A DNA stretch of 64,000 nucleotides, from the NCBI GenBank assembly GCA_001606155.1, contig LODT01000034.1:62001-126000 (forward strand). The letters run 5' to 3'. A program made the translations under genes and the position numbers. Origin of the DNA: Tieghemostelium lacteum. Its lineage: Eukaryota; Evosea; Eumycetozoa; Dictyosteliales; Raperosteliaceae. Every line of letters starts with the position of its first letter. The first letter of the stretch is position 1. Shown here one piece after another: positions 1-64,000 of the stretch. Under the pieces are notes generated by a model. The model searched no databases. It was not told the DNA's origin and worked only from the letters and a program-made list of their open reading frames with translations.

Positions 1-1961
1 TTAATGAGAATCAACATCCAATATTGGTGGACCAAAAACCTGAGAGAATTGAAAAACAACAACAACAACAGCAGCAGTCAACACTTAGATCTTCTATTGA
101 TGATTTGAATTCAAGTAATAATAGTATTATTGGTAGAGGTGATATAAATAATAATAGTAGTAGTAGTAGTAGTAATGATAATAATAGTAGTAGTACTAGT
201 AATGATAATCATAATAGTAATTCACCAATATTTAAAAAATATTCAACTTTAATTGGTAAGGCTGGTGGTGAAGGCATATCCATATACAGTTTAGCAATAA
301 ATAGAGATGCTTCATTGGTACTTTCTGGTAGTACAGAAAGAGATATTAGAGCATGGGATTGTAAATCTGGTCAAAAGATATTTAAACTGAAAGGACATAC
401 TGATAATATCAGGTCAATATTGATAAGTGAGGACCAGAGTAGATGTCTATCTGCTAGTAGTGATGGTACTGTTAGACTTTGGGATATGGGTCAGAGACAA
501 TGTTTACATGTCTTTGAGGATGTGCACAGTGATTCAGTGTGGACTTTGGCAACGGATAGGTCCTTCACTTATTTCTATTCTGGAAGTAGAGATGGTGAGA
601 TTTATCGTACCGATTTATCAAATTTTCAGTCTACTAGAATTCTAAAAGACAATTCATCTATATTGAAGATTCTCAATAACACTGAGAGTGATAGTACTAT
701 TTGGTATTCAACTTCTGATTCTATAATTAGTAATTATTATATAAAGGAAAGGGAAGTTAAAATGGAAGATGAAGATGGTGATAGACTAGATAGAGAATAT
801 GAAGTTAGTAGTAACTATATAATCCCAGGTAGACCTGGTATTATTCAATATCAGATTTTGAATAATAAGACACAGATTCTTACAAAAGATACTGAAAAGA
901 ATGTTGAACTATGGGATATAACAAAAGGTGTGAGAATGGAGAATTATGGAGCTTCTGTGGATTTTGAAAAGAAATATGAAGAGATAAATCCAATGGTATC
1001 TATACCTAAATGGTTTTCAGTGGATACTAAAACTGGTCAGATATTTGTTATTCTAGAACCACCTCAATGTTATCAAGCTGATTGCTACCAAGAGAATATT
1101 GGTTTACAATTAGAGAGTAATGTGATTTGTGTAAATATTGGTGAAATGATGGTAGCTTCACTGTTTAGTCACTATTTGGAGAAGAATAAGCAATTGACAT
1201 GTTCTGTTAATACTCCATTTGAACTTCCAAAGTCCACTGAAATTTTGATTTATGAGAATCCAAATGCCATTAAATATCGATGTAGATTGGATTCTTTTAA
1301 GGGTAGTGAACCACTCTTTGAAATTATTCCTCAATGGGTTTGTGAGCTCTTTGAGAGTGCTAATGGTAGTAGTATTGGTGGTTCAACTACCAGTAGCACC
1401 AGCACACAGAACAATAACAGCAATGCAAATAAGAGAACTAAACATCAAATTAAAGTGGCATTAGTACCCAACTATTGTGAAGGTAAATTAAAACATCAAA
1501 CAAATACAACATCAACTATAGCCTCTTGGGTACCAATTAGAAAACTCTGTCACATGCTTGCACATTCCTATAAAATTGATACTTTTGATATACCCCCTGA
1601 AGAATATCTGGAGGTATTATGTAATTCTAAAGTACTCTCATTAAATCTTAGTATTGCCACTATAAAAACTTTTCTATGGAAGAATTTAGATCAAGAATTA
1701 ACGCTTCATTATCAAATTAAACCAAAATATCTAAATAATAGTGAAATTGTAAAATATCTATCATCTCATAAGAAACAAGATAATTTGAATAATAATAACA
1801 GTAGTAGTCCATCTATTTCATCAGTTTCTAATAATAGTCCAAAATTAAAATCTAATAGTAAACAAGAGAATAATGATGATTTGGCAACTACTACTAATAA
1901 TAATAATTTCCAAAAACAAAGTTCACACAGTTCTATGGTATATTCAAATATTAATAAATAA
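1..1961 (+). CDS. wdr48: WDR48/UAF1-like WD40 protein, N-terminus outside window
   Basis: The frame is open from base 3, so the 5' end is missing and no true start is visible. WDR48 (UAF1) is the WD40 cofactor that activates the deubiquitinases USP1, USP12 and USP46. After Gln- and Asn/Ser-rich tracts, the protein follows human WDR48 closely: SGSTERDIRAWD, LKGHTDNIRSILI, SSDGTVRLWD, ILTKDTEKNVELWD and IPKWFSVDTKTGQIF all have direct counterparts. The C-terminal region (about the last 150 residues before the Asn/Ser tail) matches the ubiquitin-like WDR48 C-terminal domain, ending in FLWKNLDQELTLHYQ. Human WDR48 has further WD repeats before this point, which would lie upstream of the window. 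The tail after the domain is low-complexity Ser/Asn and not conserved. Confidence 0.93.
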   Translation, partial: NENQHPILVDQKPERIEKQQQQQQQSTLRSSIDDLNSSNNSIIGRGDINNNSSSSSSNDNNSSSTSNDNHNSNSPIFKKYSTLIGKAGGEGISIYSLAINRDASLVLSGSTERDIRAWDCKSGQKIFKLKGHTDNIRSILISEDQSRCLSASSDGTVRLWDMGQRQCLHVFEDVHSDSVWTLATDRSFTYFYSGSRDGEIYRTDLSNFQSTRILKDNSSILKILNNTESDSTIWYSTSDSIISNYYIKEREVKMEDEDGDRLDREYEVSSNYIIPGRPGIIQYQILNNKTQILTKDTEKNVELWDITKGVRMENYGASVDFEKKYEEINPMVSIPKWFSVDTKTGQIFVILEPPQCYQADCYQENIGLQLESNVICVNIGEMMVASLFSHYLEKNKQLTCSVNTPFELPKSTEILIYENPNAIKYRCRLDSFKGSEPLFEIIPQWVCELFESANGSSIGGSTTSSTSTQNNNSNANKRTKHQIKVALVPNYCEGKLKHQTNTTSTIASWVPIRKLCHMLAHSYKIDTFDIPPEEYLEVLCNSKVLSLNLSIATIKTFLWKNLDQELTLHYQIKPKYLNNSEIVKYLSSHKKQDNLNNNNSSSPSISSVSNNSPKLKSNSKQENNDDLATTTNNNNFQKQSSHSSMVYSNINK

Positions 1962-2048
1962 ATAATTATTATTTTAGTTAGAAAAATCTAATATATAATT
2001 ATAAATTCTCTTTTTTTCTTGTAAAGATTTATTAGGGTCATATGACCA

Positions 2049-2460
2049 TTAGGATATGGCAATTTTAATTTCTCTAACTTCTTTTTCAACATTTTGAATT
2101 GAAATGGATAATGAACGTAAAATGTTAATGTTTCTCTCATTTGAATGATTAATTTCATTATTCAATTCACCAACTAGAGAAAATAGAATTAAAAAAGCAC
2201 AGAGTAATACACCACCAAGTGCCAAAGATAGCGTCCATTGTTGATTCTCTGTTGTAAATATATGTGTTAAAAGTATAATTATATATACCAATGATATATA
2301 AATATATTTTTTGCTATTTTTAATTGTATATATTAATTAATATTTATAATAATTTGAATAATTATCAAAACAATGATGGTTCGTGTGTGAATAAAAAATA
2401 ATTTACAAAAATGAATATACAGATCTAGGTTACTTGGTTATTTATTCTATATTACAACAT
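2049..2460 (-). CDS. Tentative small membrane protein, about 89 aa, two exons
   Basis: The main exon (2049-2313, minus) encodes hydrophobic stretches (YIIILLTHIF and LSLALGGVLLCAFLILFSLV) followed by a charged, probably coiled tail ending VEKEVREIKIAIS. It contains no in-frame ATG, so a spliced start is needed. A fitting one is a 5-nt first coding exon, ATG TT at 2456-2460, with donor GTAATA and acceptor ATAG at 2314-2317; the phases match and give an N-terminus MFKKYIYIS. This start lies only 17 bp after the stop codon of the actin gene on the same strand, which is unusually tight and lowers confidence. I do not recognise the family. Alternatively the exon is a relic. Confidence 0.35.
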
Positions 2461-2477
2461 TGGATGTACAGTTCAAT

Positions 2478-3772
2478 TTAAAATCTTTTTCCAAATTTAT
2501 TAATAGCATATGGACCATATTCATCATACATTTCTTTTGATATCCATTTCTATATGATTTTAATAAATATTAATGTTAGTAACATTGCTATATTAGTGAG
2601 GTGTAAATATATGTTTTAAATAGTTACACTTTGAAAAGTTGATAAACTTGCTAAAATTGAACCACCAATCCATGTTGAGAATTTTCTTTCTGGTGGTGAT
2701 ACGACTTTTACATCAGCTTGTAATGGTGCAAGGTTTTTTAGTTCTTTTAGAAGTCTTTTATCAAAATCAGTGTTATAAGTACCGCCACCAGATACAACTA
2801 TATTACTGTAGAGTTCAGGTCTTGTATCTATATCACTTGCTAATATAGAGTCAAATACTAACTGATGAACACCCATACCACTATATGAGTTTACGTCAAA
2901 ACCCATTTCAGAAGGTTTGAAAAACAATTCAGATGCTCTATATCTTTCACTGTCTACTAATATAGTATTACCATCAACTAATTCAAATACTTTTTCATTT
3001 CTATTTGAAGTACTACTAATTTCAATTTCAGCATCGTAATCTACAGCTGTATAGCATAGTTTCTCTTTAAGATCTCTTACTAATTCCATTTCATTTGACA
3101 TTGCAAATGAGTAACCACGTTCAGTTAACATTTTTGCTAGATAATTTGTTACGTTTCTGCCACCTAAATTCACTCTACGAACTGCACTGGTGCTTACATA
3201 CCCATTAATCATAGGTACAACTGAAGTTACACCATCACCAACACTCAGCATCAAACCACTTATTCTTCCACTAGAGTACATTGACAGTACACCATCAACT
3301 TCTAAATTCATTGCTGGCACTGAAAATGTCTCAAAAAGGACTTGAGTAAGTTTCTCTCTGTTTGAAGTAGGGTTAATAGGTGGTTCACATAAAAGCGTAG
3401 GATGTTCTTCAGGTGCTACTCTAAGTTCATTATAAAATGTGTGATGTAATATACATTCAAAATCATCCCAATTCACAACTACACCACTATCCATTGGATA
3501 CTTTAGTGATAATATACCTCTTTGACTCTGAGCTTCATCACCTACATATTTCTCTTTTCTACCACACCCAACCATTGTCATTGAAAATTTAGGTCTTCCT
3601 AATATATTCTATTTATATTGATTATCAGGTGTTATTGTTATTGATTGCATATGACATTATTCACACAAATACAAACATCAAATAATGATCTAGGTGCATC
3701 ATCACCTGCAAAACCAGCTTTTAATTTACCAGATCCTAAATCAATTACCAATGCTTGTATCTCATCTGCCAT
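2478..3772 (-). CDS. Divergent actin (382 aa) lacking canonical ATPase residues
   Basis: Three exons fit actin without gaps at the splice joins: 3677-3772 (32 codons, [20 protein letters not shown]), 2628-3608 and 2478-2549 ([17 protein letters not shown], stop). Introns are GT-AG and all phase 0. Actin landmarks: [53 protein letters not shown] and the C-terminal WISK. Conventional actin ends HRKCF; this ends NKFGKRF. In muscle-actin numbering, Gln137 is replaced by Asp (context [14 protein letters not shown]), Asp154 by Ser and His161 by Ser (context [12 protein letters not shown]). These positions line the nucleotide cleft and position the attacking water. Asp11 is kept. I infer an unconventional actin that may bind nucleotide but hydrolyse it poorly. 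It is not a recognised Arp class, because it lacks Arp-specific insertions. Confidence 0.88.
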
Positions 3773-4009
3773 TCTCAAAACCTAAATAAATTCTTGATGC
3801 TAAAACAAATCTTTTAAAAATGTAAACATGAAAAATTAATCATTTTCAATTCCTAAATATCTCTAATTTTTATTTTGAGTTTAACAATATGGTGTAAACA
3901 AAATTAACAATTCATCTGTAAATATTTAAATTTCCTATTTTGATATTCAATACAATTAAAATTATTAAATTTAATTTTTAGTCATAAGTATATTTAATTA
4001 ATAATCCAT

Positions 4010-5617
4010 ATGGATAGTGAAAAACAAAAAAGTAAATTAAAGATTGATACTCACATTATATATCTAATAAATTTTAATTAACTTTGATATGTTAAAGGTT
4101 GTTATTACTTGTTTTGGAAAAATTTAAATTCACATAAATTAAATGATAACAAATTTATAAATCAAGATAGAGTAGTTGATTTTAAAATTACATTTTTTAA
4201 TAGTAATATATTTGAACAAATTTTATACCAGAGACAATGTTATAAAGAGATATTTACAATTATAAGTCAACAGCAAACATCAGAATTTAGAACTAAATTT
4301 ATGATTGATGGTAATAATGGTATTGGTAAATCAATGTTTTTTTTCTATATTCTATTTAAATTGGCTATGGATAAATCTGTAGTTTACCAAACTTCAAAAG
4401 ATCCACATAACTACATTTACTTTTATATTAAAAATGGACATTCTAAAGTTGATATTGGTGCATCTAGTCAAGTTTATCAATTTATATCAAGCAAATGGCC
4501 AAATGGTGATGATAAAGTTTGGTATATTTGTGATGAAGTTCAACCTGCTGAAGTTGGGCTTAGAACTGTATTAATAACATCCAATAATAATAAAGAGTGT
4601 AGATATTTTAGTAGATTTAATCCAACACCACGTCAATTGATTATGCCAGTTTGGTCAGAACTGGAGTTAATAGAGTCAGTAAGTTTACTGAAAAAACAGG
4701 ATATACTATCCAATGATCAAATTCAGAAATCATTTGAGATATGGGGTGGAATTCCCAGAATGATATTTCAAAATTTACCATGGTCTAAATTAGTAATGGA
4801 TATTGAGAAATCTAGTAATTCTATTGATTTACAAGATATAATACTCCACCAAAAAGTTGATGTAAAGTTTCAGTTTAGTGGATTGATATTTGCATCACCT
4901 TTAGTTATGGAACTAATGATTTATAAGTATCTTTATAAATTACCTATACCATATAATGCAATAATTCAAAATGATAGTATACAAAACCAAATCTATCAGA
5001 GTTTTGCAACTAAGATTTTAGTAGCTGGTTTACATCGACATATAAGTCATGGAAGTAAAGTTAAAACCTTACATCAATTTCAAGATGTTGTGGTATTTAA
5101 TAACATTGATGAATGTAATCAAGAAGATAAACTCTATATTCCAAAACATTGGAAATCACACCCACAAATCATTGCACTATCAACACCCACAATTTCATCG
5201 TCGTCCAGTCATAGTAAAAAAAGAGTTTCAAAAATCTATTTAATAGATACCCACAATGTAAACTATGAAAATGATCTTAACCAGTACTTAAAACAGTTTA
5301 CTGTTTTTGGAGCTAATATTAAATGTTTAGCAATTCACATTACAACCAATGAAAAACTTTATGGATATCAAAAAAAACAAATTAAAAAAAGTAAACAGCA
5401 ACATGCTGTTGATGCTTCTAATGAAACCGTTACATGTTCTTCAATTGTAAAATCATTATTTAAAAGAAAACCACTTCAACCTAGGTTACAAAGTATGGAA
5501 ATGTTTGAAAATCAATCTAGTAACAGTCTAATTCATCAATATTACCTTTACCTACCATTTCCAAGTCAAGTAGATCTCCTAAAATTTAAACCATTACTAT
5601 CAATTGATAATGAATGA
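4010..5617 (+). CDS. Crinkler/RHS-type P-loop NTPase protein
   Basis: The large exon starts at 4098; its frame has no usable ATG. A short first exon 4010-4031 (MDSEKQK) with donor GTAAAT and acceptor AAAG at 4097 joins in phase and gives about 514 aa; the AAG acceptor is atypical, so the start is tentative. A Walker A motif sits in IDGNNGIGKSMFFFYIL, a Walker B-like strand in VWYICDEVQP, followed by the family-typical segment FEIWGGIPRMIF. This layout is that of the ATPase domain of Crinkler (CRN) and RHS proteins found in oomycetes, kinetoplastids and some amoebae. The region after residue about 350 may be the usual restriction-nuclease-like effector domain, but I cannot see decisive catalytic motifs. 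It looks intact. It is divergent from the actin gene over a 237-bp AT-rich promoter interval. Confidence 0.68.
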
Positions 5618-5801
5618 ACAGACTAGATTCAATTTATAATAATCAACAATTTTATAAAAAAAAAACAATCATTATACAATTTAATTAAGATAGATGAGTT
5701 TATTTTTCCACATTGAATAAAATTAGCTAATTTTATACAGATTCATTTTAACCATTCATCTCTTTTTTTAAAAATTTCTAAACTGTTTATAAAAATTTTC
5801 A

Positions 5802-7089
5802 ATGAAATCATTATCAATATTAGTCCCACTTCTTTACAAGCCACCGTATACTAGATTTTATTGTAACAAAAGTGTAGAAATGAAGAGGTATCTTTCAGAC
5901 TACATTGATAGTAATGTTGTAGGATTATACAATAATTCTCAATTGTCAAAAGACATTAATCAATACAATAATCTAAAATTAAAATATACATTTAAAGAAT
6001 ACCCAACACAATTGTCACCCAGAATCTACACCTCTTTTAATGAACTAGATCAAGATAGTAACAATTCACTAGATGAAGATATTTTAAAAATTATAATTTC
6101 ACCAGAACATCTTCATAGATCAATAGAGGAATCAAATGACAAAAACAATAATAATAATAATAATAATAATGATACAACCACTACTACTTCATTTAATATT
6201 GAAAAATACTTTCAGAGTCTAAAGACACAATTGTTTGGTAGAGATCTAATGTACAGTGTAAAACTTACAAGTACACAAAGTTTGATGATGAAATATTTAG
6301 AATTTACAGAACAACAGGGTTTAGTGATAACATGTGATCAACAGTCTGGTGGTAGAGGTCGTGGTCAGAATAAATGGGAATCACCAATTGGATGCCTATT
6401 ATTTTCATATAAATGTAAATTAACACAAGGTACATTATTACCATTCTTACAGTATATAGCTGGAATTGCAATGATTAGAGCTCTTAAAGATCTTCCACAA
6501 ACTAAACAGTTACCTGAAGGTACCATTCAATTAAAATGGCCAAATGATATCTACACTAAAGATGGTATTAAAATTGGTGGTATTCTATGTCAATCCAATT
6601 ATTTTAATAGTACTTTTGATGTAGTTATTGGTATTGGTATAAATGTTGCAAATGATGAACCAACACTATCTCTAAATCAGTTACTTAGAAAACATAATAT
6701 ACAATCCTATATAACTAGAGATGATCTCCTCTCCAATTACTTTAATCATTTTGAAAAAATCTATATTCAATTCCTTCAACATGGTTTTAAACCATTCCAT
6801 TCTGAATATCTATCCAATTGGATTCATCAGTATGTATAAACATAAAATTCATACTCAATTTATATATACTAATTTAATAATAATTTTAAAATTATACAGA
6901 AATCAAGTTGTTTTAATTAAAGAAACTAATCAATATGTTAAAGTTGTTGGATTAACAGATGAAGGTTATTTAAAGGCAATTGAATGTAGTTCTGATGGAA
7001 AAGTATTTGATGAAACTAAAGTACATTCATTATATCCTGATGGTACTTCATTTGATTTTAAAAATAGTTTAATATTACCAAAGAAATAA
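5802..7089 (+). CDS. hlcs: Biotin--protein ligase (holocarboxylase synthetase)
   Basis: Attaches biotin to the conserved lysine of biotin-dependent carboxylases using ATP. Two exons: 5802-6829 and 6900-7089, donor GTATGT, acceptor ACAG; phase 2 joins to give IHQNQVVLIK and a total of 405 aa. The catalytic BPL/LplA core begins near residue 145: GGRGRGQNKWESP is the biotinyl-AMP loop (BirA GRGRRG counterpart), then LKWPNDIY, IKIGGILCQ and VVIGIGINV. The second exon is the small C-terminal SH3-like cap. The N-terminal 140 residues are poorly conserved with an Asn run, much shorter than the animal enzyme's N-terminal region. The first residues (hydrophobic and basic, few acidic) could act as a mitochondrial leader, with a downstream Met27 giving a cytosolic form; that is inference. 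Confidence 0.92.
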
Positions 7090-7117
7090 TAAAATTAATT
7101 TATTATTATTAGTTTTT

Positions 7118-9810
7118 TTAATGTTGATATTTTAATTGTAAAATATAATTATCTTTGATTTTCAAGAGGAATTCTTGAATTTGAGATTGAGTGAAATAAC
7201 TAAACCATCTAAATTTGTTATCTACTAGATGATTGGCAATGGAAATGGATTTATGCAATTGATTGATATTAGTATAGACAAAAAACAACTGATTAAACAG
7301 TTGTGGTACCAGTTTCTTTTTGATTTGTTCAATTTTTGGTTCTTTTGGAAACTCTAGCCATTGTGATTTGATGATACTCTTGGTTGCATGAACAGCCTTC
7401 TCACCGAGATCTTGATTGATTCTATCCCAATTTTGGAATTCAGCTTCATAAGATTTAATAGCACGTTCATAGACTAAATGGTGACTGTAAGGTACTGGTT
7501 GATGTGGTGACTGTTGTTGAGGTGGTTTCAAATCTAATGGAGTAGGTTTCTTTGAGAAATGTTGAAGGTATTGGTATATACGTTCATGTGCCTCCAAATA
7601 AATCTTATAGTCATTATATTCTCTAATAATGTCGGAAGTTTGTTCATGTTGACTTCCATCTAATGCCTTTGGAATAAAGTCATTAGATAGCTGACTAACT
7701 GCCATCTCAACTGCTGCCATTTTATCTTGTTGAAGGAAATCTCTAACCAATTGATTACTATGTACAATAGCTTCAATCAATAGATTCTTTTCATGTGTCA
7801 ACCATACTATAGATCTAATCTTATTCTGGTCATCTTCAGATACATAATGTGGATCTTGAACATTAGTTGCAGTAGTAGTACCACTAGCATTAGAGGTCTT
7901 ATGAGATAAAGCAACTATAGATCTAGCAATATCTTGAGTATTTAAACCAAACTGATCGGCCAATTCCAATAAGAGAACTCTTTGTCTTTCATCATGAATC
8001 TTTACCAAGAATTCAGAGTAAACTTTAATTCTAAGATCAGCATTCACCAATAAACTTGTATAGAATGCTACCAATTGATTTTGATTACTTTCAATCAAAT
8101 GTCTAATATATTGACAAACCAATAGATCTTCAGGACTACCAATAGATCTACTATTAACAGAAGTTCTAGTTCTATAGAATATAATTAAATGCACTGAAAA
8201 TCTAAGTAAATCTACATTTTCACTGGAAGTGGATTGGAATTTAAGTAGAGTTTCCATAAGTAGATCATATTGATCATTGATAATCAACTCTTGTATAATG
8301 TGATATGGTTTCTTACTCTGTGACTTAATCTCGGTATTTGAGTTAGTTTTTAGACTGTTTAGAACTTCCAATGCTGTATTAGGTTGTGGTTCTCTAAGAT
8401 CATAAGGTCCATCTTCCTCCTGAGCAATCTCAGATCTATATGGATAAAGTTCCTGATAGATCCTATAGTGATAAATAGTCTTTAAATGTGACCATAAATA
8501 GTCATACCATGTAACAGATACATTTAAAAGTGGTTCTAAATTACCACATAATGAACCATATATAGCTCTCTCATAGATATTTCTAGCACGTTCTGATAAA
8601 TGTTGACAATTGGATCTCCATAGATTATTAAATGGGTTACCTTGAAAATTCAGGGACTGTTGATAGTTACTAGGTTGGAATCCAATAAATGTCTGTGCTC
8701 TCCATGATTGTCCCATATCAACACACAATGCAGAAGCACCTTCAATATCACCAGCTCTAACTAAACTCCAAACAGCCTGTAGAAAATGATTTTCAGAACG
8801 TTCATCATGTTCATCCAACTCAGCATTCAATCTACCCATTGCATCTGCATCCAATTCCCAAACTAATTTTCTCTTATCACTTCCGTTGTTTTGTTGTTTT
8901 TGTTCTAATGCTTTTCTGGTATACTCCATTAATTGTAAACCACTATCAATACCAACTTCAATTGACATTGCTTGTAACCAATCTAAAAGTATCTTAATTT
9001 CATGTAAAATCTGATTCTGATCCAATAGTTGTTTTAAAACTGTTGTTTGATCTACTGATTGTGATTGATTATCAATTGACATTTTCTGTTTTTCTTTTAT
9101 ATCAATATCTCTATATTCGTATAATTTAGATACCAAATCCCAAGTATCATATTCCAATTTAAATGATTCCATTTGTTTTTCAAGTTGATTCTTATTTGGT
9201 AAAAAAAATGATCTATCTAATGATCCTTTTAAAATTGATAATCTATAATATACTATATTAGTATACTATCATTGTATATACCATTTCTTAATTTTAATAC
9301 TTACTTTGTTTTTGAAAGAGCTCTCATTCTTTTTGATATATTTAAAAATGTTTTTTGTTGTTGTTGTTGTTGTTGTTTACTAATTTCTACATAGAAACCA
9401 CCAATTATCTGATAATATGCATCATCATCTGATTGATTGAATATTTCATTTCTAAAGATTTCTTCACGAAATTCACCTTCATTATCAATGAAAGATCCAC
9501 TAGTTGTAGAATTAAAACTATCATTATTCTGACTATCATCGTTATAGTCACTGTTATTATGGTTATCAGATGGAAACATTTCATTATCAATATCAAAATA
9601 GGTATTCTTATTTGAAGATACTTCACTAGATCCAAATGAGAAACTACCTTTATTACTAGTATTTTCAGATACCGATTTTCTACCAAATACAGTTGATGAA
9701 TAACTATTATTATTACTACTATTGTTATTATTATCAAAATCATCTTGATCCATGGAATCCATTAGATCAGATTCATCATTTGTATTATCCCATGTGTATC
9801 CTTTTGACAT
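7118..9810 (-). CDS. nup107: Nuclear pore protein NUP107 (Nup84 family), 876 aa
   Basis: Structural alpha-solenoid subunit of the Y-shaped (Nup107-160) scaffold of the nuclear pore. Exon 1 is 9305-9810 and exon 2 is 7118-9242; donor GTAAGT and acceptor ATAG join phase 2 to give SKTKLSILKGSL. Exon 1 encodes an acidic Asn/Ser-rich N-terminus with a Gln run (CAA repeats near 9354-9377). Exon 2 carries the conserved core: AVWSLVRAGDIEGASALCVD, GQSWRAQTFIGF, NIYERAIYGSLCGNL and TWYDYLWSHLK, which match NUP107 positions in animals and yeast Nup84. Total length is close to human NUP107 (925 aa). The two exons look like separate reading frames only because of the 62-bp intron. Confidence 0.93.
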
Positions 9811-10715
9811 TGTTTATTGATCCTCAAAAAACAACTAAAAACTCAAAAAAAAAGCTCAAAACTTTTATAAAAAATTCAAATATTTGAAATTCAAACAAAT
9901 AATTATAATTCAATTATTTGCTACTAATTATTTATTTGAAATTATTCTAATTTTTTTTCTTTATACAAAAAAATTAATTAATCAGATGAAATTAGATTTT
10001 CACTATTTAATATTATACAAAAAGATAAAGAATTCTGGTTGTTTGGATTAAAAAAAACCCAAACACACTATCCAATTAATCACAAAACATCTTCACCGAC
10101 AACAAATTAGAACCCACCCCTTAAAAACAATAATTTATGGTGGATTTAAATGATATTTACACTACAAGCAATGATTGTTACAATCACAAGCAATTAGATT
10201 CAGAGATATTTACTCAATTTTATTTTTTTTTTTCATTATTTATTTTTTTGTGCATTTTGATTTATTGGGGAGGTGACTTTCAAATAATAGAGATGTACTT
10301 TTTTTGAATTTCTTTGTTGGGCATTTTCCCTCTTTTGATTTTCAAGAAAAATATCAAGTCAATAAATGTCACTCTACAAAAGTGTTATTTTCAAAGTTTG
10401 ATGAATAAATCTTTTTCAAAAAGTCTCTCCACCCACACACTGTTATCCACATAAAATTTGTCATTCGTATTCTCTCTATACATTCTTTATTTTGTATTAT
10501 TACAAATAAATAAAATAGGCGATCACTACATGTTTATTCATTTATGACACTGGCTTTCCTCAACAATATAATACACTAAAAAAAAAACAAACAATATACA
10601 TTTAAAATTTAAAGTTTAACTTAAAAAAACTATAGAGATATTAATTGTAGATCACACCCTAAATATACATAGTACAAAAAAAAAAAAAATATTATAGGAA
10701 CTAAAAAAGACTTAA
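9811..10715. promoter_or_regulatory. Divergent promoter region between NUP107 and the FG-GAP gene
   Basis: About 900 bp of A/T-rich DNA with long T or A runs and no reading frame of note. It holds the start regions of both flanking genes. Three C/CA-rich islands stand out against the background: CCCAAACACAC near 10059, GAACCCACCCC near 10110 and CCACCCACACAC near 10431. In D. discoideum, CA/GT-rich boxes of this sort bind the developmental regulator GBF; whether these do is untested inference. Confidence 0.4.
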
Positions 10716-12917
10716 ATGGTTTACCAAAAAAGAAATAATACTATATTATTAATGTTATTTTTATTGTTATTTTTAATGTTGTGTGTTGAGAATGTAAATG
10801 GTGGTTCTAGTGGAGATAATGTAAAAAAACCAAAAATCAAAACAATAACATCAGGATATGAAGACTCTGGAATCTATGATAGAGCAATGCCAGATAGTGA
10901 GTATATATTCATTGATCAGGTACAACAAATTGACTATCAGAATGGGTTTATATTCGAAGGATTTTTATCCATCACTGCAGGCGAATCAGGAAGTGGTCAT
11001 GGTGATTTCAATGGTGATGGTATATTAGATATGTTGTTTGTAGATAGTTTCCAACAGAAAGGCTATTTGGTATTTGGTCCTATATTTCAACAAGATAATC
11101 AAACATTTTCAATGGATATTCAGGTTCTAATGGATGGTACTCGTGGAATGACTTTTGCAAATCTAAATGCATCTCTATTCTATCCTGGATATGTACCACT
11201 GGTTTTGGATATTAATAACGATGGTTACGATGACATAGTATTCTATGGAAATTATCTAGATGATTCTGGAATTATAGGTCTTTGGTATGGACATGCACCA
11301 CCTTTTAACACTACTTTTGATTTGAGTAATTTTAATGGTCAAAATGGGTTCCAGGTCATTGGTAATAGTGGTCAGTTACTTGGATACTCTATGGCAGTTG
11401 CTGATATTAATGTTGATGGAAATAGAGATTTGATATTACTTGCACCTTATAATAACTCCGTTACCAGTGCCATCGTCTATGTCATCTATGGTAGAAACCA
11501 AAGTAAATTTAGTACCAATTTACAAGGTCAACTGAATCTCACTGAGATTATAGATGGAGTTCAAGGTTTCAAAATTGAATCACAACCATTATTTCAAAAA
11601 CTAAATTATCTTCAAACTTGTGATGTCAATACAGACGGTGTTGATGATGTAGTTTTGTTCTCTAACCGAGCTATCTATGTGATATTTGGTAATAAGACCT
11701 ATACAGAATATCCACCAACTTTTACACCAACAGAATCCAATTTCAATGGTCAAAATGGATTTATAATCAAGGCATTTATAGCTGGTGTTGATAATATGGT
11801 TTTGGGAAGTGTTGGATATAATCAAGCTTTTAATAAGGTCTCTTGTGGTGACTTTAATGGTGACTCTTTAAATGACTTGGTAGTGACTTATAAACTACTT
11901 GACGATGTTTATAGAATATCTATAATCTATGGTATTGATATCACAGTGAATTCATATCCTCAGATGGTTGACGTTGTCAAATTGAATGCTGTAAATGGGT
12001 TTACTATTGAGCCCCCTTCTTCCAACCCCTGGGCATTTAATGTACTCTTAAAGGATATAAACAATGATGGTCTTGCTGATTTACAATTCACACAATCTTT
12101 CCCAGTACAAGATAGTTTTCAAGTGATTTTTGGAACTTTCTATCAACCAGATCCTAAAATTTATATTTTTCAACAAGGGGTTTTTGACTCAGTACTGATT
12201 CTATCCAATATACCTATACTCCAAAACCAATGTAAATCATTGAGAATTTTGAATATAAGTCAAAGTATAATATCATCAACTGATGTTAATGGTGACCATA
12301 TAAATGATATGATTATTCAGTCACTTACAAACTACTATGTAGTCTATGGACATGATACTTGGAATAGGTCACTTATTGAAATGAATACTGAGATTACTTA
12401 TAACAATCCTGGAGAATCCATATACCTATTTACAAATATCAATCTACCAAATACCGGATGTCAAATGACTGGGTTAAGACTCACAGTTCTCGATACCTAT
12501 GAAGGTGATCTTATAGATGTTCAATCCATGTATGGTATACATTACCGGTATCTAAAAGGAGAACAAACTGATCTCATAATCAGTGGAGAATCCAACCACA
12601 CTATCTTTGAACAATTTCTAGAAACCATTATATTTTCACCATCTATTCTAAGACCAATGTCAACCAATTGCACTATTCTATTAAATATACAAGGTTATAA
12701 AACACAATTTACAATCTACTATAAACACCCTGGTACAACTACCTCTACACCACCAACCAATACTCCAACATTCACACCAACACCAAGTTCATCACCAAGA
12801 AACAATATCAACGATAACTCAGGTATCAGTAATAGCTTTCATTCTATTCAAACTCTATATTTGAATTTACTATTTTTTTTACAATTTCTAGTCATACTTT
12901 TAATAAATAACATATAA
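10716..12917 (+). CDS. Secreted/surface protein with seven FG-GAP repeats
   Basis: A signal peptide (LLMLFLLLFLMLCVENVNG) is followed by an integrin-alpha-like beta-propeller. I count seven calcium-loop motifs of the DxNxDGxxD type: GDFNGDGILDMLF, LDINNDGYDDIVF, ADINVDGNRDLIL, CDVNTDGVDDVVL, GDFNGDSLNDLVV, KDINNDGLADLQF and TDVNGDHINDMII. Seven is the number of blades in a closed integrin-type propeller. A non-repeat domain follows (about residues 560-675), then a Thr/Pro-rich stalk and a hydrophobic end (LNLLFFLQFLVILLINN) with almost nothing after it, typical of a GPI-attachment signal. Many N-X-S/T sites fit an extracellular protein. It could serve in adhesion or ligand binding; I cannot name the ligand. 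Single exon, 733 aa; the ATG follows an A-rich leader. Confidence 0.85.
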   Translation: MVYQKRNNTILLMLFLLLFLMLCVENVNGGSSGDNVKKPKIKTITSGYEDSGIYDRAMPDSEYIFIDQVQQIDYQNGFIFEGFLSITAGESGSGHGDFNGDGILDMLFVDSFQQKGYLVFGPIFQQDNQTFSMDIQVLMDGTRGMTFANLNASLFYPGYVPLVLDINNDGYDDIVFYGNYLDDSGIIGLWYGHAPPFNTTFDLSNFNGQNGFQVIGNSGQLLGYSMAVADINVDGNRDLILLAPYNNSVTSAIVYVIYGRNQSKFSTNLQGQLNLTEIIDGVQGFKIESQPLFQKLNYLQTCDVNTDGVDDVVLFSNRAIYVIFGNKTYTEYPPTFTPTESNFNGQNGFIIKAFIAGVDNMVLGSVGYNQAFNKVSCGDFNGDSLNDLVVTYKLLDDVYRISIIYGIDITVNSYPQMVDVVKLNAVNGFTIEPPSSNPWAFNVLLKDINNDGLADLQFTQSFPVQDSFQVIFGTFYQPDPKIYIFQQGVFDSVLILSNIPILQNQCKSLRILNISQSIISSTDVNGDHINDMIIQSLTNYYVVYGHDTWNRSLIEMNTEITYNNPGESIYLFTNINLPNTGCQMTGLRLTVLDTYEGDLIDVQSMYGIHYRYLKGEQTDLIISGESNHTIFEQFLETIIFSPSILRPMSTNCTILLNIQGYKTQFTIYYKHPGTTTSTPPTNTPTFTPTPSSSPRNNINDNSGISNSFHSIQTLYLNLLFFLQFLVILLINNI

Positions 12918-13566
12918 TAATAACCCAACAATATTAATAATAATTAATAATAATAATAATAATCACAATCTTTATATCATCTAGCATCTAATCAATCTCA
13001 TTCACATTTGTATATATAGAATATACAATTTTTAAATATTAAAAAAATAATCATTACTAGAGTACTATTACAACTATAATAATAATCAATATTTATAAAT
13101 TTGTAAATATCAGTATATATTTTAAGAATCATATATATAAAACATATTTATTAAAATTATTTATATATAAATGTATTAAATCCGCTATACTCCAACCCTA
13201 CCCCTTTAATACACTAATCACAAAAAATAACTCTTTTAAAATAAAAGTTGTTTTTCAATTATTTATAACAAATATGTCATATATAAATTATAATTTATTA
13301 TTTACTACAGTTTATTTGAGTTTTGTAAATTGTTATTGTATTTTCATTTATACTGTTTGTATATATATATAAAATTAATTAGACCCACACCACTTTTTTC
13401 AAAATTAAAATCAAAAAAATTTAAAATCTAATCAAAGTTAGATTATTCAGATCGAAATATTTGTAAATGATCTAATCAATTTCAAAGTAAAACTCAACTA
13501 TTTAAATTTAAAGTTTTGAATGAAATATATAACAATAACTACTATTTTGTACTAATACTATTAGAA
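12918..13566. other. AT-rich intergenic region with promoter of the small secreted peptide gene
   Basis: Extremely A/T-rich spacer with no credible reading frame. The only GC-richer points are CTCCAACCCTACCCC near 13190 and GACCCACACCAC near 13382, the latter about 180 bp before the next start codon and similar to CA-rich developmental promoter boxes known in D. discoideum (inference). Confidence 0.35.
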
Positions 13567-13821
13567 ATGTCATATAAATCAACTTTTATAGTTTTTATTC
13601 TAATTGTAATATTATTTACCATTGGTGTATTTTCAGATGAAGGTATGAATATTTAAATTAATTTCATTTTATAAAAGTATTGTAGTATTAACAATCAAAT
13701 AGAACCAACAGCATCGGCAGCTCAATCACCAGCAACATCAACAACTGGTGGTAATATTGTTCACCACGTAGTTTCAAAAGGTCAACAATTAGTTGATTCA
13801 TTACCACAACCAATTCAATAA
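13567..13821 (+). CDS. Small secreted peptide precursor, 64 aa, two exons
   Basis: Too short for simple ORF calling. Exon 1 is 13567-13642 (MSYKSTFIVFILIVILFTIG, then VFSDE) and exon 2 is 13703-13821; donor GTATGA, acceptor ATAG, phase 1 joined as GAA. Exon 1 is almost exactly a signal peptide with likely cleavage after VFS. The mature part is about 41 residues: Glu/Pro/Thr/Ser/Ala-rich, then GGNIVHHVVSKGQQLVDSLP, an amphipathic segment, ending QPIQ. There are no cysteines. An AATAAA lies about 15 bp after the stop. I do not recognise the family; small secreted peptides with this exon layout are common in dictyostelids. Confidence 0.72.
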
Positions 13822-15100
13822 AATCAAAGAATGTTTTAATAAAAAACAAATATTTGTTATCTTTTAATAATTCAAAGTAAACACAAAGAAAAACATTAAT
13901 ATTTTTCTTTGCAGTATTTCATTTTATAAATTGAAGTAAAGAATAAGTATACTTAGAAAATGATCATTTAAAAAGAATCAAAAAGATTTAGTAAAACTAT
14001 TATTGTTTAGGGGAACTTGATGAGGAGTTATTGAGGAAGTGTTACCAGAAACTAACCAACATAATGAAACAAATACAAAAACTAATAAAAGAAATTATAT
14101 AAGGCACCGATAAAGGATTATAAAGTGTTAAGTTTAATTATAAATATAAACCTCGTAAGCCAAAGCTTACAATAAAGCATATAAAATTTAGAAAATCATC
14201 TATATCTTAATTTAAAAATCAATGTAGTTGCAGATTTAAGAATATGTTAGATATAACCATTAAAATATATGAATTTATTTAATGTGTAATTATGTAATAT
14301 TATTCAAGACTAAATTATGACTAGAGTTGATACTATTTCTACTTCTAAACTTGGGTTATGATTTGTAATTGTTTTGAATATTATTATTATAACTGGTACG
14401 GATGATTGATAATAGAGAGAAATAGTAATCTATAGGTTGATTATCTATTGTGTTGGTGATGTCTATAGTTTTCATCTGAATTTATCTTCTTTTTCATCAA
14501 AACATTGACATCACCAACAATGGATACTCAAATTTTGTCCTATTGGTCTTGGTTCCTAAAGGGAATAGAAATATGATATACATCAGGATGATTGGGTACC
14601 CAACAGTCATGTTTTCAATGTATATATGGTTGAAATTATTTAAGATATTTAATTGAGTAGTAAATTCTACTCTCTTCTAAATGATTCAAGTTCCAAATTT
14701 CATTTGTAGGACCTAATATTAGAAATTATTAATTTAAAATTAATAATATTTACTTATAATACTAACATCTATTTAATATTTAGCGGGCCAAATGAAATCA
14801 ATGTTTATTGAGATGTTCAAATGTTGCATTAACACAATTTATTTTTATTTTTTTATTTATAGAGAACATTTTTTACAGAGATTATTAGAGATTAAGAATC
14901 AGATATATTATAATATTATTATTTTTTTTTTTATTTATTTATTTTTAAGATGTGTGAATTGTTTGGTTTAGTTGTTTGATGAAAGTTGTTGTTATTTTTG
15001 TAAATTAAATTTGGTTTGCAGTGGTTGATGTTTACTGAAGAAGAAAAAAAGATAGTAGATAGTGAATGAGTGTTTTAAATGTATATTTTGTTAAACTTTC
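13822..15100. other. 1.3-kb gene-poor spacer with inverted repeats
   Basis: No reading frame of note on either strand. It is less A/T-monotonous than other spacers, which suggests either a decayed gene or a non-coding RNA. Structures seen: a 6-bp hairpin GTAAGC-CAAA-GCTTAC at 14154-14169, a 13-bp perfect inverted repeat at 14451-14463 and 14507-14519, and a 10-bp inverted repeat at 14697-14706 and 14789-14798. I found no tRNA, and no copy of the conserved class I RNA motif CCTTACAGCAA. Confidence 0.4.
14451..14519. repeat. 13-bp perfect inverted repeat, 43-nt loop
   Basis: Arms TGTTGGTGATGTC (14451-14463) and GACATCACCAACA (14507-14519) are exact reverse complements, and are GC-richer than their surroundings. 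The flanks pair further if a 2-nt bulge is allowed. It could be the stem of a structured RNA or a residue of an inverted repeat element; no coding sequence is associated. Confidence 0.6.
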
Positions 15101-17019
15101 TTAATTTGAAGTTGTAGTAGTGGTTGGTGAAGATGAATCTCTATTTACTTTTTGATAATTTTGTTTGTTTTGTTGGTTATTTTGTTGGTTATTTTGTTGT
15201 TGTTGTTGATTGTTATTATAATATCTATGAGGAATTCTACCACCTCTTCCACCTCTACCACCTCTTCTATTATCGTATCTGTGTACAGAAGAAGTACCAA
15301 AAGTCTCTTGATCTAACTTTCTCTGTTCGTAAAGTGATTTATTGGGTTTAGTACCATCACTATTTTGTTTATCTATAGATTCACAACTGATACTGTCAAA
15401 GAAATTCGATGGAGTATAGGCAATGTGTACAGAGGCAACACCACTACTGACAATATCTACATCTGGGTTAACTTCCTCTGCCAATTTTTCCTTACTGAAT
15501 CTGCTATTGGATTCTTCAAAATTGAATTCTTCCAAATCTTTTGCAGTCTGTTTAACAGTAGTATTATTATTGTTATTGTTATAATGTTTTTTATAATTTG
15601 GTTTTGAATAATTATTGGTGTTGTTGGTGTTGTTGTTTGTTGATGTTACATTGTTGGTTGTGCTATTAGTGCCTGTGGTGTTATTATTGCTATTTTGAGT
15701 TCTCTTTTTATATGGTTGTTTATTGCTATTATTGGTGTTGGTAGTTTGATTTTGTTGGTTTTGTTGTTGATTTTGATTTTGACGTGGTTTTTGTTGTTGA
15801 TTGTTATTATTGTAAAATGATTTCTTATTTTGTTGTTGTTGTTGTTGTTGTTGTTGTGTTTGTTGTTGAGTAGAGGTTGGTGGTTGAGTGGTTGATGGGG
15901 TAGCACTAGTTGGTTGAGTAATTGCTTGTGGTTGACTAGTTTTTGGTAAAGTTGCAGAGATTACAGCTGCAGCAGTTTGTGGTACTACGGGTGTTGGTGT
16001 GATAGTAGCTGGGACTGATGTAGTTGGTTGAGAGGTTGTGGTAGTTGCAGCAGTTGATGATGGTGTAGTGGCAGTTGGTGTAGTGGTACTACTGCTGCTA
16101 TTTGTAGCTGCAGATGGTGTAGAGGTAGTTGTTGATGGAGCTGTAGTAGTAGCTGATGCTGATGGTGGTTGTTGAGATAATGGAGTTACAGGAACTGCTT
16201 GAGGTGGCATTTTGTAGAATGCATTTGGTGGCATCATTGGATTCATTTGTGGGTTTTGATTTGGCATTCCATATGGTGGGTAACCATAGTAGTTGAAAGG
16301 TCCTGGACCATATGGGTTGTACATTGGTAGATAGTTTGGCATATATTGGTTGTATCCATACATTGGATACTGTTGTGGATTTCCACTACCCTGTTGTGAT
16401 GATCCATTTGGTTGTTGTTGGGATGATGATGTTGGAGGTGCTTGATGCTGTTGTCCTGTTAATCCTGATGCTGATACCTGTTGAAGATATGGATTAGGTT
16501 GGTGTGTACCTGTAGATGTAGATGTTGATGTTGATGGTGTAGCATTGGAACTTGTCGAACTTGATGAAGTGGATGTTGATGCTGGTGTTGGTATACTTGT
16601 TTTTTGTGTACTTGGTTGTTGAGTAGTACTGTTAGATGCAGAAGTTGAACTAGATCCAACTGCAGAGGTTGGTACATCACATACATTCAAATCATTAATA
16701 TCTGAACTCTTAAATACAATATATTCGAATATCTCATTAGATGGTGGTATATGAGTTGCTACTTTTCTATCCTCAGTACCAAATGATCTCACTATAGTTA
16801 TAATTTAAAAATAAGGTTTTTGTAAAAAAAAAGATAAAGGTAAATATATATTTGTGGGGGGGTTATTGAGAGTTGAGTGGGGTGTCATTATAAATGATCT
16901 TTACCATTTCTTAAAGAAAGTGAGTTATCTTTAGCATCAATAGTGTAGAGAGTACCTTCATATCTAACTTGTTTCTTTGAAATTAAAACAATCTTTGCTC
17001 CAATGTATGGTGTAGTCAT
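15101..17019 (-). CDS. lsm14: LSM14/RAP55/Scd6-type mRNP protein, 601 aa
   Basis: Translational repressor and P-body scaffold that binds decapping factors and DDX6-type helicases. Exon 1 is 16905-17019 ([20 protein letters not shown], then [18 protein letters not shown]) and exon 2 is 15101-16791; donor GTAAAG, acceptor ATAG, phase 1. Together they make the LSm14 domain, whose signature continues [20 protein letters not shown] and [16 protein letters not shown]. Then follows a long low-complexity linker rich in Ser/Thr/Pro, Gln and Asn. The family's C-terminal elements are present in order: FDF-like [17 protein letters not shown] box [12 protein letters not shown] box LDQETFG and an RGG patch GRGGRGGR. 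A Gln/Asn-rich tail ends the protein. Confidence 0.93.
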
Positions 17020-17666
17020 TTTTCAAATGGTTTTCTCTTTTTTTGTTTTTTTTCAAATTAGTTTTGACTTGACTAAACTCTAGACTAGTTCTATTTAAGG
17101 AGTTTACTCTTTTAGTTGTTTTTTTTTAATTATATCTTTCTTTTGTAAGCTTCAAGATGTTGTAACAAAAACAGATACAAAAAAAAAAAAAAAAAAATTT
17201 TTCAAAATTTGAAAATAAAAAAAAAAAAAATTTTCAAATGAAGTTCATTGAAATTTCAGTTCACTGATTTACAATAATAAAAATTTTAATCAATCATATA
17301 CAATGTTATTTTTCTAATAACTGTAGCTATTTATTAATAAAAAAAAAAAAAATGAAATGAAATTTTATTAATTAAATGAAGTGAAGATATTTTGATCAAA
17401 AAAAACGAGGAACATAATTTTTTTACATAATCAGATTTTTTTTTTTTTATACCTTCTAATTGTTTTTTTTCAATAAGAAATCTAAATATAATATTTATAT
17501 TCCAAAATTACTTATTTCAAACTTTAAAAGATCTAAACTCCTCTTCTTAAGTTTGTTATTAAATCATTAGATATTTCCAATATTACGGGTATAAATAGAA
17601 GTACAATAGATATTCTTTATCAACAAGAAAAAGTTCAATAACTATACAGACAGTAAAAACTATCGA
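17020..17666. promoter_or_regulatory. Divergent promoter, LSM14 and P450-reductase genes
   Basis: A/T-rich 650-bp interval with several homopolymer runs of 10-20 bases (for example near 17180-17235, 17340 and 17440). No coding potential seen. TATA-like sequence GGGTATAAATAG near 17588 lies about 80 bp before the reductase start codon. Confidence 0.45.
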
Positions 17667-19562
17667 ATGGATTATCAACAATTGCTATTAAAACCAAAGA
17701 CATTGGCATTGTTGACTGCCAGTAGTACTATCGGATACTATCTCTATAAATTTTTCACCACACCAAATATACCAGAAGACGAAGGTGGTGCATTTAAGTT
17801 TGTTGATATTGATCCATCATTACTCAACCAAAGCGTTCAAGTCAAGAAAGAGAGATATGTTAAACCTGATGGAAGTCAAGTTCCAATTCTTGTTCTGGTA
17901 GGTACTGAGTACGGTCTAAGTCACGAAGTTGCAAAGAAACTTGAAGACCAAATCAACGAACTCACAGGATTCTGGGCAAGAGTTGTTGATATGGAGGAAT
18001 ACGAAATTATTGAATTTGAAAAAGAACAAGTTGTTTTGATTATAACTTCAACCTATGGTGACGGTGTCCCACCAACCACAGCTCGTCCATTCTTTGACTA
18101 CCTTGACGCTAACCAATTCCAATATCAACACATTCAATTTTGTGTATTGGCATTAGGTGATCGTTCTTACCCACACTATTGCAAAGCTGGAAAGATGATG
18201 GATGCTTCTTTTGAACGTTTCAACGCCAAACGTATTAACCATCGTCAAGAAGTAGATCAAGAAGATTGGTCAGTTTTTGATAAATGGATTCAAAATGTAT
18301 GTAACATCATTCCAAAACTCGAAGGACTTGAACCTCGTGCTGATGACTACCTCTACGAGAAAGCTAAATCCTTTGCCCTAAACCAAGGCAAACACAACAA
18401 AAAGAAACCATATCTCTCCAAACTTGTCCAAAAAAAGAAACTCACTCAAGGTCAAGACAGAGATGTTTTCCACTTTGAATTCGAGTTGGGTGACTCTGAA
18501 TTGAAGTTCATTCCAGGTGATGCACTTGCCATTCTCCCAGATAACCAAAAATCTGAAGTCCTCAAAGTAATTAAATTACTCAAATCTAGCCCAACTCAAA
18601 AGGTTAATACCCCATCATGGCACTACCAAGAAACTGATCAAACTAACCCATCTCAAATCACTTTGGAACATATTCTCACTAAATGTTATGATTTACATAA
18701 CTTGAAACCAGAGTTACTCACTACTCTCAGAGACCACGCTAAAGTCGCTTCCGAGAAAGAAAAACTTGCTAAACTCTTAGAAGCAGGCACCAGCAAAACC
18801 AATGAGTCCCTCCACAAATTCCTTGAAATCCATCATTTAGTTGATGTTTTGGAGATGTTCCCATCTGCCCGTCCATCATTAGACGATCTTCTAAGTCAGC
18901 TATCTAAGCTCTTACCTAGATACTACAGTATTGCCTCTTCCATGGACCACGACAGCAAAAACGTTGCCCTTTGTGTTGCAGTTGTTAAATACCAGTTACA
19001 CGGTAGCGAAAGAATCGGTGTTGCTAGTACTCACATGGCTGACAGAATGGCTATCGGTGACCGTGTATCTATATTTGTTAATAATAACCCAGATTTCCGT
19101 TTACCTGAAGATCCCAAGACTCCAATTATCATGATTGGTCCAGGTACTGGTATTGCACCATTTATTGCATTTCTCCAACAAAGATTACTCCAAGAGAACT
19201 CTGGTGAGAACCATTTGTTCTTTGGTTGCAGAAAATCAACTGAAGATTTCCTCTATTCCAATGAACTCAAACAATGGGAATCCGAAAACAAACTTAAACT
19301 CTACACTGCATTCTCTAGAGAAACTTCTCAGAAAATTTACGTTCAAAATCGTCTCGAAGAGAATTCCTTAGAGATTAGCAACCTCTTACAAGCTGGTGCT
19401 CATATTTATATCTGTGGTGATGCCAACTCTATGGCACCTCAAGTTCATGAAACTTTGGTAAACATTATTACCAAACATCAATCCATGGATCAAGCTGATG
19501 CAGAACTCTATTTACACAGATTAGAAAAACAAAAGAGATATCAAAAAGATACTTGGTTCTAA
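17667..19562 (+). CDS. NADPH--cytochrome P450 reductase-like diflavin protein, 631 aa
   Basis: Passes electrons from NADPH through FAD and FMN to P450s and other acceptors on the ER membrane. A hydrophobic N-terminal anchor (LALLTASSTIGYYLYKFF) precedes the FMN domain (GTEYGLSHEVAKKL; TSTYGDGVPPTTARPFFDYL; LALGDRSYPHYC), a connecting region, the FAD motif RYYSIASS, the NADPH motifs GPGTGIAPFIAFLQQR and FFGCRKSTEDFLY, and IYICGDANSMAPQVH. The C-terminus ends DTWF; the penultimate Trp takes the place of the stacking aromatic residue of this family. It most resembles D. discoideum redA/redB products; I have not assigned which. Codon use is richer in C-ending codons than neighbours, as expected for a well-expressed gene. 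Single exon. Confidence 0.92.
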   Translation: MDYQQLLLKPKTLALLTASSTIGYYLYKFFTTPNIPEDEGGAFKFVDIDPSLLNQSVQVKKERYVKPDGSQVPILVLVGTEYGLSHEVAKKLEDQINELTGFWARVVDMEEYEIIEFEKEQVVLIITSTYGDGVPPTTARPFFDYLDANQFQYQHIQFCVLALGDRSYPHYCKAGKMMDASFERFNAKRINHRQEVDQEDWSVFDKWIQNVCNIIPKLEGLEPRADDYLYEKAKSFALNQGKHNKKKPYLSKLVQKKKLTQGQDRDVFHFEFELGDSELKFIPGDALAILPDNQKSEVLKVIKLLKSSPTQKVNTPSWHYQETDQTNPSQITLEHILTKCYDLHNLKPELLTTLRDHAKVASEKEKLAKLLEAGTSKTNESLHKFLEIHHLVDVLEMFPSARPSLDDLLSQLSKLLPRYYSIASSMDHDSKNVALCVAVVKYQLHGSERIGVASTHMADRMAIGDRVSIFVNNNPDFRLPEDPKTPIIMIGPGTGIAPFIAFLQQRLLQENSGENHLFFGCRKSTEDFLYSNELKQWESENKLKLYTAFSRETSQKIYVQNRLEENSLEISNLLQAGAHIYICGDANSMAPQVHETLVNIITKHQSMDQADAELYLHRLEKQKRYQKDTWF

Positions 19563-19623
19563 TAATTCCAATTTCTATTTTTATAATAAAGTATTTTTTT
19601 TATTTTAGTTCTATACTCTCACC

Positions 19624-21609
19624 CTATTTCTTATTTAAAAGTAATAGAAATCTTTTGCATTTATCTTCATATTTTGGTTCTTCAACCTTCATATTATTTA
19701 CTTTAAAATATTGTGATTTTGTTGAAAAACTTTTAAGCACATCTTTAATAGATTTCATTGATTGTTTGTACACATTGGAGGTATTTTCAATAACTTCAAT
19801 TTGTTTCATAATGTAAATTAATTGTTGAAAGTATTGGTCAATGTCATTAGAAGAACTAGTTTCAATTTGTTCGATGATTTTTGTTACTTTATCTCTAAGA
19901 GTAATAGATAAATCATCAGAGAACTCTTTGTTGTTGGAAATGGTAGATAATATCGATTTTAAAAGCGATTGACCGGCAGTATCTTCAATCTTACATTCTT
20001 GAGATAACATTTCTTTTACCAAAGTTTTCTTTTCAATAGGTTTCAACCATTTCTCTGATAGAGTGTAATACTTTCTTGAATCAACATATGATACTTTTTG
20101 GCAATCGTTAATGATATGGTACAAAACTATTGAAAGTTTTGAACTATCATAACTATACTTGTTAATGTTGGCATTATTAATAAAAATATCTAGTTGTACT
20201 GATAGATTGTCTCTAGTTTTTACACATTTTTTACTAGAGACTTCCAAGTACTTATCCAAAATGAAATTAAATGAAATTTCATTGGCAAATAGTATAATTA
20301 GCTCTATTGATAGTTTCGTGATTTGGTCACTCTTTCCAAGAATATTAAAGAGTACTTGAAAGAGTAACTTGAAACCAGGTAGATGTACCAACTGACTAAT
20401 GTCATAGTTATCAATTTCACTTGATATTTCGTTGCTGAATAACTGTTGTTGACTCTTATTTGTATTCTTACTACCACTACTAAAGAATCTCTGAATGAAA
20501 TTAAGTTGAACTACATCTTTATCCAGTGACACTACACTATCTAAAGTAGTAGACTTTGATGTCAATTCAATATTACTATCTGATCTGATCAAATTGAAGA
20601 TTTTCAATAAAAATTTCAAAGATTTCTCTAAATCTTCATTTGGTGTACTTTCCATTGATATAATCTTGGAAACTATTTGAACTCCACCAAACCCAATTAA
20701 AGAATAACAATGACTTTTGGTGGACACCAATATATCCATAAGAGTAATAGACGATGTTATATTACCATGTGGAACATTTAAAATGAAATTAAGTAGCATT
20801 GGTACTCTATTAACTCTATTCTTTGCAATATGGTTGGTAAGTATAAATATTTGTTTTGTCAATTCTGGATAATGGTCATTTTGACAAACTCCATATTGAA
20901 CAGACCACGGATATATATAACCACAACATATACTATCCAAATACCTATGTCTTACATCCCATTCCACAACCATGTTAATAATCTCAATAAGAGATCCCAA
21001 ATAGTTTTGTGTAAATGTACTGGAATCCGTAATTGGAAAATGCATTAAATTATTTTTCATCTTGATCACTTTTTTGTTGTAACTATTAACCTTAGTGAAA
21101 CACTTGAATTCCATTACCATTTTAATAGCATCTGGACAATTTCTAAAAAGTCTAACAATTAAATGAATCAATTCTCTCAAATCAGCTGAACATTTATGAT
21201 TTTGTAGTTGGTCACTTAAAATTATAGAAAACACTTTACAAAATGATTTACCATAGCTTTCTTTAGTGAACAATATTTGACATTTTGAAATTTGAAAACA
21301 TAGTCCTACAACCTTAAAATATTCAGCCAATTGTTCATTGGATCTTTGAAATGATATATATTTTCCATAGTTACTCTGAACTAGTTTCTTTATAGTTACT
21401 AATTGGTCCATACAAAGTCTAAATAAAGCTACAATCTTGTCTTGTAGTCTATTTACTTGTAATTGACATACTATCTGGTTACCACTAGATTCTAATAACT
21501 CTTTATACTGTTCCAAACCACTTAGTTTTAGTATCGATGAACATGCTTCTGCTCTAGTTGTTCCATTACTACACATTAAATTTCCTTTAATAATCTCTTG
21601 AATTATCAT
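19624..21609 (-). CDS. Unknown alpha-helical protein, 661 aa
   Basis: One uninterrupted exon with a clear ATG. I do not recognise the family. The sequence is rich in Leu/Ile/Lys and predicted helices with repeating hydrophobic pairs, for example SSITLMDILVSTKSHCYSLI and KLSIELIILFANEIS, consistent with an ARM/HEAT-like solenoid. There is no signal peptide or membrane segment. A Ser/Thr/Asn-rich loop lies near residues 355-400. It is convergent with the reductase gene, with only about 60 bp between the stops. The C-terminus (YEDKCKRFLLLLNKK) is basic. Confidence 0.75.
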   Translation of the reverse strand: MIIQEIIKGNLMCSNGTTRAEACSSILKLSGLEQYKELLESSGNQIVCQLQVNRLQDKIVALFRLCMDQLVTIKKLVQSNYGKYISFQRSNEQLAEYFKVVGLCFQISKCQILFTKESYGKSFCKVFSIILSDQLQNHKCSADLRELIHLIVRLFRNCPDAIKMVMEFKCFTKVNSYNKKVIKMKNNLMHFPITDSSTFTQNYLGSLIEIINMVVEWDVRHRYLDSICCGYIYPWSVQYGVCQNDHYPELTKQIFILTNHIAKNRVNRVPMLLNFILNVPHGNITSSITLMDILVSTKSHCYSLIGFGGVQIVSKIISMESTPNEDLEKSLKFLLKIFNLIRSDSNIELTSKSTTLDSVVSLDKDVVQLNFIQRFFSSGSKNTNKSQQQLFSNEISSEIDNYDISQLVHLPGFKLLFQVLFNILGKSDQITKLSIELIILFANEISFNFILDKYLEVSSKKCVKTRDNLSVQLDIFINNANINKYSYDSSKLSIVLYHIINDCQKVSYVDSRKYYTLSEKWLKPIEKKTLVKEMLSQECKIEDTAGQSLLKSILSTISNNKEFSDDLSITLRDKVTKIIEQIETSSSNDIDQYFQQLIYIMKQIEVIENTSNVYKQSMKSIKDVLKSFSTKSQYFKVNNMKVEEPKYEDKCKRFLLLLNKK

Positions 21610-21908
21610 GTTTACTTTCTATACTATAGATATAAATTAATTAAAATTTTCTAATTTTATTCATTATTTATTCGAACTACCATTGGGGGTGTTTGTGTGA
21701 AAAAAATAAATGTAAATCTCAATTTTTAATATTGCATATTGTGTGTTTGAAACAATAACAATAATTTTTTTAGCTATTGACTTATCAAAGCACACACTAT
21801 AAATGTGTTGATGTGTTGTCAATATATAATTTGAAAAAATGTGTTTATATAAATGTTATTTTTAGAAGTAGTAATAGTATTGTAGTAGTTAGTAGTAGTA
21901 GACAGGAA

Positions 21909-24668
21909 ATGAAATTAAAATATGATTACAACTATAGTTTATCAGATGATGAGTCTAATAACAATATCTTAGATGATGAAAGTTATAGATTAGATATAGA
22001 AGAAAATAATAAATTATTATTCAATAGAAAATCATCAAACTATAATAATTATTCAAGTGGTCCTAATAGTAGTAATAGATCAGTTAATGATAAATCTAAA
22101 TGGTATAAATTTATGAGAAAGAATAGGTTCTATTTAGTAGTATCACTATTCCTATTCGCATTATTTTCATTTATATTGTTATTGGTAATTTTAAAGTTTG
22201 GCAACAGTGATAAAGTATTTTCAAGTTACTGTAAATCAACTCAACATAGGAATAATCAGAATCTACTGAAACTAGGTAAATGTTGGTTAAATTATTTAGA
22301 TGTAAAGAATGGTGACTATTCATGTACACCAGTTTCTGAAAAGAGAGTTGATACCTACCAATACTATACCACACAATTAATGTCAACTCCATTAGTTGAT
22401 ATTATAGTACCTTTGTATAATACACCTGTTTATCAATTAGAAGAATGTATGGAATCTCTACTTGAACAATCATTTCAACAGTTTAGAATCATACTAGTGA
22501 ATGATGGTTCTAATAATAGTCTAACTAATGAATATATACAATCACTAAAAGAAACTGATGATAGATTTCTTGTAGTTGAATTAGAGACTAATCAAGGTCT
22601 ACCAAATGCCCGAAATCAAGGATTGTTAAAATCAACAGCTCCATTTATACTATTTATAGATTCTGATGATCTTTTAGAACCAACATCTGTAGAGAAAATG
22701 TATTGGAAGTTATTGACAAGTGAGAAGGTTTATTTCACTAAAGGTCACACTATTGGATTCCAAGCATTTAATTATACTTGGAAGAAAGGTTTTGAAGAAA
22801 ATCAAGTATTTCTAAAAGAGAATCAAATTACTATAACTACAATGTTTAAAAGAGTAGTGTTTTATAATAACAGTAGTAACTATAAACTAAATGAAACAGT
22901 TCTGATGTTTGATTCTTCATTTAGAGATGGTATGGAAGATTGGGATTTCTATTTAAACTGTGCATCTAATGGTTACTGGGGTGAAACTATTCCGGAACCT
23001 ATGGACTGGTACAGAAGAAAAGACCAGTTAACTTTTGAAAAAGATTGGAAAAATCATGCAAAAAAAGAACATATTCAAACCATCTTAAAATCTAAATATC
23101 CTGATCTATACAATCAACCTGATAATTATTTCAGGATACCATCAACCACAGAGTCATTTTATATACATCAAAATGAATATAAATACGAATCAATTAATGT
23201 ATTGAGTAAGGATAAACCGAGAATACTGTTTATTCTACCTTGGTTATCTACTGGTGGTGCTGATAAGTTTAATTTAAATCTATGTAGACAATTGATTGAG
23301 TTGGGTTGGGAAATCACAATAGTAACTACTGAGGCTCAGAATGAAATATCTTATCATTGGTTATCTCAATTTCAGTTGATAACTAGTGATATATTTATAG
23401 TTAATAATTTTATTACTATAAATCATGTTCCTAATTTTATGTGTTATCTATTATCATCTAGATCTATTGATGTGGTTTTCTTGTCAAATAGTGAATTGGG
23501 ATATCAAATGTTACCTTGGATCAGCGAAACATGTTCTAGTAAACCATTGATAGTTGACTATAATCACATGGAAGAAGAGTATTGGAAGAATGGAGGATAT
23601 CCAAGATACTCAATTGCATATAGTCAATATATTAATCACCATTTTGTATCATCAAAATACTTGTCAAATTATTATAAAAGTAAATCACATGTAAACAATG
23701 ATAAATTGTTAGTTCAATATATAAATATAAATTCAGAGGAATTTAAATTTAATAATACCATAAGGGAAGAGATAAAAACTAGATATGCCATACCAATGGA
23801 TCAAGTTGTGATTTTATATGCTGCCAGAATGGTTGAACAAAAACAACCAATGTTATTATTGGATCTAGTAAATCAACTCTATCAACAATCAAATAATGGT
23901 GAGAATTTTAGATTTTCTGTATTTTTAGTTGGTGATGGTCCCTTGAAGAGTAAAGTAGATGAATATGTTCACAGAAATGGCTTAAGTGATTTGGTTAAAG
24001 TTCTAGGTGATGTACCTCCAGAAGATATGAAAAATGTATTATCTGCATCTGATATTGTATTTCTACCTAGTAAGATGGAGGGTATATCCATGCTATTCTA
24101 TGAAGCAATGTCAATAGGTGTAATACCAGTTGGACTGAATATCAGTGGTCAAAGTGAATTAGTTACCAATAATACAGGTTATCTTTTGAATAATGAATCT
24201 GATTATCTAAAAATTCTAAAATATCTAATTGAAAATCCAAAACATCGAAAGGAATTATCTATTCAATGTAGAAAGAGAATAGAGTCACTGTTCTCTGTTG
24301 ATATTATGGGTAAATCAATTGTAGATAGTATGTGCTTGTGTAATAAGAATAGAAAAGAAAATCTCATTCGACCATCAAAGTTTAGTAGTCATAACCAACC
24401 AATTCTCAAAGAGATGGTTATGCAATCACTAGAGTATCACAAAGTTGAAAGAGAGAATTCCAAACTTTGGCAAACTGTAAACAGACAATCCATCATTATT
24501 GAAAATGACATTGAACAACACAATAACTCACCAGCAAAAACCGAGGAGATATTAGAACTAACAAACAAAATTCAACAATTGGAAAGAGCATTAGAAATTC
24601 AAACAAATGAATACCAAACCTATCTCAAAGAAACAGAAAAACTTTATAATAAGTTTACAAATCAATGA
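21909..24668 (+). CDS. Type II membrane protein with tandem GT2 and GT4 glycosyltransferase domains
   Basis: The first in-frame ATG is at 21909 (MKLKYDYNYSLSDDE), giving 919 aa; the frame is open further upstream but without ATG. A cytoplasmic Asn/Ser-rich tail of about 70 residues precedes one transmembrane helix (FYLVVSLFLFALFSFILLLV). A GT-A fold family 2 domain follows (VDIIVPLYNTP; ILVNDGSNN; NQGLPNARNQGL; DxD motif in FIDSDDLLEP), then a GT-B family 4 domain (ILPWLSTGGADKFNLNL; LYAARMVEQKQP; VGDGPLKSKV; the E-x7-E motif in MEGISMLFYEAMSIG). A coiled coil of about 60 residues ends the protein. The topology suggests a Golgi enzyme that adds two sugars in sequence; donor and acceptor are unknown. 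Single exon. Confidence 0.88.
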   Translation: MKLKYDYNYSLSDDESNNNILDDESYRLDIEENNKLLFNRKSSNYNNYSSGPNSSNRSVNDKSKWYKFMRKNRFYLVVSLFLFALFSFILLLVILKFGNSDKVFSSYCKSTQHRNNQNLLKLGKCWLNYLDVKNGDYSCTPVSEKRVDTYQYYTTQLMSTPLVDIIVPLYNTPVYQLEECMESLLEQSFQQFRIILVNDGSNNSLTNEYIQSLKETDDRFLVVELETNQGLPNARNQGLLKSTAPFILFIDSDDLLEPTSVEKMYWKLLTSEKVYFTKGHTIGFQAFNYTWKKGFEENQVFLKENQITITTMFKRVVFYNNSSNYKLNETVLMFDSSFRDGMEDWDFYLNCASNGYWGETIPEPMDWYRRKDQLTFEKDWKNHAKKEHIQTILKSKYPDLYNQPDNYFRIPSTTESFYIHQNEYKYESINVLSKDKPRILFILPWLSTGGADKFNLNLCRQLIELGWEITIVTTEAQNEISYHWLSQFQLITSDIFIVNNFITINHVPNFMCYLLSSRSIDVVFLSNSELGYQMLPWISETCSSKPLIVDYNHMEEEYWKNGGYPRYSIAYSQYINHHFVSSKYLSNYYKSKSHVNNDKLLVQYININSEEFKFNNTIREEIKTRYAIPMDQVVILYAARMVEQKQPMLLLDLVNQLYQQSNNGENFRFSVFLVGDGPLKSKVDEYVHRNGLSDLVKVLGDVPPEDMKNVLSASDIVFLPSKMEGISMLFYEAMSIGVIPVGLNISGQSELVTNNTGYLLNNESDYLKILKYLIENPKHRKELSIQCRKRIESLFSVDIMGKSIVDSMCLCNKNRKENLIRPSKFSSHNQPILKEMVMQSLEYHKVERENSKLWQTVNRQSIIIENDIEQHNNSPAKTEEILELTNKIQQLERALEIQTNEYQTYLKETEKLYNKFTNQ

Positions 24669-24735
24669 TAAAATTCATTTATTATTCTGTAACCTGTTTT
24701 CAGTATATATCTATTCATTACAAACATAAAATACT

Positions 24736-27560
24736 CTAATTTATTGAAAATAAATTCTTGTAAGATTTTTTGGGTTTGATATTTTTCAAAAAGGTAGAAA
24801 TATCAATGTGCCCACTTAGCAATGCAGTGTCATAAGGTGTCTCACCAGTTACATTCTTGATATTTGGATTTGCTTGATTTTGAATGAGAAATTTAATGGT
24901 TTTAATATGTCCTGCAGAAGCTGCCATGTGTAATGGAGTCCATTGTTTGGCATTCTTTACATCGATTGGAACAGTTCCAAGATTGAGAATAGATTGTATA
25001 CTATTGATATCACCAGACAAAGATGCACCATGTAATGGAGTATCACCATTTCTATCACATTTTGTTGCATTGGCACCTTTGGATACTAGTACCTCTACCA
25101 CTCTTGAATTACCCATCAATGCTGCTACATGTAGTGGTGTTACTTGATCTTTATTGGTTCTTTGAACATCTGCACCCATTGTAATCATCATATCTACTAA
25201 ATCTGCATTGGTAGTATAACAAGCACCATGTAAAGGTGTATTTCCATAGCAATCAGGTTGGTTTATATCTGCACCTACACCCAGTAATGCCAAAACACAA
25301 TCTTGATATCCAGCCATTGCAGCAGCATGTAATGCATGTTCTTGATAGTTATTAGGTCTGAGCATTGGTGAGACTAAAGGTGATTCACCAACTTCAACTT
25401 CACCAACAATAGACGATCTTTGAGTTGGAAGTGGTAATGGGCTGCTGTGTGTACCACCTTGTACTCCCCACCTAATTAGAGTCAGTGAAATCTCAGTAAA
25501 CCCCTTTTTTAAAGCTACCATTAGAGGTATATCACCTTGTGCATCTTGACAATGTGGAATAGCACCTTTAGTCAAAAACATGGATGCCAATTCAATACTT
25601 CCAATTGAACATGCATAATGCAGAGGTGTCTCACCATACTTGTTTTGACAATTCAATTGCACACCTTTAGCTGTAGACATTAGAATCTGAGCACATTCAG
25701 TAGACCCTTTTCTAACTGCTATATGAAGTGGTGTCTCTCCTTCAAAATTCTCAGCATTCACTTGAGCACCCATTGCAATCATTAGTTCTAAGACTCTAGA
25801 ATGATTTTGATATACACATTTATGTAATGGAGTTTCACCCCATTTATCCTTAGCCTCCAGATTTGCACCTCTACTTATAAGATGTTGACTTATATCCAAA
25901 AGTCCATAATAAACAGCGACATGAAGTGCAGTTTCATCTTGATCATTTGGAATATTAGGATCAGCACCTTTGTCTAATAGTAATGTTATTGATTGTAAAT
26001 TAGATTCTCTTTGTTCTGAACTTGAAGCACCCATAGTTGCTTTAAATAAAGGTGTTGAACCATCTCTACATTTTGAATTCACTTCAGAACCTCCATGAGA
26101 CAGTGTACCTACACACTCAGAATATCCATGAAATGCAGCAACATGTAAAGCAGTCATTCCCAATTCATTTCTAATTCTAGGATCAGCACCAGATTGTAAA
26201 AGAATCTGAATTTGTTGATTTGAACCACAACTAGCTGCATAATGAAGACTTGTTCCATAATATGACTTTGCATTGACATTGGCATTATTGGCAATCAGTA
26301 AATTTAGTATCTTAATGTTACCTGCATAACAAGCTTCATGAAGACATGTAATACCATACTCTTTTTTCAATTTAAAATTGGTTGAAGAGGAGTTGGTTGT
26401 GGTTATAATAGTAGGTGTTGTACTATTATTTTGATTTAAAATTACATTAAAAATGAGGTTACTAGGATCCTGGAGTGACAGATTAATATCAGCACCATAG
26501 TTTAACAGTGTCTTTATAACCTCAATCTTTGCGGAATGACATGCATAATGAAGTGCAGTCTTACCAGAATAATCTTGTATATTTACATTGATTTGATACT
26601 TTTCAATCAAAAGTACCATTGTTTCTACATAGCCTTTATAGGCACAAATGTGCAGTGGTGTAACACCATAGTTATCTTTCACCACACTATAATTTACAGA
26701 GGGATCCAACATTGGGTCCGATTTCAGTCTAGACAATATCTCTTCATTTGACAATGCAATAGTATCCAAACTATTACTAGATGCAGATGTCACTAAATTC
26801 TGGTTACCTCCACTATTTGATAATATAGATCTTGGTGTATTTCCAGTACCTCCTTGTCCACCACTAATACCAACACTAACATTATCATCATCTCTAGTCA
26901 ACAATGCCTCTGCAATCTCATTAGAAATTGAAAAATGAAATGAATTTAAAGCCAATTGTTGAGCTGTTATTTGATCTTTAGTCTTTAATGTCAATTTAGC
27001 TCTCTTTTCAATTAACATTGTTGCAAAATCACTATGTCCTCTCCATGCACATATATGTAATGGTGTCCAATTCTCATTAGTTAAACAATTTATATTAGCA
27101 CCATTTTGAATGAGTATTAATGCACATTCAATTCTATCAAATAATGCGGCATCTATAGTATATAATTTGAATATTAATATATTTCTGTAGTATATTATGT
27201 AAATAGAGAAAGAGGGAGTGAGATAGGAGATCACATACAATGCAGAGGTGTCCAATCTTCTTTGTCTTTTAGATTTAAATCAGAGAGTGTTATAGATGAT
27301 AATATTATATCTAGTGAACCATAAGAATCATATTCTATACAATAGTGTATTGGTGTTTTACCATCAGATGCTCTGAAATCTAATTTGGTTAGATTCTTAT
27401 TTTGTCTACAAAATTCTACAATAAATTCTTTATCATCGTTTCTAATGGCTTCTAATAGTGAACTAAAATTATTTATAAATCCAGGTTTAAACTTATTTTC
27501 ATCATCATTATTATTATTATTTACTATATCAGGTGATATTGCTAGTGGTGTTTCATTCAT
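24736..27560 (-). CDS. Ankyrin-repeat protein, 912 aa, about 21 repeats
   Basis: Exon 1 is 27239-27560 and exon 2 is 24736-27152; donor GTATGT, acceptor ATAG. The join (CAT T + AT GCC) creates a perfect ankyrin helix, DWTPLHYAALFDRIECALIL, which confirms the model. Repeats with the TPLHxAA / GADIN consensus run almost the whole length, for example TPLHICAYKGYVETM, TALHYACHSAKIEVI, TPLHIAVRKGSTECA, TPLHGACYTTNADLV and TPLHMAASAGHIKTI. Breaks occur near residues 210-265 (Gly/Ser/Asn linker), 360-380 (Thr/Ser) and 700-720 (Ser/Pro). No kinase, SAM, zinc-finger or membrane segment is visible, so it is probably an adaptor or scaffold. Target unknown. Confidence 0.9.
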
Positions 27561-27657
27561 TGATTTTTAATTGATATGGTACAAAAAAGAATTGAAATTT
27601 TCACTGAAAAAAAAAAAGTTACACACTGATCTAAATATCAGATATTTTAAAATAAAT

Positions 27658-29400
27658 TTATTTAAGTCTTTTACTTGTAATATCCATTTTTTGTTTAATA
27701 CATTTTTTATCGAATAATTTAGAAAAATGTTCATGTAATTTAGGGTCTTGAAATTGTAGTGTTTTAATTGTGTTGTTTTTGATAATAATTTCAGAGAGTC
27801 TATTTACGTTAAAAGCATGTTGGAATGGATTTCCAAAGTATCTGCTTTGGACGTATAGATGTTCTATTGTAATGTTTTTAGATAACATGGTACAGAGGAA
27901 TTCTAAATCATCAGAAACACATCTATCCAATTGTAAATGTGTAATATTGGTATTGTTATAGATAGATGGTAGAATTTCATTTGGAAATGGTATGTTTATC
28001 AATTTCATTGCGGTTAGTGTCTTATGATGGCAGTTAAAGAGATTGGAGATTGCTTGTACTTCATCACCAATTAGTTTGCCATTATGTTGAAAACTAACTA
28101 GTTTTAAACTATGATGTTCAATAGTTTCGCAAATCTCTACTAAATTCAAAGAACCTTTTATATCCATATAAAAGATATAAAAGTCTTCTAATTGTGGTAT
28201 ATCTTTTAGTATACTTGGAATATATTTACATTGTGTATCATAATTAACTTGTAAATCTAAACTTTTTACAGAAGTTAAATTATTACAATTAATAAGGTCT
28301 TTGTGTTTATGATAATCTAATACCAAGTCCACTATATTATCCCTATGTTGCCATCGCGATAAAAAGTATATATTCACTTGCATTGTATGAATACTTTTAT
28401 TGGATATCTCTGGGTAAACAACAGGGCTATCATCACTATAGAATATGAAATTGGTGTTAAATGATTCTAAGGTTTTACTAGACTCTGAATTGAGATATTT
28501 AATCAATGCCATTTCTAATACTGATGATATTTTACTTGGTAATTGACAGAATATCGAGAGAATCTTTAGATTTTTAAATCCATTAGTAAAGAATGTAGCT
28601 TGGTTAATTTTCATAGGAGAATTATACATTGCATACAAATATTCTCTGTTATTGAGATCTAAACGGAATCTATCAAGGTTACCCTGTAATTGAATGAATG
28701 GAAGTATATCATATCTATCAACAATATAAGTGTCACTAGATATCAGTTCGAGTGATTTAACTTTTTGTAATTTCGTGATCTCTTTAAAAGAAACTGGGCA
28801 GAAATTAGATATCTCAAAAGTTACATTCTCAATGACTTTACTAGAACTGATAATATCTAATAGGATATTAACTAATGAAAAGGATTTAACCTTAAACTGA
28901 GTTAGATAGTAACTTTTAGCATCTCTAAGATTCCTATAGGTACAATCTTCAAGTTCTTTTAAAACATCATCTCTATTTTCACCAATTTTAATAGAAATCT
29001 GCATCACATTTAAAATCCTTGTACACACTCTGTCATTATATTCATGTTTTTCCATTTCCAATCTTAGTGATACAGATTCACAACACCCCAACATTACCAA
29101 TTCTTCGACGGTTTGATATAAAATATCAGTAATAGGGTAATTACAATTGTATGCCTCGACTTGTACATTAATGAATCCCAAAGTCTTTGAAGATATCTTT
29201 TTATAAATCTCTAAATGGTCATGATGTCTAATATCAAATCTCTGTTTCCAATATAATTTTCTTACAATATCATTTGAAAACTCTTTTGATAGGAGTAGTA
29301 ATGTTCCCAATATCCATTTTCTAAAACCAATTTCTTTTGTATCATAGATATCAATAAATAATTGTATAATTTTTAATAACAATATTTTAGGTATCTCCAT
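27658..29400 (-). CDS. F-box-like/LRR-like family protein, copy 1 of tandem pair
   Basis: The true start is the ATG at 29400 (MEIPKILLLKIIQLFIDIYD); the frame extends a few codons further without ATG. 580 aa. The N-terminus is helical and F-box-like: ILLLKIIQLFIDIYD, RKWILGTLLLLSKEFSND, VRKLYWKQRFDI, i.e. a hydrophobic start, conserved Trp and 'SKEFSNDIVRKLYW'. The rest is built of irregular leucine-rich strands such as NITHLQLDRCVSDDLEFL and ITIEHLYVQSRYFGNPF. This type of family is heavily expanded in dictyostelids; members may be substrate receptors of SCF-type ubiquitin ligases, but no specific function is known. Copy 2 follows head-to-tail 62 bp away. Confidence 0.7.
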   Translation of the reverse strand: MEIPKILLLKIIQLFIDIYDTKEIGFRKWILGTLLLLSKEFSNDIVRKLYWKQRFDIRHHDHLEIYKKISSKTLGFINVQVEAYNCNYPITDILYQTVEELVMLGCCESVSLRLEMEKHEYNDRVCTRILNVMQISIKIGENRDDVLKELEDCTYRNLRDAKSYYLTQFKVKSFSLVNILLDIISSSKVIENVTFEISNFCPVSFKEITKLQKVKSLELISSDTYIVDRYDILPFIQLQGNLDRFRLDLNNREYLYAMYNSPMKINQATFFTNGFKNLKILSIFCQLPSKISSVLEMALIKYLNSESSKTLESFNTNFIFYSDDSPVVYPEISNKSIHTMQVNIYFLSRWQHRDNIVDLVLDYHKHKDLINCNNLTSVKSLDLQVNYDTQCKYIPSILKDIPQLEDFYIFYMDIKGSLNLVEICETIEHHSLKLVSFQHNGKLIGDEVQAISNLFNCHHKTLTAMKLINIPFPNEILPSIYNNTNITHLQLDRCVSDDLEFLCTMLSKNITIEHLYVQSRYFGNPFQHAFNVNRLSEIIIKNNTIKTLQFQDPKLHEHFSKLFDKKCIKQKMDITSKRLK

Positions 29401-29461
29401 TATAACGATCACATGTAAAAAAAATATCTAGGAATTTAAATTTTAAATAAAAATAGATTAA

Positions 29462-31198
29462 TCACCAACTATCTAATTGATTTCTTTTATTTGTAATATC
29501 CATTTTATGTTGAATAGCCTTTTGAATAAATAATTTACCAAAATGTAAATCGAATTGGTCATCTCTTATATTAAGTGTTTTAATAGTGTTGTTTTTGTTT
29601 ATAACTTGAGAGACTCTTTGGACATTGTATGGTAGATTGAATGGATTTCCAAAGTATCTACTTTCAACGTATAGATGTTCTATAGTAGAGTTTTTAGATA
29701 ACATTTCCATGAGAAACTCGACATCATCAGATATACATTTATCTAATTGTAAATGTGTAATATTGGTATTGTTGTAGATTGATGGAAGGATTTCATTAGG
29801 TAATGTTATAAATATAAGTTTGATTGTGGTTAGAGTTTTATGATGAAAATTAAAGAGTTTAGCAATGGCATTTACTTCATCTCCTATAAGTGACCCACTT
29901 TGTTTCTGAAAACTAATTAATTTCAAAGTGGGGTGTAAAATTATAGTTTCTGAAATTGCCTCTAAATTCATAGATTTGAAACCACCAAAATATAGATATA
30001 ACTCTTTTAGTTGTGGGATGTCTTGAAGAATCTGTGGGACAGATTTACATTGTTCAACATTATTAATTTGTAAATACAAACTTGTTAATGCTGTTAATTC
30101 ACTACTTTTTATAGGGCCACCTATATAATTGCTGAAATCTAAAACCAAATCTACTATATTGTGTTTAGTTTGCCAAAGTAAAAATAAGAATATATTCACT
30201 TGTAGTGTGTGAATACTATCATTGGATACCGTTGGGTAAACAACCATATCTTCAATATCACTAAATGCTAAATTTGTGTTGAAGAATTCTAAGGTTTTAC
30301 TAGAATCTGAATTGAGATATTCAATCAATGCCAATTTCAATATGGGTGATATTCCACCTGGTGTCATAGAGGATATAGACAGACTCTTTAGATTTCTAAA
30401 TCCATTTGTAAAGAATGTAGGTTGGTTAATGAATTTAGTTAATGTAGGTGACATTTCTCTATTACGAATATCAAGATGAAATCTCTCTAGATTTCCTTGT
30501 AATTGAATGAATGGAAGTATATTATAACTATCAACAATACTAGCCTCACTAGATGAAATTTGTAGAGATTTGACTTTTTGTAATTTCATAGATTCTATAG
30601 AAACTTCACTATATATATTTAAGACCCCAATAGTTACATTCTCAATGACTTTACTAGAATTGATTATATCTACAATAATATCAACTAATGAAAAAGGTTC
30701 AGATTTTTGGGTTGGATAGTAACTTTTAGAATTTCTTAGAGTACTATAAGGGCAATCTTTAAGTTCTTTTATAACATCATCTCTATTTTCACCAATTTTA
30801 ATAGAAGTCAACATATTCTTAACTTTTGTAAAGAGTTTACCTCCACTATTTCTTCCATGTTCTAATTTTAGAGTTATAGATTCACAACATCCTAACATTG
30901 ACAGTTCTTCAATGGAATGATATGAAATATCAGTAATAGAGTAATTGTATCCCTCTACTTGTACATTAGTGAATCCCATTGTCTTTGAAGATATCTTTTT
31001 ATAAATCTCTAAATGATCATTTTGCAGAATATCAAATCTCTGTTTCCAATATAATTTTCTTACAATATCATTTGAAAACTCTTTTGATAGGAGTAGTAAT
31101 GTTCCCAATATCCATTTTCTAAAACTAATTCCTTTTGTATCATAGATATCAATAAATGTTTGTATAATTTTCAAAATTAATATTTTAGGTGTCTCCAT
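29462..31198 (-). CDS. F-box-like/LRR-like family protein, copy 2 of tandem pair
   Basis: 578 aa, single exon, ATG at 31198 (METPKILILKIIQTFIDIYD). Colinear with its neighbour over the whole length. Identity is very high at the N-terminus (RKWILGTLLLLSKEFSND and VRKLYWKQRFDI are identical) and at the C-terminal repeats (LPSIYNNTNITHLQLD, RYFGNPF), and lower in the centre. This suggests tandem duplication with divergence focused on the middle LRR-like section, where a substrate would bind if it is an F-box receptor (inference). Confidence 0.7.
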   Translation of the reverse strand: METPKILILKIIQTFIDIYDTKGISFRKWILGTLLLLSKEFSNDIVRKLYWKQRFDILQNDHLEIYKKISSKTMGFTNVQVEGYNYSITDISYHSIEELSMLGCCESITLKLEHGRNSGGKLFTKVKNMLTSIKIGENRDDVIKELKDCPYSTLRNSKSYYPTQKSEPFSLVDIIVDIINSSKVIENVTIGVLNIYSEVSIESMKLQKVKSLQISSSEASIVDSYNILPFIQLQGNLERFHLDIRNREMSPTLTKFINQPTFFTNGFRNLKSLSISSMTPGGISPILKLALIEYLNSDSSKTLEFFNTNLAFSDIEDMVVYPTVSNDSIHTLQVNIFLFLLWQTKHNIVDLVLDFSNYIGGPIKSSELTALTSLYLQINNVEQCKSVPQILQDIPQLKELYLYFGGFKSMNLEAISETIILHPTLKLISFQKQSGSLIGDEVNAIAKLFNFHHKTLTTIKLIFITLPNEILPSIYNNTNITHLQLDKCISDDVEFLMEMLSKNSTIEHLYVESRYFGNPFNLPYNVQRVSQVINKNNTIKTLNIRDDQFDLHFGKLFIQKAIQHKMDITNKRNQLDSW

Positions 31199-31728
31199 TT
31201 TTTATCAAATAAAATATCAATTTATATAAAAAATCCCACATTCAAAATAAAATTTAAAAACCTAAATAATAATAAAATACTGATAATTCAACTCGGATGA
31301 TGAGAATTCTAGTAATCAAGAGAATATATTATTTCTTATCAGGATAGATGGTTTAAATGGAGTCTATTGAAAAGAGGTAATAATACACCAATGAGAAAAG
31401 GAAAAGCAGTAAAAAATCATTCTTTTTTTGTCTATCAACAGGCTATGAAATCAAATAAAATTTTAATTAAACATTGATTAGTTAATGGTGCTTTAAAACA
31501 AAGTTTGGAACAGATATTAGCGTTCCGAGATAAATTAAATAAAGAATATTTGATAGTCCTTAGGTTTGGGATCAAGGTTATATTCAGATTCTGGTAGTGA
31601 AATTGCGAACACTGGAAATTATCTTTATTCTAAATTATATTATCAAAATTAATTGAAGAAAATATAAATATAACTCCTTAATTATTTTTTATACATTTAT
31701 TTATTTATTTATTATACATTTTTCTAAT
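31199..31728 (+). pseudogene. Spacer with a degraded coding-like fragment
   Basis: On the plus strand, about 31298-31600 has codon-like composition in one main frame (WFKWSLLKRGNNTPMRKGK; later NGALKQSLEQILAFRDKLN) but no start codon and interruptions. It is GC-richer than true spacers nearby. I do not recognise its family, and it matches none of the flanking genes by eye. It may be a remnant of a host gene or of a mobile element. The rest of the interval is plain A/T-rich spacer. Confidence 0.35.
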
Positions 31729-32331
31729 TTAAAATATATTGACTTTTAAAGAAACAGGATCTTTTTTCAAAAGTTTAATTGATAAAATACCATTTTCAAA
31801 ATTTGCATTGATATTGTCCAAATCTAAATATTGGTTCTTGATTGAAATTACTTTTTTGAATTTACCACTTTCAATCTCTCTGGTCAAATATTGGTGTTTT
31901 GATGTTGGTTTTTCTTGTTGTGGTTTTTCTTCCTCTGAAGATGGTTTGACTAATTGTTTATTGTAAGTGTTATTAGTACCTTCTACCTCTTCAAAATCTT
32001 CAATTGTAGGTTTATCAGATTCAGTAATTTTGTTATTGCTCGATGTATTTTTATCAGTATTGGCGAAGAATGAAGATTTTCTCTTATTTTCACCAGAAAT
32101 AATGAGATTTGATTTTTCAATATCAATTTTAATGTCTTGTTTATTGACACCAGCCAACTCTATTTCGATGATATAAGAATCTGCTTGTTCAATGATATTA
32201 CTATTTGGAGTATAGAATCTCTCAACCAGTTCTTTTGATTTTGATTTTAACAATTCATTGTATAATTGTTTTTCAAGTTCATCAAAGAATGATTGATTTT
32301 TTGGTTGATTGTAAAATACTCTGCAAGACAT
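31729..32331 (-). CDS. Small heat-shock protein (Hsp20/alpha-crystallin) with long insertion
   Basis: ATP-independent chaperone that holds unfolded proteins. The alpha-crystallin domain starts near residue 45 (IIEQADSYIIEIELAGVNKQ, DIKIDIEKSNLIISGENKRK) and ends at the C-terminal part REIESGKFKKVISIKNQYLD, then the glycine-leucine signature region ENGILSIKLLKKDP. Between beta strands lies a charged, Ser/Asn/Glu-rich insertion of about 60 residues (roughly 85-145). Insertions at this place are typical of the dictyostelid HspG group, so this is a family trait, not damage. No C-terminal I-x-I motif is evident. 200 aa, single exon. A candidate heat-shock element lies upstream at 32523-32530. Confidence 0.88.
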   Translation of the reverse strand: MSCRVFYNQPKNQSFFDELEKQLYNELLKSKSKELVERFYTPNSNIIEQADSYIIEIELAGVNKQDIKIDIEKSNLIISGENKRKSSFFANTDKNTSSNNKITESDKPTIEDFEEVEGTNNTYNKQLVKPSSEEEKPQQEKPTSKHQYLTREIESGKFKKVISIKNQYLDLDNINANFENGILSIKLLKKDPVSLKVNIF

Positions 32332-32838
32332 TGTTGTTATGAGTTTTATATTATATTTGTAAAAATTTAATTGTTAATAGTATTAATTGAATTTGACTTA
32401 ATGATGTAATTTAAATTTTGAAAGCTTTTTTATAATTGTAAACTTGAATTTTAATTTTATAATTCTTTAAAATTAATTTTTATTTCATTGAAAATAATTT
32501 TATTTTTTAGCAATATTTGCACGAAATTTCAAAAAAAATTAAATTTCATAATTCCCTTAAAACTCAAATAATTATAATATTTAATCAGAATTTAAATTGT
32601 TAAAATACTTTTGAATGGGAAGAGACATCAGATTCTACTATTTATGATCAGAACAACAAGACACGTTCTAAACCAAACTTGAATCCTAAAATCCCAATAA
32701 ATACTCTCCTTTTTTTATTTTGAGCATTTACTCTATTGTTATGATAGTGATAATTTAAATTTATCTCCATTCTTAATTCTCATTAATAATTTTTATTATT
32801 TTTTTCATTTTCATTTGACAAATAGACAGATTCAAAAT
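32332..32838. promoter_or_regulatory. Divergent spacer with candidate heat-shock element
   Basis: A/T-rich interval between the Hsp20 gene (minus) and the gene with the in-frame TGA (plus). GAAATTTC at 32523-32530 is a perfect GAAnnTTC pair, about 190 bp upstream of the Hsp20 start; further TTC units at 32545 and 32552 are not in strict 5-bp phase. In such A/T-rich DNA a chance match is possible. Confidence 0.3.
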
Positions 32839-33315
32839 ATGTCAATCAACACCCTAAAAGAAGTATTTAGTCAATTTTTAAAAGTAGTTAATTTATCAGA
32901 ATTAAATTATAATTTTACCCAATATGACAAATATTCTATAATCTTTGAATACAAAAATCAAAATTGGAGGGCAACAATTAGCAAACAAATTTCAAACTAT
33001 GAGAATAGAATAGTAAAATTTATTAAAATCAAAATACCTTATGAGATATTAGAGGTTATAAATGGAATGGAGAATATACTTTTATATTCAGAATGTGAAG
33101 ATTTAATTTGACTTCTTGATTCAATTGTACCTTTTAGTAAAGGTACATATCAATTTGATTTTAAAAATTTAGAAGGGAAATTTGAAGTAAATTATGAGAA
33201 AGATCCATACACAATCTTTAATATTAAATTTGAATATGGTATATATGAGACTTTGGTTAATGCTCACAGGTATACTCGCGAAGAGTTGAATCAAATATAT
33301 GCCAATAAAAAATGA
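32839..33315 (+). pseudogene. 158-codon gene interrupted by one in-frame TGA
   Basis: From the ATG at 32839 (MSINTLKEVFSQFLKVVNLS) the frame runs 90 codons to a TGA at 33109-33111, then continues in the same frame for 67 more sense codons (LLDSIVPFSKGTYQFDFKNL to TREELNQIYANKK) before the final TGA at 33313. Composition and style are the same on both sides, so this was one protein. It is either a recent nonsense mutation (TGG to TGA is the simplest), recoding, or a base error. I see no clear SECIS-like hairpin after the final stop. No family recognised; no membrane segment. Confidence 0.55.
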
Positions 33316-33393
33316 AGACTTTATTCAATAATCTAGATATTTTAGGTTTTATATTAATTAAATTAAACAATTATAGTATAGTTACATGTTGAT

Positions 33394-34777
33394 TTATTTT
33401 GTAAATTTAAAATATTTTTTAAGGTTTGGTAGGCAGATATCCCAATATGGTTTTCTAAATTCTGGAATTTCTTTGAGGATGGTAATATCATTTTGTATTG
33501 ATGATTCTTTTAAATGTGGAACTGGGTCTGAAAGTGATTGTGCATTTTCTTTATATTTCTGTAGAACTTTTTTTAGAATGATATAAGAGTAGGATAGATT
33601 TGTTGATGAATTGGTTTACCTTCAGTGTAATTACATATTAATGTTATAACATTAGTGGAATAGATTGTTTGTTGGAGCATTTCAACAGGTGTATTATCAA
33701 CTATTTCCTTGAATGTTTCTAATAATGAATACATAAAATCTGGATTTTTTTTTGCTTGGAATACACATTGAATCAATTGGTTTTCTTGAATTAGATCAAA
33801 CTTTTGCATATTCACCAAAGTACTAATACCAGTAAAAAACTGGTAAAGTGAATTGGATGCACTGTGCAACATGAAAACTGATAAATGTTTTGCAAAACGG
33901 TGACTATATTCATCAGGAGCTACCCTAATGAGATTAAACAATCCAGAAATAGTAAATTGGTGATGATTGGTATCCTCTAATAACAAGTCAATCATTCTAC
34001 CAAGAAGTTGATATTTAATAAATTTTGAAATTGTAAAGTCTAAATTTGATTGGCACAGACTTTGAATTACAGAACCAATCTACAAATATATATCAGACTC
34101 GAATGTAAATTTAGGGTCTAATATATAAGAAGAAAAGTTCAATGTTTCATCAATAGTTCTTTCTAATTGAGCTCTGTTTAAAGATTGATTTAAATATGAG
34201 AATCCATGTAACATATTTAAAAGATTCTGATGTCACTGCAAGTGTATCTCTCTCTATTAGATTTTTCATATTCCTTATTGAAATTTCATGTGCATTTCTT
34301 TCCAATAAGATATTAGATGTATCCTTATTATAAAATATAATTGATGCTATACATTGTGATGCTAAAGATTGTATCTGTACATCGGTACTATAAAGTAATC
34401 TCATACATCCTCCTAATGCGCCTTGTTCAACAAGCTTTCTTCCAACATCACAATGTAATATGCATAATCTACTGATTAATAAACATAATTCTTTCTAAAT
34501 TTGTAATTAGTATTCTAAAATTCTATCCAATATAAGTCCAAAAACTAACTTACATTAACTACATTATCTTGACATTCATTAAATAAGTGAACAATTTTTT
34601 TAAGAGATGGAATATTTTCTAATATTATAGGTATTGGTTCTAAATAAAATAAATTTTCATTATTGCATTAAAAGTTTTAAAATCTTTTCATAATCTGTAT
34701 CTTCACATTCTAATAATCCAGATAAAATATTTTTAATTGTATTATATATAATTTCATATTGTTCTTTTGTGTTAAAG
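33394..34777 (-). pseudogene. Decaying ARM/HEAT-like gene with several frame breaks
   Basis: Coding sequence is spread over all three minus-strand frames: about 34777-34670 (NTKEQYEIIYNTIKNILSG), 34670-34555 (NNENLFYLEPIPIILENIPS), a normal GTAAGT...TTTAG intron (34497-34555), about 34496-34220 (LCLLISRLCILHCDVGRKLV), then a shift to HGFSYLNQSLNRAQLERTID, an in-frame TAG at 34080-34082, QFTISGLFNLIRVAPDEYSH, and after another shift near 33585 KKVLQKYKENAQSLSDPVPH to TAA at 33394. The shifts fall at about 34670, 34220 and 33585, mostly in A/T runs. The protein is helical and ARM-like (EQGALGGCMRLLYSTDVQIQ). Either a pseudogene or affected by homopolymer base errors. The 5' end is unclear and abuts the MetRS gene. 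Confidence 0.65.
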
Positions 34778-34809
34778 AAAATAAAAAATTTTTTATTATA
34801 GTGATTCAA

Positions 34810-36519
34810 ATGATTAGCAGATTATGCACAAATTCTTATAAATTTTATTTAAATAATTTCAAATATTATAGTACCAATAGCAATAACACACATTATAAGA
34901 ATAATGAAAAACTTTTAATAACCACACCTATATTTTATGTGAATGGACCACCACATATCGGGCATTTATATACATCATTATTAGCAGATTCAGTTTCAAG
35001 ATGGCAAAGATTCAAAGGTAGAAATGTTCTATTTATGACAGGTACAGACGAACACGGTGGAAAAGTAGATGAAGCAGCCAAAAAGAATGGGTTTACAAAT
35101 ACACTAGAATATTGTGATTCCATATCCAATAGATTTAAATCACTATTTCAATTATCACAAATTAGTAATGACGACTATATTCGAACAACCGAACCCAGAC
35201 ATAAAGAAACTGTATCCGAACTATGGAAACAATTGGAATCTAAAGGATTTATCTACAAGGGTGTTTACAAAGGTTGGTACTGTTCATCTGATGAAAGTTT
35301 CCTAACTGATGATCAAGTTACCGAAGGAATGTCTTTAGTAACCCCCACTAACCCCATTTCAAAAAAAACTATGATTTCGTTGGAATCTGGACATTCTGTA
35401 GAATGGGTGCAAGAGGAGAACTATATGTTTAGAATGTCATTGTTTAAAGAACGGGTACTGGAATGGCTTGACCAGGGGAACAAAGTGTATCCTCAGTCTT
35501 ATGAATCTCAAATCAGACAAATGTTGACAAATAAAGACGGTTTGAAAGATTTGTCAATTTCAAGACCAGTTTCTAGAATACCATGGGGTATTAGTGTACC
35601 TAATGATCCTACACAAACTGTGTATGTATGGTTAGATGCTTTAAGTAATTATCTAACTGTTACTGGGTATCCTAAAGTTAACCCTAACGACCCTGAAAGT
35701 CATTGGAAACATGCATGTCATATAATAGGTAAAGATATCATTAAATTCCATAGTATATACTGGCCTAGCTTTCTTTTAGCTGCTGGATATCCTCTTCCTG
35801 AGCAAATACTCTGTCATAGTCATTGGACAGTCAACAGAGAGAAAATGTCAAAATCTAGAGGAAATGTAGTAGACCCACTTCAAGCCATTGAAAAATTTGG
35901 TCTTGATCCTTTAAGATACTTTTTATTGAAAGGTGGTGGTTTGGAGAATGACGGTGACTATACAGAACATGAAGTTAATGTATGTCTGACTTCGGATCTT
36001 GCCAATACATTTGGTAATCTAATTTCAAGATCCACATCAAAATCCTTACATTTGACGAACCAGTGGCCTGAGGTATATATACCTTGTGATAAGTCTGAAA
36101 GTCTTGATGTAGAGCTTATAGAATCAATGAATGCAATGATAAGTAATACTCAAATACTATTTGATAAAGGTAATTTCAAAGATGGTATCTATGTCATTAT
36201 GAAATTCCTTTATAAATCCAATGCATATTTCAATGATGTGAAACCTTGGACTTTAGTTCCAAAACCACAAAAATCAATTCAAGGTGATGTCAAGAGACTA
36301 GATCAGGCCATGTACCTAACAATGGAGTGCATACGTATAACTGCACTCTTACTTGCACCTATTATACCTCAATCCATGTCTGAGTCACTCAATCATCTAG
36401 GTATACCAACTAACATGAGAACAATAGAGCAATTAAAATTTGGATACGATTATCAGAAACATTCTACTCCACTACCAAATGATTCTTTAATTTTATTCAA
36501 AAAGATTATTACCAAATAA
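34810..36519 (+). CDS. mars2: Methionyl-tRNA synthetase, mitochondrial type, 569 aa
   Basis: Charges mitochondrial tRNA-Met. The start is the ATG at 34810 (MISRLCTNSYKFYLNNFKYY), a Lys/Arg/Ser/Asn-rich, acid-free presequence of about 35 residues. Class I motifs are present: HIGH in PIFYVNGPPHIGHLYTSLLA and KMSKS in NREKMSKSRGNVVDPLQ. The zinc-knuckle region is reduced as in bacterial/mitochondrial forms, and the anticodon-binding helical domain follows (NDVKPWTLVPKPQKSIQGDV). There is no C-terminal EMAP-II extension, again as in organellar enzymes. Single exon. Its promoter overlaps the 5' end of the divergent pseudogene. Confidence 0.94.
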   Translation: MISRLCTNSYKFYLNNFKYYSTNSNNTHYKNNEKLLITTPIFYVNGPPHIGHLYTSLLADSVSRWQRFKGRNVLFMTGTDEHGGKVDEAAKKNGFTNTLEYCDSISNRFKSLFQLSQISNDDYIRTTEPRHKETVSELWKQLESKGFIYKGVYKGWYCSSDESFLTDDQVTEGMSLVTPTNPISKKTMISLESGHSVEWVQEENYMFRMSLFKERVLEWLDQGNKVYPQSYESQIRQMLTNKDGLKDLSISRPVSRIPWGISVPNDPTQTVYVWLDALSNYLTVTGYPKVNPNDPESHWKHACHIIGKDIIKFHSIYWPSFLLAAGYPLPEQILCHSHWTVNREKMSKSRGNVVDPLQAIEKFGLDPLRYFLLKGGGLENDGDYTEHEVNVCLTSDLANTFGNLISRSTSKSLHLTNQWPEVYIPCDKSESLDVELIESMNAMISNTQILFDKGNFKDGIYVIMKFLYKSNAYFNDVKPWTLVPKPQKSIQGDVKRLDQAMYLTMECIRITALLLAPIIPQSMSESLNHLGIPTNMRTIEQLKFGYDYQKHSTPLPNDSLILFKKIITK

Positions 36520-36655
36520 ACCACGAAATGTAAATGTCTACCAAATCAATACAAATTTTCTTTGACTTCATAGTTATTTTATGAATTTACCATTTGTTAT
36601 TAAAAGTGTTACTTTCAAGTAATAAAATATCATTTATTTTAAACTTGTAAAGCTT

Positions 36656-37612
36656 TTATTCGGATTTGGTGTTATTATTATTATTTTCATTGTTGGAATC
36701 ATTATTTATTTTCTCATCAACAGAGTTGAAATAATCCATATTTATATTCTCTAGGTCATTATCTGTGACAGCAATTACACCTCTGACATCTGATATCCAA
36801 TACATTAGCATTCTCTCAATACCGCCTTTAAGAGTAGCCTGTGAGGAAGAACATGAAGAACATGACCCCTGTAGTTTAACCATTACAATACCATCTTTGA
36901 AACCTACATATTGAATATTACCTCCATCTTCCAAGATATTAGGTCTAACACGGGTTTCAATGAGTTCTTTAATCATTGCTACTGTTTCGTCATCTTCTGG
37001 CAGAATTAAAGTATCACTATTTTCAACCTCAGGTTGATCAGTGAGAACCTCTTTACCAGAGTGAAAAAAATCAATTATAGTACCAAAAATTTGTGGCTTC
37101 AGTATAGACCATTCTACATCTGGTTCCTTATTTACAGAAATGTAGTTTGAACTCAAAAACACTCTATTTACACCATCCAATTTAAATAATTGATTTGCCA
37201 ATGGTGATATCTGTGTAGATTTAAAATCTGGGAAATCCATATATTTGCCATCGGGTAACACTTGGATCCCAGGTAAAAACTTTAAATTATCTGAATTTGG
37301 TGTTGTTTCTGTCTGTATAAATATACTTTGATTCTTTTTTGAATCATCTTCTTTGGTATTAAAAAAATCCTTTATAATATTTCCCTCTGTTCCTGATGTG
37401 GAATAGTATCTGTTATTTACTAATCTACATTTATTACTATTATATATATTTAGAATATTATTGGTGCTACTAATGTTATTCTGTTTAAATGAAATGACAC
37501 AACTAGAACTAGAAGTAATATATGATCTAGTTGATATCAATAGACTACTTTTAAAACTATTTGTACCTCTAAACTTGTTTAAAACAAGTAATGATTTATA
37601 CAAATGGTTCAT
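36656..37612 (-). CDS. nfu1: NFU1-type mitochondrial Fe-S cluster carrier, 318 aa
   Basis: Delivers [4Fe-4S] clusters to mitochondrial targets such as lipoyl synthase and complexes I/II. The start is the ATG at 37612 (MNHLYKSLLVLNKFRGTNSF), a mitochondrial presequence; the open frame extends further without ATG. The Nfu N-terminal domain begins near residue 100 (IFIQTETTPNSDNLKFLPG; SPLANQLFKLDGVNRVFLS) and the NifU-like domain near 210 (MIKELIETRVRPNILEDGGN). The cluster-binding CxxC is intact in LQGSCSSCSSSQATLKGGIE. It ends in a short Asn-rich tail. Single exon. Confidence 0.94.
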   Translation of the reverse strand: MNHLYKSLLVLNKFRGTNSFKSSLLISTRSYITSSSSCVISFKQNNISSTNNILNIYNSNKCRLVNNRYYSTSGTEGNIIKDFFNTKEDDSKKNQSIFIQTETTPNSDNLKFLPGIQVLPDGKYMDFPDFKSTQISPLANQLFKLDGVNRVFLSSNYISVNKEPDVEWSILKPQIFGTIIDFFHSGKEVLTDQPEVENSDTLILPEDDETVAMIKELIETRVRPNILEDGGNIQYVGFKDGIVMVKLQGSCSSCSSSQATLKGGIERMLMYWISDVRGVIAVTDNDLENINMDYFNSVDEKINNDSNNENNNNNTKSE

Positions 37613-37767
37613 TTTGTTGTTGAGTTTTAGAAAATTAAAAAAATATAAAAAAAAGATATCTTTTTCCAATTCAAAGGTGTTTTGTATTGATTCGGTAATT
37701 CGTTTGAAAGAATCTCAAAGAATGATTTATTATTTTTTTTTTTCATTGTTGACTAAACTACTTAAAT

Positions 37768-38343
37768 ATGTCAGATTTAAAATTAATTCTTGGAGACTAT
37801 GATCAATTCTTTAAAATTATCTTTAAACATTTAGAAAACACGGGTATAAAAGAAATTGACCAATATGAAGTAGATCATTTATGTTACAGAGTAACATCAG
37901 AGGCTATGTACCAACAAAAGAAAATAGAACTATCAAAAGTTGGTGATCTACTAACAGAGACAATGATTAATGGTAGACCAATTTCTGTATTTAAACTAAA
38001 TAATCCAATTCAATATCAAAACAGATTGATACCAGCAATTGAATTACCATGTCCAAAACCAATTTCACATCATGTGCAGGGTTTAGAACATATGGAAATG
38101 GTAATCAATTGTGATTTTGATAGTATGAGATCTAAATATTCTCACATTGATTGGGTATTGGCTGGAATCAATAAATCATTTAATGCTGATTTGGAAATTG
38201 AATTTACACTCTCTCAACAAGATAAACTTGACTTACAATATCCTCCATCAACCTACAATGAAAAAAGAACTATCTCTGTAAAATTCCATCATCTACCTCT
38301 CGAAAAAGTTGTTGAAATTGAAAAGCAACAAGGCACTAAATAA
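37768..38343 (+). CDS. YecM-like (VOC-fold) protein, 191 aa
   Basis: Resembles bacterial YecM proteins, which have a glyoxalase/VOC-type fold and probable metal-binding site: YEVDHLCYRVTSEAMYQQKK (conserved D-H at the fold start), LLTETMINGRPISVFKL, AIELPCPKP and HHVQGLEHMEMVI. The function of the family is not established. ATG at 37768 directly follows the divergent NFU1 promoter (155 bp between starts). Single exon, no targeting signal seen. Its closest relatives being bacterial would fit an old horizontal transfer; codon use is like the neighbours, so it is well ameliorated. Confidence 0.8.
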   Translation: MSDLKLILGDYDQFFKIIFKHLENTGIKEIDQYEVDHLCYRVTSEAMYQQKKIELSKVGDLLTETMINGRPISVFKLNNPIQYQNRLIPAIELPCPKPISHHVQGLEHMEMVINCDFDSMRSKYSHIDWVLAGINKSFNADLEIEFTLSQQDKLDLQYPPSTYNEKRTISVKFHHLPLEKVVEIEKQQGTK

Positions 38344-38470
38344 ACAATTTAAATTTTTAAAATAAAAGAAAAGCAATAATATCACACAAGAATCAATATA
38401 ACATATTGTTCTCGAGAGTGGGCGTGTTTTTTTTATATATAAATTTTCTTTATTGTTACTGTAACTAAAT

Positions 38471-39174
38471 TTATCTAAGTCTTCTAGCTTCACGTTCAGT
38501 TTCCTATAATAGTTTAAAAAAATATTTAGTTAGTTTATGTGAACAAATAACAATTATGAAGATAAGAATACATACGAGTAAACAGAGAATGTCGTTCTTT
38601 TGGACTGGACCTTTAACGTTTCTCAAAAGAGATCTTTCCTTTTCTTTTTCGTTGGTTAAAAATTCAACACGGACTTGAGTGACAGCACCACGTGAACCAG
38701 TACGGCAAAGTACTTCAGTAACTTTAGCTAATTGAACTTTCTCAGTAACGGCGGCTTGAGTTTGTTCTTTGACTTCTTCAGTAGCTTTTTTGGAATCCTT
38801 AGACTATTTGTTTTAACAATATCAAAAAATGTTAGAATTCCATTTAAAAAAGACTGATGATATAATATTTCTATATCAATCCACCAATTAAGTTAAAAAA
38901 ATTATCAATAATAGTTTTGGTTCAATGAATCATCCACATAATTTGCATATTTGAAAGCAATAATCATTTTTTCAAATAATCATTTGAATGTGTATGAAAC
39001 TTTAAAATAACTCGTCGTTTTTTTTAACACAAATCTAATATCCTGTAATTTTTTTATCTATTCCTGTATGTCTTCATTTTCTAACTCTCTCTTATGCTGT
39101 GATTTCATTTTTAAAACTATTGTATTTTTTCTCTTAATGGTAAATGATATATTGTATGAGCATATATTTACCAT
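38471..39174 (-). CDS. rps28: 40S ribosomal protein S28, 87 aa, three exons
   Basis: Exon 3 (38471-38503) encodes [10 protein letters not shown], the invariant S28 end; exon 2 (38576-38803) encodes [27 protein letters not shown] and [16 protein letters not shown], the S28 core. Exon 2 begins in phase 0 with TCT and no ATG, so the start must be spliced in: an ATG at 39172-39174 is followed at once by donor GTAAAT, giving a first coding exon of exactly one codon. An N-terminal extension of about 22 residues ([20 protein letters not shown]) precedes the usual S28 start. Codons are biased to C-ending, as for ribosomal genes. Exons 2 and 3 are certain; exon 1 is likely. Confidence 0.88.
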
Positions 39175-39839
39175 TTTATATATACTGTAACCAACGGGAG
39201 AGAGAGGAAAAAAATTTTTTTTTTTTTTTTTTTTTTTGAGCGATAGAATCGAAAAAAAATTGGTCCAATTTTTACAAAGTTTTTACACAAAAGTCTTCAG
39301 AATTTCATTTGAACAAATAAAAGAAATTAAATAAAAATAATCAAACTCTATGAAATTTATATCAATGACAATGATTTATTCACAATTAAATTTATACTTC
39401 AATTGATTTAAATGATAATTGAATTTTTAAAAATTAAATGAAATTAATTTTAATAATATGTTTTGAAAGGATTATAGAAAATAATATTTTGTTAAATAAA
39501 GTTTACATTTCAACTGATATAATTGTGAAAATAAAACATGTTTTATTTTATCAATTTTTGATCAAAAAATAAAACTTTTGATAAATTGTTCTAAAAAACT
39601 TTTTGACGATCTTTTTTTATTTTATTTTTTCAACTTATCGGATAATATATCCAATGAATCTCTCAGATTAATAATAATAATTTTATATATATTTAACATC
39701 TTTAATTGCATTGTATTTATTTCTACAAACATATATTAATATACATTCATTTGGGCAAAAAAAAACCTATAAACTTAACTAAAAAACACCAAAAAAAACA
39801 TTTTAAAAATTTAACATCATCACACACATAAATACAAAA
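39175..39839. promoter_or_regulatory. Divergent promoter, RPS28 and mitochondrial carrier
   Basis: A/T-rich interval of 665 bp without coding potential. Close to the RPS28 start it holds TATATATACTG and a GC-rich patch CCAACGGGAG at 39191, followed by seven A and a 23-base T run (39215-39237), a probable nucleosome-excluding tract for a highly expressed gene. Confidence 0.45.
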
Positions 39840-41214
39840 ATGTCAAATAATAGTAATAATAATAATAATAATAATAACAATAACAACAATATAACAACAA
39901 TTGATGATAAAAAAATAAAATTAAGAAAATTATTTGATCAATTTGATACAGATAAAGATGGATCTATAAATAAACAAGAATTAAAGAATGGATTTAAACT
40001 TCATGGTATAGATATTCACGATGTAAATATGATTAATTAGAGTGTAGGATTATGTGGGAAACTGTATAAATAGTAATACTAATATCAAAATATGATAATG
40101 ATGTAATCATGATTAATAATAATAAATATAATAATAATAATAGGAACAAATTGCAAAAATGTTTGAGATTGCCGATTCGAATAAGAACCACACTATAGAG
40201 TGGGACGAATTTTTTGGAATACTTAGAGGATCGGAATCACATGATATTGAAGATATAGCAGAATATTGGTTATCGAAACCTGGAATGACTAGAATTGTAT
40301 CGACTAATGAAGCACCATCATGGAAATTATTATTGAGTGGTGGTGTTGCAGGAGCTATATCGAGAACATGTACATCACCATTAGAGAGATTAAAGATACT
40401 CAATCAAGTACAACACTTGAAATTAGAGACAAACTCACCTAGTCAGTATAAGGCTGGTAGCGGAATTATAAGATCACTGTACACAATGTTCAAAACTGAA
40501 GGTTTTGTAGGATTGTTTAAAGGAAATGGTACCAATGTTATCAGAATAGCACCCTATTCAGCAATACAGTTCTTCAGTTATGAAAAATACAAAAGGTGGA
40601 TGATGGAACCTGGAAAGAATAATCTATCGACACAGCAGAATCTTCTAGTAGGTGGTTGTGCTGGTGTTACCAGTCTCTTTTGTACCTATCCTTTGGATTT
40701 GATTCGGTCGAGATTGACTGTTCAAGTACATACTGCAAAATACACGGGTATCTCTGATGCCTATTTTAAGATTGTAGCTGAAGAGGGTTATAGAGGTCTC
40801 TATAAGGGTTTGGTAACTAGCGCACTAGGTGTTGCACCCTATGTTGCTATAAACTTTACCACTTATGAGAATCTAAAAAAATTCCTCATGAAAGACAAAG
40901 CTCCTTCCGTCTTTGAGAGTTTGGCTTTTGGTGCCATCTCTGGTGCCACTGCTCAGACTGTTACCTATCCGATTGATCTCATTAGACGTCGTCTACAAGT
41001 TCAGGGTATAGGTGGTAAAGATCATATTTATTCTGGTCTCTTTGATGCCATGCAAAAAATTGTAAAAGAAGAAGGTGTCAGAGGTCTCTACAATGGTATG
41101 GTTCCATGTTATCTCAAAGTTATCCCTGCCATCAGTATTAGTTTTTGTGTTTATGAAGTAATGAAAAAGATTTTAAAAATTGAAACAAACAAAATCTCCT
41201 ACTCAAGTGGTTAA
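39840..41214 (+). CDS. Ca2+-regulated mitochondrial carrier (SCaMC / ATP-Mg-Pi type), 417 aa
   Basis: Inner-membrane exchanger of ATP-Mg for phosphate, switched by calcium. Exon 1 is 39840-40022 and exon 2 is 40144-41214; donor GTAAAT, acceptor ATAG, phase 0, joining IDIHD to [15 protein letters not shown]. After an Asn run, two EF-hands are visible: [12 protein letters not shown] (complete) and [12 protein letters not shown] (Thr at the usual Gly-adjacent site; less canonical). Animal SCaMCs have four EF-hands, so the domain is half size. Three carrier repeats follow, with signatures [17 protein letters not shown] and [10 protein letters not shown]. It corresponds to the D. discoideum mcf family; the exact member is not assigned. 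The intron separates the two EF-hands. Confidence 0.92.
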
Positions 41215-41561
41215 TAGTATATAACTCAAATTCTTTATAAATTATATTAGTAAGAGAGAAATCAACAGAAAATTACAAAAGAGATATAATAATAATAATT
41301 TGTGAAATAAAATTAAAAAAAAAAAATCTTCATTATTTGAATTCGAAACCCTCCACTTTTATTCAATTAGACTGTTATCTTTTTTTAAAAATTTCAAATT
41401 TTAAAAAAATTAACGGTTATAAAAAAATTGTGGTAAATAAAAAGATGAATTCTTGTTATTATTCTTTTTTTTTTAATTTAAATTATATATATCTATCTCT
41501 ATTATTAACCTTTCTTTTTTATTTATTTATTTAAATACACACACACACAATCAAATCAAAA
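41215..41561. other. AT-rich spacer and CDC20 promoter
   Basis: 347 bp of A/T-rich sequence between the carrier stop and the CDC20 start. It holds long T runs and a (CA)n stretch, ACACACACACACA near 41537-41549, close to the CDC20 start codon. No coding potential. Confidence 0.4.
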
Positions 41562-43022
41562 ATGAACTCCAATTTTGAAACTGCAGAATTAGAACAATTG
41601 TTATCACTAAATACCCCATTAGAGAATGTCGAAGCTAGATGGCAAAGAAAAGCTAGAGAAATGAATAACCAAGCTAATAGTGCTATGAACTCAAGTGTCA
41701 ATGGTGGTGGTGACAGATTTATTCCAAATAAGATGAATATTGATATTGGACATTTTAACTTGACCAAAGAGAATGCTAATCCAAATCTAGAGTCTTTGGT
41801 CTCTGATTACTATAAGGACTCATTGGCTAACTCCATGTTTTCCAGCAGCTTAGACGGACAGAATGAACTCCAATCCAAGATTTTGTCATTCCAGACTAAA
41901 GCTCCAGTAAATCAAAACCAGGTATCCAGTAACAGTTCATTACGTGTATTGTATAGTCAAAATAAGGTCTCTGAACAAAATCAATGCTCACAAGCAAAGA
42001 AATCTTTCAGACAGATTCCAAAGACTCCCGAGAGAATTTTGGATGCTCCTGATCTTGTTGATGACTATTACTTGAATCTCTTGGATTGGTCCAGTCAGAA
42101 TATCATTGCTATTCCTTTAGCTCAGACTGTGTACCTTTGGAATGCTACAACATCAGAAATTCAAAGACTTTTTCAAGTTGATGCTCAAGATGACTATATA
42201 ACCTCACTAAGCTGGTCTAAGGATGGTAACTATCTCGCTGTTGGTACTAATAGCCATGTTGTTCAGTTATGGGATGTTGAACACCAAAAGAAAGTTCGTG
42301 AACTTCGTGGACATGCTGGAAGAGTCGGTGCTCTCGCTTGGAATAACTATATCCTCTCATCTGGATCTGCTGATACCAATATCTTCAATCACGATGTACG
42401 TATCCAATCACACCATGTATCCACTCTCTCTGGACATCAACAAGAAGTCTGCGGCCTCAAATGGTCACATGACGGTCAACAACTCGCCTCAGGAGGTAAT
42501 GACAATATCGTAAACATCTGGGACGTAAATTCTGAAAACTTTGAAACCCCACTCCACACATTTGAACAACATACCGCAGCTGTACGTGCTCTTGCCTGGT
42601 GTCCATTCCAACCTAATCTCTTGGCTTCTGGCGGTGGTGCTGCTGATCGTACCATTCGTTTCTGGAATACCCAAACTGGTGTATGCCTTAACAGTATTGA
42701 TACCATGTCACAAGTCTGTTCACTTCAATGGTCTATCCACTACAAGGAAATTGTCTCAAGCCATGGTTTCTCTCAAAATCAGTTATGTGTATGGAAATAT
42801 CCAACTATGGTTAAAGTAGCTGAGTTGACTGGTCACACCTCCAGAGCTCTTCATACTGCTATTTCTCCAGATGGTGAAACTATTGTCTCTGCATCTGGTG
42901 ATGAGACATTACGTTTCTGGAGAATTTTTGAAAAGGAAAACAAAATTCCATCAGTTGCCAGAAAAGTTAAGGAATCTCAAGACTCTTCTATCTTGAAGGG
43001 TTCAAATTCCTTAATTCGTTAA
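41562..43022 (+). CDS. cdc20: CDC20/Fizzy, activator of the anaphase-promoting complex
   Basis: Brings substrates to the APC/C at mitosis and is the target of the spindle checkpoint. 486 aa, single exon. N-terminal elements: C-box DRFIPNK (residues about 51-57) and a KEN box in NLTKENANPNLE. The propeller starts at IPKTPERILDAPDLVDDYYL and has seven WD blades, including LSSGSADTNIFNHDVR, LSGHQQEVCGLKWSHDGQQL and ASGGNDNIVNIWDV. The C-terminus ends LIR, with the Ile-Arg tail that docks on the APC/C. Sequence features (LDAPDLVDDYYLNLLDWSS) fit CDC20 rather than CDH1. Many C-ending codons. The spacer after the stop contains a perfect hairpin. Confidence 0.95.
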   Translation: MNSNFETAELEQLLSLNTPLENVEARWQRKAREMNNQANSAMNSSVNGGGDRFIPNKMNIDIGHFNLTKENANPNLESLVSDYYKDSLANSMFSSSLDGQNELQSKILSFQTKAPVNQNQVSSNSSLRVLYSQNKVSEQNQCSQAKKSFRQIPKTPERILDAPDLVDDYYLNLLDWSSQNIIAIPLAQTVYLWNATTSEIQRLFQVDAQDDYITSLSWSKDGNYLAVGTNSHVVQLWDVEHQKKVRELRGHAGRVGALAWNNYILSSGSADTNIFNHDVRIQSHHVSTLSGHQQEVCGLKWSHDGQQLASGGNDNIVNIWDVNSENFETPLHTFEQHTAAVRALAWCPFQPNLLASGGGAADRTIRFWNTQTGVCLNSIDTMSQVCSLQWSIHYKEIVSSHGFSQNQLCVWKYPTMVKVAELTGHTSRALHTAISPDGETIVSASGDETLRFWRIFEKENKIPSVARKVKESQDSSILKGSNSLIR

Positions 43023-43544
43023 ATCCATACATTTACTCTCAAAATCCTCAGAGACCTAGGTAGCACAAATCCCAATGCATGTAAACCCAAAATATTCATT
43101 TCGGTATGCCGTAATCACACTCCACATTTGCTGTTTAGCAGATTTAAAAGTTGACATTCTTCAACTTTTACTAATCATGAAGAAAGAAAAGATTACTTCT
43201 TTTTTTTTTTTAATTGTTTAGACACTTATACAGTATAATTGTGATAACAAAATAATAGTATTTTAAATACTACAATTCTAATTCAGTTTGATAATAATAA
43301 TAATAATATTTCAAATAATAAGAGATGATATATATTCAACAATTTATATAATAATGATTAATTAATAATCTTATAACAATTTCAACAACTTTTAACATAT
43401 AATTTAATATTTCTTTTAAATTCTAAATTCAATGAACTAAAAGAAAAAAATGTGTTATTCAACACAATTCAAATAACCAAAGAATTATTTATACAAAAAA
43501 CTATTTATTATACTTTTAATTAGAATACTAATATAATGTTAAAC
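43023..43544. other. Spacer between convergent CDC20 and GTPase genes; 10-bp hairpin
   Basis: The first 170 bp are unusually GC-balanced for a dictyostelid spacer. They contain a perfect hairpin, arms TAAAAGTTGA (43145-43154) and TCAACTTTTA (43161-43170) with a 6-nt loop, just after a small TGCT-GTTT-AGCA hairpin near 43131-43142. A T run follows at about 43199. The remainder is A/T-rich and featureless. Confidence 0.5.
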
Positions 43545-44126
43545 TTAATTTATAATACAACCAGATTTTTTACCAGATTTGGACTTTGATGATTTACCAC
43601 CTTTTGGTTTTGCTCCTGATTTTTGGAAAGCACGAACTGCATAATCGAATACTTCACGTAAACCTTGTTGTGTCATTGAAGAACATTCAACAAAGTGGTT
43701 AGCATTGATAGATTTTGATAATTGATTACCTTCTTCAGTAGAAACACTTTCCTTAGCTGTGCCTTCGTCTCTACGATCCTTTTTGGTACCTACCAATACA
43801 AATGGTGCGGTTCTAGGTCCTGGTACTCTTTGAACTTCTCTGTAGTATTTAGATTGTATATCCTCAAAAGATGATCTATCGATAAGTGAATATACAAGTA
43901 AACAAACATCAGCATCTTGATAGTATTCATCAAATTGGTATTCTGGTGCATCATGGATATCTAATTGGTAATCAGTTCCATCTGCATTGATTGTTCTTGA
44001 TTGGAAATTTGGACATGATGGTACTTCATAGTCAGTTGGAAATGCAAAATCTTTATAGGTATGCAACAATGATGATTTTCCAATTTTACCACCACCAATA
44101 ACTATACATTTTAATTTGACAACCAT
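43545..44126 (-). CDS. Atypical Rho/Rac-like small GTPase, 193 aa
   Basis: Full-length small GTPase with unusual active-site motifs. G1 reads GGGKIGKSS (canonical GDGAVGKT), so Lys is kept but Gly12/Ala13-type positions differ. G3 reads DAPEYQ in place of DTAGQE, so the catalytic Gln61 position is lost. G4 is GTKKD, the TKxD form typical of the Rho branch, and G5 is CSSMT. The C-terminus is strongly basic (KPKGGKSSKSKSGKKSG) and ends CIIN, a prenylation CAAX box. I infer a membrane-bound, poorly hydrolysing, perhaps constitutively GTP-loaded Rho-like protein, similar in spirit to Rnd proteins. A Rho-type insert helix (TKKDRRDEGTAKESVSTEEG) is present. Single exon. Confidence 0.85.
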   Translation of the reverse strand: MVVKLKCIVIGGGKIGKSSLLHTYKDFAFPTDYEVPSCPNFQSRTINADGTDYQLDIHDAPEYQFDEYYQDADVCLLVYSLIDRSSFEDIQSKYYREVQRVPGPRTAPFVLVGTKKDRRDEGTAKESVSTEEGNQLSKSINANHFVECSSMTQQGLREVFDYAVRAFQKSGAKPKGGKSSKSKSGKKSGCIIN

Positions 44127-44490
44127 TTTTATTTATTATCTGATTTCTTAAAACTAATTGCAATAAATTTAAATGAAAAAAAAATCTTTAACTGAAAAAA
44201 AAATTTTTATAAATAATTCAGACTTTCTCAAAGTTATCATAACACCCAACTGTGGAAATAGGATAATTTGAAAAGGAGCAAAAACGTGATTTCTTTTACA
44301 CAAAAAAACAAAACTTTCGAAAAAATACTATATTTATATAACAATGATAATCATATGATCATAAATAATATCAAGTATTTTGAATTGAAATTTAAAAAAA
44401 ATAAAATTGATTCAACCGCCTTTTTTTTAAAATTTTTTGAATTTACAAATTAATTTGATAGATTGGTGTTCAATAGAGTAAAGAATAAAA
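44127..44490. promoter_or_regulatory. Divergent promoter, Rho-like GTPase and SPC25
   Basis: A/T-rich interval of 364 bp. One GC patch, CAACCGCC at 44415-44422, sits next to a T run about 70 bp before the SPC25 start; nothing else stands out. Confidence 0.35.
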
Positions 44491-45243
44491 ATGGATAGTG
44501 AAATTGATATATATTCAATGAATGTTGTTGAAAGTGAAATGAAAAGAATGGAAGAGATATTAGAGAATTGGAAAACTTCACATTTTGAAACTTATCATCA
44601 TAATAATCAAAATGCTGTTCAAGTGAATCAACATTGTATAGAGGAAATGTCAAGATTGACACAAGAGAAGTTGTTTTTACATCAGACTGCTGAGGACTCA
44701 AAAAAGATTATTGAAAAACAAAAGAAACAGATATTAGATTTACAAACTGAGATTAATAAACTACAAATTGAAGGTGAGAAGCTACCTAAACAATTAGAGA
44801 CCTTTACCATCAGTCATAATGAAGAAGCAAAAGAGTTACAACAATTAAGTGAAACTGTAAAAATACAAGAACAAAAAGTCAATAGATCACTAAATTCCCT
44901 ATCACATATATTTCAATTATTTAAACAATACCTTTCATTAGAATTTAAAAGATTTGATGGTTGGTATTCTAAATTGTTAAAAAGAGATAGAATGTATATG
45001 ACTAATAGTTTAATTTCTTGTAAAGATAAATTTAAATTTATTTTTACAAATATAAATAGGGTTGATAATGATAAAGCATATCATATAACTATACAAATTG
45101 AAAAACAGAGTGAAATATATAGGTTAATTGAATGTCAACCTGCGATACCTAATATAGAGGATTTGGTTTTAGAATTAAATCAAACAAATAATTTATCAAG
45201 TTTTGTTAAAAAGATTAGAAGTGAATTTGTAAAGATTCAATAA
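44491..45243 (+). CDS. spc25: Kinetochore protein SPC25 (NDC80 complex), 250 aa
   Basis: Subunit of the NDC80 complex that, with SPC24, anchors microtubule-binding NDC80-NUF2 to the kinetochore. Coiled coil from about residue 50 to 140 (EEMSRLTQEKLFLHQTAEDS to LQQLSETVKIQEQ). The C-terminal globular RWD domain aligns with human SPC25: KFKFIFTNINRVDNDKAYHI against LQFIFTNID..., and ELNQTNNLSSFVKKIRSEF against VRKTNNFSAFLANVRKAF. Length is close to the human protein (224 aa). Single exon, ATG at 44491. Remote similarity makes this family hard to detect automatically, but the C-terminal match is convincing. Confidence 0.9.
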   Translation: MDSEIDIYSMNVVESEMKRMEEILENWKTSHFETYHHNNQNAVQVNQHCIEEMSRLTQEKLFLHQTAEDSKKIIEKQKKQILDLQTEINKLQIEGEKLPKQLETFTISHNEEAKELQQLSETVKIQEQKVNRSLNSLSHIFQLFKQYLSLEFKRFDGWYSKLLKRDRMYMTNSLISCKDKFKFIFTNINRVDNDKAYHITIQIEKQSEIYRLIECQPAIPNIEDLVLELNQTNNLSSFVKKIRSEFVKIQ

Positions 45244-45431
45244 ACTGTATATATATGTGTTATATTAGGGGTTAATTACGACTATTACTATAATGTTTAG
45301 TAATTGTTTATTATTTAAAATAATATATATATATATACAAATGTTATCATAAGAGAGAAAGAGAGAATATAATAATATTACACAAATATCATTTCTGTGT
45401 GTGGGGGTTAGGTTAGTGGAAATTGGCATGA

Positions 45432-46156
45432 TTATCTGAATTCAAATACTGGGAATTGAGAATCTTTTTCATGATAAAGTTCAATCGATTGATACCATTC
45501 AGAGGAATAATGATAATAAAATCCATTAATGATTCCAGTTGAACGTTGATAGGATATATAATAGAATCCCTCGTATGATGCACCTTCGATATTCTTTATC
45601 CTGTAATCTGGTACCAAAAAATACTCTTTCCAACGCATAAACAAATAATCACTTGAATTAAAATCCACTTTAAAATCGTCCAGATTGAAACGTCCGGAGT
45701 ACTTTTCAAATGCCTTAAATTTACCCCAATGTTCTTGATCGACTTTCTCATTGGCATCCCATTTTCTCGTCAAAAATGAATATTTATCACCAATAATTTC
45801 ACCTTCAAAATAAGTTGTTAACACTGGGTATTTCTGTGAATATTATAATATTTGAAATTCACCACATTTCCCACAGATTACTTGATTAGTATTTGTTTTT
45901 TTTTTTTTTGTTCCTCATTTTTGTGTACTTGTACATACCTCTGTCAGTCCAGAGATTGTTAGGTATCCTGTTAATAGTGAATTTTTAAAATCTACCTGTT
46001 TGATATCTACATGAACAGGGTATGATATTCTTTCACTTTTTTGAACACCGACAAATCTACTTCCTGGATATAAGGCAAATTTTGGAAATGAATTATCATC
46101 TTTCTCTTTCTTTATCTGCTCTACTGCCAGTTTTATTTCAATCTTTAATAGAAGTT
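45432..46156 (-). CDS. gid4: GID4/Vid24 substrate receptor of the GID/CTLH ubiquitin ligase
   Basis: Binds Pro/N-degrons and recruits targets to the GID/CTLH E3 ligase. Exon 45939-46156 (FALYPGSRFVGVQKSERISY; LLTGYLTISGLTE) joins exon 45432-45833 (KYPVLTTYFEGEIIGDKYSF) by donor GTATGT and acceptor ACAG, phase 0. It matches human GID4 through TRKWDANEKVDQEHWGKFKA, YLFMRWKEYFLVPDYRIKNI, EGASYEGFYYISYQRS and SSEWYQSIEL, ending FEFR like human YEFR. The upstream exon has an acceptor (ATAG at 46157-46160) and enters with 2 nt of a split codon, so at least one more 5' exon with the ATG lies in 46161-46403; I could not place it. Confidence 0.9.
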
Positions 46157-46403
46157 CTATTAAAGTTTATAGATTATAAAGTATATATTGAATATTCCAA
46201 ATTTAAAAAAGAACTTCAATATATTTGTTTAATCTTTCAAAAATTTAAAAATTTTTTTTAGCTGTTGTCAATAATAAAAATTAAAAAAAAAAAAAAAAAT
46301 ATTTAGATAGAAATGAACTCCATGTGGAGTCGCATTTATAATTAAAAAAATTTTCTTTCTAGAATTGGGTAGATAAATTAAATATTTACATTGAATAGAT
46401 TTT

Positions 46404-47273
46404 TTATTCAGTTTCGGTATTTTGATCATCTATTGACTCTTGGTCACTGTAACCTCTAATACCGTATTCGTTAATGAGAAAAGGATGATAAATTGATTTT
46501 GAACTAGGAGATTTATAGAGATGGCAATACCGGTATTTTTCCTTGTAGAATAAAATCATTCTGTAGGTACATATATGTGCCCAACTCTCACCAAGACTCG
46601 GTATCAGAATAGAGTCTTTTGAACCTGAATTTGCATTATTATTCGTAATTTTAGTAGTCACTTGATTCATCATTACAACAGCCAAATTAAACTTTTCAGC
46701 GATATTTGCAAGATTCTGTGCCATTGGTAACAGTGATCTTGTACGCACAAACATGTCTGGGAAGTCTCTTCTGAATGGATATGCAATGCTATCCAATAAA
46801 ATCAATTTTACATCCTTACCATCTCTCTCCAAAAACATGGGTAAAACATTAACCAAAGCAATCAATTCCACATAATGATAGACTCTGTAGTAATATATAC
46901 TGTCTAGAACTTTCTCAACTGTTAAAGGGTCATCTTGCGATGTCATTTTACCAATTGCGTTAATTTCCTTCAAATGAGCACACAAATGACCTGCAATCTC
47001 TTTGATCCTGTCTAACGAGAAATTTCCCTCCGTGTCAATGTATATAGTTTTACCTTGAACACCATCGAATATCTCAGGTATACAAGTGTTAACAGCTAGT
47101 TGAAAGCCCAATTGAGTCTTTCCAATACCAGGTACACCACAAAACTCGGTTAATTTATTGAGGGATATGCCTCCATTCAACATTTGGTCTATATCTTTAC
47201 AGAATGTTATAATGTGGTTTTGTTGACCTTCTTTGACCAGCACATCTAATCCTGTTGGTAACAATTCAGTCAT
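46404..47273 (-). CDS. rad51c: RAD51C, RAD51 paralog for homologous recombination
   Basis: Acts in RAD51 loading and crossover processing. 289 aa, single exon, ATG at 47273. It aligns with human RAD51C from IITFCKDIDQMLNGGISLNK (human [20 protein letters not shown]). Walker A is GVPGIGKTQ, Walker B is VKLILLDSIAYPFRRD, and there are also TIYIDTEGNFSLDRI, MMNQVTTKI and LGESWAHICTYRMIL. The N-terminal helical domain of the human protein (about 80 residues) is mostly missing, and no nuclear-localisation tail is seen. An upstream exon cannot be excluded, but the ATG context and the following AT-rich spacer support this start. Confidence 0.93.
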   Translation of the reverse strand: MTELLPTGLDVLVKEGQQNHIITFCKDIDQMLNGGISLNKLTEFCGVPGIGKTQLGFQLAVNTCIPEIFDGVQGKTIYIDTEGNFSLDRIKEIAGHLCAHLKEINAIGKMTSQDDPLTVEKVLDSIYYYRVYHYVELIALVNVLPMFLERDGKDVKLILLDSIAYPFRRDFPDMFVRTRSLLPMAQNLANIAEKFNLAVVMMNQVTTKITNNNANSGSKDSILIPSLGESWAHICTYRMILFYKEKYRYCHLYKSPSSKSIYHPFLINEYGIRGYSDQESIDDQNTETE

Positions 47274-47741
47274 TTCTCTCTCATTGGGTTATCTGATGTC
47301 TAAATTAATTTCACAATTTTTTTATCCAATCTCAAAATCTAAAAAAAAAAATTCATAATTCTCATAAAATTAAAAAATTTTTTGAGCGGTTATTTTTTTA
47401 ATTATAATTATACAAATAAGTTGTGCGCCCTTTTTTTTTATTTTTTAAATTTTAAATAATTAAAAAGTTTTTTTTTTTTTTTTCGTTTCAACAATCAATC
47501 TCATCAATTCTTTATATATCTTCGAGAATTATTACACCATTCTTTATATATTTTGAAATATTTTTTTTTTTATTATATTTGTAAAGATACATAATTAACA
47601 TTTCTTGGAAATTTGATTATTTTAAAAAAATAGTAATTTAAGGAAAAAAAAAAACGGTCATATATATGTTCTGAAAGAAAGAATTAAGATTTAAAATTAA
47701 ATAATTAAATGATACAGAGAGAAAAAGATTCAGGTACAAAA
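47274..47741. promoter_or_regulatory. Divergent promoter shared by RAD51C and ribonucleotide reductase
   Basis: 468 bp between two start codons pointing apart. Mostly A/T runs, with isolated GC patches: GAGCGG at about 47383, GTGCGCCC near 47423 and AACGGTCATATATATG near 47653. No reading frame. Shared control of a recombination gene and a dNTP-synthesis gene would make sense in S phase or after DNA damage (inference). Confidence 0.45.
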
Positions 47742-50400
47742 ATGTACGTCCTGAAAAGGGATGGTACTAAAGAATATGTATGTTTTTTATTAAATTATTT
47801 GAAATAGAATTCTATTTAAATTCAAAGAATCATTATAATTAATTTAAATTTTTTGGCGGGTGGTGAATAATGAATAGGTTGCATTTGATAAAATTACAAA
47901 AAGAATTCAATTTCTTTGTGAATTGGAACCAAAATTAAACACAGATATAGTTGATCCCACTGAAATTGCACAAAAGGTGGTCAGTGGTGTATTTCCTGGT
48001 GTTAAAACCACTGAATTGGACAACTTAGCAGCAGAGACAGCTGCATACATGTCAACACGTCATCCAGATTATGGTGTACTAGCTGCACGTATAAGTGTAT
48101 CAAATCTCCATAAACAGACATTAGACAACTTTGCCCAGACTGTAAAATTACAGTATGAGTATGTCAACCCAAAATCCAATCTTCCAGGCCCCTTAGTTAG
48201 CCAAGAACTCTTTGATATCGTTCAGGCTAATGCCGAGTTGATTGAATCTAAAATACAGTATAAACGTGATTTTGACTATGATTTCTTTGGTTTTAAGACT
48301 TTGGAAAGATCATATTTGCAACGTATCAATGGTATCATTGTGGAAAGACCTCAACATATGTTGATGAGAGTCTCTATTGGTATACATGGAACTGACTTGA
48401 ACGCTGCTTTTGAGACTTATGAAAAGCTCTCCATGAAGTTGTTTACTCATGCTACTCCTACATTGTTCAATGCTGGTACACCATTCCCTCAGATGTCATC
48501 TTGTTTCTTGGTTCAAATGAAAGAGGATTCCATTGACGGTATCTACGATACTTTGAAACAATGCGCATTGATTAGTAAATCTGCTGGTGGAATTGGTATT
48601 GCAGTTCACAAGATTCGTGCTGCTCAATCCTATATCCGTGGAACTAACGGAACTTCCAATGGTTTAGTACCAATGTTACGTGTATTTAACGACACTGCTC
48701 GTTATGTAGACCAAGGAGGCGGTAAGAGAAAAGGTGCTTTTGCAGTATACTTAGAGCCATGGCACGCTGATGTCTTTGAGTTCTTGGATCTAAAGAAAAA
48801 TCATGGTAAGGAAGAGATTCGTGCTCGTGACTTATTCTATGCCCTTTGGATTTGTGATCTCTTTATGGAACGTGTTCCTGGAAATGAAGATTGGTCCCTC
48901 TTTTGTCCTAATGAGGCCCCAGGTCTCGCAGAGTGCCATGGAGAGGAATTCAGAAAACTTTATCTCAAATATGAACAAACTCCAGGATTAGCTAGAAAAG
49001 TTGTTAAGGCTCAAGATTTGTGGTTTGCTATTGTGGAATCTCAAATTGAAACTGGTACACCTTATATTCTCTACAAAGATGCTTGTAATGAGAAATCAAA
49101 TCAAAAGAACTTGGGTACCATTTCATCATCCAATTTGTGTACTGAGATTATTCAATACACATCTCCAGAGGAAGTCGCAGTTTGTAACCTTGCCTCTATT
49201 GCATTACCAAAGTTTTTGAGAGAGGTTCCTAACACCAATCCAGAATCTTATTATAAGAAAGCCTTTGAATTTGATCATCAGGCTTTATATGAAGTTACAA
49301 AGATTATAACTAGAAATCTCAACAAGATTATTGATAGAAATTATTATCCAGTCCCAGAAGCTAAGACTAGCAACCTCCGTCACAGACCAATTGGTATTGG
49401 TATTCAAGGTCTTGCTGATGTTTTCTTAGCCCTTCGTCTACCTTTTGAATCCACAGGTGCAGCTAAATTGAATATTGAGATTTCCGAGACTATCTACTTT
49501 GCAGCTTTAAGCGCCTCAGTAGAACTCGCTCATAAGGATGGACCCTATTCATCATTCCAAGGTTCTCCAGCAAGTCAAGGTATACTCCAATACGATATGT
49601 GGGGTGTCACTCCAACCGATCGTTGGAATTGGAAACAACTCAAGGAAGATATCGCCAAACACGGTCTTAGAAACTCACTTTTAATAGCCCCAATGCCCAC
49701 AGCCTCCACCAGTCAAATTTTAGGTAACAATGAGGCTTTTGAACCATACACTAGTAACATATATTCCAGAAGAGTCTTAGCAGGTGAATTTACAATTATT
49801 AATAAGCAATTGCTTTCTGATCTTATGGAGCTTGGACTGTGGTCAATGGACTTGAAAAACAAGATTATAGCACACCGTGGTTCTGTTCAAAATATTCCAG
49901 AGATTCCAGAGGATTTGAAACAACTTTACAAGACAGTTTGGGAGATTAAACAAAGAGCCTTGATTGATATGGCTGCTGACAGAGGTGCTTTTATTGACCA
50001 ATCACAGAGCTTTAATTTGTTTGTCCCAGAACCAAATTTCAAGATACTTTCCAGTATGCACTTTTATGCTTGGAAGAAAGGGTTGAAGACTGGTCAATAT
50101 TATCTCAGAACTAGACCTGCTGCTGATGCCATTCAGTTCACTGTTGATCAATCACTTCTCCAACAACAGACTCCTGCAAAGACTTTGAATACTGATGGTA
50201 CTCCAAAGAAGGATGAGGCTAATAAAACACCTTCTCGTACTCCAAATACTCCAAAGAATAACCCAACAACTCCAAATCAATACACATCACCAATTCGTTT
50301 CCCACCACTTTCTCAACAACAACAAGAAGAAGAAGATCTAAGTAAATATGAAAATATGGTTTGTCGTCGTGAAGAAGGTTGTCTAATTTGTGGTTCTTAA
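47742..50400 (+). CDS. rnrA: Ribonucleoside-diphosphate reductase large subunit, 840+12 aa
   Basis: Reduces NDPs to dNDPs; rate-limiting for DNA synthesis. Exon 1 is 47742-47777 ([12 protein letters not shown]) and exon 2 is 47878-50400 ([20 protein letters not shown]); donor GTATGT, acceptor ATAG, phase 0, matching the ATP-cone start of RRM1. Catalytic parts: active-site Cys in [12 protein letters not shown], the N-x-C-x-E radical site [10 protein letters not shown], partner Cys in [13 protein letters not shown], the Tyr-Tyr radical path in [16 protein letters not shown], and the C-terminal redox pair CLICGS. A Thr/Pro/Asn/Gln-rich linker of about 65 residues separates the core from the swinging tail. 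Codon bias is strong. The symbol follows the D. discoideum name. Confidence 0.96.
47851..47860 (+). promoter_or_regulatory. Candidate E2F site in ribonucleotide reductase intron 1
   Basis: TTTTGGCGGG stands alone as a GC-rich word within A/T-rich intron 1, 18 bp before the acceptor. It agrees with E2F/DP sites of the TTTGGCGGG type. Dictyostelids have E2F and an Rb protein known to control S-phase genes. Position inside a short intron is unusual; could be chance. Confidence 0.35.
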
Positions 50401-50684
50401 ATCAAACTTCAAATTTAAATTTATACTCCAACTTGTACTTGAAAAAAACAAAAACACAAAAAAAAGGATAACATAATTCATTTTATATCCATTTCCCACT
50501 TTCTCTTACTCTAATTATATTAAATCTAAATTCTATATTATATTTTATACAAAATAAATTAAAAACAAAAAAACAATTAAAAATAATTAAAGAACGATCG
50601 TTATTTTTGAAAATTAAAAATATCTTCCCAAGATATTTTATGATACAATAAAAATCAAAATCAAAATTCTTTATAATTTTCATC

Positions 50685-53600
50685 ATGGCAATGAAGAAAG
50701 TCGGGTTTCTAGTCATACTATATGCATTTTTAATAGTATCAGTAAATGCTGGAAGTTTAAATACACAATTATTTAAAACTGTTGATTTAACACATCCATA
50801 TGAAAATAATGTTTATGGAACTGTTTCAGGTGGTTGTAAATTAACTATAGTTCTATCAATCACTGATCTTACATCATTAGGTATTGTGGGATATGAAGTT
50901 TCTTTTACAGGATTAACTACACAACCTAGTTTTAGTATCAGAGAACTGAATGGAAATATTAATGTTATAGAATTTTCTTTACCAAATGTACCTGGAGGAG
51001 AAAATAATATAACCATCAAAGCTGATACCACAGGTGGACTTGGTCAATACGAAATTTACCAATTTTCCTACTATTGTGAGATACTTCCACAGTAAATATA
51101 TATTTAAAATATCAAAAGAAACTAAAATTTACAATAGATCTAACCATATTATATTTAATATAGAGGACCATTCTTGGTAAATTCAGTAGGTTTTGATTTT
51201 GCAGATGGTTATTTATTTCAAACCGGAGCTGGATATGTATCCATTCCATTGAATATAACAAAAAGATTACCACCAACAAATCAACTTTCATTGCAAGTTA
51301 ATGATGTAACTTATGCATGTAATGTTAAACTGATTAATAATACATGTTATATTGCATGTTATTTAAATATAGGACAATTATTAGGTGTCAATCCAAATGT
51401 TGTAATTAATGGTTATGTTGCAGGTTCAAATAGATTTTCAGTTATTTTAGAATCTTTTGTTAAAGTTCAAAATACAGAATCACTATTACCCCAAGTAACT
51501 TATTATCCGTCAACTATCTCTGAGTTACCTAGTAAAACTAATTTTTATCAACTTTCAACAGTAAACAATTTCTTGGGATACTTTATAGTGATACCTAGTA
51601 GTATTACAAATGGATACAGTAGTTACATAGTAGGAGGTTCTCCAGGTAATCTCACTTTATTATCATCATCAACAATGAATTCTATTCAAACATTAACTTC
51701 TCAACTAGTACTATTTAAAGACTACGCACCAACATCACCAGTTTATGTACAATCAACAAACCAATTTAAATGTCTAAGTAAGTATTTTCAAATCTCTGAT
51801 TTTAATATTTTATGATCTATAATGATAACATTCTTAATATAACTTTAGCAAATTATGTTCAACCTCAAACTACATTTGTATCTCATAGCATTCAGGATAA
51901 CTATACACTTTATAATACTGTATCAATTCAAGGAACTGTTAATAGTCCATGGAACGGTTTATTAGAATTTACTCAAAATGGATTTTCATCCATTTATCCT
52001 AATTACTATCCATTTGGATGTGTGAATGGTCTTCCATCTGCACCTACAAAGTCAATGGGTTACCCTTTCATTATTCCTTCTTCTTATAAAATAGATCTAT
52101 ATTTAGATGGTTCTAGTGTATACTCTAACAATGCAGTTATAAATGGTAGGTTAAATATCAAACTCTCACTCTCAATGCATATTAATATTAATATTAATAT
52201 TAATATATATAAACAGATATACAAAATCCAAAATTATTAGATATACAATACAAATATATAAATAGTAGGGAAATGGTAGTAACAGCAGTAGCATCGGATG
52301 ATGTATCTGGTATAAAGACAATTTATTTATATTCACAAACTGAAGCACAATATAGATTCTATGAATTAAATAGTTGGGATTTAGTTAGTGGTACTTTGAA
52401 ATCTGGAACTTTCCAAAAATTAATTCAATATAAATTCGATAGGGTTTTAGGTGACTTAATGATCAGAGTTGAAGATCATTCAGGTAAATACTCCAAGTAT
52501 GAATATCTCAATGGTAAACCACTACCACAATATTTATATGATTTCACTACTTGTAAGTACTATAGTACAGCTTACTCTACTATTACTACTACTTTAAATA
52601 GTTTCTAATTGTAAATTTAATATAGATAAATATCAAATTAGAAGTGATATTTCTAATATATTCTTCAAGGACGGAAATGTTATGGATCTTTCGACATCAG
52701 CAAAGAACAATACAATGATTATTAGGTTTTTGTCACCAAAGCCTGATGTTTCAGCAGTACTCTATTTCACTGATGAAAATTTGATTTATAATAGATATTT
52801 TATAGGTGATTGGAATGAAGAACTTCAACAAATGGAAATTGACTTTTATTTACCATCTCGTTTATTAACAGGAAGTGTATTTTATTCAATTTCCTATCCA
52901 GGATATATTTTTGATTCTCCATACTTGAATCAAAGATATCTAGGTTCCTATCTAAAAGTTATATCTGATAGTATGTATATACACATTAAATACTACTTTA
53001 ATTATTTTATTAACACATGTTTAATTTGTAAAATAGATTGTGATAGAATGCCACCATTGATTACTTCAATTATAGAATTTAATAGTGATGGTTACTTTGG
53101 ATTTGATATTACAATTGAAGATGAAACTGGTTTTGATAGAGGTTTTATTTCTGTAAAGAGTAGTATTGATGATTATAGATTTAATTTTACACTTTCAAGT
53201 GAGGCTAAAAATCCATTGGTTGATGTTTATAGAATTAGTATACCATTTGTTGTACCGTGTGTATTCCAAAGATTCTCATTGGATATTGTAGAGTTATACG
53301 ATATAAATGAAGCTGTAAGTACTTTTTCTGATGGAAATAGTAATGGAGTATCACCATTTATGAAGATATTAGGAAATGTAAATACAACTATACCAAGTTG
53401 TGGTTTGTTCACTGATAACTTACCACCATCATTTGGGAACATAACTTCTATTACAAGTTCAGTAGACACTGGTTCTGAAGATAGATTGGTTACAGTTTCA
53501 TTTATGGTTTATGATGACGTTGCTATTTATTACCCCCATTTGCCATCTTGTTTAGCAACTAGTGAGGGAATGGTATATTTAACTGTTGTTTCAACTCTAG

Positions 53601-55093
53601 TTAATTTTACCCAAAATGTTGCCAATTATAGATGTGATTTCAATTTACCTTATGGGTTTGGATATCCTTCTGAATCTGGAAAATTATTAATATCTATATA
53701 TGGTATTGCAGATACGTCTCTAAAGATTATTGGTACTGATATAACTGATTTTGTAAATATTACCTTCACAAAACTTCCATTTATAACAAAAACATCAAAC
53801 ATGACAACACTAGGTGGTAGTTTGACTATTTATGGAAGAAATTTTGGTTTAGATCCACTTAAAACTACAGTTGAGGTCAGTTATAAGGATTTGAAATTCA
53901 ATTATACAACGTCAACTCTCTATACAGATTTGGTTGTAATCGATAGTATTTTAGAGAAACAGTCTAGTTTCAATATCACTTTGATTAATACTGGACAGAG
54001 ATCTAATATATTCACAGTTTTAGCTGAATATCTTCCACCTACTGGAACACCAAATCCTACAAGTTCAGGTTCTAAATGTCCAGGTACACCAGAATGTGGT
54101 GGATCATCAAATGGAATATGTGTAAATGCTGTTTGTCAATGTAAATCACCTTGGATAGGTTCTGATTGTCTCTCACAAGTTATTGTAGTTCCAAACCCCA
54201 CTATTAACACAACTGATCCTGCTATTGATAATAACTTTAATACCACTTTACCAGATGGTGATACTGTTACTCTTAAAACTCTCATTTCTATCATCTCTCT
54301 AAATGAAATGAATATCAATAATACATTAATTAAAGAACATCCATTCACAACATGGATTTTCACCAATCAAACCACCGTTAACCAAACACTATCTCAACAA
54401 TACCAATACTCAACCAACATCACCAACAATAGATTGACAACCAATATTATAATTACTCTTCAATATTTCACTGAAGAAACAACATTGATATTCGCCAATC
54501 AACTTCTAACCATTCTTCCATCATCAATTAAATATAATATTAAACTTACACCATACCAATTCTCATCAGAATTGAATTATCTTCAATTGATAATGTCAGC
54601 ATCAATCGAATCAACATCAACTGATTCATGTACCTATCAAGAAACAGGAACAACCAATGATTCCAATAACGATTATGTCAAACTTCAAATTGACAATAAC
54701 TCACTCTATGGAAGATTCATTAAAAGAGGAGTTATCGACAACCGAGTCAGAACCATTGAAAATATATTTTTCAATAACAATGAATCAACAAATTCCAATT
54801 CCAACTCTAGAATTGGTATCAATATCCCATATTTCAGAAAATCAGTTGAATTAGATCCAGATTTTTCAGTTCTTCTTGATATCACCAATGCCAATGACAA
54901 AGATAATTCAATTTGTCACATTTCTGATAAAGGACTCACTAAATCACAATTGGCAGGAATCATCATTGGTGCAGTTGCATTTGTATCTATAGTTGCCATC
55001 TCTATTGCCTATGTTATTTGGAAAAAGAAAAAACATCAAAAACTATTGGGAATCATGAATAAAAAACTTGGTTCTCTAAATACCAATAAATAA
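50685..55093 (+). CDS. Tandem TIG/EGF surface protein, copy A, 1351 aa, six exons
   Basis: Exons 50685-51091, 51164-51777, 51849-52145, 52217-52552, 52626-52970 and 53037-55093; all GT-AG with matching phases. A signal peptide (VGFLVILYAFLIVSVNA) precedes about 1000 residues of beta-rich ectodomain with many N-glycosylation sites. Then come a TIG/IPT domain (KTSNMTTLGGSLTIYGRNFG), a Thr/Pro linker, one EGF-like module (KCPGTPECGGSSNGICVNAV and CQCKSPWIGSDC), a Thr/Asn-rich stalk domain, a transmembrane helix (LAGIIIGAVAFVSIVAISIA) and a short basic tail (WKKKKHQKLLGIMNKK). The layout recalls dictyostelid ComC- and Tgr-type adhesion or communication proteins; a specific orthology is not claimed. 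The segment 54050-54916 is nearly identical to copy B. Confidence 0.85.
52166..52211 (+). repeat. Palindromic ATTAAT microsatellite in intron 3 of copy A
   Basis: About four and a half units of ATTAAT followed by TATATA, self-complementary and able to fold into hairpins. It lies inside the 71-bp intron 52146-52216 and takes up most of it. The equivalent intron of copy B lacks it. Confidence 0.7.
54050..54916 (+). repeat. Gene-conversion tract, copy A side
   Basis: 867 bp aligned without a gap to 58568-59434, with about 14 base differences counted by eye (98.4% identity) and four amino-acid changes in about 288. It covers the Thr/Pro linker, EGF-like module and stalk domain and stops just before the transmembrane helix. 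Flanking sequence on both sides is far less similar. Confidence 0.9.
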
Positions 55094-55224
55094 CGATTCT
55101 TTATGATTGTCAACAAACAAATCGGATGGCATCCAAATTTTGTTGCGATTTCATCAGATATTTTTTATTTGAAAAAATTTTTTTATTCTCAATTCCAATC
55201 AATTCTAATATCTATTTTAAAACT

Positions 55225-58200
55225 ATGATTTTGTATTATAAAATATTTACTATATCTTTAGTTATAATTATAGTTTATGGAGGAGGTTTAAATACCAATT
55301 TATATGAAACTCTTGATCTTACACATCCACTAGCAAATAATGTTTATAGTTTAGGTATAACAACAGGTTGTAATTTAAAGTTTATTTTTAGGGTAAAAGA
55401 TCTTCTATCAGTAGGAATACAAAGTTTTGATTCTTCAGTAGCAAATCTTTACTCTATAAATTCAGAATATGGAAATTATACTATTGTTGAATATTCTTTA
55501 AACATTCTTCCAGTTGGTACTAGTGATCTTATTTTTTATCTAATGACTGTAGGTGGAAATCAATATTCATTTTATGAAATTTTACAATATAATTGTGAAA
55601 TAATACCAACGTAACTATTATTTTATAAAAATGATATTAAATAGTTTTGATTAGCATTCTAACCCTAGTTTTTTTTTTCTAATTTTTAGAGGCTTTTTAT
55701 TGAAAAACCCTAATTTTAATATTCCATTTGATGGTGATTATCTATATACTACTGGTATTGGGTACAATGTGATACCTTTAAATATCACTAAAAGGATACC
55801 TGCAGATATGGTAATTGAAGTGACAGGAGGTGGCTATTCTTGTATTGCTACCATGGTTAATACATCAGCATATTTCAATTGTAAAACTGATTCTGTAAAT
55901 AATATATCTGAAAATATAGAAATTAGAACAATCATAGATGGTACAGACCAATTTGTACTTTCATTAGGATCCTATGTGAAACCTGCTGTAGTTGGTCTAT
56001 CAGCTACCCTTACAACCACTGTCTTTCCTTCTGTTGTAGAGTTACCTACTAAATCAAATTACTATATTTGCACATATTACAGTGAATATAGTGGACTTTT
56101 TTTTACAGATTCTTCTGGACAAACATCAGAGTCATACAATTACATTGTAGGTGGTAGTCTTGGTAGTTTCAGTCAAATCTCTACCTACTCTCTAACTGAA
56201 ATTCAAACTATATCCTCTCAAATAGTAATCATTCGATCATATTATCCAACACCTCCTAACATATATGTAGTACCAACTACATTTTCAGTTTTGAGTAGGT
56301 ATTAAAACTTTTATTTCAATTTTTAAGAAATACCCTAAATGTAACTAATATGCTTTTATAAACAGATAATTATGTTAATCCAACACCATCATTTGGCCAA
56401 GTTACTGGAAATACACTTACAGTTAGTGCATCTAAAATAATGGAGGCTCAAACTCTAGGTACCAATGTATATGCTGCTCCATTACTAATTAATCAAAATG
56501 ACTTTTATGGTGAATATCCAAACTATTATCCATTTGGATTAAACTCCTATTCTCCATCATCAACTTCAATGACAATGGGTTTTAAGAGTTTAGTACCACA
56601 ATCCTACCAAGTAATTTCAAAAATATTCAATGTTCAATACTATGATAATGCTGTAACAACCCAAGGTAAGTTCATACACATTATTACCAAATACATAATT
56701 TAATCTAATTATCAATATATCTATATTCAGATTTAGAAAATCCAGTACTTGTTGATTTAAAATATGATTATATAAGTGGTAGAGAAATGGTAGTAACAGC
56801 TGTTGCAACTGATGATGTTTCTGGTATAAAAAGTATATATTTATTTTCTATTGACAAGTCCTATTTTAAGTTATATGAACTTAGTAGTTGTGATATTATT
56901 AATGGTACTTTGACTTCTGGAGTATTTCAAAAGCTTATTACCTATAACTTTGAAAATATATTGGGTAATCTTAGAGTTATGGTAGTAGATCATTATGGAA
57001 GAACCTCTGAATATTCCTATTTAAATGCAAAACCATTGCCACAATATATATATGATTTTTCAAATAGTATGTATTTTCAAATACACAAATTAAAATAGTT
57101 ATAAATAAGCTGATTTTATAGTTATTAACTTTCGTTATACAGGTATTTATCAAATGAAAAGTGATATTGTATCAATATCATTCAAATCTAGTACAATGGA
57201 TCTTTCAACATCACCAAAAAACAATACAATGTTTATTAAATTTCAATCACCAAAACCTGATATTTCAGTAGCCTTATATTTCAAAAATGAAATGAACATT
57301 TATTATCGATTCTTTATTGGTGATTGGAATGAAGATATTCAACAAATGGAAATTGAATTCTATTTACCATCTAGACTATTAACTGGAAGTGTATTCTATT
57401 CTATTTCATATCCAGGATATCTCCTTGAGTCTCCATACTTAAATCATTTGTACCCAACATCAAAACTAAATGTATATTCACAAGGTATGTTTTTTAATAT
57501 TATTTTATAATTCATATATACTAACATAATCATATTTAGATTGTGATAGAATGCCACCATTAATTATTTCAAATGAAACATTCAATAATGGTAGTTACTT
57601 TGGATTTGATTTAACAATTAATGATAAAACTGGTTTTGATAAAGGTTTTGTCTCGATAAAGAGTGATTTGGATGAATTTAGATTTAATTTTACTCTTTCA
57701 AGTCAAGGTAAAAATGCATTGAATGATGTCTATAGACTTGAATTACCATCATTTACACCATGTATAACTCAAACATTTTCTTTGGATATTGTTGAATTAC
57801 ATGATATAAATGAAGCTGTTAGTTCCTATTCAAATGGAATGAGTGATGGAATATCACCATTTTTGATGATTATGGACAGTATAAGTGTGTTACCGGTTTC
57901 ATGCACCCAATTCGCTGATACTGTTGCACCTAATCTAAGTTATCTATATCCATCTAGAAACACTGTAAACACTGCTTCTGAAGACAGACAAGTTAGTATC
58001 ACATTCTCCATAACTGACAACAGCGCAATCTATTATAATCACGTACCATATTGTATGGCAAATAGTGAAGGTTTAGTATTTTATACTACACCTTCTAAAC
58101 TAGTAAACTACACTACCACCATCGCTTTTTATCAATGTGATTTTGATCTACCATTTGGGTTTGGATATCCTTCAGATTGTGGTAAAATTCTCTTTTTACT

Positions 58201-59605
58201 ATATGGTTTCGCAGATACTCGTTTAAATATCAAAAGTACGGGAAATACTATTCCTGGTTTGATATTTGTTACTTTTAATAACAATGGACCTATTATAACA
58301 AGAACTTCTAAAATGACATCTCTAGGTGGTAGTTTGACAATCTATGGAAGAAACTTTGGTGTGAATCCACAAAATGCTATAGTTGAAGTTAGTTATAGAG
58401 ATTATACCTTTAATTACACAACATCAATACTCTATTCAGTTTTAACTGTAATTGATAATATTCTAGAAAAACAGTCTGAATTTAATATCACTCTGATTAT
58501 CAATGGACAGAGATCCAATATGGTAATTATTCAAACTGTATATGTACAACCATTACCAACTTCAACTCCAAATCCTACAAGTTCAGGTTCTAAATGTCCA
58601 GGTACACCAGAATGTGGTGGATCTTCAAATGGAATATGTGTAAATGCTGTTTGTCAATGTAAATCACCTTGGATAGGTTCTGATTGTCTCTCACAAGTTA
58701 TTGTAGTTCCAAACCCCACTATTAACACAACTGATCCTGCTATTGATAATAACTTTAATACCACTTTACCAGATGGTGATACTGTTACTCTTAAAACTCT
58801 CATTTCTATCGTCTTTCTAAATGAAATGAATATCAATAATACATTAATTAAAGAACATCCATTCACAACATGGATATTCACCAATCAAACCACCGTTAAC
58901 CAAACACTATCTCAACAATACCAATACTCAACCAACATCACCAACAATGGATTGACAACCAACATTACAATTACTCTTCAATATTTCACTGAAGAAACAA
59001 CATTGATATTCGCCAATCAACTTCTAACCATTCTTCCATCATCAATTAAATACAATATTAAACTTACACCATACCAATTCTCATCAGAATTGAATTATCT
59101 TCAATTGATAATGTCAGCATCAATCGAATCAACATCAACTGATTCATGTACCTATCAAGAAACAGGAACAACCAATGATTCCAATAACGATTATGTCAAA
59201 CTTCAAATTGATAATAACTCACTCTATGGAAGATTCATCAAACGAGGGGTTATCGACAACCGAGTCAGAACCATTGAAAATATATTTTTCAATAACAATG
59301 AATCAACAAATTCCAATTCCAACTCTAGAATTGGTATCAACATCCCATATTTCAGAAAATCAGTTGAATTAGATCCAGATTTTTCAGTTCTTCTTGATAT
59401 CACCAATGCCAATGACAAAGATAACTCAATTTGTGAACAAATTTCTGATAAAGGTCTTTCTAAATCACAATTGGCAGGAATCATCATTGGTGCAGTTGCT
59501 TTTGCATTGATTGCTATCATTTCTTTATCCTATTACTTCTATAAAAAGAGAAAACATCAACAGTTATTAAACGAAATGGATAAGAAACTTAAAAACTTTA
59601 ATTAA
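55225..59605 (+). CDS. Tandem TIG/EGF surface protein, copy B, 1344 aa, six exons
   Basis: The start is set at the ATG 55225 (MILYYKIFTISLVIIIVYGG), which aligns with copy A's signal peptide; an upstream in-frame ATG at 55126 would add 33 residues and spoil it. Exons 55225-55610, 55690-56294, 56366-56665, 56731-57066, 57143-57484 and 57540-59605 lie at the same places and phases as in copy A. Conserved blocks include NTNLYETLDLTHPLANNVYS, REMVVTAVATDDVSGIKSIY and RMPPLIISN. TIG domain near 58290-58440, EGF-like module near 58590-58690, transmembrane helix LAGIIIGAVAFALIAIISLS and tail KKRKHQQLLNEMDKK. The ectodomain is roughly half to two-thirds identical to copy A, but 58568-59434 is about 98% identical at DNA level. 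Confidence 0.85.
58568..59434 (+). repeat. Gene-conversion tract, copy B side
   Basis: Partner of 54050-54916: same length, no indels. The sharp borders (SSGSKC side and SIC / SDKG side) rule out simple duplication age as the explanation, since both genes arose by one older duplication. Confidence 0.9.
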
Positions 59606-59871
59606 ACTCTTTTAGGTAACATTATCTAAAGTTTATAATAAAAAGACTCTGCTATATCACAACAAATATTCTTAAAATATAAATATTACAACATTGTTAA
59701 TATTTTGTACGAAAATATTAATTATTTTATGATAAAACCTTTTGGTATTAAGGAAGGTAATTTACACAAAAATGTGGATATTTTAAATTACATGAATTTG
59801 AAAAAAATTTCAGTGATGATCAATCAATCAACATGATGATATTTTTAATTGTGTTTTCTTCTTGATAAAGA

Positions 59872-62800
59872 ATGTTTAATTGTAAATTACTTGTATTTTT
59901 TCTATTTGTATTAGTTCAACTCTATGGTAAGTTGATTGTATAAAATATATAGATATAAATTGAAAATTTAACATTTAGTGAAAAAAGATTGTTATAAAAT
60001 AAAGATATTAAACCCAAATGAGCTTAATTTTTATGCAAGTACTGAGAAATCTGAAACTACTCAATGTAAATTACAGTATTTTATTATGATTTCACCTGAA
60101 CCTGGTGATGTTCCACCTACAGGAACCGAGACATTTACAGCGGATAATAGTCCTATATCTCTTATACCTCAAATATCATTGGTTGATGATAGTTTGTATG
60201 TTAGATTTAGTGTTTATCAGCCATTTAATAGCAAAGAAGCACGTAATATTACAATGAAATCAATAAGTGGTATATTTCTAGATCAGTTTAGTTTGCCTGC
60301 TAAATGTATAACTTTACCATACCCATTGGTAAATGTAAATACTGATTATAATGATTGGAAATTTTCAAGTGAAGAGTTAGGTTACTATTATACCTATCTC
60401 CAATTCAATTTGGATAGGTATCTAAATATACCAATGTTTACACTATTAGATACTACTTCACCATATACATGTGAATTTGAACAATATGGTTATACTATTC
60501 TAAAATTGAAATGTTATATTGTGTCAGGTGACTATACTGACCCTTTAGGTTTGACTTTTAATGTTATAATCAAAGATCCAACACCAGGAATCAATAGAAA
60601 TACTACATATACAATTCAATCATTTATAGATGCAAGTATGTAAATTTTTATATTTCGAATCAAAATGTATATTCCAGCGGTGATATCTAATATATAATCT
60701 AAATTGTAGATGCAGACATACCAGATGGATATCCATTAAAATATAGAGATGTAACAAAGGTATCATACCAAGATTACAATTTATTTGTGTATTTGAATGC
60801 AAGTGATGATGTGTATTTTACAACTGCGATTGTCCAACCGCTCAACAGTGTTTATTTGAATAAATTGGTTTTTTCAAATTCCACTAGTAGAACACTTTTA
60901 TTCTTCTATAGACTCATAGAAGATGGTCAAAAAGTTCTCATTCAAAATTCCTATTCAGATGAAATGAAAGTTAGATTTGAAACTCAATTTAATTTTCAAA
61001 CTCCAATAACATTAATAGATTCAGTAGATGTTACATTTAGTCAGAGCCCAAATACTGTAGATAGCCAATTATTCCTATTTAGTTATGAAATTGATGGTGA
61101 ATACTATGATTATGATCTCACTTTTAACTATGGTGATAATAGTAGAGTGGTATCATATGACTATCCATTTGGAACTACTCTAGTATCTGGAGGATTAATG
61201 CAAGCTAATATCATAGCTTACCTTCCAAAATTTGTAAATCTTGTTGGATCTCTGTCTGCTCAAAATTTGATGAACCCCAGCATTGATGTTTTCTCTAAAG
61301 ATCTAGCACTAAATTCACTATGGCCAGCAGATGAAGATGAACCTGGTCTAATATCTATCCAAATCATTCCAATTGGCCATCAACAAGTTATAGTTAGAGT
61401 AAATGCTTTTGATAATACATCAGGAGTCTATTCAATACAAATCTATGAACTATTTCAATTATATTCATGTGATATTGTAAGTGGTACTATAAACAACGGT
61501 ACTTTTGAAAAGTATTTTGATTATAGATATTCAATTACATCTGTCCCGCCATTCAGCCTTATCATTATAACTGATCTTGCTGGTAACAGTAAAACTGAAT
61601 ATCTAGCTAAATTCCCTCAGGTACCTTTGATACCTGACTATTTCTATTATGATAATCTTTTGGGTATGTTTAATAATAATTCAATTTTAATATCAAAACA
61701 TTATATTAATTTAAAATATTTCAGCTGAACAATTTAAAAGACCAATTAGTAGAATATACTTTAAATCTAATAATGTTGATCTAACTTCTAAAAATGTAAA
61801 AAATTCATTATACATCTATATTGAAAATTCACATCCTGAAGATATTATAAGATTGGAGATTAATTGTATTAATGTGAATGTATATGGTTATTGGAATTCT
61901 AAATTGTCAATGTATCAAGCTGATTTTACATTACCTATGAATATGCATAGTGGTGTAATACCATATAATGTATACTATAGACAATTGAAATATGATAGTA
62001 TATATCTACCTCCAACTGGACAATTATCAGTGGTGTCAGAATCTACAGATAGACTTCCACCTCTCATAGTTAATATAACTCAACCTCAAACTGATTATGT
62101 AGATGGTGGTATTAGAATTCAATGGACAATTAAAATTGAAGACAGTGTAAATGGGTTCAGTATTGGTATGGCTCAAGTTAGATGCCTTCAAGATCCTTAT
62201 AATTCATATACCTATGAATTTGTACAAAATGGGTCCATGTATTTAGAGGAGTATAATATAACCATAATAGTACCTAACACCGGAGCTTCTTTAATATACA
62301 ATTTAGTTTACATGGAATTGTATGATAGAGCAGGTCTAAAAAGTGTTTATAATGATCTATCGTATATTCAATCTATTAATAGAAAGAATCCAGTTGTCTT
62401 CCAAGATGTCAGTCCATTTTGTAAATGGGATAGCTTTTATTCGAATTTTTTGACTATTCCAATCAATGGAGTTCCAAAACCTGATTCACAACCTCCTTCA
62501 GTCACAGAAGTGTATCAATCATCCCCTAGTATTGATGTAACAGCTGTTGATAGATCATTTTCATTAACATTTACGATTGTAGATATCGATAGTAAATTAT
62601 CACAATTTCATGTACCCAAATGTTTCTTACATGGTATACTATTCCAAACTGTAAATGTCACTGCTAAACTAATCTATGAAGACATCCCACTAGCTATAGC
62701 AAACTACACATGTATATTTGATAACATTCCATATGGATTCGGGTACCCTGGAGCATCACTATATTACACCATCTCAGGATACTCAGATATCTATCTAAAC

Positions 62801-64000
62801 ATTGGTGGAACTAGCCCATCTTCTAAAATTGGACTACTATTCACACAAAGTATGCCAATCATTGAAACTGTATTACCAATTCCTCAACAATCTAATGGGG
62901 ATTTAACAATAGTCGGAAAGAATTTCTATAGAGCTCAATTCAAAATCAAAGTTGAGTACACAGATGAGACTTTTGATTACATTACCAATATAACTAAAAA
63001 GTATCAAAGTTATATGGTAATAACAACAAAATACAAAGAGATTAGATTCATCTGGGCATTGTCTTTAAATGATGATATATTCAGTAGATATATTATACCT
63101 GAATATACTATTCCTATAATACCTGTTATAAGATGTCCAGGTACACCTGAGTGTGGTGGAACCCAAAATGGTGTGTGTCAACCTACTGGATGTCAATGTA
63201 CACCTCCTTGGACAGGTTTAGAATGTCTCTCACAAATCATCAACACCACACCAAAAATCAATTCAACCAACCCATCTATTAACACTGATTTTAATACTAC
63301 TTTACCTGATGGTGAACAAGTATCTCTGAGAACACTGGTATCCTTTATGTCACTAAATGAACTCAACCAAAATGGACAGGCTATACTCTCTCATGTGTTC
63401 ACAACATGGATATACACCAATACCACTTCAAAATCATCTTTATCTGATATTCAAGAATACACATACCAAACCACTCTTAAAAATAGTTTAAATACAAATG
63501 TAACTGTTACGCTACAATATTTCACTAAAGGTCAAGTTATAGAATTTGCCAATCAGAAATTGGAAATGTTAGCATCAACTATAAAATATAGAATTGATAT
63601 GTCACCTTACCCTTTCCAATCCACTGTAAACTCATTAAGATTGATCATGAATACAGCACTGGAATCCAATTCTAATATTAAATCATCATGTTCAAGTCAA
63701 GAGAGTATTGATACTGATGATAGTCAATATGTTAAACTTCAAGTTGACACCCACAGTCTCTATGGTAGATTTATTAAAAGAGGTATAATAGATTATAGAG
63801 TACAAACTATTAGTAACACTATTGGAGCTGATAGTACTACATCTTCTCAAGAGTCTAATCAAACCTCATATTCATCAAGTACCAATGTTGGAATCAACAT
63901 ACCATATTACAAATACTTTGTAACTCTAGACCCTGATTTCTCCATTCTTGTTGACACTAAAGGCGCTGATACTAAAGAGAACTCCTTATGTAACCAATCA
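59872..64000 (+). CDS. Tandem TIG/EGF surface protein, copy C, 3' end outside window
   Basis: Exons 59872-59926 (signal peptide MFNCKLLVFFLFVLVQLYV), 59979-60635, 60710-61663 and 61725 to beyond the window; phases match throughout and the last frame is open to base 64000. The exon layout differs from A and B: the signal peptide is a separate exon and the region covering exons 3 and 4 of A/B is one exon. The ectodomain is much more diverged (IQIYELFQLYSCDIVSGTIN corresponds to IYLYSQ...ELNSWDLVSGTL in A). The EGF-like module is present (RCPGTPECGGTQNGVCQPTG and CQCTPPWTGLEC), with the following stalk domain (YVKLQVDTHSLYGRFIKRGI). The transmembrane helix should follow just outside the window. 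Confidence 0.82.

Follow-up and report, generated by a model that had tools for sequence, protein, structure and literature searches.

Tandem ComC-type surface protein genes of Tieghemostelium lacteum: divergent heads on stems homogenised by gene conversion

Why do neighbouring surface-protein genes of Tieghemostelium lacteum differ so much in their outer parts and so little close to the membrane, and what could such an arrangement be for? The question arises from the end of the window (the whole stretch of 64,000 nucleotides analysed here, positions 62,001 to 126,000 of contig LODT01000034.1), where an earlier note had counted three neighbouring genes and proposed a candidate recognition system. 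The focal array in fact consists of four head-to-tail genes, all on the forward strand. Following the assembly past base 64000, as the note had asked, showed gene 3 stopping at 64177 and yielded one further copy, gene 4, whose stop at 68971 (both window-equivalent positions) ends the array; an unrelated minus-strand open reading frame lies behind it. Each gene model has its own transmembrane (TM) helix and tail. The gene models that fall in the window, supported by Pfam matches, are:

50685-55093, + strand: gene 1, ComC-type surface protein, about 1349-1359 residues, 6 exons
51092-51163, 51778-51848, 52146-52216, 52553-52601 (or -52625), 52971-53036, + strand: introns of gene 1 in the best-scoring model
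55225-59605, + strand: gene 2, ComC-type surface protein, about 1342-1351 residues, 6 exons
59872-64000, + strand: gene 3, ComC-type, about 1367-1372 residues, 4 exons, stop codon past the window at 64177

Four models with GT-AG introns fit gene 1, the ambiguity lying in the second donor and the fourth acceptor, and six fit gene 2, where the acceptors of the first and third introns are ambiguous. The tails are short and basic, with no signalling domain recognised in the Pfam scan.

By domain content, the four genes are members of the ComC family. A head of DUF7743, DUF7035 and DUF7034 is followed by the EGF-like DUF7949, the ComC supersandwich domain (ComC_SSD) and then the TM helix. ComC_SSD (PF22933) exceeds its cut-off of 24 in all of them, with 63, 60.8, 39.3 and 60 bits in genes 1 to 4 (the frame of gene 3 is cut at the window end), which bears out the comparison with ComC-like proteins made in the earlier note. 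DUF7949 (PF25820) is likewise present in four of four (50.8-53.6 bits), DUF7035 (PF23034) and DUF7743 (PF24893) are above cut-off in genes 1 to 4, and DUF7034 (PF23033) in genes 1, 2 and 4. The matches placed on the window are as follows:

52213-52572, + strand: DUF7743 (PF24893), variable head of gene 1, 70.7 bits; the match, made on the unspliced frame, slightly overruns the exon
53039-53386, + strand: DUF7035 (PF23034), variable head of gene 1, residues 148-263, 92.2 bits
53447-53773, + strand: DUF7034 (PF23033), variable head of gene 1, residues 284-392, 79.4 bits
54077-54181, + strand: EGF-like DUF7949 (PF25820), gene 1, residues 494-528 of the frame from 52598, 52.6 bits
54272-54874, + strand: ComC supersandwich domain (PF22933), gene 1, residues 559-759 of the frame from 52598, 63 bits against a cut-off of 24
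63134-63238, + strand: EGF-like DUF7949 (not part of the conversion group), gene 3, 50.8 bits at residues 474-508 of the frame from 61715

The shared architecture that had been described thus stands for the apparent signal sequence (by eye, genes 1 to 3), the long ectodomain, the EGF-like module, the stalk and the single TM helix, but not for a TIG domain: the best TIG match of the Pfam scan in gene 1 is 14.5 bits, below the cut-off of 20.9, and the exons scanned yielded no TIG for genes 2 and 3 at E values up to 1, nor for gene 4 at E values up to 0.1, a few short exons falling outside the scan. The C-terminal hydrophobic helix is read from sequence, and that of gene 1 is predicted helical in an AlphaFold2 model of the last exon that is otherwise of low confidence (mean pLDDT 36.4, the alignment being the three window sequences). 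The sole solved-structure match to this exon, a plant virus coat protein, is weak (E 0.14) and was put down to chance. The family is very large, with at least 150 ComC_SSD matches in the 23.3-Mb genome. ComC itself has a role in intercellular communication. In the consulted part of PMC4931340, comC is listed with EGF domains, a signal peptide and a TM segment and with limited conservation; that paper also lists a time course of development for D. lacteum. The dictyostelid ComC family has the same domains together with an apparent signal sequence and TM; the addition here is that the stem undergoes conversion array by array, as described below.

TgrB and TgrC bind each other as matched partners, and the array could be a kin-recognition locus of this type. 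Both systems share a general plan, in which the surface proteins belong to a large family that evolves fast and has diversified ectodomains, and three Tgr adhesion proteins are among the developmentally essential genes of limited conservation in the consulted part of PMC4931340. As described in the part of a preprint used here (PMC12324515), however, TgrB1/TgrC1 are characterised by TIG repeats, a divergent pair with one promoter, known polymorphism and recombination sites spread over the length of the genes. The scanned exons of our four genes hold no TIG domain above cut-off, all four genes lie on one strand with no divergently transcribed pair, and recombination in the ComC arrays is mostly bound to the stem. 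The parallel that had been drawn with TgrB/TgrC therefore finds no support as a statement of membership, and we regard a Tgr-like allorecognition locus as improbable.

The uniform stem of genes 1 and 2 is one sharp gene-conversion tract:

54050-54978, + strand: converted tract of gene 1, running from the end of the linker through the EGF-like domain, ComC_SSD and stalk into the first TM residues; 911 of 929 aligned bases equal gene 2
58568-59499, + strand: converted tract of gene 2, the counterpart of 54050-54978 and 3 bases longer than it
54950-55093, + strand: gene 1, TM helix with its short basic tail, homogenised in about the first 9 helix residues and not beyond, where identity is 0.61-0.58

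Identity is about 0.7 in the flank on the head side and about 0.6 on the tail side, the drop occurring within the TM helix, 9 codons into which the tract ends. None of 2000 column permutations reached its score. In the head part of the last exon, nucleotide identity between the two genes is 0.70 and dS 0.73, as against 0.99 and 0.02 in the EGF-like domain and 0.98 and 0.06 in the SSD. Genes 3 and 4 are homogenised neither with each other nor with genes 1 and 2: SSD identity is 0.56-0.62 (dS 1.2-2.0), and the EGF-like domain of gene 3 has a dS of 1.19 to gene 4 and 0.77 to genes 1 and 2. The proposal that ectodomains diverge and the membrane-proximal part is kept uniform is consequently right for genes 1 and 2, but it does not extend to genes 3 and 4, nor to the tail and the greater part of the TM helix (about 0.6). 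The four genes form no single clade in either the head or the stem tree. Genes 1 and 2 group at 1.0; genes 3 and 4 group weakly, in the head tree alone (0.37).

The genome contains many tandem arrays coding for single-pass surface proteins of the ComC type, and the focal four genes make up one of them. Among 27 arrays, 14 were compared, giving 52 within-array pairs, while the other 13 contributed at most single members. Seven came from search loci or the window region (C29a, C11b, C34b, C19, C24, C29b and C14, the last with its SSD cut at the locus end) and seven were chosen from the list with their sequence still unseen (C21c, C21a, C29c, C34a, C31d, C30 and C2e). One member, C21c_1, has a ComC_SSD of 65.5 bits in the genome search and is absent from the hmmscan listing; it was retained since it can be aligned with the others. 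Tracts spanning 150 codons or more at an identity of at least 0.90 are present in 32 of the 52 pairs and 10 of the 14 arrays, so the pattern of a variable outside on a homogenised stem, suggested for the focal locus, reaches well beyond it. This count treats C21c_2/3 as a miss, a pair outside the tract test that is near-uniform along its whole frame. Tracts are found whether or not the heads of an array contain DUF7035, and several unlike head types are borne on one stem type. No tract of this kind was found in C11b, C19, C30 and C31d, or in focal genes 3 and 4.

The tracts most often begin at the border between head and EGF-like domain and often stop near the membrane. The start lies no more than 12 codons from that of the EGF-like domain in 22 of 32 tracts, from 8 arrays (random placement expects about 0.046), and the end no more than 20 codons from the beginning of the TM in 19 of 32, from 7 arrays, or in 18 from 6 arrays when C14, whose locus ends there, is left aside. 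At least one tract end falls off both borders in C24 gene 2, C21a, C29b, C34a, C2e and C29c_1/2. Between arrays, a stem identity of 0.80 or more is reached by 4 of 2093 pairs, and the four listed by SSD all include one dispersed copy.

Could the near-identical stems simply be young? Recent tandem duplication followed by extremely fast evolution of the heads would produce them with no conversion at all, and may hold for C21c_2/3, whose members are alike along the whole frame. For most pairs this is already contradicted by synonymous divergence. Of the 52 within-array pairs, 29 have a stem dS under 0.3, and in these 29 the head is near synonymous saturation, with a median dS of 1.02. Head and stem trees also conflict with support: in C29c the heads join genes 3 and 4 (0.99) and the stems genes 1, 2 and 3 (1.0), and there is conflict in C24, C14 and C21c as well. 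Recent duplication is thus very improbable as a general account. The EGF-SSD-stalk segment, or a part of it, is near-identical between neighbours in 10 of 14 arrays, and gene conversion is needed to account for it. Low stem dS is no fixed property of the domain, since 16 other within-array pairs have a stem dS of 0.8 or more.

Gene conversion needs homology. A passive account follows: stems are under stronger purifying selection, conversion persists wherever identity stays high, and the borders mark the places where head and tail have drifted, with no meaning for head diversity. Stems are indeed more alike than heads in all 52 within-array pairs and still so in the 16 pairs with a stem dS of at least 0.8 (median nucleotide identity 0.63, against 0.49 for the head), and in pairs lacking conversion dN is lower in the SSD than in the head. 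Constraint alone gives little advantage in C14, however, because its unconverted pair 2/3 is no more alike in the SSD (0.59) than in the head (0.60), whereas pair 1/2 reaches 0.99 in the SSD; moreover, the same domain edge recurs as a border in 8 arrays, with and without DUF7035 heads. We consider purely homology-limited conversion possible, if on balance unlikely. Selection was compared in all 9 within-array pairs with a head dS below 0.8, a set that replaces a first one of six hand-picked pairs (one with a dispersed copy). All 9 have a higher dN/dS in the head than in the stem, 7 of them with an uncorrected Fisher p under 0.05; in the most recent pair the values are 1.08 for the head and 0.17 for the stem. 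Positive selection is not demonstrated by these figures, because head dN/dS is at most about 1.

The closest known kind, as a mode of evolution, is regional gene conversion in clustered protocadherins. It is described for fugu, and for zebrafish and human as cited there, in the consulted part of PMC1852091. Both systems consist of tandem surface-protein genes with divergent membrane-distal domains and a membrane-proximal segment that is near-identical within a subcluster, unlike that of other subclusters and delimited by a discrete domain-level border. This combination was found in 32 of 52 pairs and 10 of 14 arrays, and focal genes 3 and 4 lack it; between arrays, 4 of 2093 pairs reach a stem identity of 0.80. 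The proteins are unrelated in content, as the Pfam scan returned no cadherin repeat in the scanned exons of the focal genes. Protocadherins share constant exons, whereas the focal ComC genes each have their own introns, TM and tail. The ComC tracts also differ from those reported for fugu in often stopping near the TM and in their third-position GC. GC3 is 0.197 in stems and 0.184 in heads of converted genes, and 0.242 and 0.198 in genes outside the converted set; because the gap is larger in the latter, there is no signature of biased conversion of the fugu kind. In a literature search judged by titles and abstract openings, with most subscription journals outside its scope, no listed paper dealt with conversion in ComC-type genes.

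Taken together, we favour, with a probability of roughly 0.6, the reading that ComC-type arrays encode a putative repertoire for recognition or adhesion, in which heads diversify and conversion keeps the stem uniform. Following tandem duplication, the heads have diverged almost to saturation at synonymous sites. The head would be the part in contact with something variable, whether another amoeba, the matrix or bacterial prey, and the stem would serve a common role such as cis-assembly or membrane coupling. If so, conversion could spread in the stem and would, in the head, be selected against or mechanistically blocked. The whole array would then be a repertoire built like the clustered protocadherins.

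The variable partner may be bacterial. Heads could form a receptor repertoire for prey or other microbes, its diversity driven by diet or an arms race, and play no part in recognition between amoebae. The great size of the family (at least 150 ComC_SSD matches in 23.3 Mb), the several unlike head types on one stem and the short tails lacking a recognised signalling domain are all consistent with this, but the present analysis found nothing specific to bacteria, and we hold prey recognition as a rather unlikely, tentative alternative. Clustered protocadherins are expressed stochastically and combinatorially in each cell. A stronger version of the repertoire reading makes the ComC arrays a protocadherin-like identity system of independent origin and separate from Tgr, with heads as specificity modules and conversion confined between the EGF border and the membrane border so as to keep an array-specific stem for cis assembly; we find this version doubtful.

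Were the repertoire reading true, a very large surface family would follow a protocadherin-type rule, with heads diversified and stems homogenised, but with an unrelated protein and in an amoeba whose multicellularity comes from aggregation. The tracts would then supply concrete borders dividing specificity (the head) from shared machinery (the EGF-SSD stem), and a second candidate system for recognising kin, cell type or prey would stand beside Tgr.

Finally, a tandem pair elsewhere in the window, unrelated to the array (27667-29401 and 29483-31199), was taken as a control, a single one and not clean, as it also has a more alike block: identity in 75-base blocks ranges from 0.68 to 0.97 and is highest near the gene start.

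The focal array of ComC-type surface-protein genes (C29a) belongs to a genome of 23.33 Mb in 43 contigs, in which the window corresponds to G000:C29:62001-126000. The genome is AT-rich, and its domains are those expected of the dictyostelid Tieghemostelium (Dictyostelium) lacteum, its probable source. The earlier note counted three neighbouring genes; once the sequence past base 64000 was read, the number became four. In window coordinates, the features are the following:

47878-50400: open reading frame before the array, presumably a ribonucleotide reductase large subunit by its look
50685-68971, + strand: the four array genes, gene 4 ending at C29:130971 (window-equivalent 68971), followed by an unrelated minus-strand ORF
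54050-54978, + strand: near-identical tract, gene 1
58568-59499, + strand: the same tract, gene 2

Modelled with GT-AG introns, genes 1, 2 and 3 encode proteins of roughly 1349-1359, 1342-1351 and 1367-1372 aa, as ranges because some splice sites are ambiguous. DUF7743, DUF7035, the EGF-like DUF7949 and ComC_SSD are above cut-off in all four genes, and DUF7034 in genes 1, 2 and 4. The TIG domain formerly ascribed to the array genes was not found above cut-off in the exons scanned from this array, the sole match being in gene 1 (14.5 bits, below 20.9).

Genes 1 and 2 share a tract that runs from 9 codons upstream of the EGF-like domain to 9 codons inside the transmembrane (TM) helix and matches at 911 of 929 aligned bases. 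Past it, within the helix and tail, identity drops to about 0.6; in the last exon's share of the head, the variable outer region, identity is 0.70 and dS 0.73. With tract DNA as query, gene 2 matches at 98% and the next best along most of the tract is C23:158437, at 75%. Genes 3 and 4 have no such tract (SSD 0.62 nucleotide identity, dS 1.23), and therefore the picture of divergent ectodomains over a uniform stem, proposed earlier for the whole array, is true of one pair only.

The pattern recurs among 66 compared genes of this one genome, 44 from 14 arrays (of 27) read as such and 22 others, some of which are lone representatives of further arrays. Stem identity exceeds head identity in 52/52 within-array pairs; stem dS is below 0.3 in 29, whose heads have a median dS of 1.02, and at least 0.8 in 16. 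A qualifying tract (at least 150 codons at identity of at least 0.90, matched by 0/2000 column permutations in a maximal-segment test) is present in 32 of the 52 pairs and 10 of the 14 arrays, with none in C11b, C19, C31d and C30. The tract begins no more than 12 codons from the EGF start in 22/32 (8 arrays; 0.046 expected on average at random) and stops no more than 20 codons from the TM start in 19/32 (7 arrays), or 18 (6 arrays) without C14, left out because its fetched locus ends at that point. Array counts are safer than pair counts, since pairs within one array are non-independent. Tracts start inside the SSD in C24 gene 2 and C21a, and start or end elsewhere than the EGF/TM borders in C29b and parts of C34a, C29c and C2e. 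The single control, an unrelated tandem pair at window 27667-31199, was not clean.

This minus-strand pair (about 580 aa each) has 77% DNA identity, with 92-97% blocks near the 5′ ends, and an F-box/LRR-like look by eye only; one gene scanned against Pfam gave a sole, sub-threshold match to DUF1757.

The near-identical stems point to gene conversion, since selection on the protein cannot explain their low synonymous divergence. Other neighbours in the same arrays exceed dS 1 for this domain: inside C14 it is 0.05 for genes 1/2 vs 1.46 for genes 1/3. Head and stem trees are in supported conflict in C29c (heads 3+4, 0.99; stems 1+2+3, 1.0), C24 (heads 1+2, 0.948; stems 1+3+4, 0.901), C14 (heads 2+3, 0.825; stems 1+2, 0.999) and C21c (heads 2+3+4, 0.985; stems 1+2+3, 0.874), and agree in C31d. 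Heads form a single clade in 12/14 arrays and have therefore diverged in place rather than been imported; the exceptions are C29a, where 1+2 do not join 3+4, and C34b, to whose first gene a dispersed copy, C9s_1, is nearest. Between arrays, stem identity reaches 0.80 in only 4/2093 pairs, and C9s_1 is in every one of the four between-array pairs listed by SSD. Copying from 3′-anchored cDNA would be a different route to such stems; the un-homogenised tail would argue against it. GC3 showed no conversion bias.

The C9 copy (G000:C9:203232-203843, locus L023) and the first member of the C34 array (G000:C34:283153-283770, L022) have head identity 0.92, suggesting a recent jump out of that array.

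Head dN/dS (0.36-1.08) exceeds stem dN/dS (0.10-0.45) in 9/9 within-array pairs whose heads have dS below 0.8, at uncorrected Fisher p < 0.05 in seven; the others are C34a_1/3 (p 0.40) and C34a_2/4 (p 0.17). Six hand-picked pairs of an earlier set have the same direction. Heads thus evolve in a relaxed or diversifying manner relative to stems, and these ratios do not imply positive selection. The most recent duplicate pair seen, C21c_2/C21c_3 (L054-L055), has head dN/dS 1.08 and amino-acid changes concentrated in codons 300-480.

These are tandem arrays with old heads, young stems and conversion borders enriched at domain edges. We hypothesize that heads bear specificity and stems a common role; heads may be spared either by selection removing conversions that enter them or by sequence divergence blocking such conversions. 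Fugu protocadherins offer a close parallel: in PMC1852091, the 3′ part is about 99% and the 5′ part 58-80% identical (amino acids) within a subcluster, converted parts are only about 38% identical between subclusters, and borders lie at EC4 or EC5. The tgrB1/C1 system differs, recombination being described across the gene in PMC12324515.

Profile searches gave at least 150 ComC_SSD matches in the genome (150 scored out of 159 candidates) and 101 DUF7035 matches (above cut-off, 99). By position, 27 same-strand clusters of at least two contain 80/150 SSD matches, counted as matches rather than genes, since some genes may carry two. A 2016 count for D. lacteum by other domains lists 76 IPT/TIG, 15 EGF and 7 with both (PMC4931340). 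Of the arrays with tracts, seven have heads of the DUF7035 type (C29a, C24, C29c, C29b, C34a, C2e, C14) and three, C34b, C21a and C21c, have no listed DUF7035 match; the common denominator is the stem, not the head type. At L054:2543-5176, ComC_SSD scores 65.5 bits in the genome search yet is absent from the hmmscan list for the translated frame. G000:C24:922264-943838 and G000:C17:80588-87871 hold open frames of exceptional length (2110-3153 aa), rich in TIG matches and ending in ComC_SSD matches. The ComC_SSD gene at G000:C2:1053163-1053810 has one in-frame TAG, possibly marking a pseudogene or an intron.
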